Origin: Halostagnicola sp. A-GB9-2
GTDB taxonomy: Archaea > Halobacteriota > Halobacteria > Halobacteriales > Natrialbaceae
Assembly: GCF_030068615.1 (NCBI RefSeq)
Contig: NZ_JASJOC010000001.1
Coordinates: 744,001 to 808,000, forward strand
DNA: 64,000 nt
Reading direction: 5' to 3'
A model generated the notes under the pieces. That model was not told the DNA's origin. It was given only the letters and a program-made list of their open reading frames with translations, and searched no databases. This document shows positions 1-64,000 of this stretch, in pieces (positions within the stretch are counted from its first letter, which is position 1; the number at the start of each line of letters is the position of its first letter). The position numbers and the translations under genes were made by a program.

Positions 1-663
1 GACGTGGTCGGTAACGACGGTTCGATGGACCTGTTCGAAAACGTCTCGTTCGGCATGGCGACGAACTACGTCGCGCTTCCCGCCGGCAGTTACAGCCTCG
101 ACGTGCTCCCCGCTGCGAACGGAGCCGAGGAGCCGGACGCGGGTGGCGAGGCTCCCGAGTACGATGGCGATGGAGCCGACGAGACAGAACACGACGTGGA
201 CCAAAACGGAGACGGCGATCACGACAAGGTGATGGACGACGAGGATGGCACAGAAGACAACTACGAGAACGACCAGGTTGCAAACGGCCCCGACGAGGCC
301 GGAGAGGCAGTTGCCAGCGTCGACGTGACCCTCGAGCAAGGCGGCGCGTACACCGCCTACGCGATCGGCTACCTCGAGCCGGAAGCGAACGAGGAAGCGT
401 TCGACGTCGCCCTTACCGAAGACGGTCCGATGGCGTTAGTCGAAGACGACGACCCGACGGACCCTGCCGAACCCGAGCCCGAGGACGAAGCCCCCGAAGC
501 GGCAGACGACGATGCTGAGGAGTACCAGGACGAACCTGACGCCGAGGCCGCTCCAGAAGACGATGCAGGTCCGGACGAGGTGACTGAACCCGACAACGAG
601 TACGACGGTGACAACGAGTCGGCAAACGGCAACGGACCCGCCGGTAACGAGACGGACTACTGA
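1..663 (+). CDS. DUF4397-type exported protein with acidic tail (5' end missing)
   Basis: The reading frame is open from the first base, so the start and any signal peptide lie outside the window. The visible N-terminal part (LFENVSFG, then YVALPAGSYSLDV) matches the beta-sandwich DUF4397 pattern of archaeal surface proteins. The domain resumes after an acidic insert at VASVDVTLEQGGAYTAYAIG, so roughly 55 Asp/Glu/Asn-rich residues interrupt it. The last 75 residues are a low-complexity Asp/Glu/Pro/Ala tail. The function of this domain is not known; a cell-surface or exported location is inferred from the family. The acidic insert inside the domain is unusual. Confidence 0.75.
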   Translation, partial: DVVGNDGSMDLFENVSFGMATNYVALPAGSYSLDVLPAANGAEEPDAGGEAPEYDGDGADETEHDVDQNGDGDHDKVMDDEDGTEDNYENDQVANGPDEAGEAVASVDVTLEQGGAYTAYAIGYLEPEANEEAFDVALTEDGPMALVEDDDPTDPAEPEPEDEAPEAADDDAEEYQDEPDAEAAPEDDAGPDEVTEPDNEYDGDNESANGNGPAGNETDY

Positions 664-998
664 CGCAGAGGCTGGCCTCACAGAAGATTCCTCCTTTTGG
701 TCACTGCGATGGAATCAGCTTCCGTAGTCGAGAACGGAGAGCGTCTTCGTCTCCTAATACTGTTTGACCAGTCGTCCATTCTATCCTCATCCGTCCGGAT
801 AAACCAACCAATTCAGTCCATTCTGTCCTCATCGCACCCGAATGACCCGAGCAGTACGGACACGACAACGAGTCGACGCTCGAGGACTGTTATGCTGGAC
901 TATTCTACCATCCGAACAGCCTGAAACGCCACTCGAGGGGCGTTGGTAGCTACCGATTCGAGGAGGAAGGAGTGAAGAAAGCGTCGGCACACGACCGA
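664..998. other. Intergenic gap with a short direct repeat
   Basis: I see no convincing gene here. A possible 75-codon frame (697-924) has no family resemblance and un-halophilic composition. An 18-base direct repeat with one mismatch (gtccattctatcctcatc) occurs at 774-791 and 816-833. The gap separates two converging genes, so it probably holds their terminators. Confidence 0.4.
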
Positions 999-1274
999 TC
1001 AGGCGTCGACGTACCGTTGTATCCACTCCTGTCGTTGTTCGAGAATGCGTCGACCCTTTGGGGTCAACGCGTAGTAGTTCGTCCGCCGGTCGATCTCTCC
1101 TTTCTCGACGAGTTCGAACTCGACGAGCGTATCGAGGTTCGGATACAGTCGACCGTGCGTAACTGGTTGGTCGATGTACCTGTTAATATCGTCCAGAATC
1201 TGCTGACCGGACGGACGGTCCATTCCTGCAATAACGTACAACAAGTCGCGTTGGAATCCTGTTAGCTGGTCCAT
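999..1274 (-). CDS. PadR-family winged-helix transcriptional regulator
   Basis: This 91-residue protein is a single PadR-like winged helix. The N-terminal MDQLTGFQRDLLYVIAG, the helix around PSGQQILDDI, the GRLYPNLDTLVE segment (PadR consensus is usually written G.lYp.L..Le) and the wing at NYYALTPKGRRILEQ are all in place. PadR proteins bind operators as dimers. It is a short form without the C-terminal dimerisation coiled coil of longer PadR proteins. A TATA-like CTATAAC lies about 46 bases upstream on the minus strand and GAGGGTGA just before the ATG looks like a ribosome binding site, so this mRNA probably has a short leader. The target is unknown. Confidence 0.88.
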   Translation of the reverse strand: MDQLTGFQRDLLYVIAGMDRPSGQQILDDINRYIDQPVTHGRLYPNLDTLVEFELVEKGEIDRRTNYYALTPKGRRILEQRQEWIQRYVDA

Positions 1275-1453
1275 GGATCACCCTCTGAGTAACGACCTTC
1301 ATCGATCTATGGCTTTGTTATAGAGCGTGTACGTTCTCCGAAGCGGTTTCGTTCGTCTCGAGGTGCAGTGATTACTCGCTACGGTTTTGCTTCGATGGCT
1401 CGATCGGAGCCACTGTCGCTGTATTTTTGCGGGCGACCGGCGTATCGGCCGGC

Positions 1454-2005
1454 ATGGACGAGGATTCGCTCGCGTGGGAGACGACCGACAGCACGGTAGC
1501 CTACTCCTGTCCGGGCTTCGATATCGTTAACGAGACCGTTCAGCTTCCCGATGGGACCGAAACCGATTTCGATTACCTCACCGAGCCGCCCAGCGTGTGC
1601 ATCCTTCCGCTGACCCCCGATGGAGACGTCGTCTGCATCGAGGAGTGGAGACAGGCGGTTTCCAGAGTCAACCGTGGGCTCCCCGTCGGCGGCACCGAAT
1701 CCGACGACGTCGACCTCGAGGCAGCCGCTCGACGAGAACTTCGCGAGGAGACCGGCTACGAAGCGGACTCCCTCGAGTCGCTCGTAACGGTCGAGCCTGC
1801 CAACGGATTCGCCGACACGGTCGTTCACTTCTTCGTCGCACGAGGCTGTCGGCCGACGGCCGACCAGCAACTCGATCACGACGAGAGCATCCGAGTCGCG
1901 ACGACGACGCTCAAGGAGCTTACCGAAGCCGTCGCCGACGGAACGATCCGTGACGGCCGGACGGTTCTCGCACTCTCGTACTATCGACTCTTCGGAAACG
2001 AGTGA
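1454..2005 (+). CDS. NUDIX hydrolase (ADP-ribose pyrophosphatase-like)
   Basis: NUDIX enzymes hydrolyse nucleoside diphosphates linked to another group. The 183-residue protein has the NUDIX helix with RRELREETGY, giving the catalytic RELxEExGY core, after GGTESDDVDLEAAA. The fold and context (PPSVCILPLTPDGDVVCIEEWRQ before the box, PANGFADTVVHFF after it) resemble ADP-ribose pyrophosphatases. The glutamate normally eight residues before the REU arginine (GX5E part of the signature) is replaced by valine, with acidic residues on both sides. I chose ATG 1454 (MDEDSLAW); a frame extension to 1427 adds nine residues with no family support. Substrate is not decided by the sequence. Confidence 0.85.
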   Translation: MDEDSLAWETTDSTVAYSCPGFDIVNETVQLPDGTETDFDYLTEPPSVCILPLTPDGDVVCIEEWRQAVSRVNRGLPVGGTESDDVDLEAAARRELREETGYEADSLESLVTVEPANGFADTVVHFFVARGCRPTADQQLDHDESIRVATTTLKELTEAVADGTIRDGRTVLALSYYRLFGNE

Positions 2006-2010
2006 GCGCC

Positions 2011-2016
2011 AAAAAA
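2011..2016 (-). terminator. Possible T-run terminator
   Basis: Six A residues on the + strand give a T6 run on the minus strand, about 50 bases past the stop of the leftward acidic repeat gene. Short T-runs are the usual archaeal intrinsic terminators. This is a weak, single-signal call. Confidence 0.3.
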
Positions 2017-2067
2017 TAGTGTGCGGTCGAACGTGCTAAAGCAACCTCGTCGCTATCGTTGCCCTGA

Positions 2068-3372
2068 TCAGGTTAGTGCAACGACCGAGGGCTGCTCGTC
2101 GTTCTCATCGGCGGCACCGTTCTCGTCATCGGCGGGGTCGTCCTCGTCGTCAACGCCGTTTGCTTCGTCGTCAGTCGTTTCGTTGTCATCCATCTCGTCG
2201 TTCTCAGCGTCTTCCTCCTCTACTTCTTCCTCGAGGTCGGTCGTGTCTCCGAGGGTGAGCGTCTGTGCCGTCGCATCACCGATCGTGATCGCTGATGCGG
2301 AGGCTTGCGTGACGGTCTGGGTGTTACCGTTGTCCTCAGCGGCGTCGTTGTCGTCGACGGCACCGTTGTCCTCAGTCTCGTTGTCCTCTTCGTCAGCTGC
2401 GGGATCGTCCGCCTCGTCGTCACTCTCGAGTGACTCGACGGTCATCGATTCAATAGTGATGTCGTCGACGTCGAACTGTTCGATGGTGAGTTCGTCGAGT
2501 TCTTCGGTCTGGCCGTCTTCGTCCTCAGCGGCACCGTTGTCCTCGGTCTCGTTGTCCTCAGCGGCACCGTTGTCCTCGGTCTCGTTATCCTCAGCGGCAC
2601 CGTTGTCCTCGGTCTCGTTGTCCTCAGCGGCTTCATCGTTCTCATCGTCGAAGATGCCACCGACCCAGTCGCCGATCTGGTCGACGATGCCATCATCGTC
2701 TTCGACGGTGAGTTCGTCGATGGTCATCTGCTCGACATCCATCGTTTCGATGGTAAGTTGCTGAACGGTTAGCTCGTCAGCGTCCTCGTCGATGAGGTCT
2801 TGCTGGGCGGCGTTCTCGTCATCGTTCATCTCCTCGTCATCCATCTCGTCTTCATCGGTGGCGTTCTCGTCATCGTTCATCTCCTCGTCATCCATCTCGT
2901 CTTCGTCGGTGGCGTTCTCGTCATCGTTCATCTCCTCATCATCCATCTCGTCTTCGTCGAGTTCGAGGTCGTCGAACGAGACATCTTCGAGCTCGAGTGA
3001 CTCGATTTCGATGTCGGAGATGGTTACGACGTCAGCGTCCTCCTCAACGCCGTTCTCATCAGCGGCACCGTTCTCCTCAGTTTCGTTCTCATCAGTCTCG
3101 TTGTCCTCAGCGGCGCCGTTATCGTCGAGTTCCTCACCGAGTTCCGCCTCGTCTTCGATATCGAGGTTCTCGACGTTTAGCTCATCAATTGTTGCGTCCT
3201 CGACGGTAACGTTGTCGAGGTCGAGTGTGCCCACCTGTACGTTTTCTAGCGTTGCGCTCGTGTCTCCGGTGTCGTCGGCGGCCGTTGTCGCACCGGCGAG
3301 GGCTGGACCCCCCGAGAGGGCGACTAACAGGGCGACGAATACAACACCGATTTTCTGCGGTCGTGAAACCAT
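2068..3372 (-). CDS. Acidic exported protein with pentad beta-type repeats
   Basis: The 434-residue protein starts with a Sec-type signal peptide (RPQKIG, then a hydrophobic stretch to about residue 27, ALAG). The mature part alternates two kinds of sequence. Five blocks (about residues 41-75, 115-140, 200-225, 293-317 and 355-385) show a five-residue periodicity of the type [L/M]-x-[V/I]-x-x, for example LTVQQLTIETMDVEQMTIDE. Between them lie Asp/Glu/Asn linkers, including three copies of a 17-residue unit around DEDEMDDEEMNDDEN and four copies of AAEDNETEDNG. Pentad periodicity suggests short beta-solenoid segments, as in pentapeptide-repeat proteins; this is an inference. I do not recognise a named family. 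A surface or secreted location is likely. Confidence 0.8.
   Translation of the reverse strand: MVSRPQKIGVVFVALLVALSGGPALAGATTAADDTGDTSATLENVQVGTLDLDNVTVEDATIDELNVENLDIEDEAELGEELDDNGAAEDNETDENETEENGAADENGVEEDADVVTISDIEIESLELEDVSFDDLELDEDEMDDEEMNDDENATDEDEMDDEEMNDDENATDEDEMDDEEMNDDENAAQQDLIDEDADELTVQQLTIETMDVEQMTIDELTVEDDDGIVDQIGDWVGGIFDDENDEAAEDNETEDNGAAEDNETEDNGAAEDNETEDNGAAEDEDGQTEELDELTIEQFDVDDITIESMTVESLESDDEADDPAADEEDNETEDNGAVDDNDAAEDNGNTQTVTQASASAITIGDATAQTLTLGDTTDLEEEVEEEDAENDEMDDNETTDDEANGVDDEDDPADDENGAADENDEQPSVVALT
2515..2640. repeat. 33-bp coding tandem repeat (about 4 copies)
   Basis: Near-identical 33-base units encode the AAEDNETEDNG repeats of the acidic exported protein. The DNA-level identity, with only scattered synonymous changes, suggests recent copy-number change by slippage or unequal recombination. 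Confidence 0.8.
2811..2960. repeat. 51-bp coding tandem repeat (3 copies)
   Basis: Three 51-base units, almost identical at DNA level, encode the DEMDDEEMNDDENATDE repeats of the acidic exported protein. They form a spacer between two pentad-repeat blocks. Confidence 0.8.
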
Positions 3373-3630
3373 GCCCCCGATGCTACGCCGCTATCCGGGC
3401 TAAAACGAGGTGACTGTTACACCATTATCTCGGAGAAACCACTGTTAGAAAACCCGAAACGGTCACTAATGGCCGATTCACTATCGTCTTCTCGTGAGCC
3501 ACCCCCGCCCTACTCGAGGGAATCGGGATATCGTTCGCGGCGAATGACCGTTATCCTTGCACTCGCCATTCGCGTCGATCGCGGTCGATGGAACGGAACG
3601 TTTACCGCTTCGCTCGCAAACACACGGTAG

Positions 3631-5112
3631 ATGCGAGAGTGCTTCGAACTCCAAGACACAGACGCCGGAGGACGGATCGGCGAACTCACCGTGCCACGTG
3701 CCGGCGTCACCGTCGAAACGCCGGCGCTCCTTCCGGTGATCAATCCGAATCTGGACACGATCTCCCCTCGCCGACTCGCCGACGAGTTCGGCGCGGAGAT
3801 CCTTATCACCAACTCCTACATTATCTACAACACCGACGACGTTCGTGAACGGGCCCTCTCGGAGGGGCTCCACGAAGTCCTCGATTTCCCCGGCGCGATC
3901 ATGACCGATTCGGGCTCCTTTCAGCTCTCGGAGTACGGCGAAATCACGGTCACCACCGAGGAGATCCTCCAGTTTCAGGCCGACATCGGCTCGGACATCG
4001 GAACGCCGGTCGATATCCCCACGCCGCCGGACGTTTCTCGAGAACAGGCAAGAGACGAACTCGAGACGACCAAAGACCGACTCGAGATCGCCGAGGGCGT
4101 CGACGTCGGCGAGATGCTGATCAACGCGCCCGTCCAGGGATCGACCTATCCTGACCTCCGCGAGGAGGCCAGTCGGCACGCCGACGCGACCGACCTCGAC
4201 GTCTTCCCGGTCGGCGCGGTCGTCCCGCTGATGAACGATTACCGGTATGACGACATGATAGACGTCGTCGCCGCCGCAAAACGCGGGCTCGGTGCCGACG
4301 CGCCGGTTCATCTCTTCGGCGCGGGCCACCCCATGATGTTCGCCCTCGCGGTCGCGATGGGCTGTGACCTGTTCGACTCCGCGGCCTACGCCCTCTACGC
4401 CCGCGATGACCGCTATCTTACGGTTCGTGGTACCCAACACCTCGAGGATATCGAGTACTTCCCGTGTTCGTGTCCCGTCTGTATCGAGCACTCGCCCGAG
4501 GAGGTTCGCTCGCTTTCGAACAAGGAACGAGAGAAGACCCTGGCCGCCCACAACCTCCACGTCACCTTCGGTGAGATTCGACGCATCAAACAGGCCATTC
4601 GGGCGGGAAACCTCCTCGAGCTCGTCGAAGAACGCGCTCGCGCCCACCCGACGATGCTCGACGGCTACCGAACGCTGCTCGATCACGCCGACCAGCTTGA
4701 GGCGGCCGATCCCGTTTCCAAAGGCGCGTTCTTCTATACCTCCCACGAGAGCGCTCGCCGTCCCGAAGTGCTCCGCCACCGGGAGCGACTCGAGCGGCTC
4801 TCGGTTCCCGACACCCTCTTTCTCACGGAAGGCGACTCCGACGGACCAGAGACGTACGAGGACGCCTGGCGAGTCAAACCCCCCTTCGGGCCGTTCCCGC
4901 GGGCGCTCTCGAAGAGCTATCCGCTCACCGCCGAGGTTCCCGACCGGATCGACGACGGGGCGCTCGAGGCCGCCGCCGAGGGCGTCGCCCGACTGGTCGA
5001 AGAAAACCCCGGCACCGAGTTCGGACTGGGTCACCTCGGCTGGCCCGCGGCGGTGCTCGAGGGCGTTCCCGACTCGGTCGAGACGATCGACCTGACGAAA
5101 GAACACCGTTAG
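3631..5112 (+). CDS. tgtA: Archaeal tRNA-guanine transglycosylase (preQ0 insertion at G15)
   Basis: ArcTGT exchanges guanine-15 of the tRNA D-loop for preQ0, the first tRNA-bound step to archaeosine. The 493-residue protein has the TIM-barrel motif MTDSGSFQ with the catalytic Asp at residue 93, a second conserved Asp at 249 (DLFDSAAY), and the zinc-binding cysteines of CSCPVC (279, 281, 284) followed by a His-containing helix. [14 protein letters not shown] and the PVQGS segment are also typical. The length fits the haloarchaeal form, which lacks the C-terminal PUA region found in full-length crenarchaeal and euryarchaeal enzymes. A TATA-like TTTACC lies 28 bases before the ATG. arcS, the next enzyme of the pathway, lies 5 kb downstream. 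Confidence 0.96.
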
Positions 5113-5189
5113 TGCAAGCGCGATTTCGCCGCCCATCCGACGACGCGTCACCAGAACAGCAAAGAGGCGCGGGGATACTTTGTACAGAT

Positions 5190-5552
5190 ATGATCGGAGC
5201 AGCGTCGCTCGCCCTCGGTGCCATCGTGATCGTCCTCTTCGGATCGTGGCTGATCAGGCGGTTCCGAGGCGGGGGATCCTCGAGCGACCGGCGACAATCC
5301 GCGAAGAGCCACCGGGAGGCCCAGAACCGAGAGCCGCCGGTCGATGTCGGCGACGAGCGAACGGTCGGGATCGAGGAGTTCACGGTCCACCATTCGGGCG
5401 AGCGTCAGGCGGTGACCAAGGTCGAAGGCTTCGTCGTTTTCGTCGAAGACGTGCCTTCGGACGCCGAGGTCGCAGACGTAATCGAGATCAAAATTCTCTC
5501 GTTTAACCGCGGACACACGTCGGCGACGGGAGCGTATCTCGGTCGAGCGTAG
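5190..5552 (+). CDS. Membrane-anchored TRAM-domain protein
   Basis: The 120-residue protein has one N-terminal membrane helix (about residues 3-22, LALGAIVIVLFGSWLI), a basic segment (RRFRGGG), then a C-terminal TRAM-like beta-barrel ending GFVVFVEDVPSDAEVADVIE and IKILSFNRGHTSATGA. TRAM domains bind RNA in tRNA-modifying enzymes and in small archaeal RNA chaperones. A membrane-tethered TRAM protein is a known haloarchaeal architecture; its role is not established. ATG 5190 is preferred to a GTG overlapping the tgtA stop, because the upstream extension is Arg/Ser-rich with no domain. It directly follows tgtA, so cotranscription is possible. Confidence 0.8.
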   Translation: MIGAASLALGAIVIVLFGSWLIRRFRGGGSSSDRRQSAKSHREAQNREPPVDVGDERTVGIEEFTVHHSGERQAVTKVEGFVVFVEDVPSDAEVADVIEIKILSFNRGHTSATGAYLGRA

Positions 5553-5716
5553 CGCTTTTGGACGGCTTTCTCACCGCATTCAGTAGGGTACTATCGGAGG
5601 CGCTGGCGAGGAGGTTCGGCGGTCGGTTCATTTTGGTGCCTTCCTCGGGCGACTGCCGATGGACGACACCAACATGTTGGAATGACATATTTGATACTTG
5701 GTGCCATCGATTACCC

Positions 5717-6547
5717 ATGGACGATAGAGACGCTTCGACAGTTGACGCCGGACGCCGGTGGTCTGTCCACGACGTAGCGGTGCTCCCGCAGGAGCTCCGG
5801 CGGAGAAATCCGGTTCTATTCTGGACCGCGGCGGCCCACGTTGGTTTGCTACTGATTTTTCTCGTCGGGCTCGGAGTAGACTACAGAACCGTTGGCGGGG
5901 AGCCCGTCTGGCTCAAGCCCGCGAAGTTCGCCGCTTCGATCGGGTTGTTTACCGGGACCCTCGCCTGGCTCACACCTCACCTATCGGTCCCCGGGCGATT
6001 CCTCCGGCTGGTTTCGTGGAGCGTCGCGATCGGGCTCTGTATCGAAATCGTTGCGATTTCCGGTCAAGCCCTTCGTGGTACCGAATCGCATTTTAACTCC
6101 GCGACAGCGTTCGACGCGGTCGTCTATCAGACGATGGGGCTGGTAATCGTCGGAGTCACGTTGTTGATCGCCTGGCTGTTCGTCCGGGCGGCTCGAAACG
6201 GATTCGACGTGCACCCGGCCTTCGCGCTGGGAATCACGCTCGGCGGCGGGTTGTTCGTCGTCGGTGCATTCGAAGGCGGGGTGATGGGTGCGTTGAATAC
6301 GAACACCGTGGGTAGCGGATACACACTCCCGGTGGTAGGCTGGACGCTCGTCGGAGACTTTCGGGTAACACACTTCGTTGGGCTCCACGCACTGCAAGTG
6401 CTCCCGCTGGTCGGGTACCTGTCAACTGTCGCCCAACAGCAAGGTCGGATCGATAATCCTCGGCGGCTCGTCTGGGCCGTCGGGTACGTCTACGCGGGAC
6501 TCTTGCTCGCGGCGTTCCTGCTCGCAGTTACGCCGCTGGTTTCGTGA
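5717..6547 (+). CDS. Polytopic membrane protein of unknown function
   Basis: The 276-residue protein has a soluble acidic N-terminus of about 25 residues and then about seven hydrophobic segments, starting at FWTAAAHVGLLLIFLVGLGV and ending at GLLLAAFLLAVTPLV. Distinctive loops are GEPVWLKPAKFAASIGLF and GDFRVTHFVGLHALQ, the latter with His residues inside the membrane region. I do not recognise a characterised family. The start is ATG 5717 (MDDRDAST); the 53 codons upstream in frame look non-coding. The HTH-10 regulator directly downstream on the same strand may be cotranscribed. Confidence 0.75.
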   Translation: MDDRDASTVDAGRRWSVHDVAVLPQELRRRNPVLFWTAAAHVGLLLIFLVGLGVDYRTVGGEPVWLKPAKFAASIGLFTGTLAWLTPHLSVPGRFLRLVSWSVAIGLCIEIVAISGQALRGTESHFNSATAFDAVVYQTMGLVIVGVTLLIAWLFVRAARNGFDVHPAFALGITLGGGLFVVGAFEGGVMGALNTNTVGSGYTLPVVGWTLVGDFRVTHFVGLHALQVLPLVGYLSTVAQQQGRIDNPRRLVWAVGYVYAGLLLAAFLLAVTPLVS

Positions 6548-6605
6548 CGGCGAGAGCGTTCGGTATTTCCCCTCGATGGACGTAGTCACGCCCGAGACGA
6601 GAGGA

Positions 6606-7235
6606 ATGATTAGCGCCACGTTCGAAATACAACTCCCGCCGGACATCTGGATCACCCAGCTTTCCAGAGCGTTTCCACAGGCTACGTTCAGACTGCTGTC
6701 CGGATACCGGGTTGAGGACTCGGCACTGGAACTCGGCGAGACGGTCACGGACCACCCGAACGACGTGGCCGCCGAAATGGCCGATCATCCGTCGATAGCG
6801 GCCTACGAACTGCTCGAGTCGGACGACAGACGCGTGCTCGCGAAATACGAGACGACAGATACCGCTCTGTACGACTTCGTCGAACAGTCCGCACAAACGA
6901 TCGAGTTCCCGATTACCGTCCAAAACGGTTGGTACGAATTCGATCTGACGGGTACGCGCGAAGAGCTGGATCGATTTCAGGAGGTACTCGAGAGCTCACC
7001 GCTGTCCTACGAACTCCGTTCGCTCGTCGGGGCACAGGAGACGGACGAGTTGCTAACCGACCGCCAGCGAGAAGTCCTCGAGACTGCGATTCGGGATGGG
7101 TACTTCGAGATTCCACGAGAGTGTACGCTTTCGGAGCTTGCCGACTCGCTCGAGATCGATAAATCGACGGCGAGTAACATCCTTCGCCGGGGCGAAGCGC
7201 GGATCGTCAAATCGTTCGTTAGCCGCCCAGATTGA
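6606..7235 (+). CDS. HTH-10 (bacterioopsin-activator type) regulator
   Basis: The 209-residue protein has the N-terminal sensor-like region of the Bat family (MISATFEIQLPPDIWI), a central beta-rich part (YELLESDDRRVLAKYE, NGWYEFDLTGTREELDRF) and the C-terminal HTH-10 domain, LLTDRQREVLETAIRDGYFE, with a recognition helix near SLEIDKSTASNILRRGE. Bat-type proteins are haloarchaeal transcription regulators. ATG 6606 is the family-typical start; ATG 6576 would add ten residues. It starts 58 bases after the membrane-protein gene. Its target and signal are unknown. Confidence 0.88.
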   Translation: MISATFEIQLPPDIWITQLSRAFPQATFRLLSGYRVEDSALELGETVTDHPNDVAAEMADHPSIAAYELLESDDRRVLAKYETTDTALYDFVEQSAQTIEFPITVQNGWYEFDLTGTREELDRFQEVLESSPLSYELRSLVGAQETDELLTDRQREVLETAIRDGYFEIPRECTLSELADSLEIDKSTASNILRRGEARIVKSFVSRPD

Positions 7236-7282
7236 CGAAACGATCGGAAAAACCATCGCGGTCGCAGCGCGGCCGTAAAGCG

Positions 7283-9796
7283 CTACTCTGAGGCGGTAGC
7301 GTCGTCGTACTCGAGCGTCTCGCCCGTGTCCTCTCGGTTAGCTTTCTCATCGCGCTCGCGACCCTCACTTACGTCGAACGCCTCGAGGGACCCGTTCAAC
7401 GCCTGGGCCGACTCGGCGAGCGAGCGCGCTCCGGAGGCGATTTCCGAGACCGAAGCCGTCTGTTCTTCCGATGCCGCGGCGACACTGTTGGCTTCGGCGT
7501 TCGTCTCCTCGCTCACGTCGGTCGCTTCCTCGACCATCGAGACGACTTCCTGGCTGGCTCTGGCTTGCTCGTCCGTCGCCTGATTGATCCCGTGGACGCC
7601 GTCGTTCACTTCCTCGACCTGCGTCGTGATGTCCTCGAGGGCCTCCATCCCGTCCTCGACGGAGTCGACGCTGCTGTCGACTTGATCGCGCATTTCGCGG
7701 ACGCTCCCGACAGTCTCGTCGGTGCTCTCCTGTACCTCGCCGATCAGCGAATCCGCCTGCTGGGTCGCCTCGGCGGTTTCCTCGGCGAGTTCCTTGACCT
7801 CGTCGGCGACGACTTCGAACCGCTTGCCCGCCTCGCCGGCTCGAGCGGCCTCGATCGACGCATTTAGCGCGAGCATGTTCGTTTGATCCGCGATCTCGTC
7901 GATCAGATCGACGATTTCGCTAATTCGGCCCATCTCTTCGTCCAGCGAACCGATCTCTTCGGCAATCGTTTCGGTTCGGCGCTCCAGGCGGTCCATCTCG
8001 GTCAGGATCTCGTCCGTCGCTTCGCTCGCGTCCTCGGCGCGGTCGGCGGTCTCTCCGGAGACGTTCGCGACGGTCTCGGATGTCGAGGCGACCTCCTCGA
8101 CGGTCGCCGAAAGATCGTTCATCTCCGAGAGGACGTTCTGGAACTTGGTCTCCTGACGGTCCGTTCCCGCGGAGATCTGTTCGGCCGATTTGCTGACGTC
8201 GTGAGTCGCCCGTTCGATCTCGTCGACCCGAGAGGCGACGTCGGCGCTAACCTCGTCGACCTCGGTGCCGAGGCGCTGTATCGTGAGGATCGTCTCCTCT
8301 AACTCGTCGAGCATCTCGTTGAACGCGTGGGCGATCTCCCGCATCGCGTCGTTGTCGAGGTCCTCGTCGAGTTCCTCGGTGAGGTCGCCGTCCGCGGCCG
8401 CTGCCATCGCCTCGCTGACGCGTTCGGCCTGTTGCTCGAGTCGCCGTGCGAGGTCCTCCGCCTCCTTTTGTGCCGCTTGTGCTTCGTCGCGAGCCTCCTG
8501 TGCCTCGACTTGCGAGCGCTCGATCTCGGCGACGAACTCCTCGAGGTCCCGTTGCATGGTATCGAGCGATTTGCCGAGTGTGCCGGGAACGTCCTCCTCA
8601 AGGGCTGGATCGTCGAACTCCTGTCCAGCGATCGCATCCGCTTGATCGGCGACCGTCCGCAGGTAGTCCGTGGTGTCGGCGAATCCATTCTGGACTCGCC
8701 CCAGTTCGTCGGATCGGTCCGTGGACTCGATTTCGACCTCGAGGTCGCCCTCCGAGAGTGCGCGTGCGTCGTCGGCGAGGTCGTCGAGTGCGCGGGCCGT
8801 CGGCCGACCGAGGAGGAGGCCGATGGCGATGAACCCGAGAAGCGAAATCCCGACGAGGAAGAGCAGCGAGTTGCCGACGTTGTCGGCGAGCGCGTAGGCG
8901 CTTCCCTGTGGGGCGTGAGACGCCAGCACCCAGTCGGTGCCGTCGACGGACGCCCAGGAGACGAGTTCGTCCGTGTCATCGTACTCCGCGACGCCAACCT
9001 CGTCGTCTTCGTCCTCGATGATCGATTCCGTTTCATCGGATCGGTAGAAGCCCATGAGGTCGTCGGTTCCCGCCGAATCAAATAGCACCGTTCCGTCCCC
9101 GCCGTCGAGTACCTGCGTGTCGCTCCCCTCGATCGGGTTGTGGAACATCGAGGCGCGTTCCTCAACGCTAACACTAATCATGATCATCCCGTCAGCCTCT
9201 CCATCAGCGTAGATCGGGGCGAGAAATCCGAGCCTGTACTCGTCGTCGTGGTGGTACGTATCCGTATACGTCGGGTCGAAGTCCGCCTCGAGGTCGCGGA
9301 CGCCGCGTTCTTCGATTTCGCCGTCTTCCTCGACGTGGACGTTCGCACTGCCGAGCAACTGACGAACGTCCGTTCCGGTCACGTCGTCGTTGGTGCTCTG
9401 TTCGATGACGGCGTTGGTCGTACCGAGTCCGGACTCGAAGTAATGGATATCTTGTGTCGTCTCGGGAAGTTCGTCCAGTTCTTCGTGGAGTAACGCCTCG
9501 ATTTCCGCCTCGTCGTCACCGGCGAACGTCTCGTGGGAAGCGAGGAGACGGGTTGTCTGCTGGTGGTCTTCGACCCAATGTGAGAGTTCCTCGGCTTCGT
9601 CCTCCGCGGTGAGTTCCATATTCTGTTGTGCGTCGTCGGTGAGCGCACTCGAAATATCGACGTAGAAAAAAACGGCGGCGACGAACGTAACTAATAGGAC
9701 GATACTGAGTACGACACCGAACTTCGCGAGGTAACTCCGCTGTACCCGCTCCGGGACGACTTGCTCGACTGATGGCAGCATTTTGTATGATGTCAC
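7283..9796 (-). CDS. Methyl-accepting chemotaxis transducer (Htr-type)
   Basis: The 837-residue receptor has a first membrane helix near residues 24-46 ([19 protein letters not shown]), a large extracellular sensor of about 250 residues with Cache-like features ([20 protein letters not shown]), and a second helix near 305-330 ([20 protein letters not shown]). A HAMP region and a long coiled-coil signalling domain follow. The hairpin tip matches the family: [20 protein letters not shown], followed by [16 protein letters not shown]. The E/Q-A-A pairs flanking the hairpin are potential methylation sites. It signals to CheA/CheW; none of those genes are in this window. The extracellular ligand cannot be deduced. 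Confidence 0.95.
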
Positions 9797-9906
9797 AATC
9801 CAAACAGTAGCAGCAAGAAGCTTCCGGCCGTTTCGGTTTCGGCACCGCTGCCATTGCTCACAGCGAGAGAGATCTTACTTAATATTGGAAACTATATCTG
9901 TCAAAC

Positions 9907-10119
9907 ATGTTTGCATCCGTCCTGCTCGAGGCACCGCCACCGGATCTCGCGCCCCCGTTTGGAATACTCCTGCTCTTGCTCGTCGGATCGGCGATCGTCT
10001 GGGTGTACGCGGACGCGAAGAAAAACAGCACATAGTTGCCCGCGCTGTGGGCGCTCGCGGTCATACTCGCTCCGCCGCTGAGTGTCGTGTTGTATCTCCT
10101 GCTCGGCCAGGATAAGTGA
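9907..10119 (+). pseudogene. Small two-helix membrane protein interrupted by an in-frame TAG
   Basis: From ATG 9907 the frame encodes a 42-residue peptide whose hydrophobic part GILLLLLVGSAIVWVYADA is followed by KKNST and then TAG (10033-10035). The same frame continues without a break as LPALWALAVILAPPLSVVLY plus LLLGQDK and a TGA. Together the halves form the common haloarchaeal two-helix plan: helix, Y-x-DA-x-x-x loop, then LWA...P...YLLLG. The interrupted codon may have been CAG (Gln). Candidates are a young pseudogene, a sequencing error, stop readthrough, or two separate peptides (the second could begin at TTG 10036). Because both halves read as intact membrane segments, the lesion looks recent. 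Confidence 0.6.
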
Positions 10120-10216
10120 GAGCCCGAGTAGCGGATGAAAACGGCACCGCTCGAGCGGGACGAATCGATGCGGCCGGTATCGACAGTCTCTTTCGCGCTC
10201 CGACACCAGTTCGACT

Positions 10217-12001
10217 ATGACTGACTACTTCGAGATTCACGCGCGCGACGGGGCCGCGCGCCTCGGGGAACTTCGACTCTCCGAGTCCGTTCGGACCCCC
10301 GGACTCGTCGACGACGTCCTCTCCGACGCCGGTTCGCTCTGGGCGGCCGAACGGGAGCTTCCCAAGGGCGACGAGTCCGCCCTCACCGTGCTCCCCCACC
10401 GCGGATTTCCGGGCGGGACCGACGAGGAAGTCCAGCAATCGTTCGCCGTCGAGTATCCGGACGTCGAGTTTCCGAGCGCCGCCGTCGTCTCGAGCGAAAG
10501 CGCCGAATTCCACGGTATTCCGGAGCCGGACGATCCCGAGACGGGTGCCGACGCGTACATCGTCTCCGACGCTCGGTCGGCGATCGGCCACGGTGCGGCG
10601 TTGGTCGAGGCCGTCGTCAGCGTTCGCGAGGCGATTCCGGCCGACACCGCCTTGATCTTCTCGGGCGTCGCGACGCCTCGGAACGTCGCCCTGCTGGCCT
10701 ACGCGGGCGTCGACGCCTTCGACGCCTCGAGGGCGATCATCAAAGGGACTCAGGGCAAGTACCTCACGAGCGAGGCCGAGTACTTCCTCGAGGATCTCGA
10801 GGAGCTACCCAGCCCGCTGAGCGAGGAGACCGATCCCGAGGCCTTCGACCGCGAGGACTGCGTCGAACACAACGTCGCCGCGCTCGAGGCCGAGCTATCG
10901 ATCGTCCGCCAGCGGGTTCGAGACGGGCGGCTACGGGATTACATCGAAGGGCAGGCCCGACACGATCAGTGGCTCACCGCGGCGATGCGCGAACTCGACG
11001 ACCAGTGGAGCTACCTCGAGGAGCGGACGCCGATCCTTCGAGAGGCCGACCTCGACGCCTCGACGTCCGACGCGATTCGACGGGTCGAGATCCAGCGCTT
11101 CGCCGACCGCGTGACGAGCCGGTACAGAAACCGGTTCAAGAACCCGCTCGTGCTCACCCCGTGTTCGGCGAAAAAGCCCTACAGCGAGTCACAGAGTCAC
11201 GGGCAGTTCCACGACGCGATCCAGTGGCGGGCCCACCAGGTGTCGATGACCTCGCCCATCGGCGTCGTTCCCCAGGAACTCGAGACGACCTACCCGGCCC
11301 AACACTACGACAGCGTCGTCACGGGTCGCTGGTCCGAAGACGAAAAACAGTTCGTCGCGACGGTGCTCGAGCGCTACCTCGAGCGCAACCAGTATCCCCG
11401 AATCGTCGCCCACGTCCCCGACGAAGGGTACCGAGACATCGTTGAGCGGGTCGAAGAATCGCTCGACCTGAACGTTACCTACACCGTCGCGAAAGGTGCC
11501 CATCCGACCGACGAGGAATCGATCGCCGCCCTCTCGAGCGAGCTTTCGGGCGAGTTGAAATACAGCAAACGCGAGCGCGAACACAACACGGTTCGTGCCA
11601 TCGCCGACTACCTGCTCGGCGACGGGGCCGGCGACAAGCTCTTCACTGACATTCAGACGACCAGCCGCTATCCCAAGATCCAGGTTCGAGACAGCGAGGA
11701 GACCCAACTCGCGACGATGGTCCGCCAGTACGGCACCCTCTCGTTCACGCTCGAGGGAGCGAAACAGTGGGTCGAAAGCGACGCGCCCGTAAAGCGCGTC
11801 AAGATCGACAACTTCGTTCCCCACGGCAGCGTGCTCGCGCCGGGAATCGTCGACGCTGACGAGAACATCCGCGTCGGCGACGAGGTCATCGTCGAGGGCC
11901 CGAAGGCCTTCGGCGTCGGCCGCGCCGAGATGTTCGGGACGGAAATGGTCGAGAGTACGCGCGGCATCGGCGCGGAGATCCGCCACGTCGAAGAGCGGTA
12001 A
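10217..12001 (+). CDS. arcS: Archaeosine synthase ArcS
   Basis: ArcS acts on preQ0 at position 15 of tRNA, giving archaeosine with the radical-SAM partner in species that use it. The 594-residue protein is a TGT paralogue: a degenerate barrel N-terminal half (SGVATPRNVALLAYAGVDAF), then the ArcS hallmark PCSAKKPYSESQSH with Cys316, and a C-terminal PUA domain (about 515-590: VKRVKIDNFVPHGSVLAPGI and VGDEVIVEGPKAFGVGRAEM). The glutamine-type lysine site and catalytic Asp pair of TgtA are not conserved, as expected. Start ATG 10217. Both tRNA-acting archaeosine enzymes are thus within 7 kb on the same strand but in separate transcription units. Confidence 0.95.
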   Translation: MTDYFEIHARDGAARLGELRLSESVRTPGLVDDVLSDAGSLWAAERELPKGDESALTVLPHRGFPGGTDEEVQQSFAVEYPDVEFPSAAVVSSESAEFHGIPEPDDPETGADAYIVSDARSAIGHGAALVEAVVSVREAIPADTALIFSGVATPRNVALLAYAGVDAFDASRAIIKGTQGKYLTSEAEYFLEDLEELPSPLSEETDPEAFDREDCVEHNVAALEAELSIVRQRVRDGRLRDYIEGQARHDQWLTAAMRELDDQWSYLEERTPILREADLDASTSDAIRRVEIQRFADRVTSRYRNRFKNPLVLTPCSAKKPYSESQSHGQFHDAIQWRAHQVSMTSPIGVVPQELETTYPAQHYDSVVTGRWSEDEKQFVATVLERYLERNQYPRIVAHVPDEGYRDIVERVEESLDLNVTYTVAKGAHPTDEESIAALSSELSGELKYSKREREHNTVRAIADYLLGDGAGDKLFTDIQTTSRYPKIQVRDSEETQLATMVRQYGTLSFTLEGAKQWVESDAPVKRVKIDNFVPHGSVLAPGIVDADENIRVGDEVIVEGPKAFGVGRAEMFGTEMVESTRGIGAEIRHVEER

Positions 12002-12480
12002 CGACGACAAACGATACCCGCGAAGAGCGGTTCTCGACCTCTTATAGACGCTCGCTATAAGAGAAACAAAACGGATACCGACAACAGCCCGAAAGCCCCT
12101 GGGTGCTCGAGGGCTGGCACTCGCTGCGGTCCTCACTCACTTCGTTCGTTTCGGTCCTTGTGTCGTTTCGCGCCTCGAGCCCGCCAGCCCCTTTCAGTCC
12201 CGCCCACGGCGGTTGGGTCGGGGTGCTGCCGACTGTAACAATTGCGGTGCTCACGGTCGTGGCAGGTAAACGGGATGCTATCGCTCCCGGCTGTCACGCG
12301 TAGGTAGCGATAGTGATCGATATTATACGTATGGGTCAGACCAGGATCAGAGAACAACCGCGTTTTAGCGGCCGAAGTGTGAATTATACACATTCTCAGA
12401 GTTTCGGACCAGTCCGGCCTTCGGAACTACTGTCAAACAATCTATGTAGTATATCTACTCTCGAGTCGTCTCTCCTATTG
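12002..12480. other. Intergenic gap carrying a probable dispersed haloarchaeal element
   Basis: No gene is convincing here. Bases about 12085-12240 hold a recognisable mosaic: ctcgagggctggcactcgct, a cactcacttcgttcgtttcgg stretch, and then cagcccctttcagtcccgcc followed by cacggcggttgg. I recall very similar text in intergenic regions and gene ends of other haloarchaea, so I think it is a dispersed element; this cannot be proven from one copy. Bases 12300-12480 are AT-richer and contain gtatatctac near 12447, a possible promoter element for the HdeD-like gene. Confidence 0.4.
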
Positions 12481-12490
12481 GTGTAACACA

Positions 12491-13090
12491 ATGAGTTCAA
12501 CCGCAACGGTAGACGAATCAACCCCAGAATACTCCCTTAAACATGGTTGGCGAACACTCGCGATCGCGGGCGGTGTTATCGGCCTGATCGGCATCCTCGC
12601 GATAGCCTTACCGGTCGTAACCGGATTGTCGGTAACCGTCGCGCTGGGTGCACTGCTCGTGCTGAGCGGACTTGTCCACGGCGCACACTCGATCACGACT
12701 CGAGGGTGGAAGGGGTCGATGTGGCAACTCGTCGTCGGCGTCGTGAGCCTCGCCGCCGGTCTCTTCGTCCTCGCGAACCCGGTCGTCGCGCTCGCGAGCC
12801 TGACGATCTTGCTCGTCGCGTACCTGTTCGTCGACGGGATCGCCGAACTGTGGATGGGCGTCCGGATGGCCGGCGAACCCGGCCGCAGGACGATCGTCGC
12901 GAGCGGCGTGCTGTCGCTCGTCTTAGCGGCCATGCTCTGGACGGGATTTCCGGCTGACGCCGCCTGGGCGATCGGCCTGATCGTCGGCGTGAGCCTCCTC
13001 ATCACCGGTATCTCGATGGCCGCCGTCGCTTTCGCCGGTCGAGGCGACGCGGAGACGGCACCCTCCGCAACCGGACCTCGCGGGGCGTGA
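12491..13090 (+). CDS. HdeD-family (DUF308) membrane protein
   Basis: The 199-residue protein has six hydrophobic segments in three pairs of the DUF308 repeat: GGVIGLIGILAIALPVVTGL and VALGALLVLSGLVHGAHSI, then WQLVVGVVSLAAGLFVLANP and LLVAYLFVDGIAELWMGVRM, then a third pair. The FVLANPVVALASLT and WMGVRM segments fit HdeD, named for acid resistance in E. coli. In archaea its role is unknown. It converges on the response-regulator operon, leaving 43 bases between stops. Confidence 0.88.
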   Translation: MSSTATVDESTPEYSLKHGWRTLAIAGGVIGLIGILAIALPVVTGLSVTVALGALLVLSGLVHGAHSITTRGWKGSMWQLVVGVVSLAAGLFVLANPVVALASLTILLVAYLFVDGIAELWMGVRMAGEPGRRTIVASGVLSLVLAAMLWTGFPADAAWAIGLIVGVSLLITGISMAAVAFAGRGDAETAPSATGPRGA

Positions 13091-13133
13091 TCCGTCTCGA
13101 GAGGTCTATTGCATTCCAAGAGATCGTCAACGA

Positions 13134-14870
13134 CTACGACTCGAACATCGACTCGAAGAATTTTCGCTCGGCGGTCCGCAAGTGCTGGTTGAGCGTCGCC
13201 GGGGAGATATCGAGTCGTTCGGCGATTTCCTCGCCGGTACTTCCACGCGGCCAATCGAAGTAGCCGGCCGCGTAGGCCGTCTCGAGCGCCATTCGCTGTT
13301 TTTCCGTGAGCCCCTCCTGAAGTACCGATTGTGCGCCTATTTCGTCCGTTTCGCGCTGGTCGTACGATCGCTGGGCGAGGTAGCTGACGCCGTCGTGACG
13401 GTCCCGGACGAGTTCGACGATTTGACGGGTATCACGACCCTGCGGGAGCTGGACGACGAACCGGAATTCGCCGTTGTCGATCGTTATCGACGTAATCCGG
13501 CCGCCGTGGGTTGCGATCGTCTCGAACAACGAAGCGACGGCCGGAACGACCAGCTCGAATTCGAACTCCTCGTCGCCGTTCGTGAGGAATCGTACGTCGT
13601 CGAACCCCTCGGTTTGGTCGACTTTCTCCTGAAACGTTTCCTGCGGAATTCCCTCCGCCGAGCCGTACGCGAGCAATGTTTCTCCCTCCCAGATCAACCG
13701 ATCGAAGCGGATCATTACCGACTCGGCTGTCGACAGGTCGGCGAGCGGGTTCGCTAGCTCGTCGATCTGGAACTCGAGTTCGACGACGGCGTCGCTTACC
13801 AGCGCTTCTCGGCGTTCGATCGCCGTTATCGCGTGTCCGATGACATCGCCCATTCGTGATAGGATGTCCTTTTCCGGACCGGTAAACGCGCTTACGGAGG
13901 TCGAGTACACGGCGAGGATGCCGTAGACGAGTTCCTCGTGGTTAATCGGAATCGACGCGACGGAGCGATAGTCATACTCGAGTGCGACCTCGCGCCACGG
14001 TTTGAAATCCGGATCAGTGCGAACGTCGGACGTGATCTGGACCTCCTGCGTGTTGAGTGCCGTTCCGCCGGGACCCTCCGCATGCTTGTCGTCACCGGTC
14101 GAAATCGTGATCCGCTCTAGGTACTCCTCGTCGGTGCCAGCCTCCGCTCGCGGAACGATTTCGTCGCTTCCCGGATTCACGCCGCCAATCCAGGCGAATT
14201 TGTAGGCGTCCGACTCCGCGAGTTGATCGCAGACCTGTTGCTCAAGTTCCATTCGCGTGTCGGTCGTGATCACCGCGTGGGTAATGTCGTGGGCGATCCG
14301 ATTGAGGCGGTTGAGCGCCTCCATCTCCTGTCGCCGTTTTTGGCGTTCGCGGCGCTGTCGAGCGCGTTCGATCGCGTGATAGATCGTCCTGACGAGCAAC
14401 GGGGTCGTGACCTCGTCTTTGACGAGGAAATCCTGTGCGCCCTGCTGGATCGCTCGCACGCCGATCTCCTGATCTCGAACGCCCGTCAACACAACGATCG
14501 GGACCGATTCGGCCGTTTCGTGGACCGATTCGAGCGTTTCGATACCGTTGCTGTCAGGGAGGTTTAGATCGAGCAACACGACATCGATTCGAGCCGTCTC
14601 GAGCGCCTGGATGCCGTCCTCGAGTCGGGTCTCGCAGGTGACGGTCGGCCGTTCGTCCGTTCGTTCGTCGAGATTGAACCGCTGGGTGAGTTCCTCGGAG
14701 TCGCGAAGCATCTCCTGGATCAATCGTGCGTCTCCGGGGTTATCCTCTATCAGGAGGATGTGAACCGCCTGATCCGCCGCGGATTTCCCCTCGTCACCGG
14801 CCGCTGTCTGCTGTTCTACCGCGTCCGGTCGGTCCCCTTCGGTTTCCTCGCGAACGTTGGTACTGGTCAT
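13134..14870 (-). CDS. Response regulator with GAF and HTH-10 output
   Basis: The 578-residue protein has three parts. Residues about 36-165 are a receiver domain ([14 protein letters not shown], phospho-acceptor Asp101 in [13 protein letters not shown], conserved Lys in FLVKDE). Residues about 190-350 are a GAF domain ([36 protein letters not shown]). The rest is the Bat-type region with HTH-10 at the end ([20 protein letters not shown], then [19 protein letters not shown]). It is the last gene of the three-gene operon; its ATG overlaps the stop of the preceding response regulator (ATGA). It probably couples phosphorelay and small-molecule input to transcription. Confidence 0.93.
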
Positions 14871-15331
14871 GAGGATCTATCCTCCGGGGGCAGTCGAACC
14901 ATCGAAAACCAGAACTTCTCGAAGGTGCGAACGGTCTCGATGAACGCGTCCGGATCCACCGGTTTCGTCAGGTAGGCGTTCGCACTCAGATCGTACGACG
15001 TGATAACGTCCTCTTCGGCCTGGGAGCTCGTGAGAACGATAACCGGTATCCGCTGAAGATTCGGATCGTCCTGTAGTTCCTCGAGGACCTCGTCGCCGTT
15101 CATTCGTGGAAGGTTCAGATCAAGCAGGATGAGATCCGGACGCGGGGCGTCCGCGTACTCGCCTTCCTGAGAGAGAAACTCGAGAGCGTCAGCGCCGTCG
15201 GAGACAACGTGTAGATCGTTCTCGATTCGACCGCGTTTGAACGCCTCTTTCGTGAGCCGGATATCGCCGGGGTTGTCCTCGACGAGTAAAATCCGAGCGG
15301 GTTCGGCGTTGGACGTCGATGTATTAGTCAT
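14867..15331 (-). CDS. Single-domain response regulator (Rcp1-like)
   Basis: This 154-residue receiver domain carries [20 protein letters not shown], phospho-acceptor Asp71 ([16 protein letters not shown]), [13 protein letters not shown] and the Lys in [11 protein letters not shown]. The long D-x-E-x-x-G-E-Y insert before the phosphorylation site is typical of Rcp1-type regulators that pair with PAS/phytochrome-like kinases. No output domain is present, so it probably passes phosphate on or acts by protein contact. ATG 15331 lies inside the end of the kinase gene (8-base overlap), and its stop overlaps the next regulator, so translation is probably coupled. Confidence 0.94.
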
Positions 15332-18300
15332 CTGTTTGTGGGGGTGCCGGTAGTTGTACTGAGAACGTCGATCCCTCCGTCGCGGTGGAGTCGACCCGTA
15401 TTTGGCCGTCGTGTCGCTCGACGATTCGCTGACAGAGTGCGAGACCGATCCCGGCACCAGGGTACTCTTCGGTGCTGTGAAGTCGGTTGAACACTTCGAA
15501 TATTCGATCGGTGTCCGCCGGTTCGATTCCGATTCCCGAATCACGCACCGAAATCGTCCTCGATGCCTGTGACTTTGCCGCGAATACAGTTATACGTGGT
15601 GTCTCCTCGCCCGAGTAGGTGAGTGCGTTGTCCAATAGATTCTGAAAGAGTTGGCGAAGCTGGCCCGGATCACCGTAGACGGTCGGAAGCGATTCGACGG
15701 TGATTTCGGCATCGGTTTCTGCGATTTTCACCGCCAGATCAGCCAGAACGTCGTCGAAAACCCGCTTACAGTCGACTGGCTCGAACGGATCGCCCCGGGT
15801 ATCGATCCGCGAGTACGCGAGCAGTCCGTTGATCATCTCTTGCATTCGATCCGCGCCGTCGACCGCGAAATCGATGAACTCCCGTCCGTCCTCGTCGAGT
15901 GCGTCTCCGTACCGTCGTTCGACCAGCGTGAGATAACTCGAGACCATTCGAAGCGGTTCCTGGAGGTCGTGAGACGCCGCGTAGGCGAATTGCGCTAAGC
16001 GTCCGTTTGACTCCTCGAGTTCGTCGACGAGTTCCTCGAGCCTTCGCTTGGATCGAACTCGTTCGGTGATATCCTGTATCATCACCATTCCCGCAAACAC
16101 CTCCCCCTCCTCGTCGCTGACCGGAAGCGTATGCGCGTGCCAGTGAGAATCGCGGTGCTCGAAATCGAACGAGCGCCGTTCACCATCTAGGGCGGCCCGG
16201 AAGTGCGGCTCGAGCGTCGCCGCCAACGACTCCGGATACCGCTCCCAGATCGTCGCGCCGACGATACTGTCGGCAGTCGCGTCGACCGTGTCTAACGCCT
16301 GCCCGCCTGTAAGCGTGTACCGCAATGTTTCGTCGAACAACGAAACCGCGCCGTTCGGGAACTGTTCGACGAGCGTTCGATACCGACGCTCGCTCTCCTC
16401 GAGTTCGCGTTCGCGACGTTTTCGCTCGGTAACGTCCCGAACGACGCCGACGGTTCCCTCGTACTCGCCCTCCGAGGACAGAAGCGGCGTAAACTTGCTC
16501 TCCGCGGGCACCCGCTCGCCGTCGGCCCGTTCGACGTGGGCCTCGAGGGTTGCCGCCTCCTGATCGGCCCGCAGGAGATCAACCGAGCTCTCGGCCGCCG
16601 TCGTGGATACTTCCTCGCCGATGACGACCGAGCAGTGCTCGCCGAGAATCTCCGCGCGCGAGTAGCCGATCAACTCCAGGTACGCGTCGTTGACCAGTCT
16701 GAACCGGTATTCGTCGTCAAGCACGTAGATCCCGTCCTCGACCGTCTCGACGATCCGCTCGTACTGGGCCAACTCGCGTTCGCGCGCCTTGCGGTCGGTG
16801 ATGTCACGACCGATTCCCGCGAGAACCGTCTCACCGCTGGGATTCTCGAGTGCGGAAAGGGTGAACTCGTACTCAAACGTTCGCCCGTCCTTCGTTCGCA
16901 TCGGCGCTTCGATACGCGCATACCCCGTTTCGAAGCCGTCGTCGACCGCGTTCTCGATGGTCGACGCGTCGGTATCGAACAGGGTGGACACCTCCATCGA
17001 CTCGATTTCCGCGGGCGAGTACGCCGTCACTTCGGGAACCGTTTCGTTCCATCGTCTGAGACGGCCCCCAGCGTCGATGACACAGAACACGTCGTCGATC
17101 GTATCGAGAATCGCATCAGTGTACCTGATGTACCGCTGCAGCCGGCGTTCTCGGTTCTCGCGTCCGAGTTCGTAGCTCACCCACTGCGTGATGAGTTCGA
17201 CGAACGTCTCCTCCGCCGGCGTAAACGGCAACGAACGGGGAGATTTGTCTTCGAAGCACAACGTTCCGTAGCGTTCGCCGTCGACGATCACTTCTCCGCC
17301 CAGATAGCAGTCCAGTTCCCATCGATCGTATGTGGGCTCGTCGATCGAGTCGGTCGTCGAAATATCGGCGAACCCGAACAACCCGTCGGCATCGATCGTT
17401 CGCCGACAGTACGTTTCCGACAGTGGTGCGATCGATCCCGGATAAATCTCGTCGCTCTCGCCGCTCGCGTGTGTCACTTCGAACTGGTCGTCTCGCTCGT
17501 CGGTTTTCGCCAGGAATCCGACTTCGAGACCGAGTCGGTTGCGCCCGATCTCGAGCATTCGATCGACCTTCTCGTCGAACGATCGGTTCTGATCCGACGC
17601 GATCGCATAGAGACGGTGGAGCGTTTTGGTGTTCTCTCTTCGCTCTTGTTCCATCTCCCGCCGTCCGGTGATGTCCTCGGCGATGCCGACGATTCGAGTG
17701 ACCGTTCCGTCCTCGTCCGTAATCGGATAGGCCCGATCGTGGACCCAGCGAATCGACCCGTCCGGCCGAACGACGCGAAACACCTCGTCGTACTCCCCCC
17801 GGCTCCGATCGGGAATCGTCTCCCGAACGCGCGCTCGGTCGTCGGGGTGAATCCCATCGAGAAACGATCTCGGAGAATCGTAAATAGACTCCTTCGATCG
17901 ACCCCATATTTCCTCGTACGCGGGGTTGACATAGTGAAATTCGTCGGTGTCGACCGAACTCATCCAGACGACTTCGTCCAGGTTTTCCGCGAACTGGCGA
18001 AACCGTGCTTCGCTCGCTCGAAGGTCCCGTTCTATCTCCTTGCGCTCCGAGATGTCCTGAAAGTAGACCGATAACCCCGTTTCGGATGGATAGGCGTTGA
18101 CCTCGAACCAGCGCTCGAGTGGCTCCGGATAGTAGAATTCGAACGACGTCGGCTCCTGACTCGTCATCGCCTGCTCGTACTCCGTTCGCAGCCTCGAGTC
18201 GGCCGCCCACTCGAACTCGTCCCAGACGGTCTTGCCGACCAGCCCCTGATCATGAAAGTCGATCAGTTCTTCGGCTTCGTCGTTTGCGTACGTGAACCGC

Positions 18301-19292
18301 CAGTTCTTGTCGAGCGAGTAAAACGCGTCCGTGACGCGGTCGAGGGTCGTCTCGAGTTCGGTCTCGAGGCGCGTCTGTTCGGTCACGTCCTCGAGGGCGT
18401 ACACCGCACCGTCGAACTCGCCGTCGTCGGTCGTAAGCGGTGCACAGTGTGTTGACAACCACATTCGTGTGCCGTCCGGATGATCGATCCCGACGGTCTC
18501 GTCGTAGACTGGCTCGCCGGTCTCTTTGACCCGCGAAAACGGCATCTCGTCGCCCGAAATCGCCTCGCCGTGTTCGTCGACGAGATTCCACCGGTCGTCG
18601 TCGTGGTCGTACGACCGGAGCGTCTCGAGCGGTCGACCGAGGAGTTCCTCAGCCCGTTTGTTCGCGAAGACGTTCCGACCGTCGGCGTCGATGAGAGTGA
18701 TTCCGACCGGGCTCGTTTCGACGATTCGATCGGTGATCGTCTCCGCGTTCCGGAGGGAACGTTTCGTTCGCTCCGTGGCGATTGCGGATGCGAGGAGGTT
18801 CGAGACGTTTTTGAGAAAGGTGACCTCGTGTTCGGCGAACTCCCGTCGTGTCGTCGTGTATACGCCCAGAACGCCCCACACATCGTCGGGTGGCCCGATG
18901 CTAACGCCGAGCCCGCTCGTGATCTCGTGGGTGGCGAGCAGATCCGTCACGGCGAACCGGGCATCGGCCTCGATATCCGAGACGGTCACCGGCTCCCCGG
19001 ATAACAGCGCCCGTCCCGCATGAACCTCCTCGCGTATCGGGGTAGTTGCCGAGCCGACGACCTCCTCCTCCCAGCCGATACCCGCTCTCAAGCGGAGCGT
19101 TTCAGAAGAAGTACACAGCTCGAGAACGCCGCAGTTATCGACCTGCAACGTCTCTCCGACGGCTTCGGCCGCGTCGCATAACAGACTATCAAGATCGTCG
19201 GACTCGAGGGCTCGTTGACCGATCTCCGTGACCGCCTCCTGTTGTCGAACGCGCGAGTGAAGTGCGTCCTGAGATTGGTCCGAGGTTGCCAT
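15324..19292 (-). CDS. Multi-PAS/GAF sensor histidine kinase
   Basis: The 1322-residue cytoplasmic kinase has no membrane helix. In order I see: GAF (about 30-170), two PAS domains ([35 protein letters not shown]), a third PAS with PAC ([13 protein letters not shown]), a second GAF ([17 protein letters not shown]), three more PAS domains ([47 protein letters not shown]), then HisKA with the phospho-His in [11 protein letters not shown] near residue 1108 and HATPase_c ([26 protein letters not shown]). Start ATG 19292 (MATSDQSQ) is preferred to one 49 codons upstream. It heads the operon with the two response regulators. Signals are unknown; the domains suggest redox, light or small molecules. 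Confidence 0.95.
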
Positions 19293-19449
19293 GCTAGAAT
19301 GAATCGAAGAGAGACGGCCAAGCGCCGTAAATGTAGCGCTCAATGCGTTAGACAGACGGACAGTCGGATTCGGTTGAACGGGATTTGGATCCGATTCAGC
19401 GTTGCTATTTGCCAACCACAAGACGGCCAGAATGTGCAAGAACGCGGGG

Positions 19450-21720
19450 TCAGTCCGTCGACGTGAACGTCGAGAGCCGAACCGTCCGGCCGTCCCGGAG
19501 GTGTTCGCGAATCCGGCGACGATCCCATCCCAACGGCGAAAGCACGCTCTCGCAGGCTCTCACGAGTAAACTCGTGTAATAGTCGTCGTCGACGGACGAG
19601 CAGTCCTCGAACGCGAGGCGGACGCGTCCGAGCCCGTCCGCGTCGTCGTCGACGACAACGTACTCGACAGATTGACCTGGGTGGCGATCGATTCCGTGCC
19701 GGTCGTATCGCTCGAGGGCGGCGACCGTCTGCGTGCGCCGGCTGTAGGCCCCGAGTCGGCGCGAAATCCGTTTCGTGTGGACGAGCTGACCGGGGTCGAC
19801 CGCTCCGCGACGGAGTTTCCCGATCCGCTTCTCGAGCGTCTCACAGACGGCCGCCGGATCGCGTTCGCCGTCGAGAACCTCGACGAACTCACGTTGGCTC
19901 TCGGCGACGAACTCGGGCGTGCTCCGCCGGCGGGTCTCGATCCCGCGGAACTTGTAGGTGCCGTCCGTTCGCTTGCCAAAATACTTGTTGAGCGCGCCCG
20001 AGGGTGCCGAACCCGAGTGTGAGAGAGGGCTCGAACCGGACCGCGAGCGCGAGTTCGAACTCGCGTCGGGCCCCGACCCCGTCCCCGACTCTCGCAACGG
20101 AACGAAACAGACCCACTCGTAGCGCCCATCGTGTTCGAGTTCGATACCGACCGAACTCGAAATATCCTGCGTGACGTCCTCGAGCGGCTCCGGATCGTCC
20201 ACGCACGCGGTCACCCAGAGACTGTCGACGATGCCGTGGACGATGTGCCAGCCGCCGTCCTCGAGGCGAGCCTTCGCCTCGAGGGCGATGTCTCGCGCGT
20301 AGGCGTTGATGGCTTCGTGGCACTCGATGCGACCGAACTTGGCGTTCCGGTAGCCCTGATAGCCGAAACAGGAGACCAGTACCCACTTGATCGCGCCCGA
20401 TTCGGCGCGGAGCCGTCTCGCCTCGTCGTCTGCGAGCGGATCCGACTCGAGCTGGCGCTTCATCCCGGAACGATCGTTGAGTAGCGGTGTGAGAACCTCC
20501 GGAAGGAAGCCGGGTTTCGAACAGCGATCGTACTCGAGTTCGGGAACGGTCGACGGCTCGGTGCCGTTGGACCCGTGGTCACGGCCACAACCGATCGTCT
20601 CTGGACTCACGTTTTGCTGGCAGATGATCCGCGGGTACAGCGAAGCAAAATCGATCTCGTGGACGTCCTCGTGAAGACCGACCTCCGGCGAGAAGGTAAA
20701 ACCGCCCCGATCGCCGGCGTGCAACGTCGAGACATCCTTGAACCGCTCGGGCTCCCACTTGTTCTGGGGCGCAAGCACGTCGTGTTCGGTGCGCGCGAAT
20801 CGAATCTGTCTCGAGGTCAACAGCGTACCGATGCTCCCCCACGCGACCTCCTGGAGGGGGCGGCCCGTCTTCTCGACCATGTACAGCAATCCTGCCAACC
20901 CTGACTGATGCCAGAGGAAGCTGTTCGATCGGTCGACGATCGCTCGTCCCGGAACGCGATATCTGGCCGGCGAGTGACCGACCGAGCCGTAGCTCTCGTA
21001 GGTGTTCGACCCCGCAACCCGACGCCAGCCGGGAAGCCGTCCGAGGTGGAACGCCTCGAGTCCGGCTTCCGCCGCCGCCGACTCGAGGACGGGGACAAGT
21101 TCGCCGTGGCTCAACACTAACACGTCGGGGTCGATGCGGTCGAGACGGCGACCGATCGACCAGCAAACGTCCTCCGGATCGCCGCTGACGAGATCGCCGT
21201 CGAGTCGCAGTTCGGAAACGTCCTCGGTGGCCAACCCCGGTTCGTCGATTTCGATCTCGAGGGTTCGAAGACCGCGGTCGGGTCCCAGCATCGCTCTGGA
21301 CCCCCGCTCCGGGGTCGGATCGATGCCGTTGTCGAGACAGTAGCGAAAGCCCGGATCGAGGTCGACGTCGTACAGCCGAACCGTTCCCGGGGCGTACCGC
21401 TCGGATTCGAGCGCGTCGCCGCGTAGCTCTCGAGCCAGCGTTCGCACCTCGCCGACGCGCTCGAGGGAGACTCGAAGGAGCTCCGAGCGCTCGTCGACGT
21501 GGCTCTCATGGAGGTCGGTCGCCCAGCGCTCTCGCGCCGTCGCGGCAACCTTCGGATCCGACCGTAGCCGTTCCTCGAGGCTCGAGAGTACGTCCTCCGA
21601 TCCCGAGACGAACATCGACGGCTGATAGTCCTCGACCTCACGGAACGTCGCGCCCTCCTCGGTCAAGTTCCACTCGCGAACAAGTCCGTCCTCGAACTCG
21701 AAGGTGTAGGGGTCGGTCAC
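19450..21720 (-). CDS. polB2: B-family DNA polymerase of PolB2 type
   Basis: The 756-residue protein keeps motif A (EIDFASLYPRII, Asp357) and motif B (Lys445 to SCFGYQG), but motif C reads HGIVDS instead of YGDTDS. The second Asp (Asp499), equivalent to the metal ligand of replicative enzymes, is kept; the first Asp is isoleucine. The exonuclease region lacks the D-x-E motif (LEIEID). These traits fit archaeal PolB2, a divergent lineage once thought inactive and since linked to lesion tolerance in Sulfolobus. A Ser/Gly/Pro-rich insert (SGTGSGPDASSNS and on) sits near residues 550-580. The ATG overlaps the upstream gene's stop (ATGA), in a three-gene operon. Confidence 0.9.
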   Translation of the reverse strand: MTDPYTFEFEDGLVREWNLTEEGATFREVEDYQPSMFVSGSEDVLSSLEERLRSDPKVAATARERWATDLHESHVDERSELLRVSLERVGEVRTLARELRGDALESERYAPGTVRLYDVDLDPGFRYCLDNGIDPTPERGSRAMLGPDRGLRTLEIEIDEPGLATEDVSELRLDGDLVSGDPEDVCWSIGRRLDRIDPDVLVLSHGELVPVLESAAAEAGLEAFHLGRLPGWRRVAGSNTYESYGSVGHSPARYRVPGRAIVDRSNSFLWHQSGLAGLLYMVEKTGRPLQEVAWGSIGTLLTSRQIRFARTEHDVLAPQNKWEPERFKDVSTLHAGDRGGFTFSPEVGLHEDVHEIDFASLYPRIICQQNVSPETIGCGRDHGSNGTEPSTVPELEYDRCSKPGFLPEVLTPLLNDRSGMKRQLESDPLADDEARRLRAESGAIKWVLVSCFGYQGYRNAKFGRIECHEAINAYARDIALEAKARLEDGGWHIVHGIVDSLWVTACVDDPEPLEDVTQDISSSVGIELEHDGRYEWVCFVPLRESGTGSGPDASSNSRSRSGSSPLSHSGSAPSGALNKYFGKRTDGTYKFRGIETRRRSTPEFVAESQREFVEVLDGERDPAAVCETLEKRIGKLRRGAVDPGQLVHTKRISRRLGAYSRRTQTVAALERYDRHGIDRHPGQSVEYVVVDDDADGLGRVRLAFEDCSSVDDDYYTSLLVRACESVLSPLGWDRRRIREHLRDGRTVRLSTFTSTD

Positions 21721-22109
21721 GAGCGGTCCTCCCGCGCCTCAGTTTCCTCGGACGAGCCGTCCGGTGCTACTGAAGCGTTCGACTCGAGCGTCTCGTTCGT
21801 TCGGTCAATCCCGTCCGCTTCCCGAGTGGCGTCCGCCGACTCGAGCGCCCCGAGTCGCGCCTCCGTTTTCGCGAGCCGGTCGCACAGCCGCCTGTGCTCG
21901 ACCTCGTGGGCGAGCAACAGCGACAGCAAGAGCGCGCGTTCTGGATCGGTGGCGTTCGCGTACCCGGCCGCGTCGGCGAAATTTCGAGCACGGTCGAACA
22001 GCCGATCGAAATCACCCTGATACTCGCGGCGAAGCGCTCGGCGCATCGGCCCCCACTCGGACTCGAGGCTCGCGATCGCGTCCCGGTAGGTCGGGTTCGT
22101 CCGACCCAT
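21717..22109 (-). CDS. Small conserved protein of the polB2 operon
   Basis: The 130-residue protein begins MGRTNPTYRDAIASLESEWG and is mainly helical (RRALRREYQGDFDRLFDRAR, ALLLSLLLAHEVEHRRLCDR, a short coiled coil RLAKTEARLGALE), then an acidic, disordered tail. I know no function for it. It lies between the RecA-like gene and polB2 with stop/start overlaps on both sides, so it is very probably translated with them and acts in the same process. The chosen ATG 22109 overlaps the preceding TGA by one base; a longer upstream frame would overlap that gene in another phase. Confidence 0.85.
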   Translation of the reverse strand: MGRTNPTYRDAIASLESEWGPMRRALRREYQGDFDRLFDRARNFADAAGYANATDPERALLLSLLLAHEVEHRRLCDRLAKTEARLGALESADATREADGIDRTNETLESNASVAPDGSSEETEAREDRS

Positions 22110-22816
22110 CAGCCCGACACCTCCGTTTCGGGGTTCGAAAGCGCCTCGCCGCTCGAGCCACCCGGTTCCGGGTACATGTCCAACAGCCCGCGGTCGGCCG
22201 CAGTGACGACGGGGTCGATCCGATCGGCGACGCCACAGCAATCGACCCAGTAGGGAATCGTCGTCTGCCAGTAGCTCCCCCGCCAATAGCCCATCGTCTC
22301 CGCGCCGTCGCCCTCGAGGCGGACCCCCTCTCGCGTTCGAACGCACTCGACGGTGTGATCCGCGTGCTCGGAAACCGTCGCCTCAGCCTCGTCGCTCGAG
22401 GTGGTGACGAGAACCGGGATCTCGAGCGCCCGTCCGAGTTCGGCCAGCGTCTCGAGGCTTGCGGCGAGTAACTCCTCGCGCTCCCACGGCGGAACGTCGT
22501 CGTCGCGGTACCTGCTGACGACGTTCGGCGCGACGATCAGCGACGTTCGCAGAGTCGCGTTCTCGACCATTCGGCGGACGATCGAGTGGTGCTGGTAGGC
22601 CGTAAACGATCGTGCAATACGAAGGGAGTCGAGAACACGGGGGCTCGAGGCACAATCGTACAGCACCTGCGGCGAGGCCGTGTTTCCCGCGTCGATCCAG
22701 TAGGCCGGTCCGGGGGTCTCGGCGAGTCGCGAACAGACCAGTTCATGAAGGATCGGCGATCGTGGCGACGGGACTCGGTAGCTGGTTAATCCGGGTTCGA
22801 ACTCGAGGCGTGACAT
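22109..22816 (-). CDS. RecA/RadA-like protein without Walker A, polB2-associated
   Basis: The 235-residue protein starts MSRLEFEPGLTSYRV. The part WIDAGNTASPQVLYD resembles the beta-strand after the P-loop of RadA-like ATPases, and LRTSLIVAPNVV the Walker B strand, but no GxxxxGK[T/S] exists and the acidic Walker B residue is missing. Inactivated RecA-like proteins are known beside archaeal polB2 genes, which fits. It is the first gene of the operon. A TATA-like CTTAT is centred 27 bases upstream (near 22841-22845), consistent with a leaderless transcript. Its role could be polymerase recruitment or DNA binding; that is inference. Confidence 0.8.
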   Translation of the reverse strand: MSRLEFEPGLTSYRVPSPRSPILHELVCSRLAETPGPAYWIDAGNTASPQVLYDCASSPRVLDSLRIARSFTAYQHHSIVRRMVENATLRTSLIVAPNVVSRYRDDDVPPWEREELLAASLETLAELGRALEIPVLVTTSSDEAEATVSEHADHTVECVRTREGVRLEGDGAETMGYWRGSYWQTTIPYWVDCCGVADRIDPVVTAADRGLLDMYPEPGGSSGEALSNPETEVSG

Positions 22817-22838
22817 ACTCGAGTGTTTCCCGGACGGC

Positions 22839-22846
22839 CCATAAGC
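22839..22846 (-). promoter_or_regulatory. TATA-like element of the polB2 operon
   Basis: On the minus strand the sequence GCTTATGG is centred about 27 bases before the ATG of the RecA-like gene, the usual haloarchaeal spacing for a leaderless mRNA. No LexA-type or other operator was recognised nearby. Confidence 0.45.
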
Positions 22847-22963
22847 GGCGGAACACGGGTTCCGCATTTCCGATAGGAACCGATTCGTCCGGACATCGCG
22901 TCTTCAGCGGGCAAACGCTCGAGCGTTCGCGATCGGCGCTCGGTTCCGAAACAGTGGTCGGCC

Positions 22964-23713
22964 TCACACGAACAACAACACCGCAGCGTACCCGGCCGCA
23001 CCGAGTGCGAACGCCCAGAATCGACTCTCGCGTTCGGCCGGCAACTCCTCTTTGATGACGTTCAAGATGATTCCGCCCGCCAGGAAAGCGAAGAGCACCG
23101 AAACGAGCTGTTCGGCGATCTCGAAGGCGTAGCCGACGCCGAAACCGACGAGGACCGCCGCCGACAGCACCCACCGGCCGTAATCGTGATAGAGCCGGCC
23201 GTGGTGAGCCCGAAGCCCGAAATCGTTCACGACGAAATGAAGCGCCATCGCGACGGCGAAGGTCGTTACGCTGACGACGCCCGGCTCCTCCTGGTGAACC
23301 AACAGATAGCCGATGAGGGCGTTGTACGCGGCGAACGATCCCACGTGGATCCAGAAGACGCCAGCGCTCGGGTCGAGGCCGAGCTGGCGAGCCTCGGCGT
23401 TAGATTTTTCGACGTACTGCTCGAGGCCATAAAAGACGACGAACCCGAGCAACACGATCAGGTAGACGTGATGCTCGGCGAAGATGGCGACAGGGCCCCA
23501 GCCTTCGAGCGTCACCACGGCGTTGTGAATTTCGGGAATGATGTGGACGAAAACGTACGCGATGGAGACGCCGCCCGCGAACGACAGCCAGCGGCTTCGT
23601 GGGACCCGGTCGAGGAACTCGAGTTTGCCCACGAAGAGGTGGACGAGCCCGAGGCCAACGGCGAACGCCGCGGTGAGAACGGTGAGGGGTGTCGAGAGGG
23701 CGTTTGCGGGCAT
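22964..23713 (-). CDS. ZIP-like integral membrane protein
   Basis: The 249-residue protein has about eight hydrophobic segments. The HIIPEIH motif in TM2 or TM3, HFVVNDFGLRAHHG with several His residues, and the final AFLAGGIILNVIKEELP resemble ZIP metal permeases, where His and Glu in helices 4-5 bind zinc. However, the classic HNxPEG motif is altered to HFVVNDFG, so transport activity is uncertain. Start ATG 23713 follows the acceptable signal-anchor MPANALSTPLTVL. A zinc-ribbon gene lies immediately upstream on the same strand. Confidence 0.75.
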   Translation of the reverse strand: MPANALSTPLTVLTAAFAVGLGLVHLFVGKLEFLDRVPRSRWLSFAGGVSIAYVFVHIIPEIHNAVVTLEGWGPVAIFAEHHVYLIVLLGFVVFYGLEQYVEKSNAEARQLGLDPSAGVFWIHVGSFAAYNALIGYLLVHQEEPGVVSVTTFAVAMALHFVVNDFGLRAHHGRLYHDYGRWVLSAAVLVGFGVGYAFEIAEQLVSVLFAFLAGGIILNVIKEELPAERESRFWAFALGAAGYAAVLLFV

Positions 23714-23822
23714 TATACACTGATGGACATCGCCGACGGGGATGTAGATTGGTGGTGTTCTCAAACGGATCGAACGTCCGTAGACGACGGCGCGTTCGCA
23801 CGCGCTGGCCGAGGGCCCCAGT

Positions 23823-24068
23823 CTACCGTGAGTCGCCGGGACCCTCGTCCTGCTCCTCGCTCGATCCGGTCGCTGTCGCCTGTGACGCCGCATCCGTGAT
23901 AGCGGATTCGGAGAGACTATTGACGGGAACGTCCTGTCCGATCGCGAACTCCGAAACGTAGCTACACCCGTAACACTCGAGGATTATCTCCGTTCTGTGC
24001 GCGAGCACGCCGACCTCGCTGTCGCCGTCGCATTCGGGACACGCCAGCCAATCTTCGAATTGAGACAT
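23823..24068 (-). CDS. Small zinc-ribbon protein
   Basis: The 81-residue protein starts MSQFEDWLACPECDGDSEVG and has a second pair ECYGCSYVSEF, so CPEC and CYGC form a four-Cys zinc ribbon of about 35 residues. The rest is a Ser/Ala/Glu-rich tail. Many haloarchaea have such small zinc proteins and deletion studies in Haloferax link some to biofilm and swarming; this one is uncharacterised. The upstream in-frame extension to 24206 is Arg/Ser-rich and unlikely to be translated. Confidence 0.78.
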   Translation of the reverse strand: MSQFEDWLACPECDGDSEVGVLAHRTEIILECYGCSYVSEFAIGQDVPVNSLSESAITDAASQATATGSSEEQDEGPGDSR

Positions 24069-24263
24069 CGATCGATCACCCGATTTGCGACTCGTCGCAC
24101 TCCGTAATCGTGACGGAGTGGACACGCTCGCTTTCGGACGGCGGTTCGGAGCGAAAACTGGTGGAATGGATAGCGGTGCCCATCTTTGACTCGTGATTAA
24201 ATACAAACCGAAATAAGAACGGGAGTTGTTTGCACAACGGGTATATACGACGTGGGGTGACGG

Positions 24264-24929
24264 TTATTCTCTCGGCGGCTGATCGGTCGAGTCGAGAAGA
24301 ACCTTCGTCAAAACTCGTTTCATCCCACCTCGAATCCGTTTCGACATTGCCTGTTGGGTAATACCGAGTTCTTCCCCGAGATCGGATAGCGACGCCTCGC
24401 TCGGTGAGTCGAAGTATCCGCGGTCGAGGCCGAGAACGAGCGCCTCGCGCTGATCGGCCGTCAGTCCCAGCTGTCGGCCCTCCTCGACGTGTTCGGTCAG
24501 CGTATAGACACGCTCGATGTGGAGCGAGATCTCGTGTTCAGTACAGAAATTGTAGAACCGTGCGAGCGTATCGTGGTTCGGAAAGCGCAATCGGAAAAAC
24601 CAGCGCTCGTCGCCGGAAGCCTCGAGGATCACGCCTTCGGTCTGACCGATCCCGTAGATAAGGTCGTGAACGTCGTCCTCCCACACGGTGCGGTACAGCG
24701 TTTGGTCGTCTACAGAATCAAGCCGTGTTACGTTGCGCGCCGCCGGATGGTTTCGGACAGCTCGTTCGACCGTTTTGTGATCTTCACACGTCACCCAGAA
24801 GTACGGCATCAACGAATCGCTCGCGGGGACGATCCGTTCCAGTTCGATCGTGGCGTCCGGGGCGTCCGTGAACACGTCCCCGAAGACGAACTCCGACGCC
24901 GGGATCGTAAATTCCGCAATAATGCTCAT
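24264..24929 (-). CDS. HTH-10 (Bat-type) transcription regulator
   Basis: The 221-residue protein begins MSIIAEFTIPASEFVFGDVF, the most usual opening of this family, and continues with TIELERIVPASDSLMPYFWV. The C-terminal domain GLTADQREALVLGLDRGYFD with the helix ELGITQQAMSKRIRGGMKR is a complete HTH-10. The SDSLMPYFWV motif is shared with the regulator at 49.7 kb (PTKDAVVPYFWI), so the two are paralogues. Start ATG 24929 was chosen by family. No operon partner is evident. Confidence 0.92.
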   Translation of the reverse strand: MSIIAEFTIPASEFVFGDVFTDAPDATIELERIVPASDSLMPYFWVTCEDHKTVERAVRNHPAARNVTRLDSVDDQTLYRTVWEDDVHDLIYGIGQTEGVILEASGDERWFFRLRFPNHDTLARFYNFCTEHEISLHIERVYTLTEHVEEGRQLGLTADQREALVLGLDRGYFDSPSEASLSDLGEELGITQQAMSKRIRGGMKRVLTKVLLDSTDQPPRE

Positions 24930-25006
24930 AGCGGGTATCGCTCGGCCAGCCACGGGAAGCTTTTCCCGGCACCCGCCGACAGATGGGCGGATAACCAGTA
25001 ATACGA

Positions 25007-26029
25007 TTACTCGCCCGCATTCTCGCCGCCTTCGACAAGGCGGTACGTTCTCCCTCGCCGCTCGCCGACGGCCTCGATCAGATCGTAGTGGACCATCTTC
25101 GTGAGATAGTTTCGGAGCGTTCGGTTCGTCTTCGGGTCGTCGACCTGGTTCTCGTAGGCCGCGTACAGTTCCCCGGGTTCGATCTCGCCCGCCTCAGTGA
25201 TGATGTCATAGAGGACACGCTGGTGTTCGATCAACTGTTCGACGGTCTTGCGCCGAATCTCCGTCCGCGCGTCCGGAATCGACTCCTCGAGCACGTCGTC
25301 GGTGACCGACTCGAGTCCGCGTCGATCCGCACGGTTGACGGCCGAGCGAAGGATACCGATGCCGACGCGAGCGTCGCCGGCCGCGGCGTCGGCGATCGTA
25401 CGCAGGTGAGACTCGTCGACGACGCCGGGTGCGAGCCCCTGTACCGCACGCTCCTCGAGGATCGCGACGAGTTCGTCCGCGCCGTAGCGGTCGAACTGCA
25501 CTCGGGTTCCGGCGCGCAACCGAGACCGAACGCGGTCGTCGAAGCTCGCGAAGAGTTCCTCCTCGCGGTTTGCGATCAACACGAGCGAGACGTGGGGCAG
25601 TCGGTGGAGGTCGTACAGCACTTCGGTCTCCTCGAGTTGGTCGACCTCGTCTAAAATCGCGACGATGGGCTGGTCGTCCGCGTCCGAAAGCCGCTGGAAC
25701 AGCTCGTCTTTCGGCGTCGACCGGTGGACGTCGAACGCGCGGTCGACGGCCTCGAGTAGGCTGTAGAGGACTCGAAATCGAGTGTACTCCTGCCAACAAT
25801 TGACGTAGGCGACCCGCGCGCTCGGCAGTTGCTCGCGAAGCTGTTCGACGGTGTATCGGGCGATGCAGGTCTTGCCGACGCCGGTCGGCCCGAACAGAAA
25901 CGCGGGCTCGGGCCGGGTGTCGAAGAGCAACGGCTCGAGGGTCTCCGAGAGGTGGGTGACCTCCTCGTGGCGGTGAACCACCTCGCTCGGGACGAACTCC
26001 TCGCGCAGGACGCGGTCGTCAACGATCAC
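25007..26029 (-). CDS. Orc1/Cdc6-family AAA+ replication initiator-like protein
   Basis: This 340-residue protein begins at GTG 26029 with IVDDRVLREEFVPSEVVHRH, the normal opening of haloarchaeal Orc/Cdc6. It has Walker A GPTGVGKT, Walker B VAILDEVDQ, sensor-1 SLVLIANREE, the Cdc6 arginine-rich VRSRL segment, and a C-terminal winged helix ending DLIEAVGERRGRTYRLV. A longer frame reaches GTG 26161, but CTTAAG (26054-26059) lies exactly 27 bases before 26029, supporting the shorter leaderless form. Haloarchaea have many Orc paralogues, some origin-linked and some not. The gene is flanked upstream by 1.3 kb of non-coding DNA. Confidence 0.93.
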   Translation of the reverse strand: MIVDDRVLREEFVPSEVVHRHEEVTHLSETLEPLLFDTRPEPAFLFGPTGVGKTCIARYTVEQLREQLPSARVAYVNCWQEYTRFRVLYSLLEAVDRAFDVHRSTPKDELFQRLSDADDQPIVAILDEVDQLEETEVLYDLHRLPHVSLVLIANREEELFASFDDRVRSRLRAGTRVQFDRYGADELVAILEERAVQGLAPGVVDESHLRTIADAAAGDARVGIGILRSAVNRADRRGLESVTDDVLEESIPDARTEIRRKTVEQLIEHQRVLYDIITEAGEIEPGELYAAYENQVDDPKTNRTLRNYLTKMVHYDLIEAVGERRGRTYRLVEGGENAGE

Positions 26030-26053
26030 ACCGTCCGGTTTTCGTTCCAGTCT

Positions 26054-26059
26054 CTTAAG
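26054..26059 (-). promoter_or_regulatory. TATA-like element of the orc1/cdc6 gene
   Basis: CTTAAG centred 27 bases upstream of GTG 26029. It decides between two possible starts, because it would lie inside the coding sequence if translation began at 26161. Confidence 0.5.
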
Positions 26060-26061
26060 CG

Positions 26062-27270
26062 ACGGTGCAGTGGTTCCGATAGTTCCGAAATCGGACTGAT
26101 CGACGGATTCGGTTGGCTCGGGAGTCAGAGGGCGTTTAACGGGGGCCAACGGCGGCCTCACGCTGCTCGATCCGAAAGGTCGCAGTACACCTTCTATATC
26201 GCAGTATACGATTTACGGCCGGGAGAAATCGTAAAACCACCGAATCTGACTGATCGAACGACTCAGAGCTCGACAGCCGATACAGCCGAAAACTATCCTT
26301 CACCCTCACGACTGTGAGAGCCCTCGTGTAAAGAACTCGAACACTCGATTTACGCACGCTCGAGTTCGAACCGCGCTCGAGTCACCAAATTTGAAGCGAG
26401 GACAACCTGACGTCTCGAACCCAGGGTAAACGGTTCCTGGACTCACCGTCAGATTCCATACCGCCGGTAAAAAAGCAGTTCTCGCCGGCGGCCGTCACAG
26501 CGACTCGATCGCGGGTCGCGACAGGGTGTAAGACGCTTCCTCGTACGCGCGGTAAATACAACAGTCGACCCGTGTCTTCAGGTATTCGTACCGTGCTTTC
26601 AGGTACCAATCGCAGGTCACGCTGGAAACGCGAGTACCGTGAGACACGCCCGTTTGCAGAACTCCTCGAAATCGCGGCAATACGGAGTATGGAAAACGCG
26701 ATCAACCTGCCAGAGCAATAGAGATCGCTTCGTCTGGCTCCTGAAGTGCAGAACCGGCAGCGAAGTTGGCGAGACGATCACGGGGCGTCGGTAAATTGAA
26801 AGAGGAAGTAACAGTGTCCTTCCCGCCTCGAACACGGGTTGGAGGTTCGGACTCGATTACGATTGTCGATTTGCAGTCCCCGTGTCAGTTACGGTTCTCG
26901 ATGAGAGCGTTACGTAACAACGCAGAAATCAGCGGATTCGGCCGGTCGCTGAACGATTCGTGTCCAATGGGCATGTCCGCCCGAATCGCTTCGAGTTTCC
27001 AGCAGATAGCTGCAGCTGTTCGAAACCCGTCCTCGAACTCAGTAGTGCCGTTTAGATGCTGTTATCTCGAACCGATAGAAGTTTATGAACCATATACTGC
27101 GATATTAAATTGGCACGTAGCCGTCTCGAGGTCCGATGCAAGGGCCGGACGATAAAACGGCGTTACCGGGATGCGCGGCGCCAATCAGACCAGAGGTCGG
27201 GCGGCAAAATGGACGAGAAAACGTGGTAACCCACTGTTCCCGCCGTCCCGTCGAGTCAAATCGCCAGTAC
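26062..27270. other. Long non-coding region beside orc1/cdc6, possible replication origin
   Basis: No reading frame here resembles a family; the longest (26766-27155 +, 129 codons) has Ser/Cys-rich, non-acidic composition. It is AT-richer than its neighbours, notably near 26195-26215 and 27076-27115. The 9-mer gctggaaac occurs at 26621-26629 and inverted (gtttccagc) at 26995-27003. TGGAAAC is the core of some haloarchaeal origin recognition boxes, and origins typically sit beside an orc1/cdc6 gene. However, the G-stretch of full boxes is absent, so this is a weak candidate, and it may equally be a graveyard of decayed genes. Confidence 0.3.
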
Positions 27271-27277
27271 GGAGCCC

Positions 27278-27284
27278 ATAATTA
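27278..27284 (+). promoter_or_regulatory. TATA-like element of the HTH-GNAT gene
   Basis: ATAATTA is centred 30 bases before ATG 27311 and overlaps the alternative ATG 27284, so it favours the later start. Confidence 0.45.
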
Positions 27285-27310
27285 TGCCCGCCGTCGACGG
27301 GTTCAGTCCT

Positions 27311-28156
27311 ATGAGCACCCACCCGACGTTTTCGTTCGACGATCCCGTTCAACGGCGAGTGTACGAGTACGTCGAGCAGAACGGGGCCGTCTCGCAGTCC
27401 GAACTCGCTCGAGCGATCCGGATCGACTCGAGCGAATCGCATTCGAAGCCGGCCCGGTCGGGCGTCTACCGCAAACAGGTTCGGCCGTCGACCGACCAGC
27501 TACAGGAGGCGGTCGACGAGTTGAAAACGGCCGGGTATTTGCTCGAGACGAACGGTCGCCTCCGCGTCGGAGTGACGGCACCGGAGGCGAAACACGAACT
27601 CGAGGACGGGATCGCTCGGATCCGTCCGGCACGAGAATCCGATCGCGACGAACTCGTCGACGCCATGCGCGAGGTCGCAACCGAGGGCCAGTACGTCGTT
27701 GCCGAGAACGTCGCCGAACGCCTCGAGCGCGAGTCCGCACTCGTTCGAGCAAACGAAGATCAATCTCGCGTGTTCTTCGTCGCCGAGTTCGATCCGGACG
27801 ACGAGTCGGCGGCCGGATCCGCCGAGGGGGGCTCAAGGCGAGCGGGCGAACTCGTCGGCTGGCTCCACCTCGACGCGCCCGAACTCCCGTCGCTTCGACA
27901 CACCGCCGAAGTGACCGTCGGCGTTCGCCCCGACGCTCGTAGAGAGGGGATCGGCTCGAGTCTGCTCGAGTACGGCCTCGAGTGGGCGAGGGACGCGGGC
28001 TACCAAAAAATCACGCAGAGCCTGCCAGCGACGAACGAACGGGCGATCGACTTTCTCGAGGAGAACGGCTGGCGACGGGAGGGCGAACGCGAGGGCCAGT
28101 ACTGCCTCGAGGGGTCGTTCGTCGACGAGGTCCTCTTGGCGACGTGGCTCGAGTGA
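27311..28156 (+). CDS. GNAT acetyltransferase with N-terminal winged helix
   Basis: The 281-residue protein has an N-terminal MarR-like winged helix (RRVYEYVEQNGAVSQSELAR, then QLQEAVDELKTAGYLLETNG) and a C-terminal GNAT domain from about residue 100 (IRPARESDRDELVDAM). The acetyl-CoA pyrophosphate loop is VGVRPDARREGIGSSLLEYG, i.e. the R-x-x-G-x-G/A motif A, followed by ATNERAIDFLEENGW. GNATs acetylate amines or protein N-termini; the target is unknown. The fusion to a DNA-binding domain could make it a self-contained regulator. Start ATG 27311 chosen by the promoter element. Confidence 0.87.
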   Translation: MSTHPTFSFDDPVQRRVYEYVEQNGAVSQSELARAIRIDSSESHSKPARSGVYRKQVRPSTDQLQEAVDELKTAGYLLETNGRLRVGVTAPEAKHELEDGIARIRPARESDRDELVDAMREVATEGQYVVAENVAERLERESALVRANEDQSRVFFVAEFDPDDESAAGSAEGGSRRAGELVGWLHLDAPELPSLRHTAEVTVGVRPDARREGIGSSLLEYGLEWARDAGYQKITQSLPATNERAIDFLEENGWRREGEREGQYCLEGSFVDEVLLATWLE

Positions 28157-28262
28157 ATCGCCGACGGGAGTGTATCACCGAGGGGAGTGAACCGCCGACG
28201 GGTTCGACGTTCCGACCGAGACCGACTGCAGGTTTCTTGGCGGACCCGCCCCTCTCTCGAGT

Positions 28263-28649
28263 ATGGACGACATCTCACTCGGCGTTCCGGAGCCGGTACT
28301 CGAGCGGTTGCCCGAAGGCAGCGACGACACCGCGATGGATATGCAACACGCCGTCGCGGGCTGGGAGGACCGCCTCAATCGAGCGATCGACGAAGCCGAC
28401 GACGAACGCGAGGCGGCCGCGAGCGTGCTCGAGGTGATCGAACGGTTCGAGGACCGCCTCGAGACCCACGACGAGTTCGTCCCGGAGCTACGCGCGTGGG
28501 GTCAGTCGCCGATCTACGCCATCGCGTGGCGAACGCTCTACGCCGACGTGATCGCCCAGCTGTACGAACACGACGACCTCGGCGAGCATCTCGATCGCGA
28601 ACGAAACGCGCGACTCCTCGAGGACGGGATTCGACTCAGCGATATGTAA
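28263..28649 (+). CDS. Conserved haloarchaeal hypothetical protein
   Basis: This 128-residue acidic protein (MDDISLGVPEPVLERLPEGS) is mainly helical: MQHAVAGWEDRLNRAIDEAD, AASVLEVIERFEDRLETH, SPIYAIAWRTLYADVIAQLY. There is no signal peptide or membrane helix and no motif I recognise. The composition is strongly halophilic and a start ATG follows the acidic pattern closely, so I consider it a real gene. It is 106 bases downstream of the GNAT gene on the same strand. Confidence 0.75.
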   Translation: MDDISLGVPEPVLERLPEGSDDTAMDMQHAVAGWEDRLNRAIDEADDEREAAASVLEVIERFEDRLETHDEFVPELRAWGQSPIYAIAWRTLYADVIAQLYEHDDLGEHLDRERNARLLEDGIRLSDM

Positions 28650-28712
28650 AGACTAGTCTCGAGCGCAACAGTATCCAGAAAGGCTTTGCTCTCAGGCTGG
28701 ATAGAATGGATC

Positions 28713-29192
28713 GTGACGAGCACTGACGAACTGTCCGCACCTCGAGAGGCACTTGACTTGACGACGCGAGTTCGACGGCGGGTTCTCCCGACGCTTCACC
28801 GAGTCAAAAAGCCCCTCGGCGGGTTCGCACAGTGTACCCAACACCCCGCGGAGTACGTTGGAACCGTCCAACGCGGACTGGGAGAGTTCCGAACCGACCT
28901 CGAGGCGATGGAGTTTGCGCCGGAACCGATCGCATCGCTGAAGATCCACAATGACGGCCGCCAATCGGCAGGGAGCTGGGTCAAACGGGAGTCGCCGCTC
29001 TCGACGTGGCAACTCCACATCGCGCTGTTTCAGGCCAGCGGCGAATCGCTCGAGGTGTTCGCCCACCGCGAGTACTCTTGGTTGCGCCATCCGTACAAAC
29101 ACTACACGGGAGAAGGCTGGGACAAAGTCTCCGGGGTCGAGCGAATGCGGTCGCTATTGCAGAATCACGGCGTCTCGTTTCGAATCGAATAA
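28713..29192 (+). CDS. Hypothetical protein
   Basis: The 159-residue protein starts at GTG 28713 (TSTDELSAPREALDL) or at a less likely TTG 28686. The sequence has conserved-looking elements (VLPTLHRVKKPLGGFAQCTQ, SLKIHNDGRQSAGSWVKRES, FAHREYSWLRHPYKHYTGEG) and an even alpha/beta composition. I do not recognise a domain. The clusters of Trp, His and Tyr near its C-terminus suggest a soluble ligand or protein-binding function, without specific evidence. Confidence 0.72.
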   Translation: MTSTDELSAPREALDLTTRVRRRVLPTLHRVKKPLGGFAQCTQHPAEYVGTVQRGLGEFRTDLEAMEFAPEPIASLKIHNDGRQSAGSWVKRESPLSTWQLHIALFQASGESLEVFAHREYSWLRHPYKHYTGEGWDKVSGVERMRSLLQNHGVSFRIE

Positions 29193-29197
29193 GTCTC

Positions 29198-29261
29198 GAT
29201 TCGGCTGCGTTCCGATTCGGCCGCGTTTCGGTTCGGTTGAATCCCGACTCGGCTGCGTTCC
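29198..29261. repeat. Imperfect short tandem repeats between genes
   Basis: Three copies of a 16-17 base unit close to gattcggctgcgttcc are at 29198-29213, 29214-29230 and 29246-29261, with a diverged partial copy between. They lie after the hypothetical gene and before the glycosyltransferase promoter. No function is evident. Confidence 0.6.
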
Positions 29262-29305
29262 GAGACCAGCAGTTGAACCAGTCCGGGACAGGACCGACGG
29301 AATAG

Positions 29306-29310
29306 TTATA
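29306..29310 (+). promoter_or_regulatory. TATA-like element of the glycosyltransferase gene
   Basis: TTATA is centred 28 bases before ATG 29336, the leaderless spacing; it supports the MAKAERVA start over the upstream GTG 29321. Confidence 0.5.
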
Positions 29311-29335
29311 CGATCGACCAGTGCAGATTCAATCG

Positions 29336-30448
29336 ATGGCGAAAGCCGAACGCGTCGCTGCGTTTACCGACCTCTATTATCCGACAGTCAACGGCGTCAC
29401 CTACACCGTTTCGCTCTGGCGAGAGCGCTGGCCTCGTATTCGAGACTCGATGTCGGTCGTTTTCCCACAGATGGACGACTACGATCCCGAAGAGGGTGAG
29501 TACACGCTACCGAGCGTTCCAGCCCCGCTCTACCCCAGATATCGACTCGGACTGCCGAGGATTCCGGAGGAACTCGAGACGCCCGACATCGTCCACGTTC
29601 ACACGCCGTTTACAATCGGAATCGCAGGGATTCGTTTCGCACGAAAACACGAGGTTCCCGTCGTCGCCTCCTATCACACCCTGCTCGAGGACCGAGCGGA
29701 CCAGCACGTGCCGGATCCGTTCGTCGGCAGCCTCGAGCGGATTGCGCGGTCCTACGAGCGGTCCGTGTTCGAGCACGTCGATCACGTCACTGCCCCCACG
29801 GCCTTCGCTCGTCGGAATCTCCTCGAGAACGTCGAGGCCGACGTCGACGTGAGTATCGTGTCGAACGGCATCGATACGGAGTTCTTTCGACCGGTCGATC
29901 CGACGGCGTTCCGCGAAAAATACGACCTCGAGGGACTCGACAGCCCGCTGGTAGGCTACACAGGCCGACACGGTCCCGAGAAGAACCTCGAGGAGGCCAT
30001 CGACGGCGTGGCGGGAACGGGCCTCACGCTCGTCATCGGCGGAGACGGACCCGCCCGCAAATCGATAGAATCCCACGCGGCGGAAGCCGATGCGGACGTT
30101 CGCTTTCTGGGATTCCTCGAGCGAGCGGAGCTTCCGGCCTTTTACTCGGCGCTCGACGCGTTCGTCTTCCCGAGTCCCGTCGAGACGCAGGGGTTGGTCG
30201 CGCTCGAGGCGACGGCCTGTGGAACGCCGGTCGTCGCCGTCGACGCGGGGGCGCTCACCGATTCCGTAATTCAGGGCGAGACCGGCTATCGATACGAGAA
30301 GGGGGACATCGGCGATCTACAGTGGGCGATCAACCGCACGCTCGCGGAGAACGATCGATTGTCGGATCTCTGCCGACGGCGGCGGCCGATGCTCTCGGTG
30401 GAGCACTCGCTCGAGCAGTTAGCGGATATTTACGACGAGTTAGTGTGA
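29336..30448 (+). CDS. GT4-family glycosyltransferase
   Basis: The 370-residue GT-B enzyme has an N-terminal Rossmann half (FTDLYYPTVNGVTYTVSLWR, DIVHVHTPFTIGIAGIRFA) and the GT4 C-terminal nucleotide-sugar half (GYTGRHGPEKNLEEAIDGVA, GDGPARKSIES, FPSPVETQGLVALEATACGT). The E-x7-E motif is SPVETQGLVALEA. The opening PTVNGVTY is typical of alpha-mannosyl or glucuronosyl transferases that build glycolipids. Donor and acceptor cannot be named. An AglB/Agl glycosylation locus is not present in this window. A gene annotated as glycolipid-binding family lies just downstream on the other strand, which may be coincidence. Confidence 0.93.
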   Translation: MAKAERVAAFTDLYYPTVNGVTYTVSLWRERWPRIRDSMSVVFPQMDDYDPEEGEYTLPSVPAPLYPRYRLGLPRIPEELETPDIVHVHTPFTIGIAGIRFARKHEVPVVASYHTLLEDRADQHVPDPFVGSLERIARSYERSVFEHVDHVTAPTAFARRNLLENVEADVDVSIVSNGIDTEFFRPVDPTAFREKYDLEGLDSPLVGYTGRHGPEKNLEEAIDGVAGTGLTLVIGGDGPARKSIESHAAEADADVRFLGFLERAELPAFYSALDAFVFPSPVETQGLVALEATACGTPVVAVDAGALTDSVIQGETGYRYEKGDIGDLQWAINRTLAENDRLSDLCRRRRPMLSVEHSLEQLADIYDELV

Positions 30449-30579
30449 CTCGAGTCCGTATCAAACGTATCTCTCGTCTATCGAGCGGTGACAGCCCATC
30501 TAGATGGCGCTGCTGAGATCGAAAGGAGGTTCCCCGTGTTCTCGTCGCTGTGAGCGTTCTGGGATTGCTACGCGCGGTT

Positions 30580-31456
30580 GGCTCTATTGAATCCCTCAAT
30601 TAGTGATAGGTTTCAGTAGTCGTGCTGAACACAGAGGATATATTCAGTATGGTTGGTTCATTCTATTCGGGCCTACATGTCCGGATAGGCCGTTCCTGCG
30701 AGTGCTGATTTATCAGCGGTTATGAGAGTAAGACTCGGTCAAACAATCCTGGATAATCAATAATGAGTCCATCCGAGTCAACAGGTAACTCGGCCGTGAA
30801 GCCACTGGATATGCTTTCATAGCGATACAATCCGCCATTCTCGTCGATTGGATCGAGGCAGGTGTACCTCTGAGAGACAGCCTCAATACGTAATTCGGGC
30901 ACTGTGATATATGCAATCTGCACCTCGGCCGACTCGTTTTGGTCGAGTTTTAAACGTCGAATTGGTAGTGTATTGCTGAACGGTGTTACTGAAATGTCCA
31001 CGTCAATGCATCCATTCAGTGCCGATACCTCCTCTCCTTGGCCATCTGCCCATTTGCCTCCACCATCGGCTCGAAGTGTTATTGATTCTGATTTCCGGCC
31101 GAGGGTGGCAATGTTCACTCGCTGAACGTGATATTGACGGTCGCATTCAACTTCGTAGTGGAGACGAAACGATGCGCCATCAACCGAACCAATGACGACG
31201 CTCTCAGCAACGATACCTGTTGAATCCTCGATGAGGTGTAGAGATTCTATCCCAACCCCGGCAACCGGTGACCAGAATATGTCTCGGTTCATACAACGGA
31301 CAATATTGTGGGTCTGGATAGCTATACCGTTTCACAGACTGAATTTTCGGTATCTACCGGTCTGATGCCGTTCCATCCAAACCATCTTCCGTACCACATT
31401 CGCGCTTTGTATTCAGCACACCGTTATTGTCAGGTTTGGAAGTTTTCAACAGAGCC
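30580..31456. mobile_element. Possible IS-derived element carrying a non-transposase gene
   Basis: GGCTCTATTGAA at 30580-30591 and TTCAACAGAGCC at 31445-31456 are inverted copies with one mismatch (11 of 12). About 40 bases inside each end there is a second matching segment on the inward-reading strands, GCTGAACACAGAG and GCTGAATACAAAG. The pattern, and the spacing of about 880 bases, looks like the termini of a haloarchaeal insertion sequence. The interior encodes the glycolipid-binding-family protein and no transposase. No target duplication is clear, so an old insertion or two separate remnants are alternatives. Confidence 0.45.
30720..31292 (-). CDS. Putative glycolipid-binding family protein (DUF1089)
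   Basis: The 190-residue protein matches the putative glycolipid-binding family (PF06475): SPVAGVGIESLHLIEDSTGI, RLHYEVECDRQYHVQRVNI, the highly conserved LNGCIDVDISVTPFSNTLPI followed by RRL, QRYTCLD, and SSGFTAELPVDSDGLIIDYP. The length is normal for the family, whose biochemical function is not settled. Codon use is plainly AT-richer than the flanking genes (for example AAT, ATA, TTA), suggesting acquisition. It sits between IS-like termini. Confidence 0.87.
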   Translation of the reverse strand: MNRDIFWSPVAGVGIESLHLIEDSTGIVAESVVIGSVDGASFRLHYEVECDRQYHVQRVNIATLGRKSESITLRADGGGKWADGQGEEVSALNGCIDVDISVTPFSNTLPIRRLKLDQNESAEVQIAYITVPELRIEAVSQRYTCLDPIDENGGLYRYESISSGFTAELPVDSDGLIIDYPGLFDRVLLS

Positions 31457-31474
31457 GGGCGTTTTGATCGTCGC

Positions 31475-31857
31475 TGCGAGCGTTCCTGCTCGCACGAGCC
31501 ACGATGAGGACCACATCCTCCCCAACCGATTCGCTCGTTCTCAGCTCACGGTGGTTCGAGAGACCGTCGGTCTCTCGTCATCAAGCGAACGCGTCCCGTT
31601 CGCGGACATCGCGAATCGAAGATTCGCTCAGTCACGAAACGGCCTGCCGTTTCGAACGACTTCGCCGTTCGCTGTTTCGCGACGCTACGCGTCGCGCTCC
31701 CCTCGCTCATCCACCGGAAGGCGCTTCGCGACTTCCAAGCCGTTCGGTCACCGAGTGACCGAAGACCTCGTGCATCATCGCGCCGCGGCTCGCAGCGGCT
31801 CACGGTTCCTGATAGTCACCGTTCGCTTCTCGAGGCCTTCACTCCGTTCACGCCTCG
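31475..31857. repeat. Array of at least 11 small perfect hairpins
   Basis: A non-coding stretch consists almost wholly of short palindromes. Stems I can pair exactly are: tgcgagc/gctcgca (31475-31494), gagga/tcctc (31506-31520), cgagagacc/ggtctctcg (31557-31577), gcgaacg/cgttcgc (31585-31603), gcgaatc/gattcgc (31611-31627), cgaaacggc/gccgtttcg (31635-31654), cgaacg/cgttcg (31653-31671), gcgacgc/gcgtcgc (31679-31695), ttcggtcac/gtgaccgaa (31743-31763), gccgc/gcggc (31782-31799) and cgaggc/gcctcg (31831-31857). Loops are mostly 2-6 bases. Its function is unknown; similar palindrome-dense stretches occur in other haloarchaea, to my recollection. Confidence 0.8.
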
Positions 31858-31949
31858 CTTCGTTCGCCGCGACGCAGCGCGCGCCACCGCAGACCAATCG
31901 ATTGGACCGGCGAGGCGTGGGTTATATTTCGATAAGAGGGCCGGGTAAC

Positions 31950-32678
31950 TTAGAGTTCCGTCGCGGCCTCGAGCGTGATGTCGATCGCTCGGCCGACGTT
32001 GTTCTTCGCTTTCTCGGGCAGTTCGTCGTCCTCGGTGTCGGTTCCTTTCTGCGTTCCCTCGACGAGGTTGCCGTCGACGGTGCAGATAGCGCCCGCTCGG
32101 AGTCCCTTGCGGCGGGCCAGCGAGAAGACTGCGGCGGCTTCCATCTCGACCGAGAGGAGTCCCGCGTCCTCCCAGTCGGCGACGTGCTCGTCGGTCTCGG
32201 CGTAGTAGGCGTCGTCGCTCGCGATCGGACCGACGTGAACGTCCTCGTCGTTCGCCTCGGCGGCGTCGACGAGTCCCGAGAGCACGTCGTAGTCCGGAAC
32301 GGCGGGGTACTCGACGGCCTCGTACCGTTTGCTCGTCCCTTCGTTTTTCGCCGCGCCGGTCGCGACGATCATGTCGCCGATCTCGATATCGGACTGGAGC
32401 GCCCCGGTCGTTCCGACGCGGACGAACGTTTCGACGCCGACGTTCGCCAGCTCTTCGATAGCGATCGCGGCCGACGGACAGCCGATCCCGGTCGAACAGA
32501 TCGTCAGCTCTCTGCCGTTATAGGTCGCGTTGACGACCTTGTACTCGCGGTTCTGTGCGATGGTCTCGGACTCGTCGCAGTGGCTCGCGATTCGATCGAC
32601 GCGACCCGGATCGCCGGGTATCAGCGCGATGTCCGTAAGATCTCCCTCATCAACCAGTAGATGCGGTTGTGTCGCCAT
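31950..32678 (-). CDS. Nucleoside phosphorylase (uridine/purine, PNP-UDP family)
   Basis: The 242-residue enzyme has the PNP/UDP-1 family signatures: LIPGDPGRVDRIASH (phosphate loop), STGIGCPSAAIAIEEL, VGTTGALQSDIEIGDMIVAT, and the nucleoside-binding LLSVEMEAAAVFSLAR with Glu and Met contacting ribose, and the last helix GLRAGAICTVDGN. It cleaves nucleosides with phosphate to base plus (deoxy)ribose-1-phosphate; the subtype (uridine or purine) is not decided. Start ATG 32678 (MATQPHLL). PfkB kinase and deoC lie within 3 kb, so a nucleoside salvage cluster is likely. Confidence 0.93.
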   Translation of the reverse strand: MATQPHLLVDEGDLTDIALIPGDPGRVDRIASHCDESETIAQNREYKVVNATYNGRELTICSTGIGCPSAAIAIEELANVGVETFVRVGTTGALQSDIEIGDMIVATGAAKNEGTSKRYEAVEYPAVPDYDVLSGLVDAAEANDEDVHVGPIASDDAYYAETDEHVADWEDAGLLSVEMEAAAVFSLARRKGLRAGAICTVDGNLVEGTQKGTDTEDDELPEKAKNNVGRAIDITLEAATEL

Positions 32679-32931
32679 ACGCACCGGTTCCGTGGGCGGC
32701 GAGAAAAACCTTCTCCAGTCCGTCTCGAGTCGTCACCTCGCAGTCGCCGTATCGAGCGGGAAACTCGAGTGTCGAACCCGGTCGTCTCGAGGAGAGGGAG
32801 TGGTAGTAGCGAACGTCGACAGTAAAGATGTAGAGGGCGGTGGGTAACGAGCACCGATAGTGGCGAACGTCGGTAGCGGCGAGCGGTCTGTGAATAGCCG
32901 GAACCTCGAGCGGTCTCGAGGTGATTCGCGA

Positions 32932-33234
32932 TCAGTTTTCGGCGTAGACGTGGACCCGTTCGGGCCGAACGACGACGGTCGCGCTGTCGACCTCGAAACG
33001 CACTCTGCCGCCCGTTCGATCGGTTCCGCTGAAGGTGGATCCGAAGAGGGAATCGAGTGCATCGGGATCGATGTACTGGTACAGTTGTGTACTGCCAGCG
33101 GTCACATCCTCGCCGTGAAACGATGCGAGTGCTGTTGCAACGGCGACGCTCGGCGGCTCATCTTCGCGCCGGTCGTATTGGACGTGCGTGCGGTTGTCAC
33201 CAGGTGCAGACGTCCGGGGGATACCTTTCATCAT
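32932..33234 (-). CDS. HalOD1 output-domain protein
   Basis: The 100-residue protein is one HalOD1 domain: VAVATALASFHGEDVTAGST, then the hallmark LYQYIDPDALDSLFGS, and VRFEVDSATVVVRPERVHVY. HalOD1 is a haloarchaeal domain found alone or after receiver and PAS domains, with a presumed signalling output role. It lies between the phosphorylase and the PfkB kinase on the same strand. A second, AT-richer copy is at 50.4 kb. Confidence 0.87.
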   Translation of the reverse strand: MMKGIPRTSAPGDNRTHVQYDRREDEPPSVAVATALASFHGEDVTAGSTQLYQYIDPDALDSLFGSTFSGTDRTGGRVRFEVDSATVVVRPERVHVYAEN

Positions 33235-33375
33235 GTCTCTCAGTCACAGGATCGTGACTTCCTATTCAAACGGGCAACGGCGTCGGGTATATAACTGCCG
33301 TCAGACAACACCCGCTGAGAACTTCAGCAGGTGCTGGGTTCGAATCTTTCACGACTACTTATATATCCGTGTTGG

Positions 33376-34257
33376 TCACCCTCGTGACTCGAGAAATCGG
33401 TCGACGGCGTCAATCGTTGGGACGCTTCGGGGCCCCTTTCGACTCGCAGCGAGTGCTCCACAGGCGTTGGCGTACTCGAGTGCGGCCTCGGCGTCGTCCG
33501 TTCGAAGCGTCGAGGCGAGAAAGCCGGCGGCGAAGGCGTCGCCTGCCCCGCTCGTATCGACGGAGTCGATTTCGAAGCCGGAGTGGACGAACGACTCGGA
33601 CGGTGTGTGGACTTCGCCGCCGTCTTCGCCGTGTTTGGCGACGACCGTACCTTCGGTAAATTCCGTGACGTCCTCGTCGGCGTCGACCATCGCGTCGATC
33701 TCCCGATCGTTGGCGAAGATGATATCGGAGAGGGCGAGCGTTTCGCCGTACTCGCGATCACCCAGTCGACGGCCGGGATCGAAGCTCACAGTCGATCCCG
33801 AACGCGTTGCAACGCGTGCGATCTCGGCGGCCGTCTTGGGACGTTGTCCCGTGAGGTGGACGTGATCGGCTGATTCGATTCGTTCCGGGTTGACGTCCGC
33901 CGCTCGGATTGCTTCGTTGACGCCGTCGTTTCCAAGCACCGACACCGCGCCCGACTCGGTGACGAGGAGGTACTTTACGGAGGTTGCCGCGTCCTCGACG
34001 ATTCGAAGCCCGTCGACCGAAACGCCCGCGTCCTCGAGGTCGCGCTTGGCTAACAGCCCGTTCTCGTCGTCGCCGACGCTCCCGACGAGTCCCGTTTCGA
34101 CCTCGAGTCCGGCCAGCGCGGTCGCGACGTTGGCCGCGCTCCCGCCGCCTGACTGTCGCTGGGAGCGGATCGACGCCTCGCCGTCGGGTTCGGGAAATCT
34201 ATCGACGCGAAGGGTCACGTCCCAGTTGACGTGACCGGCGGTGAGCACCGTGACCAT
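33376..34257 (-). CDS. PfkB-family sugar/nucleoside kinase
   Basis: The 293-residue kinase has both PfkB signatures: near residue 36 SGGGSAANVATALAGLEVE and near residue 234 DTSGAGDAFAAGFLAS with catalytic Asp240. Substrate-binding NWDVTLRVDRFP is at the start. PfkB enzymes phosphorylate ribose, ribose-1-phosphate, nucleosides, fructose and KDG. The neighbouring nucleoside phosphorylase, and deoC beyond, suggest that ribose-1-phosphate or a nucleoside is the substrate, as in the pentose-bisphosphate route described for halophilic archaea; this is inference. Confidence 0.9.
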   Translation of the reverse strand: MVTVLTAGHVNWDVTLRVDRFPEPDGEASIRSQRQSGGGSAANVATALAGLEVETGLVGSVGDDENGLLAKRDLEDAGVSVDGLRIVEDAATSVKYLLVTESGAVSVLGNDGVNEAIRAADVNPERIESADHVHLTGQRPKTAAEIARVATRSGSTVSFDPGRRLGDREYGETLALSDIIFANDREIDAMVDADEDVTEFTEGTVVAKHGEDGGEVHTPSESFVHSGFEIDSVDTSGAGDAFAAGFLASTLRTDDAEAALEYANACGALAASRKGPRSVPTIDAVDRFLESRG

Positions 34258-34383
34258 TCACGACTCGGCAAACGGACCGGGGAGAGAAAAACGGTTCCGT
34301 TCTGCGGGTTCGGCGAGAGCGAGAGCTCGAGGAGGCGGGAGAAACCTCGAGGGCGACTGCAAGAAGTGTTCGTGGCGAGCCGG

Positions 34384-35205
34384 CTACGCGATCGTAAAGA
34401 GCAACACGTTGTGAACGCCGGGGCCGAGCCCGACGGCGGCGATGAAAGCGAGCAGGAGCCGGGCCTGTCGCGGCGCGTCGCGAACGTACTCTTTGAACAG
34501 GCCGACGACGGCCATCGCGAGGGCGACCTTCACGACGACGAACAGCCAGCCGGCACCGAGCAGATCATACGTCGGGAGCGCCTCGCCGGCGTGAAGGATC
34601 AGCTGTGAAGCGGGAACCTCCTCGCTCGCGCCAAGAATATCGTAGCCGACGGCGGTCGAGACGCCGTCGAGCGCGTGTCCGAACACGACCAGAAGGCCAG
34701 TCAGGCCCGTTACCGCGGCGGTCTCGCTCGCCCACCGCTCGAGTCCGACCCAGGCGAGCGCGGTCAGAACGACCGAGAGGACGACCGAAACGGCCGGCCA
34801 GAACGCGTCGATCGTTCCGGCGTCCAAGCCCGTGTTGATCGCGTAGCCGGCGGCGACGAGAAAGAGCAGTGCGCCGCTGACGCCGAGTGGCGTCTCGACC
34901 GACTGCTGGAGTTCGGCTCCGTGAAGGTATATGCTCGCGACCCAGACGAACCCGGCGAGGACGGCCGTCGTGACGTAGACGGTCGGCGCGCCGAACAGGA
35001 CGTCGATCGGTCCGGGAATCGCCTGGACCTGATAGAGCACATGCAACGTCGAGCCGAGCACCATCCAGGGTGCGAACGCAATCACCGTCCGGTCGGTTAC
35101 GGCTGGACTGTTCACCCACAACAGTGCGAGAACACCAACGAGGGCGACCAGAAGCGGTAGCAGAAATTCCACCGGCGGAACGGCAAATCCCTCTGGGAAC
35201 ACCAT
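34384..35205 (-). CDS. DUF63-family membrane protein
   Basis: The 273-residue protein has about seven membrane segments starting FLLPLLVALVGVLALLWVNS and contains the DUF63 hallmark VVFGHALDGVSTAVGYDILG, with Asp and His inside the membrane, and the ending FIAAVGLGPGVHNVL. DUF63 proteins are common in archaea; their function is unknown. The Asp/His motif in a helix suggests proton or metal handling, or an intramembrane enzyme; this is speculation. Start ATG 35205 (MVFPEGFAVP); the upstream 121 codons in frame are not protein-like. Confidence 0.87.
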   Translation of the reverse strand: MVFPEGFAVPPVEFLLPLLVALVGVLALLWVNSPAVTDRTVIAFAPWMVLGSTLHVLYQVQAIPGPIDVLFGAPTVYVTTAVLAGFVWVASIYLHGAELQQSVETPLGVSGALLFLVAAGYAINTGLDAGTIDAFWPAVSVVLSVVLTALAWVGLERWASETAAVTGLTGLLVVFGHALDGVSTAVGYDILGASEEVPASQLILHAGEALPTYDLLGAGWLFVVVKVALAMAVVGLFKEYVRDAPRQARLLLAFIAAVGLGPGVHNVLLFTIA

Positions 35206-35358
35206 ATACGGCAACTGGTACGTGCCAGTGACTAACCGTTTCCGATCCTCGAGGAGACGGGTTCGAGTCCGTCGACTTGCGCTCAACTCATTAGGCGACT
35301 TCCTCGAGCGATGAACGGAATCGTGCGGGTTTTTCACCTCTCGGTCGTTCGACCCAGT

Positions 35359-35994
35359 ATGGACCGTCACGAACTCGCCCGCTCGATCGATCACACCGTT
35401 CTCGGCCCCGAGACGACACCCGCGGATATCGAAGCCGTCCTCGACGACGCCACAGAGCACGGAATGAACGCCTGCATCCCGCCGTACTACCTCGAGGAGG
35501 CGGTCGACTACGCACCCAATGTCACGCTCGCGACCGTTATCGGGTTTCCCCACGGACAGAACGACCACGACACGAAACGCAGAGAGGGCGTCCTGGCGTG
35601 GAAGGCTGGCGCGGACGAACTCGACGTCGTGATCAACATCGGGCGCTTAAAAGCGGGCGAACTCGAGGCTGTCACCGCCGAACTCGAGGAGCTCGTCGCC
35701 GCCGTCCCGATTCCCGTGAAGGTGATCATCGAGACGGCGCTGTTGAGCGACAAGCAGAAACACGAGGCCTGTCAGGCGGCCCTCGATGCGGACGCGGCGA
35801 TGGTCAAGACCTCGACCGGGTTCTCTGATGGGGGTGCGACCGTCGAGGACGTCGAGCTCATGAGCGAGTACCTGCCCGTCAAAGCCAGTGGCGGCGTCGG
35901 AAGCTACGAGGAAGCGATGGACATGATCGAGGCCGGTGCCGAACGAATCGGGGCCTCGAGCGGACTCGAGATTCTCGACGGCGCTCCGAGATAG
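35359..35994 (+). CDS. deoC: Deoxyribose-phosphate aldolase
   Basis: DeoC splits 2-deoxyribose-5-phosphate into acetaldehyde and glyceraldehyde-3-phosphate. The 211-residue protein has the class I motifs: [10 protein letters not shown] at the N-terminus, [15 protein letters not shown] (Asp89), the Schiff-base Lys150 in [15 protein letters not shown], and [14 protein letters not shown]. Length is normal for the short archaeal/bacterial form. ATG 35359 is chosen; the upstream 16 codons in frame lack similarity. It diverges from the DUF63 gene and completes the deoxynucleoside route begun by the phosphorylase at 32 kb, although on the opposite strand. Confidence 0.96.
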
Positions 35995-36083
35995 ACAAAA
36001 AGCGCTTTTGTGAGACGGCGAACCGTTCACGTGCGGTACCTCCGGGCGTAGTTATTCAGGGATAGTGGTTGAGTGTAGGGAGT

Positions 36084-36860
36084 ATGAGCGAGTTCGTGAC
36101 GATGCTCGTCGTAACGGCCGTCGCCGGCGCGGTGACCGGTCTCGGGGCACTTCCGGTATTCTTCCGCGCGACCGTCACCCACCGCGTGTACGACGCCGCC
36201 CTCGGTCTCGCCGCGGGGATTATGGTTGGCGCAAGCGTGTTCGGGTTGATACTCCCCGGGATGGACGAAGGCGGACTCGAACCGGTCGTCGCCGGTGTGT
36301 TTCTCGGCGGTCTGGTACTGTTAGCCGGGAATCAGATTATTCCACACCTTCACGTACGGTTTACCGGGTGGCGTCACGAAGGAAGCGTCACACCCGCGGG
36401 CCCGGATTCAAGCGTTCGACGGGCGCTGTTGATCGGGGGCGCAATCGTTCTTCACAACGCCCCGGAGGGGCTGGCGATAGGCGTCGCGTTCGCGTCCGGA
36501 TTTCAGGATGTCGCGTACTTGCTCGCGGTCGTTATCGGACTCCAGAATATTCCGGACGGCTTTGCCTTCGCAGTGCCGTTCGGGGAAACGGGCGTCTCGA
36601 ACGCGAAGATTTTCCTGTACACGACGCTATCGGGTCTCGTTCCGCAGGTCGGGGCCGCTATTTTCGGATACGTTCTCGTCGTGATTGCGGCGGGACTGTT
36701 CCCCGTCGCGGCCGGTTTTGCGGCCGGTGCGATGCTGGCGGTCGTCTTCCGCGAAATGATCCCCTCCTCGCACGGACACGGCTACGCCGACGCCGCAACG
36801 AGCGCGTTCATCGTTGGATTTGTCCTGTTAGTCATCGTCGACGAACTGCTCGTCGTCTGA
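36084..36860 (+). CDS. ZIP-family metal transporter
   Basis: The 258-residue protein has eight membrane segments with the ZIP core VLHNAPEGLAIGVAF (TM4) and GLQNIPDGFAFAVPF (TM5), whose His, Asn, Glu and Asp residues form the metal site. The loop after TM3 has HLHVRFTGWRH, a short His cluster as is usual in ZIP proteins. It imports Zn2+ or another divalent metal into the cytoplasm. TTATT is centred 30 bases before the ATG (GTTATTCAGG), so a leaderless start is plausible. Confidence 0.93.
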   Translation: MSEFVTMLVVTAVAGAVTGLGALPVFFRATVTHRVYDAALGLAAGIMVGASVFGLILPGMDEGGLEPVVAGVFLGGLVLLAGNQIIPHLHVRFTGWRHEGSVTPAGPDSSVRRALLIGGAIVLHNAPEGLAIGVAFASGFQDVAYLLAVVIGLQNIPDGFAFAVPFGETGVSNAKIFLYTTLSGLVPQVGAAIFGYVLVVIAAGLFPVAAGFAAGAMLAVVFREMIPSSHGHGYADAATSAFIVGFVLLVIVDELLVV

Positions 36861-36942
36861 GAGGCGGCGGCTGCACGAGCGGCGCAGCCAATTCGCTCGA
36901 GATGCTCGAGCGATGCGAAAAGTCGAACGATCTCCAGTGAGT

Positions 36943-38124
36943 TCAATCGTCGCCGACGATCTGTTCGATCAGTTCCGAATCGTCGCTCCCCAGCGCAGAC
37001 CTGACGAGCAGGTGTCCGCCGAGCAAAGCGGGGCTGATAACCGTATCCGCGCCCGCTCGCTCGAGTTTCGGGATGTTCTCCCGATCCGTCGCGGCGGAGA
37101 TGATCGGCTTGTCGGGGGCCAGTTGTCGAGCCGTGAGGATCGTCAAAGCGTCTTCCGCGTCCGTGTTCGTCGCCACGACGACCGCCCGGGCCCGTTCGAT
37201 GTGTGCCTGCTCGAGCGGTTCTTCGTCGCTCGGGTCGTCGACGATGACCGGGATCTCCCGATCGGAGAGTCGTTCGGCCGCGTCGGTGTTCGCCGTGACG
37301 ACGGCGAAGGACTGATTACTGGTCGCGAGTTCGTCGACGATCGGTTCGGTCAGTTCGCCGTAGCCGAGCACGAGCACGTGCTGGTCGATGAGTTCGATCT
37401 GAGAGTCTGTCATTTTTCCGAGTGTTTTCGAGATGCGAGACTGAATCGCGGGCCCGACGAGGGCACCGATCGCGATACCGAAACTGGCGACACCGAGGAC
37501 GACGACGGACATCGTAAATAAGATTGCCTGTTGGGTTTCGGGTCCGATATCACCGTAGCCGACGGTGCTCGAGGTAATCAGCGTGAAGTAGAAGGCGTCG
37601 AGGAGGTCGTCGATCCCGTCGAAGCTCTCTCGCAACGCGTAGGCTCCAAACGTTCCGTACGCCTGCACGCCGACGAGTGCGCCCCCGGCGGCCAGCTGCG
37701 TCGTGTTCAACGAGAGCTTCTTGTCGAATCGTTTGCGACTGGCAAGCAGGAACGGAATCGTGAGCACGGAGAGGACGACGAGCGGATACGAGTACTCGCT
37801 CACCTGTAGCAGGCCCTGAATCGCGGTCACGGGAAGGAGGATCAACGTCGCGTACCAGCCGGCTCGCAATCCGCGCCGCAGGGCGAGGGTACTTCCGACC
37901 ATTAAAAATCCGGTGAGTGCGCCCGTAAAGCCGACCGTCTCCTGGACGACGATCGGGACCGTTCCGGTGAGCGGTCCGTGAGCGACGGTCTCCTGACCGA
38001 TCTGGATAACGCCGGTGATCACCGACAGCAACGCGACCAGCAGCGCGAGCGTGACGGCTACCCGCGTCGTCACCAGCCACTTCCAGTTGTTCGGGAGCCA
38101 CTCGAGCAGGCGCTCGCCGACCAT
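36943..38124 (-). CDS. Potassium channel with TrkA-N (RCK) domain
   Basis: The 393-residue protein has several N-terminal membrane helices (LVTTRVAVTLALLVALLSVI and others), the selectivity filter SSTVGYGDIGP and a following inner helix. The cytoplasmic part is a TrkA-N/RCK Rossmann domain, LIDQHVLVLGYGELTEPIVD, with the nucleotide-binding GxGxxx and ARAVVVATNTDAEDALTILT. The start at ATG 38124 (MVGERLLEWLPNNWKWLV) follows the family; a much longer open frame upstream runs through the promoter of the SAMP1 gene and is not protein-like. It diverges from SAMP1. It probably conducts K+ under cytoplasmic control. Confidence 0.93.
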   Translation of the reverse strand: MVGERLLEWLPNNWKWLVTTRVAVTLALLVALLSVITGVIQIGQETVAHGPLTGTVPIVVQETVGFTGALTGFLMVGSTLALRRGLRAGWYATLILLPVTAIQGLLQVSEYSYPLVVLSVLTIPFLLASRKRFDKKLSLNTTQLAAGGALVGVQAYGTFGAYALRESFDGIDDLLDAFYFTLITSSTVGYGDIGPETQQAILFTMSVVVLGVASFGIAIGALVGPAIQSRISKTLGKMTDSQIELIDQHVLVLGYGELTEPIVDELATSNQSFAVVTANTDAAERLSDREIPVIVDDPSDEEPLEQAHIERARAVVVATNTDAEDALTILTARQLAPDKPIISAATDRENIPKLERAGADTVISPALLGGHLLVRSALGSDDSELIEQIVGDD

Positions 38125-38271
38125 ACACACGGTCCGGTGTGCGGTCAAATAAGCCTCTTCGTTTGGCGTGACTCGACTGTCACCGACGGCCGGCGCTCGG
38201 GACCGATCGGGTCGGTATCCGAGTGTTCCCAGAGCGGTAGCTACTTGCCCGAGGCACTGATACGCCCGCAC

Positions 38272-38547
38272 ATGAACTGGAAGCTGTTCGCCGACCTCGC
38301 CGAGCGGGCGGGCGACAAGCACGTCTCCGTCGACGTCGAGGACGACGCGACGGTCGAAGACGCCCTCGAGGCTCTCCTCGAGGACCGGCCGGCGCTCGAG
38401 GAGCGAGTCATCGAAGACGGCGAGTTGCGCTCGCAGATCAACATCCTCCGGAACGGAACGAACGTCCTGACCCAGGAGGAGGGACTCGAGACGGAACTGG
38501 ACGAGGACGACGAACTGGCGCTCTTCCCACCCGTCAGCGGCGGGTAG
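38272..38547 (+). CDS. samp1: Ubiquitin-like small archaeal modifier protein SAMP1 (MoaD/ThiS fold)
   Basis: The 91-residue protein starts MNWKLFADLAERAGDKHVSV and ends ELALFPPVSGG, with the C-terminal Gly-Gly needed for adenylation by UbaA/E1 and isopeptide bonding to target lysines. Both the opening and the ending match Haloferax SAMP1 closely, which also supports sulfur transfer for molybdopterin synthesis (MoaD-like). The length is right. It lies between divergent genes and has no evident operon partner, so it is expressed on its own. Confidence 0.94.
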   Translation: MNWKLFADLAERAGDKHVSVDVEDDATVEDALEALLEDRPALEERVIEDGELRSQINILRNGTNVLTQEEGLETELDEDDELALFPPVSGG

Positions 38548-38675
38548 CGGGCACGAGAGAGAAGAGTGCTGATCCTCCTCGACGGCAACGGGAAGAGCAA
38601 AATAGCGATCGAACGCACCGATTTCGAACGGACACCAACTGTTTTCTCGCACCCCTCGACGCGTTCTCGAGGTAG

Positions 38676-39665
38676 CTACGTCCCCGTCAGATCGATTCCG
38701 AGAACGAAATCGGGTTCGTCGGCCACACCGGCACCCGCGTAGGAGGCGTCACTGACGTACTCGACCGTCTCGGGGATTAACACTCGAGTCCCGTCGGCCC
38801 CGAGCGAAGCGGCGTCTCGAGCGATCGCCGCAAACAGCGACTGCGCCGCGTCGACGTTGGCCCAGGCTCCGAGGCCGTACTCGGCGATCGTCACCTCGGC
38901 TCCGTCGTCGTCGGTTCGCTCGAGGGTCCGCGTTCGATACGCAGTTGCGCGGGCACCCGCTCGCTCGCCCAGCGTCGGGTCGTCGTCGCCGTCGGCTTCG
39001 CCACCCTCGACCACGAACAGGGCCGTCTCGTCGGCGACCCTCGAGAAGTCGTCACGAGTCAGCTCCCTGAGTGCCCAGCTCTCTTCGGTCGCAAGTCCGA
39101 GTCCGCGAAGGTGATCGCGGGCGTCGCTCCCCATCCAGAATCGCCACGCATCCGCGGGATCGCTCGAGACCGAGAGCGGTCCGGAGGCGTCAGCGTCGGG
39201 CTCGGGGGTGGCAAACCGAAACTCCGTTATCGGCTCGAAGTCGCTCTTTCGGGCCGCACCGAGCGACGGCGAGTTCCAGGAAAAGACCATCACGCGGCCG
39301 ATCGTGGCCCCCTGCTCTCGAGCCCACTCGAAGCAGGCCTCGTTCAACCGCTGGCTGACGCCCCGGCGCTGGTAGGCAGGATTGACGCGCATGCCCTGGA
39401 ACCAGGCCTCTTCGGGCGAGAGCATGACGCCCTGAAGGATGCCAGCAACGTCGCCATCGATCTCGGCGAGGAACGTTTTCTTTCCCTCCTCGTCGTCGTC
39501 CTCGAGCCAATCGTGGTAGATTTCGGGAATGTAGTCTCCGCCGCGGTCTTCCCAGATCGTGCCGGTGAACGATGCGACGTCCTCGTAGTCGTCGTGGGTT
39601 GCGCGGCGAATTTCGACCTCAAGGTCGCCGTCCCGTTCGTCCGCGTCGGTACTGGAGTCGGTCAT
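38676..39665 (-). CDS. GNAT-family acetyltransferase
   Basis: The 329-residue protein has a clear GNAT domain in its first 160 residues: VEIRRATHDDYEDVASFTGT, FLAEIDGDVAGILQG, and motif A QGMRVNPAYQRRGVSQRLNE (R-x-x-G-x-S form), then VMVFSWNSPSLGAARKSDF. The C-terminal half is a degenerate second GNAT-like repeat (RVLIPETVEYVSDASYAGAG). It starts only five bases after the gatD stop, so the two are cotranscribed. Target unknown; an extra Asp/Glu-rich stretch at the N-terminus is probably disordered. Confidence 0.9.
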   Translation of the reverse strand: MTDSSTDADERDGDLEVEIRRATHDDYEDVASFTGTIWEDRGGDYIPEIYHDWLEDDDEEGKKTFLAEIDGDVAGILQGVMLSPEEAWFQGMRVNPAYQRRGVSQRLNEACFEWAREQGATIGRVMVFSWNSPSLGAARKSDFEPITEFRFATPEPDADASGPLSVSSDPADAWRFWMGSDARDHLRGLGLATEESWALRELTRDDFSRVADETALFVVEGGEADGDDDPTLGERAGARATAYRTRTLERTDDDGAEVTIAEYGLGAWANVDAAQSLFAAIARDAASLGADGTRVLIPETVEYVSDASYAGAGVADEPDFVLGIDLTGT

Positions 39666-39670
39666 CGGTC

Positions 39671-40918
39671 TCACTCCCAGGGGGTCGATCGATCCTGAAT
39701 CTCGCCCGCCAGCGAGGTGCCCATCGCCTCCTCGACGTCTCCGCTGTTCTCGAGTGCCCACATCAGTTTGACCTTCGCGGTGCCCGGCAGGGTGTCCTCG
39801 CCCTCGAGTACGCCAGCATCGAGCAGGTCGCGGCCGGTGTCGTAGACCCGGTCACAGACCCGGCCCTCGAGACACTGGCTGGTCATGACGACCGTCGTGC
39901 CGTCGTCGATCAGTTCTTCGATTTTCGGGATGAGATCGGTGTGGACGTGACCCAGTCCCGTCCCTTCGATAATCAGTCCCGCGGAGCCCTCTGCGATGTC
40001 GAGGAAGGCGGGATCCATGCCGGGCGTAAACTTGACCAGTTCGACATCGGTCTCGAGTTCGGAGGTGAGCTCGAGGTCGACGGCGTCGCGCTTCTGGTAG
40101 TTCCTGCGGAACGAGACGTTCTCGTTCCCGTAGTCGACGGTGCCGAGGGGCTCTCCGCCGACGGTTTCGAACGCGTCCCGGCGCGAGGTGTGGTTCTTGC
40201 GGACGCGGGTCCCGCGATGCAGCGCACAGGTCGTATCGGATTCGCTCGCGTGCATACAGACCAGCACCTCCGCGCAGTCGCTTTTGGCCGCTTCGACCGC
40301 GCTCACGGCGTTCATCACGTTGTCCGAGGACGGCCGGTCCGCCGAGCGCTGGCTGCCGGTGAAGACGATCGGGACGGTCGTCTCGAGCATGAACGAGAGC
40401 GCCGAGGCGGAGTACTGCATCGTGTCGGTGCCGTGCATGACGACGACGCCGTCGGCACCGGCCTGTATCTCGTCGCGGACCGCCCGCGCGAGTTCCTGCC
40501 AGATCGGCGGCTCCATGTTCTCAGAGAGGATGTTCGCGACGACGCGGCCGCGGTAGTTGGCTCGGCCGGCGAGGTCCGGCACAGCTCGAAGCACGTCTTC
40601 GGCGTCGAACTGGGCCGTCACCGCACCCGTTCGGTAGTCGACCGTCGAGGCGATGGTGCCGCCCGTCGAGATGAGCGAAATCGTCGGCAGATCGTCGTCG
40701 AACTCGACCGTTGACTCGTCGCTCTCGTCGTCCTGTGCACCGTCGATCTCGTAGACGTTCTCCGCGAGGACGTCGATTTCGGATCCGTCGCGGTCGATCC
40801 CGACGTTGTACCCGCCCTCGAGTTTGACGACGAGGTGGTCGTCGGTGCTCGAGGGGAGCAACACGCCTTCGTACGTGCGGTCGTCCGAATCGACTCGGAT
40901 GCGATCGCCTGGGTTCAT
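39671..40918 (-). CDS. gatD: Glutamyl-tRNA(Gln) amidotransferase subunit D
   Basis: GatD supplies ammonia from glutamine (asparaginase-like) to GatE, which converts Glu-tRNA(Gln) to Gln-tRNA(Gln), in the archaeal route. The 415-residue protein has an N-terminal beta-barrel of about 60 residues (PGDRIRVDSDDRTYEGVLLP), then the L-asparaginase-like domain: SLISTGGTIAST with catalytic Thr, VVVMHGTDTMQYSASALSFM, SQRSADRPSSDNVMNA and TSQCLEGRVCD. The usual partner gatE is elsewhere. It is followed by a GNAT gene five bases downstream and preceded by a small membrane-protein gene. Confidence 0.96.
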   Translation of the reverse strand: MNPGDRIRVDSDDRTYEGVLLPSSTDDHLVVKLEGGYNVGIDRDGSEIDVLAENVYEIDGAQDDESDESTVEFDDDLPTISLISTGGTIASTVDYRTGAVTAQFDAEDVLRAVPDLAGRANYRGRVVANILSENMEPPIWQELARAVRDEIQAGADGVVVMHGTDTMQYSASALSFMLETTVPIVFTGSQRSADRPSSDNVMNAVSAVEAAKSDCAEVLVCMHASESDTTCALHRGTRVRKNHTSRRDAFETVGGEPLGTVDYGNENVSFRRNYQKRDAVDLELTSELETDVELVKFTPGMDPAFLDIAEGSAGLIIEGTGLGHVHTDLIPKIEELIDDGTTVVMTSQCLEGRVCDRVYDTGRDLLDAGVLEGEDTLPGTAKVKLMWALENSGDVEEAMGTSLAGEIQDRSTPWE

Positions 40919-40964
40919 ACCCGTTGATTGCAGACGGTCGGACTTGAAGCCACGCTTTCGGAGA

Positions 40965-41162
40965 TCAAACCAGTACGCCGACGAGGATCAATCCGATTCC
41001 GAGTGCGAGGAGGATCCCGACGATCAGCGCGGTGAGAAATTGAAGTGACGTGAGCGACTCTTCGGGTGCGTCGAGACGTGGATACAGGAATCGTACGGCG
41101 TATCCGACCCCGAGTGCGACTGCGATCGCGAGGATTCCGAGCGCAACCAGGTCCACGTCCAT
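40965..41162 (-). CDS. Small two-helix membrane protein
   Basis: The 65-residue protein MDVDLVALGILAIAVALGVG has two membrane helices (residues about 5-26 and 42-63) separated by a loop RFLYPRLDAPEESLTS. Start ATG 41162 is preferred to one five codons upstream. It lies 46 bases upstream of gatD on the same strand and may share its transcript. Function unknown; not seen as a known family. Confidence 0.72.
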   Translation of the reverse strand: MDVDLVALGILAIAVALGVGYAVRFLYPRLDAPEESLTSLQFLTALIVGILLALGIGLILVGVLV

Positions 41163-41228
41163 CGAGTCAGTACACACCGTGAACCGTGAAAAATAGCGGG
41201 CTGGCGAAAAACGCGGTTAGTGAGTCGG

Positions 41229-42395
41229 TTATTCGTCCGACTCAATGACGGTCAGCGTCCCGGTCACAGCTTCGCTGCCGGACGTAACAGTCCAGTCGTG
41301 AGTGCCCGCGGAGAGGTCGTTTCCGTTGACACAGAGCCACGCCGCGCGACAGCCACCCGCATCGACATCGACAGTCGTCGAGTCGGTAGCGCTTCCAACC
41401 TCGAGGGAAACGGTGGATTCTGCGTCAGTGTCGCCCCGGTTTCTCACGGTCGCGTGGAACTGTGCCGACTCGCCGGACGAAACGTCGCTCGGGCCGGAAA
41501 CCGAAAGCTCGAGGTCCGCACCGACATATTCGTCTTCCGTCTCGTCATCCTCGTCTTCTGGTTCGTCGTCATCGTCTTCCGCTTCGTCGTCCTCGGTTTC
41601 GTCCTCGTCTTCTGGTCCGTCGTCCTCGTCATCGTCCGGTTCACCGTCCTCATCATCATCAGCCTCATCGTCATCTTCCACTTCGTCGCCCTCGTCATCG
41701 TCTTCCGCTTCGTCGTCCTCGGTTTCGTCCTCGTCTTCTGGTTCGTCGCCCTCGTCATCGTCTTCCGCTTCATCTTCACCATCATCCGATTCGCCATCTT
41801 CATCGTCGTCATCGTCTTCCGCTTCGTCGCCCTCGTCACCGTCCGGTTCACCGTCCTCATCATCGTCATCAGCCTCATCGTCATCGTCCGCTTCGTCGTC
41901 CTCGTCATCCGGTTCGCCCTCGTCCGGAAGTTCTTCGACGAGCTCGAGCGCGATGCGGCCGTCTTCGGGCTCGATTTGGACGTATTCGTCGAGCGAGTCA
42001 CAGTGTTCGTCGTCGTCGACGACCCCTCGCTCAAGTTCGGTCCCCTCGACGGCCGTCACCGAGCCGTCGGCAGTGTAAAACACGAACGAGCCGTCGGCGA
42101 AGTGACCGTCCGCGTCGAAGACTACGTACTTTTGATCCCCCTCGTAAGTTACCTCCCAGATGACGTGGGTGTCGTCGACAGTCGGCGAACCGTCGTCCAA
42201 TTCGCCAGCTTCGAGCGGTATCCGTTCGTCGAAATCGCCGTGGAGACACGCGTGCCTGTGGTCGATGTTCTCTTCGGCGAGCAACTCGAGCGTCGCCGCT
42301 CCGTCATCCGATTGGGCGGTCGCGTAGCCAGCCGTCGCTGCGACCATCAGTGCGCCGGTACCGGTTTTGAGAGCCGATCGTCGTGTGAGCTCCAT
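41229..42395 (-). CDS. Tat-exported protein with acidic linker and CARDB-like end
   Basis: The 388-residue protein starts with a Tat signal, MELTRRSALKTGTGALMVAA, the RR at positions 5-6, and a hydrophobic stretch to ATAQSDD. An N-terminal domain of about 120 residues (HACLHGDFDERIPLEAG, HVIWEVTYEGDQKYVVFDAD) is followed by about 140 residues of near-pure Asp/Glu (DDDEADDDDEDGEPDGDEGD and on), then a beta-sandwich of about 80 residues ending GTHDWTVTSGSEAVTGTLTV, like CARDB adhesion-type modules. Two segments at about residues 232-290 repeat an EDEDETEDDEAEDDD unit. The acidic part probably acts as a spacer across the S-layer. Ligand unknown. Confidence 0.83.
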   Translation of the reverse strand: MELTRRSALKTGTGALMVAATAGYATAQSDDGAATLELLAEENIDHRHACLHGDFDERIPLEAGELDDGSPTVDDTHVIWEVTYEGDQKYVVFDADGHFADGSFVFYTADGSVTAVEGTELERGVVDDDEHCDSLDEYVQIEPEDGRIALELVEELPDEGEPDDEDDEADDDDEADDDDEDGEPDGDEGDEAEDDDDDEDGESDDGEDEAEDDDEGDEPEDEDETEDDEAEDDDEGDEVEDDDEADDDEDGEPDDDEDDGPEDEDETEDDEAEDDDDEPEDEDDETEDEYVGADLELSVSGPSDVSSGESAQFHATVRNRGDTDAESTVSLEVGSATDSTTVDVDAGGCRAAWLCVNGNDLSAGTHDWTVTSGSEAVTGTLTVIESDE

Positions 42396-42573
42396 GTCAA
42401 CCAAACCGCAGTAGTTGTGTAAAGTTATTATTTCTATATTCGGTTTTAATATTGCAACGCTATGGTGTTCGCTCGAGTGCGTCCCTTTCAGAAACGGGAA
42501 ACATGTAAAATGGTACCGTATGGCGAACCAGTGCAGGGAAAGGCCCATGGTGTCGGCCGGCCTGAAATCGACC

Positions 42574-43236
42574 ATGAGCGATCGCTCGGACGAGGTGACG
42601 ACGAGCCGGGAACCAAAATCTACCGACGAGCTCTTAGAAGAGACCGAGAGCCTGCTGTCGGACTCGTCCGGATCGTCGAACTCGAGCGCTCACACCGACG
42701 AGCGGTCAGCAGGAACCGACGGGTTCGAATCGGAGTCGAGCCTCGAGAACGAGACGGGCGATTCGGGATCGTGGATGCCTTCGTTCGGGTCGGAAGCAGA
42801 TTCTGAGCCCAGCGCCGAACCTGCGTTGGACTCGAGTAGTTCCCGGCTTTCGTCGGTGACGTCGCTGTTTTCGCTCCCGCGACTCTCTCCGACGCAGTAC
42901 TTCTCGCCAAAAGCCTACTTCGCCCTCGTCATGGTTATCGGGGCCGGACTGTTCGCCGGAAACACCGTAATTCCGTTCGCCGGTCGGATGATCAGCATGT
43001 TCGCCGCCGCGTTTCTGATCGGACTGCTCACGTCGAAGCGCCGGTACCTCGAGATGACCGCCGCGGGCGTCTCCGTCGGCGTGGTCGCCGCGATGTTCAA
43101 CTTCACGCTCTTTGCGATGCTCGGATCGGGCCAGAACCTGCTCGCCGTCGGTACCACCACCGGCGCGCTCGCCTGCCTCGGCGGCTACTACTTCGGCCGC
43201 GATCTGAAGAACGGACTGGCTCGAGACGTCGATTGA
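42574..43236 (+). CDS. Hypothetical membrane protein with Ser/acidic N-terminal tail
   Basis: The 220-residue protein has a disordered first part of about 105 residues (STDELLEETESLLSDSSGSS and on), a region SLFSLPRLSPTQYFSPKAYF, and three or four membrane segments (ALVMVIGAGLFAGNTVIPFA, SMFAAAFLIGLLTS, GVSVGVVAAMFNFTLFAM, TGALACLGGYYFGRD). Start ATG 42574 (MSDRSDEV) removes 53 upstream residues with no halophilic character. No function is known. It diverges from the Tat protein gene at 41.2-42.4 kb. Confidence 0.78.
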   Translation: MSDRSDEVTTSREPKSTDELLEETESLLSDSSGSSNSSAHTDERSAGTDGFESESSLENETGDSGSWMPSFGSEADSEPSAEPALDSSSSRLSSVTSLFSLPRLSPTQYFSPKAYFALVMVIGAGLFAGNTVIPFAGRMISMFAAAFLIGLLTSKRRYLEMTAAGVSVGVVAAMFNFTLFAMLGSGQNLLAVGTTTGALACLGGYYFGRDLKNGLARDVD

Positions 43237-43696
43237 GCTACTGACCAAACGGAGGGACGGCCGCGAGAACGGACGTGCCCCTTCTCGTTCTCACTCGAGA
43301 GACACTACTGATGACGAAGGCCCTCAGCCCGCTGGCGGTCCCACAGCGGCCCCTATCGCCGCAAGCGATATGTCGCTGTGGCGACCAGACAAGCGCCAAC
43401 GGGCTTCGCCCCTTCACTCCACCAGGTCCAACAGCACCGCAACCCGCAATGCAGGCCTGCCCTTCCCCGGGTCGCGCGGCCCTCTACGAAGACACGCGCT
43501 CCCGGCCCTAGCAATCTGCGGTTGGCAGGTCTACGTGCGGATAGCACTACAGGCGAGCGAAGCGAGCCGAAGAAAGCGCGGCGGGGGATTTCGGGGTCAG
43601 CCTCCCCAAACCCATCAGAGGCAAATGAGTAGAAAGGGATCCGTCGATCGGGAGCAAATCTCCGAATTCGTCGTCGTTCGCTTTGCGTGACTCCGA
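43237..43696. other. Structured non-coding element, likely dispersed repeat or ncRNA
   Basis: From about 43310 to 43640 the DNA is GC-rich, non-coding and hairpin-rich. A hairpin runs tcgcc...agcga-tatg-tcgct...ggcga at about 43346-43376; gggcttcgcccc is at 43399-43410; ggcgag-cgaag-cgagcc at 43552-43568. The stretch ccaggtccaacagcaccgca and its surroundings (43419-43490) is very like text I recall from intergenic elements of many haloarchaea. It could be a degraded or transcribed element, or an unannotated RNA; I found no RNase P or SRP RNA core in it. Confidence 0.4.
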
Positions 43697-44359
43697 TTAG
43701 CGACCGTCGGTCGTCAGCTCCCAGCCCCGTTCCGTTCGCTGGACGACTCCCTTGTCGGCCATCTTCTCGAGCAACTCCGCGACGATTTCTCGGTGTGTGT
43801 CGATATCCGCGGCAATCTCCGAAACCGATTTCGGCTCACCGCGAACGCTCGCGAGGAGGTCGGTGTATATCCGGCTCTCCGGCCCCGTCCCGACGACCTC
43901 CGAAATCTGATCGAGCGTATCACAGAGCTGTCCCTGTACCCAGCGCTGGGCGAGCGAAAGTTCGTTCTCGAGCGTTTCCAGACGCTCGAGCGTCTCCAGT
44001 AGTTCCCCGAGTTCCTCATCATCTTCGGCGGAAATGTCCACCGAGAGATGTCGGCAGGTGGTGATATCGACGCTGTTGTTCGCCGGATACGCGCTCTTGC
44101 TGGCGAATCCGTACGGGGAGACGTTGACCTCGAGGCGAACGTTTCGGGCGATATGGAAGTATTTCCGGCGTTGGTCGTCGACTCGGCTTTCGACCAGTCC
44201 GGCCTCGTCTAACTTCCGGAGGTGTTCGATGACCGCCTTGGGACTCACTCCGAGGTATTCCGAGATCTCGGTGACGTAGCACGGTTTGCGGGCCAGAAGC
44301 TGGAGAATCCGTCTCCGATTTTCGTTCCCCAACAAATCGAGCAACGCGGCGGAGTCCAT
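43697..44359 (-). CDS. ArsR-type winged-helix regulator with C-terminal HTH
   Basis: The 220-residue protein has an N-terminal winged helix (LLDLLGNENRRRILQLLARK, EISEYLGVSPKAVIEHLRKL, wing at YFHIARN), a helical middle that may dimerise (ELGELLETLERLETLENELS), and a second helix-turn-helix at its end (SVSEIAADIDTHREIVAELL, then KGVVQRTERGWELT). Haloarchaea have many such two-wHTH proteins; regulated genes are unknown. No CxC metal motif is present, so it is not a typical metal sensor. Confidence 0.88.
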   Translation of the reverse strand: MDSAALLDLLGNENRRRILQLLARKPCYVTEISEYLGVSPKAVIEHLRKLDEAGLVESRVDDQRRKYFHIARNVRLEVNVSPYGFASKSAYPANNSVDITTCRHLSVDISAEDDEELGELLETLERLETLENELSLAQRWVQGQLCDTLDQISEVVGTGPESRIYTDLLASVRGEPKSVSEIAADIDTHREIVAELLEKMADKGVVQRTERGWELTTDGR

Positions 44360-44553
44360 TGAGAGAGCCTAGACGATGGTCGCTGAAAAGCGTGTCTGCT
44401 CTCAGCGAACAGTCGCCGCTTGTTGTCGTCTCGAGCGAGAGTCGAGCGGAGAACGCTCAAATTTGACGAACCGGATGTAGCCCGGAAGCGGTACGACACG
44501 GCGGAAATGACCGAACGGATCAATTATCGTCAGTTACGCGCTGTCGCTACGTT

Positions 44554-45582
44554 TCAGTCGTCGGTACTCTCGTCGAAAAGGGAACGATCGATCACACTCT
44601 CGTTGTCCTCATTTTCGTCGAGAGCAGCATCATCGAGGACGCGCTCGTCAATCACGCGCTCGTCAATCACACTCTCGTTGTCTTCGCTCCCGTTGAGTAC
44701 TATCTCTTCGTCCTCGAGTACATCATCTTCAATACGCTCGTCCTCGACGAGTTCGCTGACCTCGCCTTCGTCAGGTTTGAATTCGGAACTGGTGTTATTA
44801 TCCAGCATATCGTCGGTCGCTTCCGAACTCGAGAGCCTGTCGGTCGGCAGTACCGAGTCGTCAGTCAAGTTCGGCGAACCCACATCACCGAGGTCGGGCG
44901 ACGGCACCGTGTCGTTCACCTGTTCCTGAATGCCATCCGAAAAGCTGGGAGACATATCGACACCGACGAGATTCGTCGCGACTTCGGCGACACTCGGTCC
45001 GGTGAGATCGGCGGCACTCGTCCGAAGGGTGTCGAGCCCGCTCATATTGAGGCCGATATCACTCGCGCGGTGTTCGACCGATTCGATCGAGTTCTCCAGC
45101 GAACTTATCTGGACCGTCAGCCGCGTCATTCGAGCGTTGTGCGCGGCCGAGCTCATCTCGTCCTCGTTCTCCTCGAGTTCGTTCTTCTCGTCCTCGAGAT
45201 CGGCTATCTGTTTCTCGATCGTATCGGCTCGCTCGGTCACGATAGCTTCCCGTGACTCGTTGTCGGCGTTATTGTAGCTAGCGTTGAACAAGCCGGTTTC
45301 GACGGTCGTCTCGGTCTCTGCCGCACTCGATTGCATAAACTCGGTAACGTTCGTTTCCGGTGAGGAACCGTTGCCGGCCGCTGACCCGGTGCCTTCCTCG
45401 CCGTCACCGTGGCCCGCATCGTTCTCGACAGGCTCCTCGCCCGCGTCATCGTCCCCGTCGGTGACGACGCCCCCGGCCGATTCGGCGAGCGAACCAGAGA
45501 ACCCAGCAGTTGCAAGCGGTGCGATCGCGAGACCGACAACGGCGATCAGTACCACGATAGCGACACCACGAGTCCCAGTCAT
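44554..45582 (-). CDS. Exported coiled-coil protein with acidic repeats
   Basis: The 342-residue protein begins with a hydrophobic signal segment (GVAIVVLIAVVGLAIAPLAT). A Gly/Asp/Glu/Asn-rich part follows, then a coiled coil of about 60 residues (TIEKQIADLEDEKNELEENE, MTRLTVQISSLENSIESVEH), a middle domain and a C-terminal run of short repeats EDNESVIDERVIDERVLDDA and NEDNESVIDRSLFDES. I recognise no family. The coiled coil, seen in surface proteins, suggests oligomer formation outside the cell. A TTTACC-like element on the minus strand near 45610 fits its promoter. Confidence 0.82.
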   Translation of the reverse strand: MTGTRGVAIVVLIAVVGLAIAPLATAGFSGSLAESAGGVVTDGDDDAGEEPVENDAGHGDGEEGTGSAAGNGSSPETNVTEFMQSSAAETETTVETGLFNASYNNADNESREAIVTERADTIEKQIADLEDEKNELEENEDEMSSAAHNARMTRLTVQISSLENSIESVEHRASDIGLNMSGLDTLRTSAADLTGPSVAEVATNLVGVDMSPSFSDGIQEQVNDTVPSPDLGDVGSPNLTDDSVLPTDRLSSSEATDDMLDNNTSSEFKPDEGEVSELVEDERIEDDVLEDEEIVLNGSEDNESVIDERVIDERVLDDAALDENEDNESVIDRSLFDESTDD

Positions 45583-45888
45583 CGATTCATCATCCGGACG
45601 AACTTCGTAAAAAGGTAAACCTTCGTTCTGACCGTTTAGTCGAATGCATCCGCCGCTCAGATTCGGTTTGAGCGTTTAAAAACCGCTGTGTATGATTCGT
45701 TGGGTATTGATCAAACGGGTAACATTCCCCGCGTCAAATCAGCGTGTACCGTTCGGAAATGTTTTTGAACGGTTGGTCGAAATGGCGATCAACTTGCGAA
45801 CGATGCGTTTCGTATCCGATCCAAAAGCGCTCGTCATAAATGTACCTGCAGAACTGTTATCAGGCCATACTCCGTGGTACTAGATAAC
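45583..45888. other. Intergenic gap with candidate promoters
   Basis: Divergent intergenic region. A strong AT-rich element, gtttaaaaacc (45674-45684), sits mid-region. A 63-codon frame from ATG 45692 exists, but composition and lack of family resemblance make it doubtful. The minus-strand promoter of the coiled-coil gene probably lies near 45606-45620. Confidence 0.4.
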
Positions 45889-46272
45889 ATGTTCGAGGTG
45901 TTCTCGCAGAGCTATTATCTCGGACGGCTGTACGTTACGCCGACGGACGAAGACCACGCGTTCATGCACAGTTCTCAGCACGAACGAATCAACGACGCGG
46001 TGTACGCGACCGGTGAGGGGATCGAGCGACTCGATACGCCGCTCGTGATGAAACTCGAGTCGGGTCACTTCGCGGTCCACGGCGACGACGGCGTGCCCGA
46101 AAACACGCTCGCCGTCCCCGAATCCGTCCTCGAGACGACGCGGATCAGGAATCCGCCCTCGCTACAGGAAGTGTTTCTCGCGCGCAAAGAGCGTGCACGA
46201 CAGCTACTCGAGTATGCGGGCGGCTGGTCGCCGACGAGTTCGCCGGACGATCACCCCGACGCCGGAACTTAA
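45889..46272 (+). CDS. Conserved haloarchaeal protein (DUF5802-like)
   Basis: The 127-residue protein MFEVFSQSYYLGRLYVTPTD continues with ERINDAVYATGEGIERLDTP, LVMKLESGHFAVHGDDGVPE and LQEVFLARKERARQLLEYAG. I recognise it as a conserved haloarchaeal family of unknown function, with the SSYYLGRLYV opening typical. Start ATG 45889 was preferred over one five codons earlier. The Vms1-like gene starts 28 bases after its stop, and its TATA-like element overlaps this stop codon, so they are probably separately transcribed. Confidence 0.8.
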   Translation: MFEVFSQSYYLGRLYVTPTDEDHAFMHSSQHERINDAVYATGEGIERLDTPLVMKLESGHFAVHGDDGVPENTLAVPESVLETTRIRNPPSLQEVFLARKERARQLLEYAGGWSPTSSPDDHPDAGT

Positions 46273-46275
46273 AAG
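46268..46275 (+). promoter_or_regulatory. TATA-like element of the Vms1-like gene, overlapping the upstream stop
   Basis: CTTAAAAG contains the TAA stop of the preceding gene and is centred 29 bases before ATG 46301, so this box is shared by a coding end and a promoter. Confidence 0.5.
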
Positions 46276-46300
46276 TGGCCCCGGTTCGCGCTTTTTCTCG

Positions 46301-47242
46301 ATGATCGACCAGTTGCTCGGTCGCGCGTCGTTGAAGGACCGAATCGAAGAACTCGAGGAGGAAGCCGAGCGACTCCGAAGGCGCTACGAGGCCGAATCCG
46401 ACCGGAAGGCGGACGCCGTCACCGCCAAACAGGAGGCCGAAGAGCGCCAGAATCGGCTCGAGGACCGAATCGCGCAGCTCGAGGGTGAACTCGAGCGCGT
46501 CGACGAAGACGAATCAGACGACGAATTCGAGTTTCGGCGTCGGGAACAGCTTCGCGGGGCGCGACTCGAAGAGGTGTTCGACCGGGTCGCGTCCGTTCGA
46601 ACGGGACCGGAGGGTGCCTGTACCGTGTTTTTCGACCCTCAGCGCGAAGACACCGACAGGTCCGACGCGGAACGCTATCAGCTCGTCGAGGACGCAGTCG
46701 GCGAGCGTGCATCTCTCCTGACGAACGGCGATCCGTGTCTCGTCTGCTTCGACGACGCCGGGCTCGTTTCGGTTCGACTCGAGCCGCCGGTTCTGCCCGA
46801 ATCCAATCTCGAACCGACCTGGAGCGATCGGTTCGAACTCGAACGCGAGTGGTTCCTCCCGACCGGGAGCTACGCGCTCGCGCTGGTTCGCGCGGATCTG
46901 TTCGCGCTAGGGATCTACGAAGACGGTGACCGGGTCGACTACCGCGGGTTCGAAAGCGAGGTGAAAGGGAGCCACTCGAAAGGCGGCTTCTCGCAGGCCA
47001 GATTCGAACGAATCCGCGACGATCAGATCGACGACCATCTCGAGCGCTGTCACCGGGCGCTCGCCGAGTTCGACACCGATCGCCTCTATCTCGCCGGCCA
47101 GCGCGGCGTCGTCGAGACGCTCGCCGGCGAAGGGGACTTCGAACCGGATGCGACGGCCGCGGTTGACGCGACCGGCGACCCGAAATCCGCGCTCGAGGAC
47201 GCACATCGGTCGTTCTGGACGACCGAACTGGGCGTGTTCTGA
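46301..47242 (+). CDS. Vms1/Ankzf1-family release-factor-like protein
   Basis: The 313-residue protein begins with a coiled coil (residues about 10-70: LKDRIEELEEEAERLRRRYE), then an eRF1-like domain with RSDAERYQLV, FLPTGSYALALVRADLFALG, and the family motif KGGFSQARFERIRDDQIDDH. Eukaryotic Vms1/ANKZF1 cleave peptidyl-tRNA on stalled ribosomes using a conserved Gln in the GxxxQxR motif, matched here by GGFSQARFERIR. The archaeal family is thought to act in the same way. The C-terminal part is YLAGQRGVVETLAGEGDF. Start ATG 46301 is backed by the TATA-like box. Confidence 0.88.
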   Translation: MIDQLLGRASLKDRIEELEEEAERLRRRYEAESDRKADAVTAKQEAEERQNRLEDRIAQLEGELERVDEDESDDEFEFRRREQLRGARLEEVFDRVASVRTGPEGACTVFFDPQREDTDRSDAERYQLVEDAVGERASLLTNGDPCLVCFDDAGLVSVRLEPPVLPESNLEPTWSDRFELEREWFLPTGSYALALVRADLFALGIYEDGDRVDYRGFESEVKGSHSKGGFSQARFERIRDDQIDDHLERCHRALAEFDTDRLYLAGQRGVVETLAGEGDFEPDATAAVDATGDPKSALEDAHRSFWTTELGVF

Positions 47243-47303
47243 CTGACCGGGGACTGATCTGTGGACCGTTTCTTGACCGTCTGGTTCGCCGTGAGGTCCA
47301 CGA

Positions 47304-47308
47304 TTAAG
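47304..47308 (+). promoter_or_regulatory. TATA-like element of the DUF1611-epimerase operon
   Basis: TTAAG is centred 27 bases before ATG 47333, which is the expected leaderless spacing and supports this start over an upstream in-frame codon at 47261. Confidence 0.5.
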
Positions 47309-47332
47309 TGGCCCCTTCGCCATGTTCCGCGT

Positions 47333-48349
47333 ATGCGAATTGCGATTCTCGCTCACGAGAAGTTCCCCCAGCGAGCCAAAACCGCGCTCGGCATCCTTCG
47401 GTACAGCGACGACGACCCCATCGCGGTCCTCGACCGCGACAACGCGGGCGCTCGAGTCGCCGACTTCGTTCCCGACGTGCAGGACGCGCCGATCGTCTCG
47501 CGGATGGCCGACATCGACGAACCGGTCGACGCGCTGGTGATCGGCATCTCCCCGATCGGCGGGGAGTTCGAGGAAAGCTGGCGCAACGATGTTCGGAACG
47601 CCCTCGAGCGAGGCTGTGACGTGATCTCCGGGTTACACTACTTCCTCGAGGACGACGAGGAGTTCGCGGCGCTGGCGACCGAAAACGACTGCGACATCCG
47701 GGACGTTCGCAAACCGCCCGCCGACCTGACGGTGAGCGAGGGTGTCGCGAGCGACGTCGAGGCCGACGTGATCCTCACCGTCGGTACCGACTGCTCGGTC
47801 GGCAAGATGACCGTCTCGATGGAACTCGCTCAGGCCGCTCGCGAGGCAGGACACGACGCCGCCGTGATCCCAACCGGACAGACCGGGATCATGATCGAGG
47901 GCTGGGGCAATCCCGTCGACCGCGTCGTCAGTGACTTCACCGCGGGGGCCGTCGAGGAGATGATCACAGAGAAAGGCGACGAGCACGACTACCTCTTCGT
48001 CGAAGGTCAGGGATCGATCGTCCACCCCGCCTACTCCGCCGTAACCTGTGGCATCCTCCACGGAGCGATGGCCGACCAGCTCGTGCTCTGTCACGAGGCG
48101 GGGCGGGAGGCCATCCACGGCTATGAATCCTTCTCCCTTCCCACGGTTTCGACCTACGTCGACCTCTACGAGAACCTCGCGGCACCTGTCAACGAGGCGT
48201 CCGTCGTGGCTGGTGCGCTCAACACGTCCGGGATCGAAGATGACGAGGACGCTCGCCGGGAGCTCGAGGCCTACGAAAACGCGCTTGGGGCACCGGCGAC
48301 GGACGTGCTTCGATTCGACGCGAAGACGATCCTCGAGGCGGTACTATGA
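47333..48349 (+). CDS. DUF1611 (DgcN-type) P-loop protein
   Basis: The 338-residue protein has a Rossmann-like N-terminal half (MRIAILAHEKFPQRAKTALG, DALVIGISPIGGEFEESW) and a C-terminal P-loop, GTDCSVGKMT at residues 151-160, with YLFVEGQGSIVHPAYSAV and ADQLVLCHEAGREAIHGYES following. DUF1611 includes DgcN, a D-glutamate N-acetyltransferase of bacterial D-Glu catabolism; other members are uncharacterised. It is cotranscribed with the epimerase, whose ATG overlaps this stop by four bases. The pair suggests modification and epimerisation of an amino acid or dipeptide; this remains inference. Confidence 0.88.
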   Translation: MRIAILAHEKFPQRAKTALGILRYSDDDPIAVLDRDNAGARVADFVPDVQDAPIVSRMADIDEPVDALVIGISPIGGEFEESWRNDVRNALERGCDVISGLHYFLEDDEEFAALATENDCDIRDVRKPPADLTVSEGVASDVEADVILTVGTDCSVGKMTVSMELAQAAREAGHDAAVIPTGQTGIMIEGWGNPVDRVVSDFTAGAVEEMITEKGDEHDYLFVEGQGSIVHPAYSAVTCGILHGAMADQLVLCHEAGREAIHGYESFSLPTVSTYVDLYENLAAPVNEASVVAGALNTSGIEDDEDARRELEAYENALGAPATDVLRFDAKTILEAVL

Positions 48350-49389
48350 GCGAATTTTCGACCGAAATCGAGCGACGAACGCTTCCTCTCGAGCAGCCAT
48401 TTTCGATCGCTCGCGGCACGGCGACCGAAACCGAGGTCGTCTTCGTTCGGATCGAGGACGGCGACGGCACCGTCGGCGTCGGTGGCGCGGCTCCGACGAG
48501 ACACTACGGCGAAACGGCGGGAACCGTCGAGGCCGTCCTGCCGGATCTCCTCGAGATCGTCGAGGCGGTCGGCGATCCGCACCAGCTCGAGCGGATCGAA
48601 CGCCGAATGTACGAGTCGATCAAGGGGAATCCGTCGGCGAGGACGGCTGTAAGCATCGCGCTCCACGATCTCGTGACGAAGCGTCTCGAGATTCCGCTGT
48701 ATCAATACTTGGGACTCGATCCGACGAAAACGCTCGAGAGTTCCTACACGATCGGGATCGACGACACACAGACGATGCGCGAGAAGACCGAAGCGGCCAG
48801 GGAACGAGGCTTCGGCACGCTCAAGGTCAAACTCGGCACCGACCGAGACGAGGAGATCGTTCGGACGGTTCGGGAGGCGGCCCCGAAAGCCCGACTGTTC
48901 GTCGACGCGAACGAAGCCTGGACGCCCAAAGAGGCGGTCGAGCGGATCGACCAGCTCGCTCCCTACGGCCTCGAGTTCGTCGAACAGCCCGTCCCCGCCG
49001 AGAACCCGGAGGGTCTGAAGTACGTCTACGAACGCTCGAGACTCCCGATCGCCGCCGACGAATCCTGTCTGGTCAGCTCCGACGTGCCGAAGATCGCCGA
49101 CCGCTGTGACATCGTGAACCTGAAGCTCGCGAAATGTGGCGGGCTCTGCGAGGCGATTCGACTGATCCATGCCGCTCGAGCCCAGGGCCTCGAGGTGATG
49201 TGTGGCTGTATGACCGAATCGAACGCCTCGCTTGCGGCGGCCGCCCACCTCGCACCGTTGCTGGGTTATGCCGACCTCGATGGCTCACTCCTGCTCGCCG
49301 AGGACCCCTACGACGGCGTTCCGATGCCTGGTGGGGAGATCGATCTGGCGGGACTCGAGCGGTCGGGGACCGGCGCGGTTAGGAACTGA
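48346..49389 (+). CDS. Enolase-superfamily dipeptide (L-Ala-D/L-Glu type) epimerase
   Basis: The 347-residue enzyme has all superfamily elements: K-x-K in TLKVKLG (Lys160, Lys162), metal ligands Asp187 (VDANEAW), Glu213 (VEQPVPAE) and Asp238 (AADESC), and the second lysine pair in VNLKLAKCGGL (260, 263). Together they fit dipeptide epimerases; exact dipeptide specificity is undetermined. The capping domain (residues 1-130) has the usual QPFSIARGTATETE loop. It overlaps DUF1611 by ATGA, so translation is coupled. Haloarchaea lack murein, so the substrate is presumably imported or derived from D-amino acids. Confidence 0.93.
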   Translation: MSEFSTEIERRTLPLEQPFSIARGTATETEVVFVRIEDGDGTVGVGGAAPTRHYGETAGTVEAVLPDLLEIVEAVGDPHQLERIERRMYESIKGNPSARTAVSIALHDLVTKRLEIPLYQYLGLDPTKTLESSYTIGIDDTQTMREKTEAARERGFGTLKVKLGTDRDEEIVRTVREAAPKARLFVDANEAWTPKEAVERIDQLAPYGLEFVEQPVPAENPEGLKYVYERSRLPIAADESCLVSSDVPKIADRCDIVNLKLAKCGGLCEAIRLIHAARAQGLEVMCGCMTESNASLAAAAHLAPLLGYADLDGSLLLAEDPYDGVPMPGGEIDLAGLERSGTGAVRN

Positions 49390-49691
49390 GAGTGGGAAGC
49401 ATAGCGCGGTTCGGTCTCCTCACTACATCTACCGACGAACGGTCAGCACAACTTACGGATTATTGCACCTTACCAGCCAAGTACATGCGGTGGCGCGCGC
49501 TCACTCGCGGGTCGCAGTCGTGCGTGCGTCCGCTTGAAGTTCGTGAAGGATTGAGCGATCAATCTCATCGAATTCGATCCCAGTCATAGACCTGTTAACG
49601 TCTGTTGACAGAAGAGAAATTCGCCTGTACAGTACGTTGAAGGATACTGGGTCAACAAGCAACTCAAAGGGCCACATCGCTATTCGTGTCT
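49390..49691. other. Intergenic gap at left edge of the accessory island
   Basis: No gene is visible. GC-rich text tacatgcggtggcgcgcgct with repeated cgcg/gcgc (49483-49540) looks like a remnant of a dispersed haloarchaeal element. The remaining part, 49560-49690, is AT-richer and matches the base composition of the island that follows. No tRNA or att site is evident. Confidence 0.35.
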
Positions 49692-50342
49692 ATGGCCATC
49701 GAAGCCTCATTCACCATCGATCAACCCGAATTCCCATTGAACGCCGTTTTCGAGGCGTTGCCAGACGCCAGCATCGAACTGGACCGGGTTGTCCCGACAA
49801 AGGATGCCGTTGTTCCCTATTTCTGGATTTATTCGGAGAACATCAGCGAACTCTCGGCTGATATGAGTGGCGACGAAGGGGTCGATGAATTCAAAGTGAT
49901 AGACGAATTGGAGGATCAGATGCTTGTCCGAATCGATTGGAACCTCGATCACGAAAGCGTTCTCACCGCGATCGTCAACACTGACGTCACCCTCCTTTCT
50001 GGATTGGGTGATGAGGAGAGCTGGACGTTCGAAGTCAGAAGCAGTGATCAGAAGAAGGTCTCTGAGTTCCAGACGTACTGCCACGAGAACGATGTTCCCA
50101 TCAAACTCGCTCAATTGCACGCGCTTTCGCCACTTGAGTCGGATCGGGAGTACGACCTAACCGAAGGACAGCGGAACGCGTTGGTCTTGGCGTATTCTCG
50201 CGGCTACTTTGACTCGCCGCGTGACGCCACGCAAGATGATCTCGCCGACGAACTCGATATCAGCCGACAAGCTGTTTCTTCACGGTTACAACGGGGCCTT
50301 CGACGGCTTGTGGCGAGTACGTTAATAACGCCACAAGAGTGA
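49692..50342 (+). CDS. HTH-10 (Bat-type) regulator
   Basis: The 216-residue protein starts MAIEASFTIDQPEFPLNAVF with IELDRVVPTKDAVVPYFWIY, and ends with the HTH-10 domain YDLTEGQRNALVLAYSRGYF and ELDISRQAVSSRLQRGLRRL. It is a paralogue of the regulator at 24.3-24.9 kb. AT-rich codons (AAT, GAT, TCT, TTG) mark it as different from the chromosomal genes on its left. GTG 49686 two codons upstream is an alternative start. Confidence 0.9.
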   Translation: MAIEASFTIDQPEFPLNAVFEALPDASIELDRVVPTKDAVVPYFWIYSENISELSADMSGDEGVDEFKVIDELEDQMLVRIDWNLDHESVLTAIVNTDVTLLSGLGDEESWTFEVRSSDQKKVSEFQTYCHENDVPIKLAQLHALSPLESDREYDLTEGQRNALVLAYSRGYFDSPRDATQDDLADELDISRQAVSSRLQRGLRRLVASTLITPQE

Positions 50343-50420
50343 TAGGTACAACTCCAACTTAAAAGAGTGTTGCGCAAGCAAAATCCAGCGTCATCCCAAT
50401 GGACCCCGTCTGTTCTAGTG

Positions 50421-50762
50421 ATGGAATTCTCCAATAAGACAGTGGGTACTGTCGAAATCGTTCCTTCAATAGAAGCCATAGAATTCGTCGTTGATGATGG
50501 TGTCTACCGAGCAGAGTACGACAGTAGTCGTAATCAGCCGAGTTTAGCAATTGTCGCGGCGATAGCGGCTGCTGACCAAAAAGATCCCCACGAATTAACA
50601 CCACTCCACTCCGCGATTGATACTGATGCGCTCGATGAATTATTCTCCCCGACAGCCAACGAAGGACAGAGAAATGGGTACCTCTCATTTCCGTACGAAG
50701 GGTTTGAGGTGACCGTATCCAGCGAGGGGGTCATCGAGGCCAAACCGACGGAGAACGCGTAG
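50421..50762 (+). CDS. HalOD1 output-domain protein
   Basis: The 113-residue protein is a HalOD1 domain: SLAIVAAIAAADQKDPHELT, PLHSAIDTDALDELFSPTAN, YLSFPYEGFEVTVSSEGVIE. A short N-terminal extension (MEFSNKTVGTVEIV...) precedes it. It has AT-rich codons. The DUF7344 gene follows 14 bases later on the same strand, so they may be an operon, a frequent association in haloarchaea. Confidence 0.85.
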   Translation: MEFSNKTVGTVEIVPSIEAIEFVVDDGVYRAEYDSSRNQPSLAIVAAIAAADQKDPHELTPLHSAIDTDALDELFSPTANEGQRNGYLSFPYEGFEVTVSSEGVIEAKPTENA

Positions 50763-50776
50763 TCGGAATGATGGTT

Positions 50777-51037
50777 ATGAGTGGACAACCGTCTGAGAGT
50801 AATGAGCAGTTTGAGACTGCTCTGCGAGAGCAAAAGGGACGAGTAATATGTGCATTATCAGAGGATGTAACTATACCTGCAACACCGATTCTCTGGGATG
50901 ATGAAACCCTCTCCTGTGAGGAGTACGTCACCCTCGTCTACGAACTCCATCACGTCCACCTCCCCGAATTGAGAGCTGACGGGGTCGTTGAGTTTGATCG
51001 CCACAGTGATGAGGTGAAAAGGGGTGAGCGGTTTTGA
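50777..51037 (+). CDS. DUF7344-like small winged-helix protein
   Basis: The 86-residue protein (MSGQPSESNEQFETALREQK) has the helical core GRVICALSEDVTIPATPILW and the typical ending LVYELHHVHLPELRADGVVE followed by FDR, which is the wing of the DUF7344 helix-turn-helix family. The family is abundant in haloarchaea and presumed to regulate transcription. It follows the HalOD1 gene. Start ATG 50777 is preferred to two Met codons just upstream. Confidence 0.78.
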   Translation: MSGQPSESNEQFETALREQKGRVICALSEDVTIPATPILWDDETLSCEEYVTLVYELHHVHLPELRADGVVEFDRHSDEVKRGERF

Positions 51038-51079
51038 CGGTTTGTAACCCGGATAATTCTATAGATAGGGTTGGTTCGT

Positions 51080-51328
51080 ATGGGTAACTCGGACGATCTA
51101 CCGGGCTCCGAGTCGGATCAAGTAGTCGAACGGGACGAAACCTACGAGCATGAGAACTTCGGTCTCGTCGAAGTGACCGGGATATGGCGGGGAATTAACC
51201 AAGTCGATTCAGCACGTCACACCGATCAAAGGGACGTCATCATCGTTCGGTACTCGACGGAAGAGGACAGTAAACAGGTAGACGAACTTACGGAACCGCT
51301 CGATGAGTTCATCGAAGCCACGGAATGA
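51080..51328 (+). CDS. Small conserved haloarchaeal hypothetical protein
   Basis: The 82-residue acidic protein MGNSDDLPGSESDQVVERDE contains a short beta-rich part HENFGLVEVTGIWRGINQVD, then DVIIVRYSTEEDSKQVDELT and LDEFIEATE. The pattern looks conserved in haloarchaeal accessory regions, though I cannot name it. It lies between the DUF7344 and UPF0058 genes of the island and has the same AT-rich codon use. Confidence 0.7.
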   Translation: MGNSDDLPGSESDQVVERDETYEHENFGLVEVTGIWRGINQVDSARHTDQRDVIIVRYSTEEDSKQVDELTEPLDEFIEATE

Positions 51329-51505
51329 GAACACGATCTCAGGGATGCTTGTTCGTAAAGTAGAGGACAGGGAAGTATCGGAGACGCCAAAAAGCTACCC
51401 AGAAACTGACAGATATATGCTGCGGGACTCAGAGTGTCACCAATATTATTACACCCAAAGTGTGTTGGAAAATTCTTTATGAAGACTGGTGTGATGCATT
51501 GTCGC

Positions 51506-51763
51506 ATGAAAATCCAAGAACTCATCCACCTTCATGCGCTACTGCTCGAAATACGTAAGTACCTCGAACGAGAGGGGAACGTGCCATACGGTGCATTTGA
51601 TTCCTACGATACACAACCGATTCGCCCGTCCCATATCCATCGCCAGAAAGACGCACACAAGAACGCAATTAACCTGCTACTGGACGGCTTCGAACAATTC
51701 GTTCAAACGCACCCTCCACCAGACCACGCACTGCTTCCTAAGTATGATACACACACAATATGA
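51506..51763 (+). CDS. UPF0058 family protein
   Basis: The 85-residue protein MKIQELIHLHALLLEIRKYL, followed by VPYGAFDSYDTQPIRPSHIH and RQKDAHKNAINLLLDGFEQF, is a clear UPF0058 member. The family is present in many archaea, often as several copies; its function is unknown. A TATA-like TTTATG is centred near 51478, 28 bases before ATG 51506. The DUF7511 gene overlaps its stop region by four bases (ATGA-type). Confidence 0.9.
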   Translation: MKIQELIHLHALLLEIRKYLEREGNVPYGAFDSYDTQPIRPSHIHRQKDAHKNAINLLLDGFEQFVQTHPPPDHALLPKYDTHTI

Positions 51764-51939
51764 CTGTCACTGGAGAAGGGGTATCTGGCCGCAGTGAATT
51801 GAGTGTTGTTGTAATAGACAACCCAAGCTCGGCCAACGAATGCGTACTTTATCCATCGGATGCTACCGACGAAGAACGCGAAACGATGTGGATTCTTGCC
51901 GAAGAGGGTGATTATTCTCCTCTGGCTCATAGTCAATGA
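51760..51939 (+). CDS. DUF7511-like small protein
   Basis: A 59-residue frame from ATG 51760 encodes a protein with VVVIDNPSSANECVLYPSDA and TDEERETMWILAEEGDYSPL, the pattern of the small haloarchaeal DUF7511 family (VVVdNp..., ATDdE..T.WI.AeegSyv). The ATG overlaps the UPF0058 stop by four bases, so the two are probably translated together. Function unknown. It is the last intact gene of the island. Confidence 0.8.
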   Translation: MTVTGEGVSGRSELSVVVIDNPSSANECVLYPSDATDEERETMWILAEEGDYSPLAHSQ

Positions 51940-51942
51940 TAA

Positions 51943-52281
51943 GCCCGCATAGAAGAGTCCGTCAGAATCGCGTCCGGATTCCCGGCACCGTTCGGCGTGT
52001 TGTCCGGCTACCGGTCCGGGCGTCCCGTCGTCACGCTCTGGTCGGATTCGTACGAGCAAAAAAACGGCGTGAAAACGCTGGGAACGACCGTCACCGATGT
52101 CGTCGAGGTCCGCAAGTCGACCACGCTCGAGCCGACCGAATCGGTGTCCAAAACGTACGAACTCGGTCCCTCCTACGATCGGTTTCGGTCGGGAACCGCC
52201 GCGGTTCGAACGTTCGGCGGTGATCGGCTCTTCGAGCGAACCGCACCGCTCGAAGCCGAACTCGTTATCGAGGAGGAATAG
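51943..52281 (+). pseudogene. 5'-truncated gene remnant at right edge of island
   Basis: The frame after the DUF7511 stop codon (TGA TAA) is open for 112 codons and halophilic in style: FPAPFGVLSGYRSGRPVVTL, WSDSYEQKNGVKTLGTTVTD, VSKTYELGPSYDRFRSGTAA, ending PLEAELVIEEE. There is no credible start before GTG 51997, and the residues upstream of it (RIASGFPAPFG) already look coding. I infer that the 5' part was lost when the AT-rich island inserted. A genuine 94-residue protein from GTG 51997 is possible. No family was recognised. Confidence 0.55.
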
Positions 52282-52435
52282 TCACGGCCTCGTTCCCGTC
52301 CCAGGTTCGGTTTTCAGGCAGACCAAACTATTGCTCGCCGATAGCACCGTTGTCGGGAACCGTCTTTCATATTTTCAGACCGTTCAAACCGCCTGAGCTG
52401 AGATTTACAACCGTCGGTGTGGTGATCACGATAAT

Positions 52436-53539
52436 ATGCGTGACGACGACACCTCGAGGATCCTCCGACGAACGATGTTAACGGCGACCGGAAGCGCGCT
52501 CGCGCTCTCGAGCACGGGTGCGGCACAAACCACCGAGAACAACACGGTCGACTGGTTCTCGGACCGATGTCCCGATGCGACGACCGAGCCGAGCATGGGC
52601 CACTGCGACGGGGCGAGCATGGAGGGGTGTACCGACGACCACCCCGAAACCGAAGCGCTTCGCGAGGCCGTTGCGGAAACGCTCGAGGAGGAGTATCCAG
52701 ACGCGAATGCGTTACTCGAGGCCGGCTTCAAGCCGTACTTCGACACGATTTCGACGGACGACGACGACTGGTCTCACTGGTTGAGCCCGGAGCATATCAG
52801 CGACGATAGCGTCATGGACCCCGAGCGGCCCGAGTCGGTCCTCGTCGACAACGACTCGTGGCGATCGATCGGTGTGATGTTCATCGCGACCAGTGACGGC
52901 GAGGCGATCGATCCGCCGCCGGCGGTGTACGAAGTGGATTCGGAGGGCGAGGAAGACGACTTCGACGACGGACATCACGACGACGGACACCACCACAATG
53001 ATGGGGGCGGGCATCACCACAACGACGGACACCACTACGACGATGAGAATGGGCATCACGAGGGTGACGGCGGCGACCACCATCACGAGGATGACGACCA
53101 CTACGGGGACGATCACGACGACGACCACCACGATGGCGACGATCACCGCGAGGAGGACGACCACGAGAACGGAGACCATCACCACGACCACGCGGGCGAC
53201 GAAAATCGCTGTGCGCCGTGGCACTACCACGCCGGACTCCCGGGGCGATTCGCGTGGTGGTTCTACCAGCAGGTCTACGAGGGCGACTCGAGCGACCGCT
53301 CACTCCAACTCCCCTGCCGGACCCCCTGTATGATGCACGTCTGGACGGTCGACCACCCCGAGGGCGTCTACGCCCACGACGCGCCGCCGGCCGAGTACCG
53401 AGAGCGAGAATCGCCGGCGGAAAACGGGTTCGACACCGACGCAGAGCCGGGCGAGGATCGACTCGAGTGGGATGCCCTCCCCGAGAGCGAGCTACCTGAC
53501 GTGATGCCCGACGAGTTGAGAGAGTGGATCGATTGGTGA
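52436..53539 (+). CDS. Tat-exported protein with His/Asp-rich insert
   Basis: The 367-residue protein starts with an RR-type signal (LRRTMLTATGSALALSSTGA, cleavage near AAQ). The mature part has conserved-looking Cys and His: RCPDATTEPSMGHCDGASME, then HWLSPEHISDD. Residues about 179-252 form an insert with roughly 25 His among Asp, Gly and Glu (DGHHHNDGGGHHHNDGHHYD). After it come CAPWHYHAGLPGRFAWWFYQ and CRTPCMMHVWTVDHPEGVYA. His/Asp-rich stretches bind Zn, Ni or Cu in metal-handling proteins. I do not know a family name. The C-terminal core with PWHYHAG and CMMHVW may itself be a metal site. It is a single-gene unit. Confidence 0.83.
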   Translation: MRDDDTSRILRRTMLTATGSALALSSTGAAQTTENNTVDWFSDRCPDATTEPSMGHCDGASMEGCTDDHPETEALREAVAETLEEEYPDANALLEAGFKPYFDTISTDDDDWSHWLSPEHISDDSVMDPERPESVLVDNDSWRSIGVMFIATSDGEAIDPPPAVYEVDSEGEEDDFDDGHHDDGHHHNDGGGHHHNDGHHYDDENGHHEGDGGDHHHEDDDHYGDDHDDDHHDGDDHREEDDHENGDHHHDHAGDENRCAPWHYHAGLPGRFAWWFYQQVYEGDSSDRSLQLPCRTPCMMHVWTVDHPEGVYAHDAPPAEYRERESPAENGFDTDAEPGEDRLEWDALPESELPDVMPDELREWIDW

Positions 53540-53648
53540 GTACGAAACCGTGACGGACGGGCATCGGTAGAGCGGAAGGGCCGTCAAAGCGAAAGGATGT
53601 CAGGCGAAACGAATGTCAGAGAGAAGGGGTCGTTAAGCAAAAAGACCG

Positions 53649-54818
53649 TCAGGGCGTCATGACGACCTTGATGCAGTCGTCTTCCTTGTTGTTGAACGTC
53701 TCGTACATCTCCGGGCCGTCCTCGAGGCCGACCTGGTGGGTGATGACGAACGAGGGGTCGATCTCGCCGTCATCGATCTTCTCCATGAGCGGGTCGAGAT
53801 AGCGCTGGACATGGGTTTGGCCCGATTTCACCGTTATCGCCTTGTTCATGAGGGGACCGAACGGGATGTTGTCCGACTGCCCCATGTAGACGCCGGGGAC
53901 CGAGAGCGTGCCGCCCTTTCGACAGCACTTGATCGCCTCGCGCAGGACGTGCGGGCGGTCGTCCTCGAGGTGTATTTCCTGTTTGACTTGATCGGTCACG
54001 CCGGCCAGTCCCGTGCCGTGGGCTTCCGAACCGACCGCGTCGATACACCGATCCGGTCCGCGACCGCCGGTCATCGCCATCAACCGGTCGTAGACGTCTT
54101 CGTGTTCGAAGTTGAGGGTCTCCGCATCGCCGTGATTGCGCGCCATCTCGAGGCGCTCGGGGATGCGATCGATCGCGATCACCTGATTCGCGCCGAACAT
54201 CCAGGCGCTCTGGATGGCGAACTGGCCGACCGGGCCACAGCCCCAGACAGCGACCGTATCGCCGTCTTCGATCTGGGCGTTTTCGGCGGCCATGTATCCC
54301 GTCGGAAAGATATCCGAGAGGAACAGCACCTCCTCGTCGGAGAGGTCGGAGTCGACTTTAATCGGGCCGACATCGGCGTGGGGAACCCGCAGGAACTCCG
54401 CCTGTCCACCCGCGTAGCCGCCTAACATGTGTGAAAATCCGAGGAGGCCGGCCGGAGAGTGGCCCATCGTCTTGCTGATCAGTTCGGCGTTCGGGTTCGT
54501 GTTGTCACAGAGCGAATACAGGTCCTCGCCGCAGAACCAGCACGAACCGCAGCTGATCGTGAAGGGAACGACCACGCGGTCGCCGACCTCGAGTCGGTCG
54601 ACCTCGCTTCCAACCTCGACGACTTCGCCCATCGGCTCGTGGCCGAGCACATCGCCTTCTCGCATTCCGGGCATGTAGCCGTTGTAGAGGTGAAGGTCGG
54701 ATCCGCAGATGGCGGTGGCCGTGATCTCGATGATCGCATCGGTCGGATTAGCGATTTCGGGTTTCGGAACCTCGTCGACGCGAACGTCCTTTTCGTCGTG
54801 CCAGACGAGCGCTTTCAT
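53649..54818 (-). CDS. Zinc-dependent MDR alcohol dehydrogenase (formaldehyde-dehydrogenase-like)
   Basis: The 389-residue enzyme has catalytic zinc ligands in [12 protein letters not shown] and [12 protein letters not shown], the structural-zinc Cys cluster [15 protein letters not shown], and a Rossmann fold with [13 protein letters not shown]. The extended [20 protein letters not shown] and the insert [20 protein letters not shown] resemble glutathione-independent formaldehyde dehydrogenases (FDH-A type). It oxidises an alcohol or aldehyde adduct with NAD(P); substrate not determined. The upstream region holds no other gene within 160 bases. Confidence 0.92.
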
Positions 54819-54980
54819 CGATATCTCCCGCCGTGATCGGCGCGCTTCGGCTCCGCGGACTCGATCCCGGTCGTGTTACGAGTTGTACAAGTCACGGTAG
54901 CGAACGACACTCAAGATTCAACTAAAGCTGGTCCCTGCTCCTGCAAGAAACGATATTTGATCTGTGGATCGACCTGCGAC

Positions 54981-56018
54981 TCACTCCCAGTCGATATCCT
55001 CGCCGCGACCGGATTCCCGGAGGATGAACGGGCCGATCGCGAGCGTTCGCTTGGCCATCGTGGCGATCCGTACGACGAACGAGACCAGGATCAAGAACGG
55101 CGTGACCGCGATGGTCGTCGTGGCGGCGACGATCCAGACGAGCGCGTCGATACCGAGGAAGGACCCAGTCGCCGCGTTCGCGTCGAAAAAGAGGATCATC
55201 GAAGCCGTGACGATCAGGGCGGGAACCGCGACGTACATCATCGCCCGCGAGAGGTTGATGAGCTCCCACTGAAAGTACAGCGTCTTGAAGTGCTCTCGAG
55301 CGAGTCCGAACAGTTTCAGCGATTCGAGCAGTTCGTCGTAGGCGTCGCGGGCCTCGTCGGTGAACGAGTCGGCGTGGGACTGTTCGATTCGCCGGGCGCG
55401 AAAGATCTTCCACGAGTAGTTGTAATCCAGCGCCGATTTCACGACGGAGTAGGTGCCGAACTGCGCGTTCTCGAGGTCGTCACGTATTGTGTCGGCGTGG
55501 GTAGTGAGGTTGTCGGTGAAGTCGTCGACGCGGTCGATGAACTCCTCGTCGTGGCTGTCGGAGACGGCACTTCGAAAGTCCCGTGCCCGTTCTTCGGAGG
55601 CGGCGATGATCGCCTGCAGGAACGACGACGGCTCCGGCGGACTCACCGGCGCGTCGATCGACGATTCGACGTCCTCTCGAAACTCCATCGCGCCGTCTAA
55701 TCGCTCGCGCTGGTCCTCAACCGCGCCGAGTTCCTGGGAGAGGACGAGCGAATTGATCGAGACGACGAGTGTGACGCCGGTAATCAAGGCGGTCGTGAGC
55801 CCCTGAAACAACGTGTGGACGGGTTCTTTCGTCTCGAGCAGAGATCGGAGCGAAACGGGGCTGATCTGGCTCGCGGCCAACAGCCCGACGAACACGAACA
55901 CCATGAGACCGGCGGTGACGAGCCATCGGTTGGCGTTCAACAGGAGTTCGTGTTTCAACGTCGAGTCGACGCTCCGCTCGGCCATCGTATCGCCCGGCTG
56001 CGAACCCTCGTCGCTCAT
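54981..56018 (-). CDS. Haloarchaeal membrane protein, first of three tandem paralogues
   Basis: The 345-residue protein shares its plan with the next two genes: a soluble acidic N-terminus, two membrane helices (WLVTAGLMVFVFVGLLAASQ; LITGVTLVVSINSLVLSQEL), a helical cytoplasmic domain with MEFREDVESSIDAPVSPPEP and ENAQFGTYSVVKSALDYNYS, the strongly conserved AREHFKTLYFQWELINLSRA, and two final helices (YVAVPALIVTASMILFF; VWIVAATTTIAVTPFLILVS). No characterised family is recognised. Four helices with a large cytosolic domain fit a channel or signal protein. It is furthest downstream in the row. Confidence 0.88.
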   Translation of the reverse strand: MSDEGSQPGDTMAERSVDSTLKHELLLNANRWLVTAGLMVFVFVGLLAASQISPVSLRSLLETKEPVHTLFQGLTTALITGVTLVVSINSLVLSQELGAVEDQRERLDGAMEFREDVESSIDAPVSPPEPSSFLQAIIAASEERARDFRSAVSDSHDEEFIDRVDDFTDNLTTHADTIRDDLENAQFGTYSVVKSALDYNYSWKIFRARRIEQSHADSFTDEARDAYDELLESLKLFGLAREHFKTLYFQWELINLSRAMMYVAVPALIVTASMILFFDANAATGSFLGIDALVWIVAATTTIAVTPFLILVSFVVRIATMAKRTLAIGPFILRESGRGEDIDWE

Positions 56019-56203
56019 CGGTGTACACGATTACTGGCACAACGGCGTGGAAATAAATGTCGATGCTCGTCGCCGCGGTCGCCATCGGTCCCCACGATGT
56101 TGCCATCGCTATCGGAATCCGTACGCACCATCGGATCGAGCGAATCGACAGTCGGAGCGGATGAACTACCGCGACCGGAAGTCGACGGTAGGGGAAACGG
56201 CGT

Positions 56204-57241
56204 CTACTCTTCGAAATCGACCCGCGGGACGAACGGACCGAAGTCCGCCGTCCGACTCGCGATCGAGGCGATACGGAACGTGTAGACCAGCAGGACGATA
56301 AACGGGAGGAAGACGACCGTGACGACCACGCTGACGACGAGAACGAGGAGCGTCGGATCACCGACCGCGTCGATGATCGAACTGTAGGTCATCATGAAGA
56401 TCCCGCCGCCGAGCAGCGTCGGAAACCCGACGACCAACAGGAGTTTCGAAAGGTGAGCCAGCTCGTGTTGCATGTACAACGTCTTGAACGATTGTCTGGC
56501 AACGGCTAGGTGACCGAACAGTTCGACGAGGACCGACAGCGTGTCGGCGGCATCGTCGGGAAGCTCCGAACCGTACTCCTCTCGGATCGTTCGAGCGGCA
56601 TAAAGGTGGGCACCGTTGAAGTGGCCGAGGACCGACGAAAGCGCGTCAAACGTGCCGAAATCGGCGTCCTCGAGCGCGTCAGAGACGATTTTCCCCTCGG
56701 AGGTGACCGCGTCGGCGAACTCCTCGAGGAGCGTCGCGAGTTCCGGGTCGTCGACGCGATCCGCCGCCGATTCCAGCGTTTCGGCGCGGTCGACGACAGA
56801 TTCCACGACGAGTTGGAGAAAATCGGCGGGTGCGGCCGGACTGACAGTCACTCCGGTTAGCGCCTCGACGTCGCGCCGAAACGACGCCATCGCTTCGAAT
56901 CGGTCCGCCAGATCTCCAGGCCACCCCAGCTCCTGGGACAGCACGAGCTGGTTGATCGCGAGGACGATGGTGATGAACGGGAGGGTTCCGCCGACGATGG
57001 CCGCGACGAGGGTCGTGGCCGTTTCGGGATCCGTGACGGGAATGTACCCCGCAAACCCGATGATGGCACAGACGAGGAGGACGACGATCGAGAACAGCGC
57101 CGTAAGGGCGTAGCGGTTCCCGTCGAGGACGATCCAGCGCTTGATCGGCGATTCGCGAAGCCGCTCGTGAACCAGGTCGCTCTGGGTCACCTCCTCATCG
57201 ATCGCCTCGTCGCTACTCACGAGATTCTCATCGTTACTCAT
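56204..57241 (-). CDS. Haloarchaeal membrane protein, second of three tandem paralogues
   Basis: The 345-residue protein aligns along its length with its neighbours: FITIVLAINQLVLSQELGWP, MASFRRDVEALTGVTVSPAA, FGTFDALSSVLGHFNGAHLY, ARQSFKTLYMQHELAHLSKL. The two N-terminal and two C-terminal helices are at the same places. In the conserved box QWEL/QREL becomes QHEL. It starts 75 bases from the stop of the 58.4 kb copy, with weak promoter-like signals, so each copy may be transcribed on its own. Confidence 0.88.
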   Translation of the reverse strand: MSNDENLVSSDEAIDEEVTQSDLVHERLRESPIKRWIVLDGNRYALTALFSIVVLLVCAIIGFAGYIPVTDPETATTLVAAIVGGTLPFITIVLAINQLVLSQELGWPGDLADRFEAMASFRRDVEALTGVTVSPAAPADFLQLVVESVVDRAETLESAADRVDDPELATLLEEFADAVTSEGKIVSDALEDADFGTFDALSSVLGHFNGAHLYAARTIREEYGSELPDDAADTLSVLVELFGHLAVARQSFKTLYMQHELAHLSKLLLVVGFPTLLGGGIFMMTYSSIIDAVGDPTLLVLVVSVVVTVVFLPFIVLLVYTFRIASIASRTADFGPFVPRVDFEE

Positions 57242-57315
57242 AGAGCGTGTGCGAACTCGTTAGTGGCGCTCGTAGATTCGAACGCGAACGAAAGACAAAC
57301 GCGACGCCGTCTCGA

Positions 57316-58377
57316 CTATTCATCACCATCGTCCTCCCCGTAAGAGACGTCGAACGGCCCAGCGTCGGGATCTTTCTGGGGCAACATCGGACCGACCGAA
57401 GCGGTCCTGCGCGTCACGGTCGCGGTGCGCAGGATGTACGAGACCAGTAGCGCAAGCGGCGAGACGACGATCGCGATGAGTGCGCTCACGACGATCGGGA
57501 GATAGACGATACTGACGCTCGCACCGCCGAAATCGGCGTAGACGAGCCCAATAATGATCGCCGACAGAATCGCGGGAACGCCCGAATAAATCGTCAACTG
57601 GGAAAAACGGGTGAGCTCCCGCTGAAGATAGGTCGTCTTGAAGTGCTCCTGTGCGACGTCGAACAGTTGAAGCGTCCCGATCAGATCGTCGAACGCCTCG
57701 AGTTGCTCGTCCGAAAGCTCGTCGGCGTAGCGCCCGCGAAGGTGTCTTGCGACGTACACCTGCCAGGCGTTGTTGTACCGGATCGACGCGGAGACCGCTT
57801 TGAACGTCCCGAACGACGTCTCCTCGAGCGTCTCGTCGACCCGGTCGGTCCGCTCCTGAACGCTGTTTACGTACTGGTCGACGTGCGTTTTAAATTCGCT
57901 ATTATCGTGGTCGTCCACGGCGTCGGCGAGCGCTCCCGCGCGGTGGTGTATCGCCTTGACGATCAGTTCGAGTATCCTCGTGGGCGATGCAGGACTCGCC
58001 GGAACGCCGGTCTTCTCCTCGAGATCACGGCGAAACTTCATGACGCCGTCGAGCTCTCCGCGGGCTTGTCCGGCCGTCGCGAACTCCTGGGAGAGGATCA
58101 GCTGATTGATCGAGACGACCAGCGTGACGAGCGAGAACGTCCCCGCGATCATTCCACCCGCGAGTCGCGTGATCGAGTCGTCGTTGACGAACGAGATGAA
58201 TCCGATTTCGTTCAATACGAGAAAGAGCACGAACGTGGCGGCCGAAAGCACGAGAGTAATAAAGAGCCGGTCTCCCTCGACCAAAATCCACTCCCGAAAC
58301 TGCGTCACGGAACTGGTCCGTTCGCCTATCTCGGTCCCGTAAGACTCGAGCGTCTCGTCCGTCTCGGAAGACCCCAT
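57316..58377 (-). CDS. Haloarchaeal membrane protein, third of three tandem paralogues
   Basis: The 353-residue protein starts MGSSETDETLESYGTEIGER and shares LVTLVVSINQLILSQEFATA, MKFRRDLEEKTGVPASPASP, FGTFKAVSASIRYNNAWQVY and AQEHFKTTYLQRELTRFSQL with the two copies to its left. Start ATG 58377 gives the family length; a longer frame to 58500 is Ser/Arg-rich and not convincing. Function unknown; the shared box H/S-FKT-x-Y-x-Q-x-EL is the natural diagnostic motif for the family. Confidence 0.87.
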   Translation of the reverse strand: MGSSETDETLESYGTEIGERTSSVTQFREWILVEGDRLFITLVLSAATFVLFLVLNEIGFISFVNDDSITRLAGGMIAGTFSLVTLVVSINQLILSQEFATAGQARGELDGVMKFRRDLEEKTGVPASPASPTRILELIVKAIHHRAGALADAVDDHDNSEFKTHVDQYVNSVQERTDRVDETLEETSFGTFKAVSASIRYNNAWQVYVARHLRGRYADELSDEQLEAFDDLIGTLQLFDVAQEHFKTTYLQRELTRFSQLTIYSGVPAILSAIIIGLVYADFGGASVSIVYLPIVVSALIAIVVSPLALLVSYILRTATVTRRTASVGPMLPQKDPDAGPFDVSYGEDDGDE

Positions 58378-58707
58378 AGCAGTACTGTCGCTCTGACCGA
58401 CAATAATGGTCGACGTTGCATATCGGACGAACGACCGCCCAGGAGGGGTCGAGGATCCGAAACCACCCGAACGATCGCTCCATTCAGGGCCTACACTCAA
58501 ATGCGTCCACGGTGTCGATCCGGGTATGATCGGTTACGGTGATCGGTTACGGGGGCTTGAAACCGTCCCACACGGTCGGTACCCTCGAGACGATCAATGC
58601 GCTAGAGAGGGGCGACCTGCTCGAGCGACCGGGGGCCATCGGCGGAGCCGCGTGGAAGCAATGGTTCGAAAGACACCAACGACACGTGCTCGAGGACGAG
58701 CCTCCTG

Positions 58708-59202
58708 ATGGCTCCGAACTCGCCGAGTCGCCGCACCGTTCTCACCGTGGGCGGGACGGTGACCGCCGCAATCCTCGCGGGCTGCAACGGCATCGATATC
58801 GGCGATGAACCGGATTACGAAGCCGGCGACGTCGGTGACATCGACGGCGAGGAGCGGACGGCCGAAGAGATGATCGCGGCCGAAAGCGTCGCCAAACAGG
58901 AGATCACGGAAGGAGTGACCCCGCTCGAGGGAATCACGATCGTCGATCACGAGTTCGTTCTCGAGGACGGATACCTCGGTTCGACCGTCCAGGGAACCGT
59001 CGAGAACATCGGAAACGACCGAATCGAACTCGTGGAAGTTCGCGTTCGCGTCTACGACGAAAACGGCACCCAGATCGACCGGTACCTCGACACGACCGGC
59101 GATCTGAGCGGCGGCTCCGAGTGGGAGTTTCAGGTCGTTATCCTCGAGCCGCCGGCGGATATCGCCGACTACGATATCGTTGTCCTCGGAACGCCGGCGT
59201 AA
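58708..59202 (+). CDS. Tat lipoprotein with FxLYD-like domain
   Basis: The 164-residue protein has an RR signal (SRRTVLTVGGTVTAAILAGC) with lipobox LAGC, so Cys26 is probably lipid-anchored. After an acidic linker comes a beta-sandwich: ITIVDHEFVLEDGYLGSTVQ, GTVENIGNDRIELVEVRVRV, YDENGTQI and WEFQVVILEPPADIADYDIV, the FxLYD pattern. This domain occurs in surface lipoproteins with no known ligand. It converges with the HPP gene. Confidence 0.9.
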   Translation: MAPNSPSRRTVLTVGGTVTAAILAGCNGIDIGDEPDYEAGDVGDIDGEERTAEEMIAAESVAKQEITEGVTPLEGITIVDHEFVLEDGYLGSTVQGTVENIGNDRIELVEVRVRVYDENGTQIDRYLDTTGDLSGGSEWEFQVVILEPPADIADYDIVVLGTPA

Positions 59203-59227
59203 ACCCGAAACATCGAGCAACGACAAC

Positions 59228-59752
59228 TTATCGCGGATCTTCCGGTTCGACGCCGTAGGTATTCTGAACGCGCTCGACGACGATATCGTGAAATCCGACG
59301 AGTATCGCGACGGCGAGGACGATGACGACGACCTCGATGAGCGTCGCCATGAGCCCGAGGGCGACGATCAGCGTCGTCGCACAGGCCGCCGGATGATTCG
59401 TATTGGTCCAGAGCATCCCGATCGTCGTCAGGACCATCGCGATCGTTCCGCTGAGTGCGAGCCTGCCGACCTCGCTCGAGAACGGTTCGCCCTGTTCGAA
59501 GGCGTCAACGACGACCAGTCCGTCGGCGAGCACCAAGTACGCGATCAATCCGCAGACCGCGGCGACGGCGTGCCCGCCGATTACGTGATACGCGCCCTCC
59601 GCTCGAGGCTGTTCGCCGGTCGCGAGCAGGTACGCGGAGGGGCCGAGACTGGGAAAGAGAAACGGTTGCCCCGACGCCCAGGCCATGCCACCCAGAAGAA
59701 CGAAATGCAACACGACGTTGACCCCCGCGCTCAGATCGTCCCGAAGGCTCAT
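59228..59752 (-). CDS. HPP-family integral membrane protein
   Basis: The 174-residue protein has four membrane helices and the family motifs FPSLGPSAYLLATG and TNTNHPAACATTLIVALG, whose HPP (here NHPAA) names the family. In cyanobacteria and plants HPP proteins take part in nitrite transport; here the role is unknown. Start ATG 59752 (MSLRDDLSAG) is preferred to one six codons upstream, because the TATA-like element (TTTATC, minus strand, 59778-59783) is 28 bases away. Confidence 0.9.
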   Translation of the reverse strand: MSLRDDLSAGVNVVLHFVLLGGMAWASGQPFLFPSLGPSAYLLATGEQPRAEGAYHVIGGHAVAAVCGLIAYLVLADGLVVVDAFEQGEPFSSEVGRLALSGTIAMVLTTIGMLWTNTNHPAACATTLIVALGLMATLIEVVVIVLAVAILVGFHDIVVERVQNTYGVEPEDPR

Positions 59753-59777
59753 CGACTCCAGATAAGCCAATCGGACT

Positions 59778-59783
59778 GATAAA
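59778..59783 (-). promoter_or_regulatory. TATA-like element of the HPP gene
   Basis: TTTATC on the minus strand is centred 28 bases from ATG 59752 and decides the start in favour of MSLRDD. Confidence 0.5.
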
Positions 59784-59896
59784 CATACGGTCGAGCGGGT
59801 CGTGATCGGGACTAATCGTCGAGGACAATATGATTGATGTGTAGCAGAAGTGAGACGCTATCGAACCCCGAAAACAATCAGCGAATCGAATACTGA

Positions 59897-60733
59897 TTAC
59901 TGCTCTTCGTCCTGGAGCTCCGCGAGTTCGGCTTCGACTTCCTCGTCCGGAACCTCCGCCTCGAGGTCTTCGATCTCTTCCTCGTCGACGTCCGCTTCAA
60001 TGTCCGCGTCGGGTTCCGGTTCGGGTTCGGTCTCGCCACCGCCGACATCGGACTTGAGCGTCTCGAGTTCGGCTTCGACGCCGCTGTCGGTCGAGAGTTC
60101 CTCGAGCTCTCGGTCGATGTTGTCCTTATCGGAGAGCACGTCGTCGAAGGCACCCGATTCGTGGAGTTCGTCCATCGCGGCGGAGCGAGCCTCCATATCT
60201 TCGGTTTGTTCTTCGGCGCGTTCGATCGCTCGGCCGACGTCCTCGAACTCGTCTCCGGTCGCGGTCATCGCTTCGGAGACCGTCGAGCTCGCTTCGGCGG
60301 CTTCGTAGCGAGCTTTCATCGTTTCCTTCTTCGTTCGGAACTCCTCGATGCGGTTCTGGAGTTCGTCCTTTTGCTCGATGAGCCGATCCTGTTGGCTCTG
60401 GAGCTCGGAAACCTGACGCTCGAGGTCCTCGATCTGGTTCATCTTCGTCTTTTTTTTCTCGAGGGCGCGCCGAGCGAGGTCTTCGCGATCCTGCTGGACC
60501 GCGGTGCGAGCCTGCTCGTTGTGTTTCTCGACGTTATCCTCGAGCCGACGTTGTTGCATCTCGAGGCGCTTTTTCTGGGTCGTCAGGTCGGCGATGCCGC
60601 GTTTGACGTCCTGAAGCTGGTCGCGCATCTGCTCGTAGGAGTAATCGAGCGTCTGCGTCGGGTCCTCGGCCCGGTTGAGGAGCGAGTTGATTTTCGACCG
60701 GATGACGTAAGAGGTCCGAGAGAGGATGCCCAT
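59897..60733 (-). CDS. PspA/IM30-family protein
   Basis: The 278-residue protein MGILSRTSYVIRSKINSLLN is a long coiled coil in the PspA/Vipp1 pattern: RAEDPTQTLDYSYEQMRDQL, LTTQKKRLEMQQRRLEDNVE, KMNQIEDLERQVSELQSQQD. An acidic tail of about 60 residues (ETEPEPEPDADIEADVDEEE) replaces a conserved end. The family assembles into rings or rods that protect membranes. TTTTTAAG on the minus strand (60759-60765) is about 28 bases before ATG 60733, so transcription is leaderless. No pspF-like regulator is nearby. Confidence 0.92.
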   Translation of the reverse strand: MGILSRTSYVIRSKINSLLNRAEDPTQTLDYSYEQMRDQLQDVKRGIADLTTQKKRLEMQQRRLEDNVEKHNEQARTAVQQDREDLARRALEKKKTKMNQIEDLERQVSELQSQQDRLIEQKDELQNRIEEFRTKKETMKARYEAAEASSTVSEAMTATGDEFEDVGRAIERAEEQTEDMEARSAAMDELHESGAFDDVLSDKDNIDRELEELSTDSGVEAELETLKSDVGGGETEPEPEPDADIEADVDEEEIEDLEAEVPDEEVEAELAELQDEEQ

Positions 60734-60896
60734 ACTCCCTAGGTATCGCTCGTGGCCCTTAAAAACATCACTTTGATAACAGTCTGTGTGGTGTGAAACA
60801 GCCGATCGGCCGGAAGACGGCAAGAAGCGGCCCGGACAGCGGCGACGTGTTCGCCGGACGGAAGGAATTTGCAGACGGCACTCGAACGTCGAACCG

Positions 60897-61790
60897 ATGG
60901 TCGACACGGAGATCCAGGCTGCGGTTCCCGACGGGTGGACCGACGATAACCTCGAAGTCGGCGGCGTCCGATTGCACTACTATCGAAGCGGCGGCGAGGG
61001 GCGACCACTGGTGGTCGCCCACGGCATCACGTCCGACGGCCGCTCGCGGCTCCCCCTGTTCGAGCCGCTCGCAACGGAGTACGACGTGATCGCCTACGAC
61101 GCTCGCGGACACGGTCGGTCGGCGGCTCCCGAAACGGGATACCGTTACGACGAGCTGGCGAGCGACCTCCTCGGGGTGATCGAGGCGCTCGGAATCGCGA
61201 ACGAATCCCCGCTTTTGTACGGTCACTCGATGGGCGGGACGACCGTCGCCGTCGCGGCGGCCGCCGAACCCGACGTTCCCGGCGGCGTCGTACTCGAGGA
61301 TCCCGAACTGCTACTCGAGCCCGCCGGCGGTGAACGTGAAAATGGAGGCGACGAAACCGGGAACGACGAAAATCGGAACGAACGCGAGCCCAACGACGAT
61401 CTTCTCACCCCCATCGTCGACCGAATTACCGGTGATCGAGACCGCACAGAAGCACTCGAGACCGATCCCGAGTTGCGGGCGCTGGCCGCGGACGGACGCG
61501 GCGACCTCGCGACGCTGCTCGCTGATGCGTACGCGAACGTCGATCCGGCGGTTGGCGGCATGCTCGAGGCCGGTGGCCAGGATCCGGCCGAAGTGTTCGC
61601 AGAGATCGACGCGCCGACGCTAGTTCTCAAGGCGGACGCCGCCGACGCGGTCCGCAAGCGCCACCGCGAGATTTCGTCTCGTCTCGGCGATGGGAGACTC
61701 GTCCACGTCGAGGGCGCGGGCCACTGCGTGCTTCGAGACGAGTACGACCGCGCTCTCGAGGAGTTGCAAGCGTTTCTTGAGCAACAATGA
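60897..61790 (+). CDS. Alpha/beta-hydrolase
   Basis: The 297-residue protein has RLHYYRSGGEGRPLVVAHGI, the oxyanion loop VAHGITSD, GRGHGRSAAPE-type DARGHGRSAAPE, nucleophile elbow LLYGHSMGGTTVAV (Ser), an acid near PTLVLKADAADAV and a His in HVEGAGHCVLRDE. Esterase, haloperoxidase or lactonase activity is possible. An acidic insert (GGERENGGDETGNDENRNER, about residues 142-165) interrupts the lid region and looks like low-complexity growth. Start ATG 60897 after non-coding text. Its own transcript is probable. Confidence 0.9.
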   Translation: MVDTEIQAAVPDGWTDDNLEVGGVRLHYYRSGGEGRPLVVAHGITSDGRSRLPLFEPLATEYDVIAYDARGHGRSAAPETGYRYDELASDLLGVIEALGIANESPLLYGHSMGGTTVAVAAAAEPDVPGGVVLEDPELLLEPAGGERENGGDETGNDENRNEREPNDDLLTPIVDRITGDRDRTEALETDPELRALAADGRGDLATLLADAYANVDPAVGGMLEAGGQDPAEVFAEIDAPTLVLKADAADAVRKRHREISSRLGDGRLVHVEGAGHCVLRDEYDRALEELQAFLEQQ

Positions 61791-61875
61791 CGTGGTTTCC
61801 GAGCGTCAGCGGCCGACGCCAGCCGGCCGGGACGCGGACACCGGTTTTGATTATCCGCGGAATCGATCGTCACCC

Positions 61876-62502
61876 ATGAGCGACGTGCTAGTGCCCGGTG
61901 ATCGCGATGTTCGCGGAACGCTCGAGGAGCCCGAATCCGATGATGGAAACAAAAGCCGGGACGACCCAGATGCGATCGTGATCGCCTGTCCACCCCACCC
62001 CCAACACGGCGGCTCCCGCACCGATCCGCGACTCGTCGCGGTGAGCGACGCGTTGCTCGAGGCCGAAATCGCCTGTCTTCGGTTCGACTACGGCCCCTGG
62101 GACGAGGGAGCTGGCGAGCGTGAGGATGTCCGAAACGCGATCTGCTGGGCGAACGAACGCTATGATCGGGTCGGCGTCTTCGGCTACAGCTTCGGCGCGA
62201 CGCTGGCGCTGATCGCCGCCCCGGACGCGGCGTGTGACGCCGTTTCCGTCCTCGCGCCGACGGCACGGCTCGGCGAAGACCTTGACGCACTCGAGGGACT
62301 CGAGCGAGCCGAACTGCCCGTCTGCGTACTGTACGGCGAGCGAGATACCACGGTCGACTGGAGCCCGATCGTCGAGGCCGCAACGGAGCGCGGCGACGAA
62401 TCCGTCGAACTATCGGGAGATCACTTCTTTCTCGGGAAACACGGCGAAATTGCGAGCGCGATCAGTGAATTTTTCGAGCGTACGTTGCTCGAGTCGAGCT
62501 AG
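61876..62502 (+). CDS. Alpha/beta-hydrolase, dienelactone-hydrolase-like
   Basis: The 208-residue protein has VIACPPHPQHGGSRTDPRLV, CLRFDYGPWDEGAGEREDVR, nucleophile elbow VGVFGYSFGATLALIAAP, and acid/His sites at ELPVCVLYGERDTTVDW and ELSGDHFFLGKHGE. It matches small alpha/beta-hydrolases in the COG2945/DLH group. Specificity is unknown. The T-run at 62594-62600 follows the gene by about 90 bases and may terminate it. Confidence 0.88.
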   Translation: MSDVLVPGDRDVRGTLEEPESDDGNKSRDDPDAIVIACPPHPQHGGSRTDPRLVAVSDALLEAEIACLRFDYGPWDEGAGEREDVRNAICWANERYDRVGVFGYSFGATLALIAAPDAACDAVSVLAPTARLGEDLDALEGLERAELPVCVLYGERDTTVDWSPIVEAATERGDESVELSGDHFFLGKHGEIASAISEFFERTLLESS

Positions 62503-62593
62503 TTACCTGCTGGGTGACCCGAAGTTGATACCGTGTCTGTCCCGAGACAGCCGACCGATCCATCGCTCGAAGACGACAAATCGCGCGACACTA

Positions 62594-62600
62594 TTTTTTT
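62594..62600 (+). terminator. T7 run, probable terminator
   Basis: Seven T residues downstream of the dienelactone-hydrolase-like gene, before the CAP-domain promoter. Poly-T runs like this are enough for termination in archaea. Confidence 0.45.
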
Positions 62601-62649
62601 AGATATCATTCGATATTACTATTAGTAACGACCTCGAGATGCGATATGG

Positions 62650-63240
62650 ATGAGACGACCAACGAAATCGACAATTATCACAGCAGTCACAATGATGCTC
62701 GTCATCGGTCTACTCGGTGCCGGGACCGCGGTTTCCGCCTCGAGTACGGCGGTCGACGACACGAGCGAAGTCGAAACCGATGCGATAGATATCGACGCCG
62801 TCGAACAATACGTCCACGAAGCGGTAAACGAAGAACGCGTCGCGGTTGGGGCCGACGAACTCGAGTTCGATGATGAACTTCGCGACATCGCTCGAGATCA
62901 CAGCGAGGATATGGCCGAGCGCGGCTACTTCTCACACACCGATCCGGATGGGAACGGGTTCATCGACAGGTACGACGACGCTGGCTACGAGTGTAGCGTG
63001 AACGGGTACATCGGCGGCGAGAACATCGCCCAAACGTGGTACGACACGCCGGTCAATACGGGCGACCGGGGTATCGTTCACTACGAAGACGAACAGGAAC
63101 TCGGCTACGGCATCGCCGAGCAGTGGATGAACTCGCAAGGCCATCAGGAGAACCTCCTCGCCGATCACTGGGAGAATCAGGGTATCGGCATCCACGTCAC
63201 TGACGACGATCAGGTGTTCGCCACGCAGAATTTCTGCTAA
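62650..63240 (+). CDS. Exported CAP-domain (SCP/PR-1-like) protein
   Basis: The 196-residue protein has a signal peptide (MRRPTKSTIITAVTMMLVIG up to TAVSASS) and a CAP domain: VHEAVNEERVAVGADELEFD, LRDIARDHSEDMAERGYFSH, GGENIAQTW, QWMNSQGHQENLLADHWENQ, GIGIHVTDDDQVFATQNFC. The conserved His and Glu of the CAP site (H in RDHSEDM, E in GEN, H in GHQEN) are all present. The extra insert with Cys (ECSVNGYIG) may form a disulfide with the last Cys. It is secreted. TATTAG near 62620 is about 27 bases before the ATG. Confidence 0.92.
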   Translation: MRRPTKSTIITAVTMMLVIGLLGAGTAVSASSTAVDDTSEVETDAIDIDAVEQYVHEAVNEERVAVGADELEFDDELRDIARDHSEDMAERGYFSHTDPDGNGFIDRYDDAGYECSVNGYIGGENIAQTWYDTPVNTGDRGIVHYEDEQELGYGIAEQWMNSQGHQENLLADHWENQGIGIHVTDDDQVFATQNFC

Positions 63241-63457
63241 TACTGTCGGCTGTAACTATGTGAAGATTCTCGCACCCCTGGGCGACAAGAATTTTGAACG
63301 ACGTACAGCCGGCAGTATGAGGAGTTCGCTTCGCCAGGTTTTCCGCTTCAATCGTTTCGATCAATCGCCCCAAACGGCCGTTTCGGTCGGCCAAACGGCT
63401 GCTTCAGTCGGCCATCCCGAACGGCCGCCTCGGCTATCCCAAACGGCCGGCGACTGA
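63241..63457. repeat. Short tandem AACGGC repeats between CAP and HerA genes
   Basis: Between 63368 and 63452 a unit of about 21-24 bases close to ccaaacggccgtttcggtcg is repeated four times, each around AAACGGC/GAACGGC. The rest of the gap holds no gene. The units are GC-rich with weak dyad symmetry (cggccg), so they may form hairpins near the converging gene ends. Confidence 0.6.
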
Positions 63458-64000
63458 TCAATCTCGCCCGTGTCTCGTGAGACACTTCGAAAGCCCGATC
63501 AGCTCGACGGGTTCGGAGTTGTCGGGCGAGTAAACGACCATCTGACCTTTCTCCATGTAGGGCACCTTCGACTCGAGATTAGTCGGAATGTTCACGCTCT
63601 TGATGGCGTCCTCGTCGCCCAAGTTGAGGACGACGGTCGTGTTGATCTGTTTGAAGACCGCGTCGTCGATGTCCTGGGGGTCCTGCGTGATGAGAAAGAG
63701 TCCAAGCCGTTCCTTCCGGCCCTGTTTTGCCGCCTCTGTGAACTTTCGGATAACCTTCCCCGCCTGCACGCTGTCGGCGTCGGTGAGGAAGTTGTGCGCC
63801 TCGTCCATCCCCAGGATTAGGGGCGTTTCCTTGATCCGGTCGTAATCCGGGTCGTTCGAGAGCTTCTGGTCGATGACCAGACTCGAGAGCGCGAGCACGA
63901 CGGCTTCGGTCGCCCTCGAGTCGCTGATGTGGTAGGTCGGAACCACGGAGAGGCCGCCCGGGCGGACGAACTCGTGAATCAGGTCGGTGATCGGCCGGGC
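63458..64000 (-). CDS. HerA-type ATPase/helicase, C-terminal part (5' end beyond window)
   Basis: The frame is open to the window edge, so only the last 180 residues are seen. The Walker B-like LILGMDEAHNFL, LFLITQDPQDIDDAVFKQIN, TTVVLNLGDEDAIKSVNIPT and KGQMVVYSPDNSEPVELIGL match the HerA/FtsK-like superfamily, in which a hexameric translocase works with NurA in end resection. In haloarchaea similar ATP-binding proteins (DUF87 type) exist in defence and mobile contexts also, so exact subtype is uncertain without the missing part. Confidence 0.85.
   Translation of the reverse strand, partial: ARPITDLIHEFVRPGGLSVVPTYHISDSRATEAVVLALSSLVIDQKLSNDPDYDRIKETPLILGMDEAHNFLTDADSVQAGKVIRKFTEAAKQGRKERLGLFLITQDPQDIDDAVFKQINTTVVLNLGDEDAIKSVNIPTNLESKVPYMEKGQMVVYSPDNSEPVELIGLSKCLTRHGRD

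Follow-up and report, generated by a model that had tools for sequence, protein, structure and literature searches.

The DNA analysed here (the window) is a 64-kb stretch of the genome of Halostagnicola sp. A-GB9-2. At positions 30580-31456, without assignment to a strand, it carries an 877-bp element that contains no transposase gene, is classed as a non-autonomous cassette transposon and is the only full copy in this genome. A single gene is enclosed, on the minus strand at 30720-31292; its 190-aa product belongs to the Glycolipid_bind family (PF06475; Pfam E 3e-58) and has a relative in the PDB (2h1t, E 4e-29). The G+C content is 48% in the element versus 60-66% outside. The terminal 12-mers, GGCTCTATTGAA (30580-30591, plus strand) and GGCTCTGTTGAA (31445-31456, minus strand), stand 877 bp apart and are identical at 11 of 12 positions; scanning the window with one mismatch allowed returned just these two matches (0.26 expected). 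A second pair, GTGCTGAACACAGAG (30622-30636) and GTGCTGAATACAAAG (31405-31419, minus strand), shows 87% complementarity, and its scan of the window likewise returned two matches and none besides (0.12 expected).

The ends were also located independently with a sequence model built from 32 ends of other genomes, from which the window was left out to avoid circularity. Over the 64-kb window this model gave exactly two matches, precisely at both element ends: 30580-30651 on the left (57.5 bits, E 5.9e-17) and 31456-31389 on the right (53 bits, E 1.5e-15). The initial annotation had described 12-base inverted ends, a second matching pair about 40 bases further inside and an AT-rich PF06475 gene between them, and all three descriptions were borne out.

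Both ends are composite. According to the end alignment, the left outer end, of the 'long' type (30580-30621, plus strand), consists of a 24-bp transposon repeat, GGCTCTATTGAATCCCTCAATTAG, and 18 bp more, TGATAGGTTTCAGTAGTC. The right outer end, of the 'short' type (31420-31456, minus strand), was assigned from the end model and the pairing of long with short ends, and is made up of the 24-bp transposon repeat and 13 bp. The inner motif t1 (CGTGCTGAACACAGAGGATATATTCAGTATG; 30621-30651, plus strand) forms the left boundary of the cassette, as placed by the motif scan, the end model and the start of homology to Natronococcus, and the inner motif t2 (GTGCTGAATACAAAGCGCGAATGTGGTACGG; 31389-31419, minus strand) forms the right one, as placed by the motif scan and the end model. 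The unstranded flanking 8-mers, GCGCGGTT (30572-30579) and GGGCGTTT (31457-31464), match at 6 of 8 positions, a level reached by about 2.5% of random flank pairings; they are likely to be an old, decayed target duplication, though this is uncertain. An 18-bp direct repeat (17/18) also lies outside the ends, at 30542-30559 and 31468-31485; being 20 and 11 bp away, it is too far out to be the target duplication of this element.

The site is empty in two genomes of the same genus, where the glycosyltransferase and nucleoside phosphorylase genes are 46 bp apart with nothing between them. In the window the same two genes are separated by about 1.5 kb, taken up by the element and, on its right, a further stretch of some 500 bp. 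A part of these 500 bp is a dispersed intergenic repeat (31511-31890) with many 70-97% identical matches in the same genome and in others of the genus. The two remaining genomes of the genus showed no such glycosyltransferase gene beside the phosphorylase gene. The PF06475 gene takes different positions in other genomes and is therefore not syntenic. The initial annotation would have given up its reading for a syntenic gene without such ends in most relatives; the locus proved empty in two of them and the gene proved to lie elsewhere in others.

The cassette also occurs in a different setting. It is 89% identical to a Natronococcus array over 30621-31412, and the similarity starts precisely with the outermost base of t1. 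The PF06475 gene of Natronococcus sp. CG52 belongs to a plasmid array, where its neighbours are a gene of the dihydrofolate-reductase family and a hypothetical gene, and cassettes with this gene occur within junction-joined arrays of Natronococcus and one further genus. About 5-7 kb to the left of the window, the Halostagnicola genome has another cassette end and a lone inner motif (G000:C1:737265-738756), with one tyrosine recombinase gene on either side.

Elements with the same ends are widespread. When 125 genomes of the family were searched at the DNA level, 79 gave matches, mostly to the element ends only. Across the order, the end model had strong matches (E <= 1e-12) in 193 of 392 genomes, representing 60 of 95 genera. 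After exclusion of degenerate or doubtful pairs in L102, L161 and L124, there remained 53 usable inverted end pairs in related Halobacteriales, 256-5853 bp apart, with the same ends of about 60 bp; the elements without an inner junction have a median length of 877 bp. The target duplication is perfect (8/8) in 24 of the 53 elements and 7/8 in 13. When left flanks were paired with the right flanks of other elements as a control, 0.9% were identical and 1.5% agreed at 7/8 or better. The insertions in L196 and L210 split genes, since an open frame of 431 aa (L196) or 432 aa (L210) runs through the site once their flanks are joined. The L196 element (206-1530) is a cassette element with a perfect duplication inside a gene; by eye, the joined 431-aa frame resembles a PDDEXK_4 protein that is the cargo of the element L109.

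The cargo is mostly one gene per element and differs in almost every element. It includes genes for an HNH nuclease, CNNM, a PQQ-type lipoprotein, DUF2332, a PD-(D/E)XK nuclease, a CAAX protease and SelO, as well as saccharopine dehydrogenase-like and RibD-type reductase genes, a PAS kinase, MMPL and EamA transporters and many unknowns. The copies with other cargo for which the initial annotation proposed a search are thus numerous in related Halobacteriales.

A transposase related to fragments in the genome of the window is present in 93 of the 125 genomes of the family, and several of its copies are bounded by the same GGCTCTGTTGAAATCCT repeat with an 8/8 target duplication. In four elements, an IS5-type transposase gene lies between one full cassette end and an end of the transposase-side type, which has the same inverted repeat: L210 1449-2953 (GTCCAGGT, 8/8 duplication), L106 6827-8768 (AAAATTCG, 8/8 duplication), L230 591-2075 (CCTCGAGA, 8/8 duplication) and L094 14883-17929 (7/8 duplication). 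Three of the four transposases were scored against the curated IS5 model and reached 197-221 bits with a cut-off of 140; the two that were scanned for PF01609 (DDE_Tnp_1) both contain it. Since these four elements join a cassette-type end to an IS5-family transposase gene, the parent insertion sequence has been found. The truncated IS copies of the Halostagnicola genome were rejected as direct parents, as the sequence in common is only the first ~18-34 bp. The assembled copies of the transposase in this genome are fragments, so the window copy may be immobile now; some IS ends are situated at contig edges, and transposase copies may be missing from the assembly.

The window element and its relatives thus have IS-type inverted ends without a transposase, an unrelated passenger that varies between copies, ends in common with an autonomous IS, and a target duplication of the length of the parent IS (8 bp, in 24 of 53 relatives; 6/8 in the window copy). 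Its interpretation as a trans-mobilised cassette transposon, i.e., a mobile insertion cassette, is well supported. The view of the initial annotation, a transposon with a passenger gene depending on a transposase in trans, therefore seems essentially right but too modest, and the finding that it named as fatal, ends that never accompany a transposase, is contradicted by L210, L106, L230 and L094. Its alternative, gene replacement inside an IS, was apt in that cargo replacement recurs. What it missed is the probable role of the second pair, which appears to mark the limits of a cassette that undergoes exchange and inversion and is assembled into arrays.

Evidence for this role comes from the inner motif, which lies about 40 bp inside each end and is an imperfect palindrome of two forms, t1 (CGTGCTGAATACAGAGGATGAATGCAGCACG) and t2 (CGTGCTGAATACAGAGCGCGAATGTGGCACG). 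In 42 of the 53 elements, a single t1 and a single t2 accompany a long outer end and a short one, as long-t2/short-t1 in 24 and as long-t1/short-t2 in 18. As both combinations occur, the stretch from t1 to t2 lies in the transposon frame in either direction. This is illustrated by the CNNM cassette: in two copies that are 96% identical, t1 stands at the long end in L093 and t2 stands at the long end in L171. L171 and L174 are alike in site, 8-bp duplication and ends but not in cargo. In most well-aligned pairs of shared cassettes, homology ends 0-11 bp past the motif core, within the 11-bp outer arm; in a few it runs on to the transposon terminus. The same cassettes were found in more than one frame and facing either way, and they also turn up in tandem arrays.

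In the arrays, successive cassettes are linked by divergent motif pairs, t1 end to t2 end. Among the 48 such pairs less than 200 bp apart, the spacing is exactly 35 bp in 31 and from 33 to 36 bp in 38. The resulting junction is a conserved 103-bp sequence composed of a reversed t1, 35 bp and t2, without transposon ends; its t2 side reads CGC in 111 of 142 cases. A search of the order with the junction model was positive for 126 of 293 genomes, from 53 of 87 genera, with 135 sites in the genome G021 alone, and in a phylum-wide sample there was no match outside this order. In the arrays that were read, neighbours no more than 4 kb apart agree in orientation in 110 of 141 cases, and the median cassette length is 818 bp. 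Gene direction within the cassettes is mixed (43 same, 59 opposite). The 95 array cargo proteins with Pfam matches fall into 73 families, and a few are similar to proteins of restriction or defence. Covariation is seen between the inner arms of the junction, 25 cells having changed on both sides versus 13.5 (sd 2.7) after shuffling, with lower counts for slid versions, a count to be read with caution on account of the relatedness of the sequences. Elements with two cassettes, outer ends and perfect duplications (L163, L171 and L174) indicate that joined cassettes can transpose together.

Several explanations of the arrays were tried and rejected. Serial insertion of cassettes into each other, with target duplications at the junctions, was dismissed because a search for duplicated bases between the left and right junctions of one cassette gave no enriched common block. 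A structural RNA at the junction was also discarded: four junction-bearing loci had 0 Rfam matches, and folding energies were inconsistent (z from -4.8 to +0.6 in single-strand folding of five sequences, one of them incomplete). Viruses were rejected as carriers, since pattern scans of IMG/VR produced one match, which the junction model did not confirm. That the spacer simply unites the inner portions of one short end and one long end is not claimed here, the consensus sequences being only weakly alike.

An IS5-like gene in several array cassettes was considered as the array's own enzyme and rejected, because it belongs to a separate IS inserted into the t2 motif. This second IS5-like IS, observed in G021 (L252:6289-7968, L253:10350-13662, L254:2843-5587, L260:10655-12052 and L263:9334-10933), has the ends GGCC.TGTTTAGAC and encodes a 283-aa transposase. 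The three copies that were read occupy the same point of the t2 motif with an apparent 8-bp duplication, and in this they can be likened to elements targeting attC sites in integrons. Tyrosine recombinase genes were seen no further than ~130 bp from a cassette end or in the interior of an array region (G111:C1:1142131-1142697 and 3514550-3515107; G021:C1:3706358-3719952); they possibly mark genomic islands, or they possibly encode the sought recombinase.

The ends, the target duplications, the transposase elements, the recurrence of cassettes in different contexts and the regularity of the junctions can be brought together in a system of two levels. With fairly high confidence, the window feature is a transposase-less transposon with one cassette belonging to such a system, in which cassettes are exchangeable. 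At the first level, an IS5-family DDE transposase would move the 24-bp terminal repeat (GGCTCTGTTGAAATCCTC..) with an 8-bp target duplication. The enzyme would be supplied in trans by relatives in which its gene has a cassette end on one side and a transposase-side end on the other, and it would act on cassette ends. At the second level, the imperfect palindrome located 37-42 bp inside each end, t1 on one side and t2 on the other with a common outer half (CGTGCTGAATACAG), would delimit the cassette, usually one gene. The cassette could then change from one frame to another, turn round inside a frame, and be linked in head-to-tail series via the 103-bp junction. Both transposition and exchange are deduced here by comparing genomes. 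The exchange at the motif is presumably the work of a dedicated recombinase and not of general homologous recombination; the pattern is integron-like, and an integron-like mechanism is what it suggests. Tentatively, and with somewhat less than even confidence, we propose a haloarchaeal cassette system unrelated to integrons, in which a putative dedicated recombinase would excise, invert and integrate t1/t2 cassettes at the structured 103-bp junction, and IS5-family transposons with the same site would launch them to new sites.

The strongest competitor assumes plain MITE-like elements with passenger genes, the exchange and the arrays being products of RadA-type homologous recombination together with nested insertions and decay, and no cassette recombination system. 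It gains from ends that are repeated many times per genome, from exchange boundaries that fall within sequence common to all ends, and from the fact that no recombinase is tied to the junctions. Nevertheless, the junctions are free of the 24-bp transposon repeats, their spacer is fixed at 35 bp and has a conserved sequence of its own, and the polarity from t1 to t2 is uniform. Furthermore, the common stretch at the exchange point is just ~11-30 bp, and decay is not expected to leave one spacing across 53 genera. This explanation is unlikely, although it deserves serious weight. Far less probable is an identity of the junctions with integron attC sites, in which case the arrays would be attC clusters without integrase, served by an integrase of the IntI type. 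The RYYYAAC..GTTRRRY arrangement of R''/R' boxes appears in 1 of 143 junctions, with 0.74 expected by chance, cassette gene orientation is mixed, and the text of the paper reporting integrons in archaea (PMC9668308) has no word beginning with 'halo'; these points outweigh the tandem single-gene cassettes, the imperfect-palindrome junctions of ~100 bp, whose inner arms covary and which contain an internal mismatch region, and the archaeal report itself. Chance inverted repeats around an ordinary horizontally acquired gene would fit the imperfect target duplication of the window, and short repeats do arise by chance, but the probability of this is negligible given end-model matches with E 6e-17 and 2e-15, no third match in 64 kb, and target duplications across the whole family.

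The proposed cassette system matters because how single genes pass so freely between haloarchaeal species is an open question, and it would supply a concrete vehicle. It is present in roughly half of the genomes sampled from the order, with as many as 135 junctions in a single genome and cargo from dozens of protein families. It allows predictions as to which DNA is mobile, where cassettes start and end, and which transposase is responsible, and it could yield genetic tools for halophilic archaea. This large family of cassette transposons in salt-loving archaea is apparently undescribed: no description of such a system was found in the open-access literature, subscription journals lying outside the search, so that a prior description is possible. 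A 2024 review of MITEs (PMC10969869) does not use the words passenger and cargo.

Haloarchaeal insertion sequences of the IS5 family resemble the elements in their transposase, terminal repeat and 8-bp target duplication; the inner t1 and t2 motifs, however, are absent from pure IS ends. Haloarchaeal MITEs and the elements ISH2 / HqIRS32 (Haloquadratum, PMC3119063) are similarly free of transposase and have IS-like terminal repeats, and the ISH2 type contains a small non-transposase ORF. Only one MITE type of Haloquadratum has a likely coding ORF, with homologous ORFs in relatives (PMC3119063), whereas the haloarchaeal cassette elements differ in cargo nearly every time. Another analogue is MIC231 of IS231 (IS4 family, Bacillus cereus group), a transposase-less element with IS ends and an unrelated gene for which the transposase acts in trans. 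To judge from titles cited in PMC2266710, the IS231-MIC231 group has been described as modular, and a passage of this 2008 paper states that modularity of the IS231/IS4 kind had not been observed in other IS families. Unlike MIC231, the haloarchaeal element is archaeal, belongs to the IS5 family and makes an 8-bp duplication; its cassettes have a second, inner motif as a boundary and appear to be exchanged, inverted and joined in arrays.

The arrays have their nearest likeness in integrons (attC, CALIN), which have been reported in nine archaeal phyla (PMC9668308). In both, single-gene cassettes stand in tandem, each with one palindromic site, and both have imperfect palindromes of ~60-140 bp, diverse cargo and many loci per genome. 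The haloarchaeal arrays differ in having no R'/R'' boxes and a mixed gene orientation, and their cassettes also occur singly inside transposon ends. Interchangeable cassettes, single or in long arrays, would make this a gene-swapping system resembling bacterial integrons and, if a dedicated recombinase exists, an independent parallel to them.
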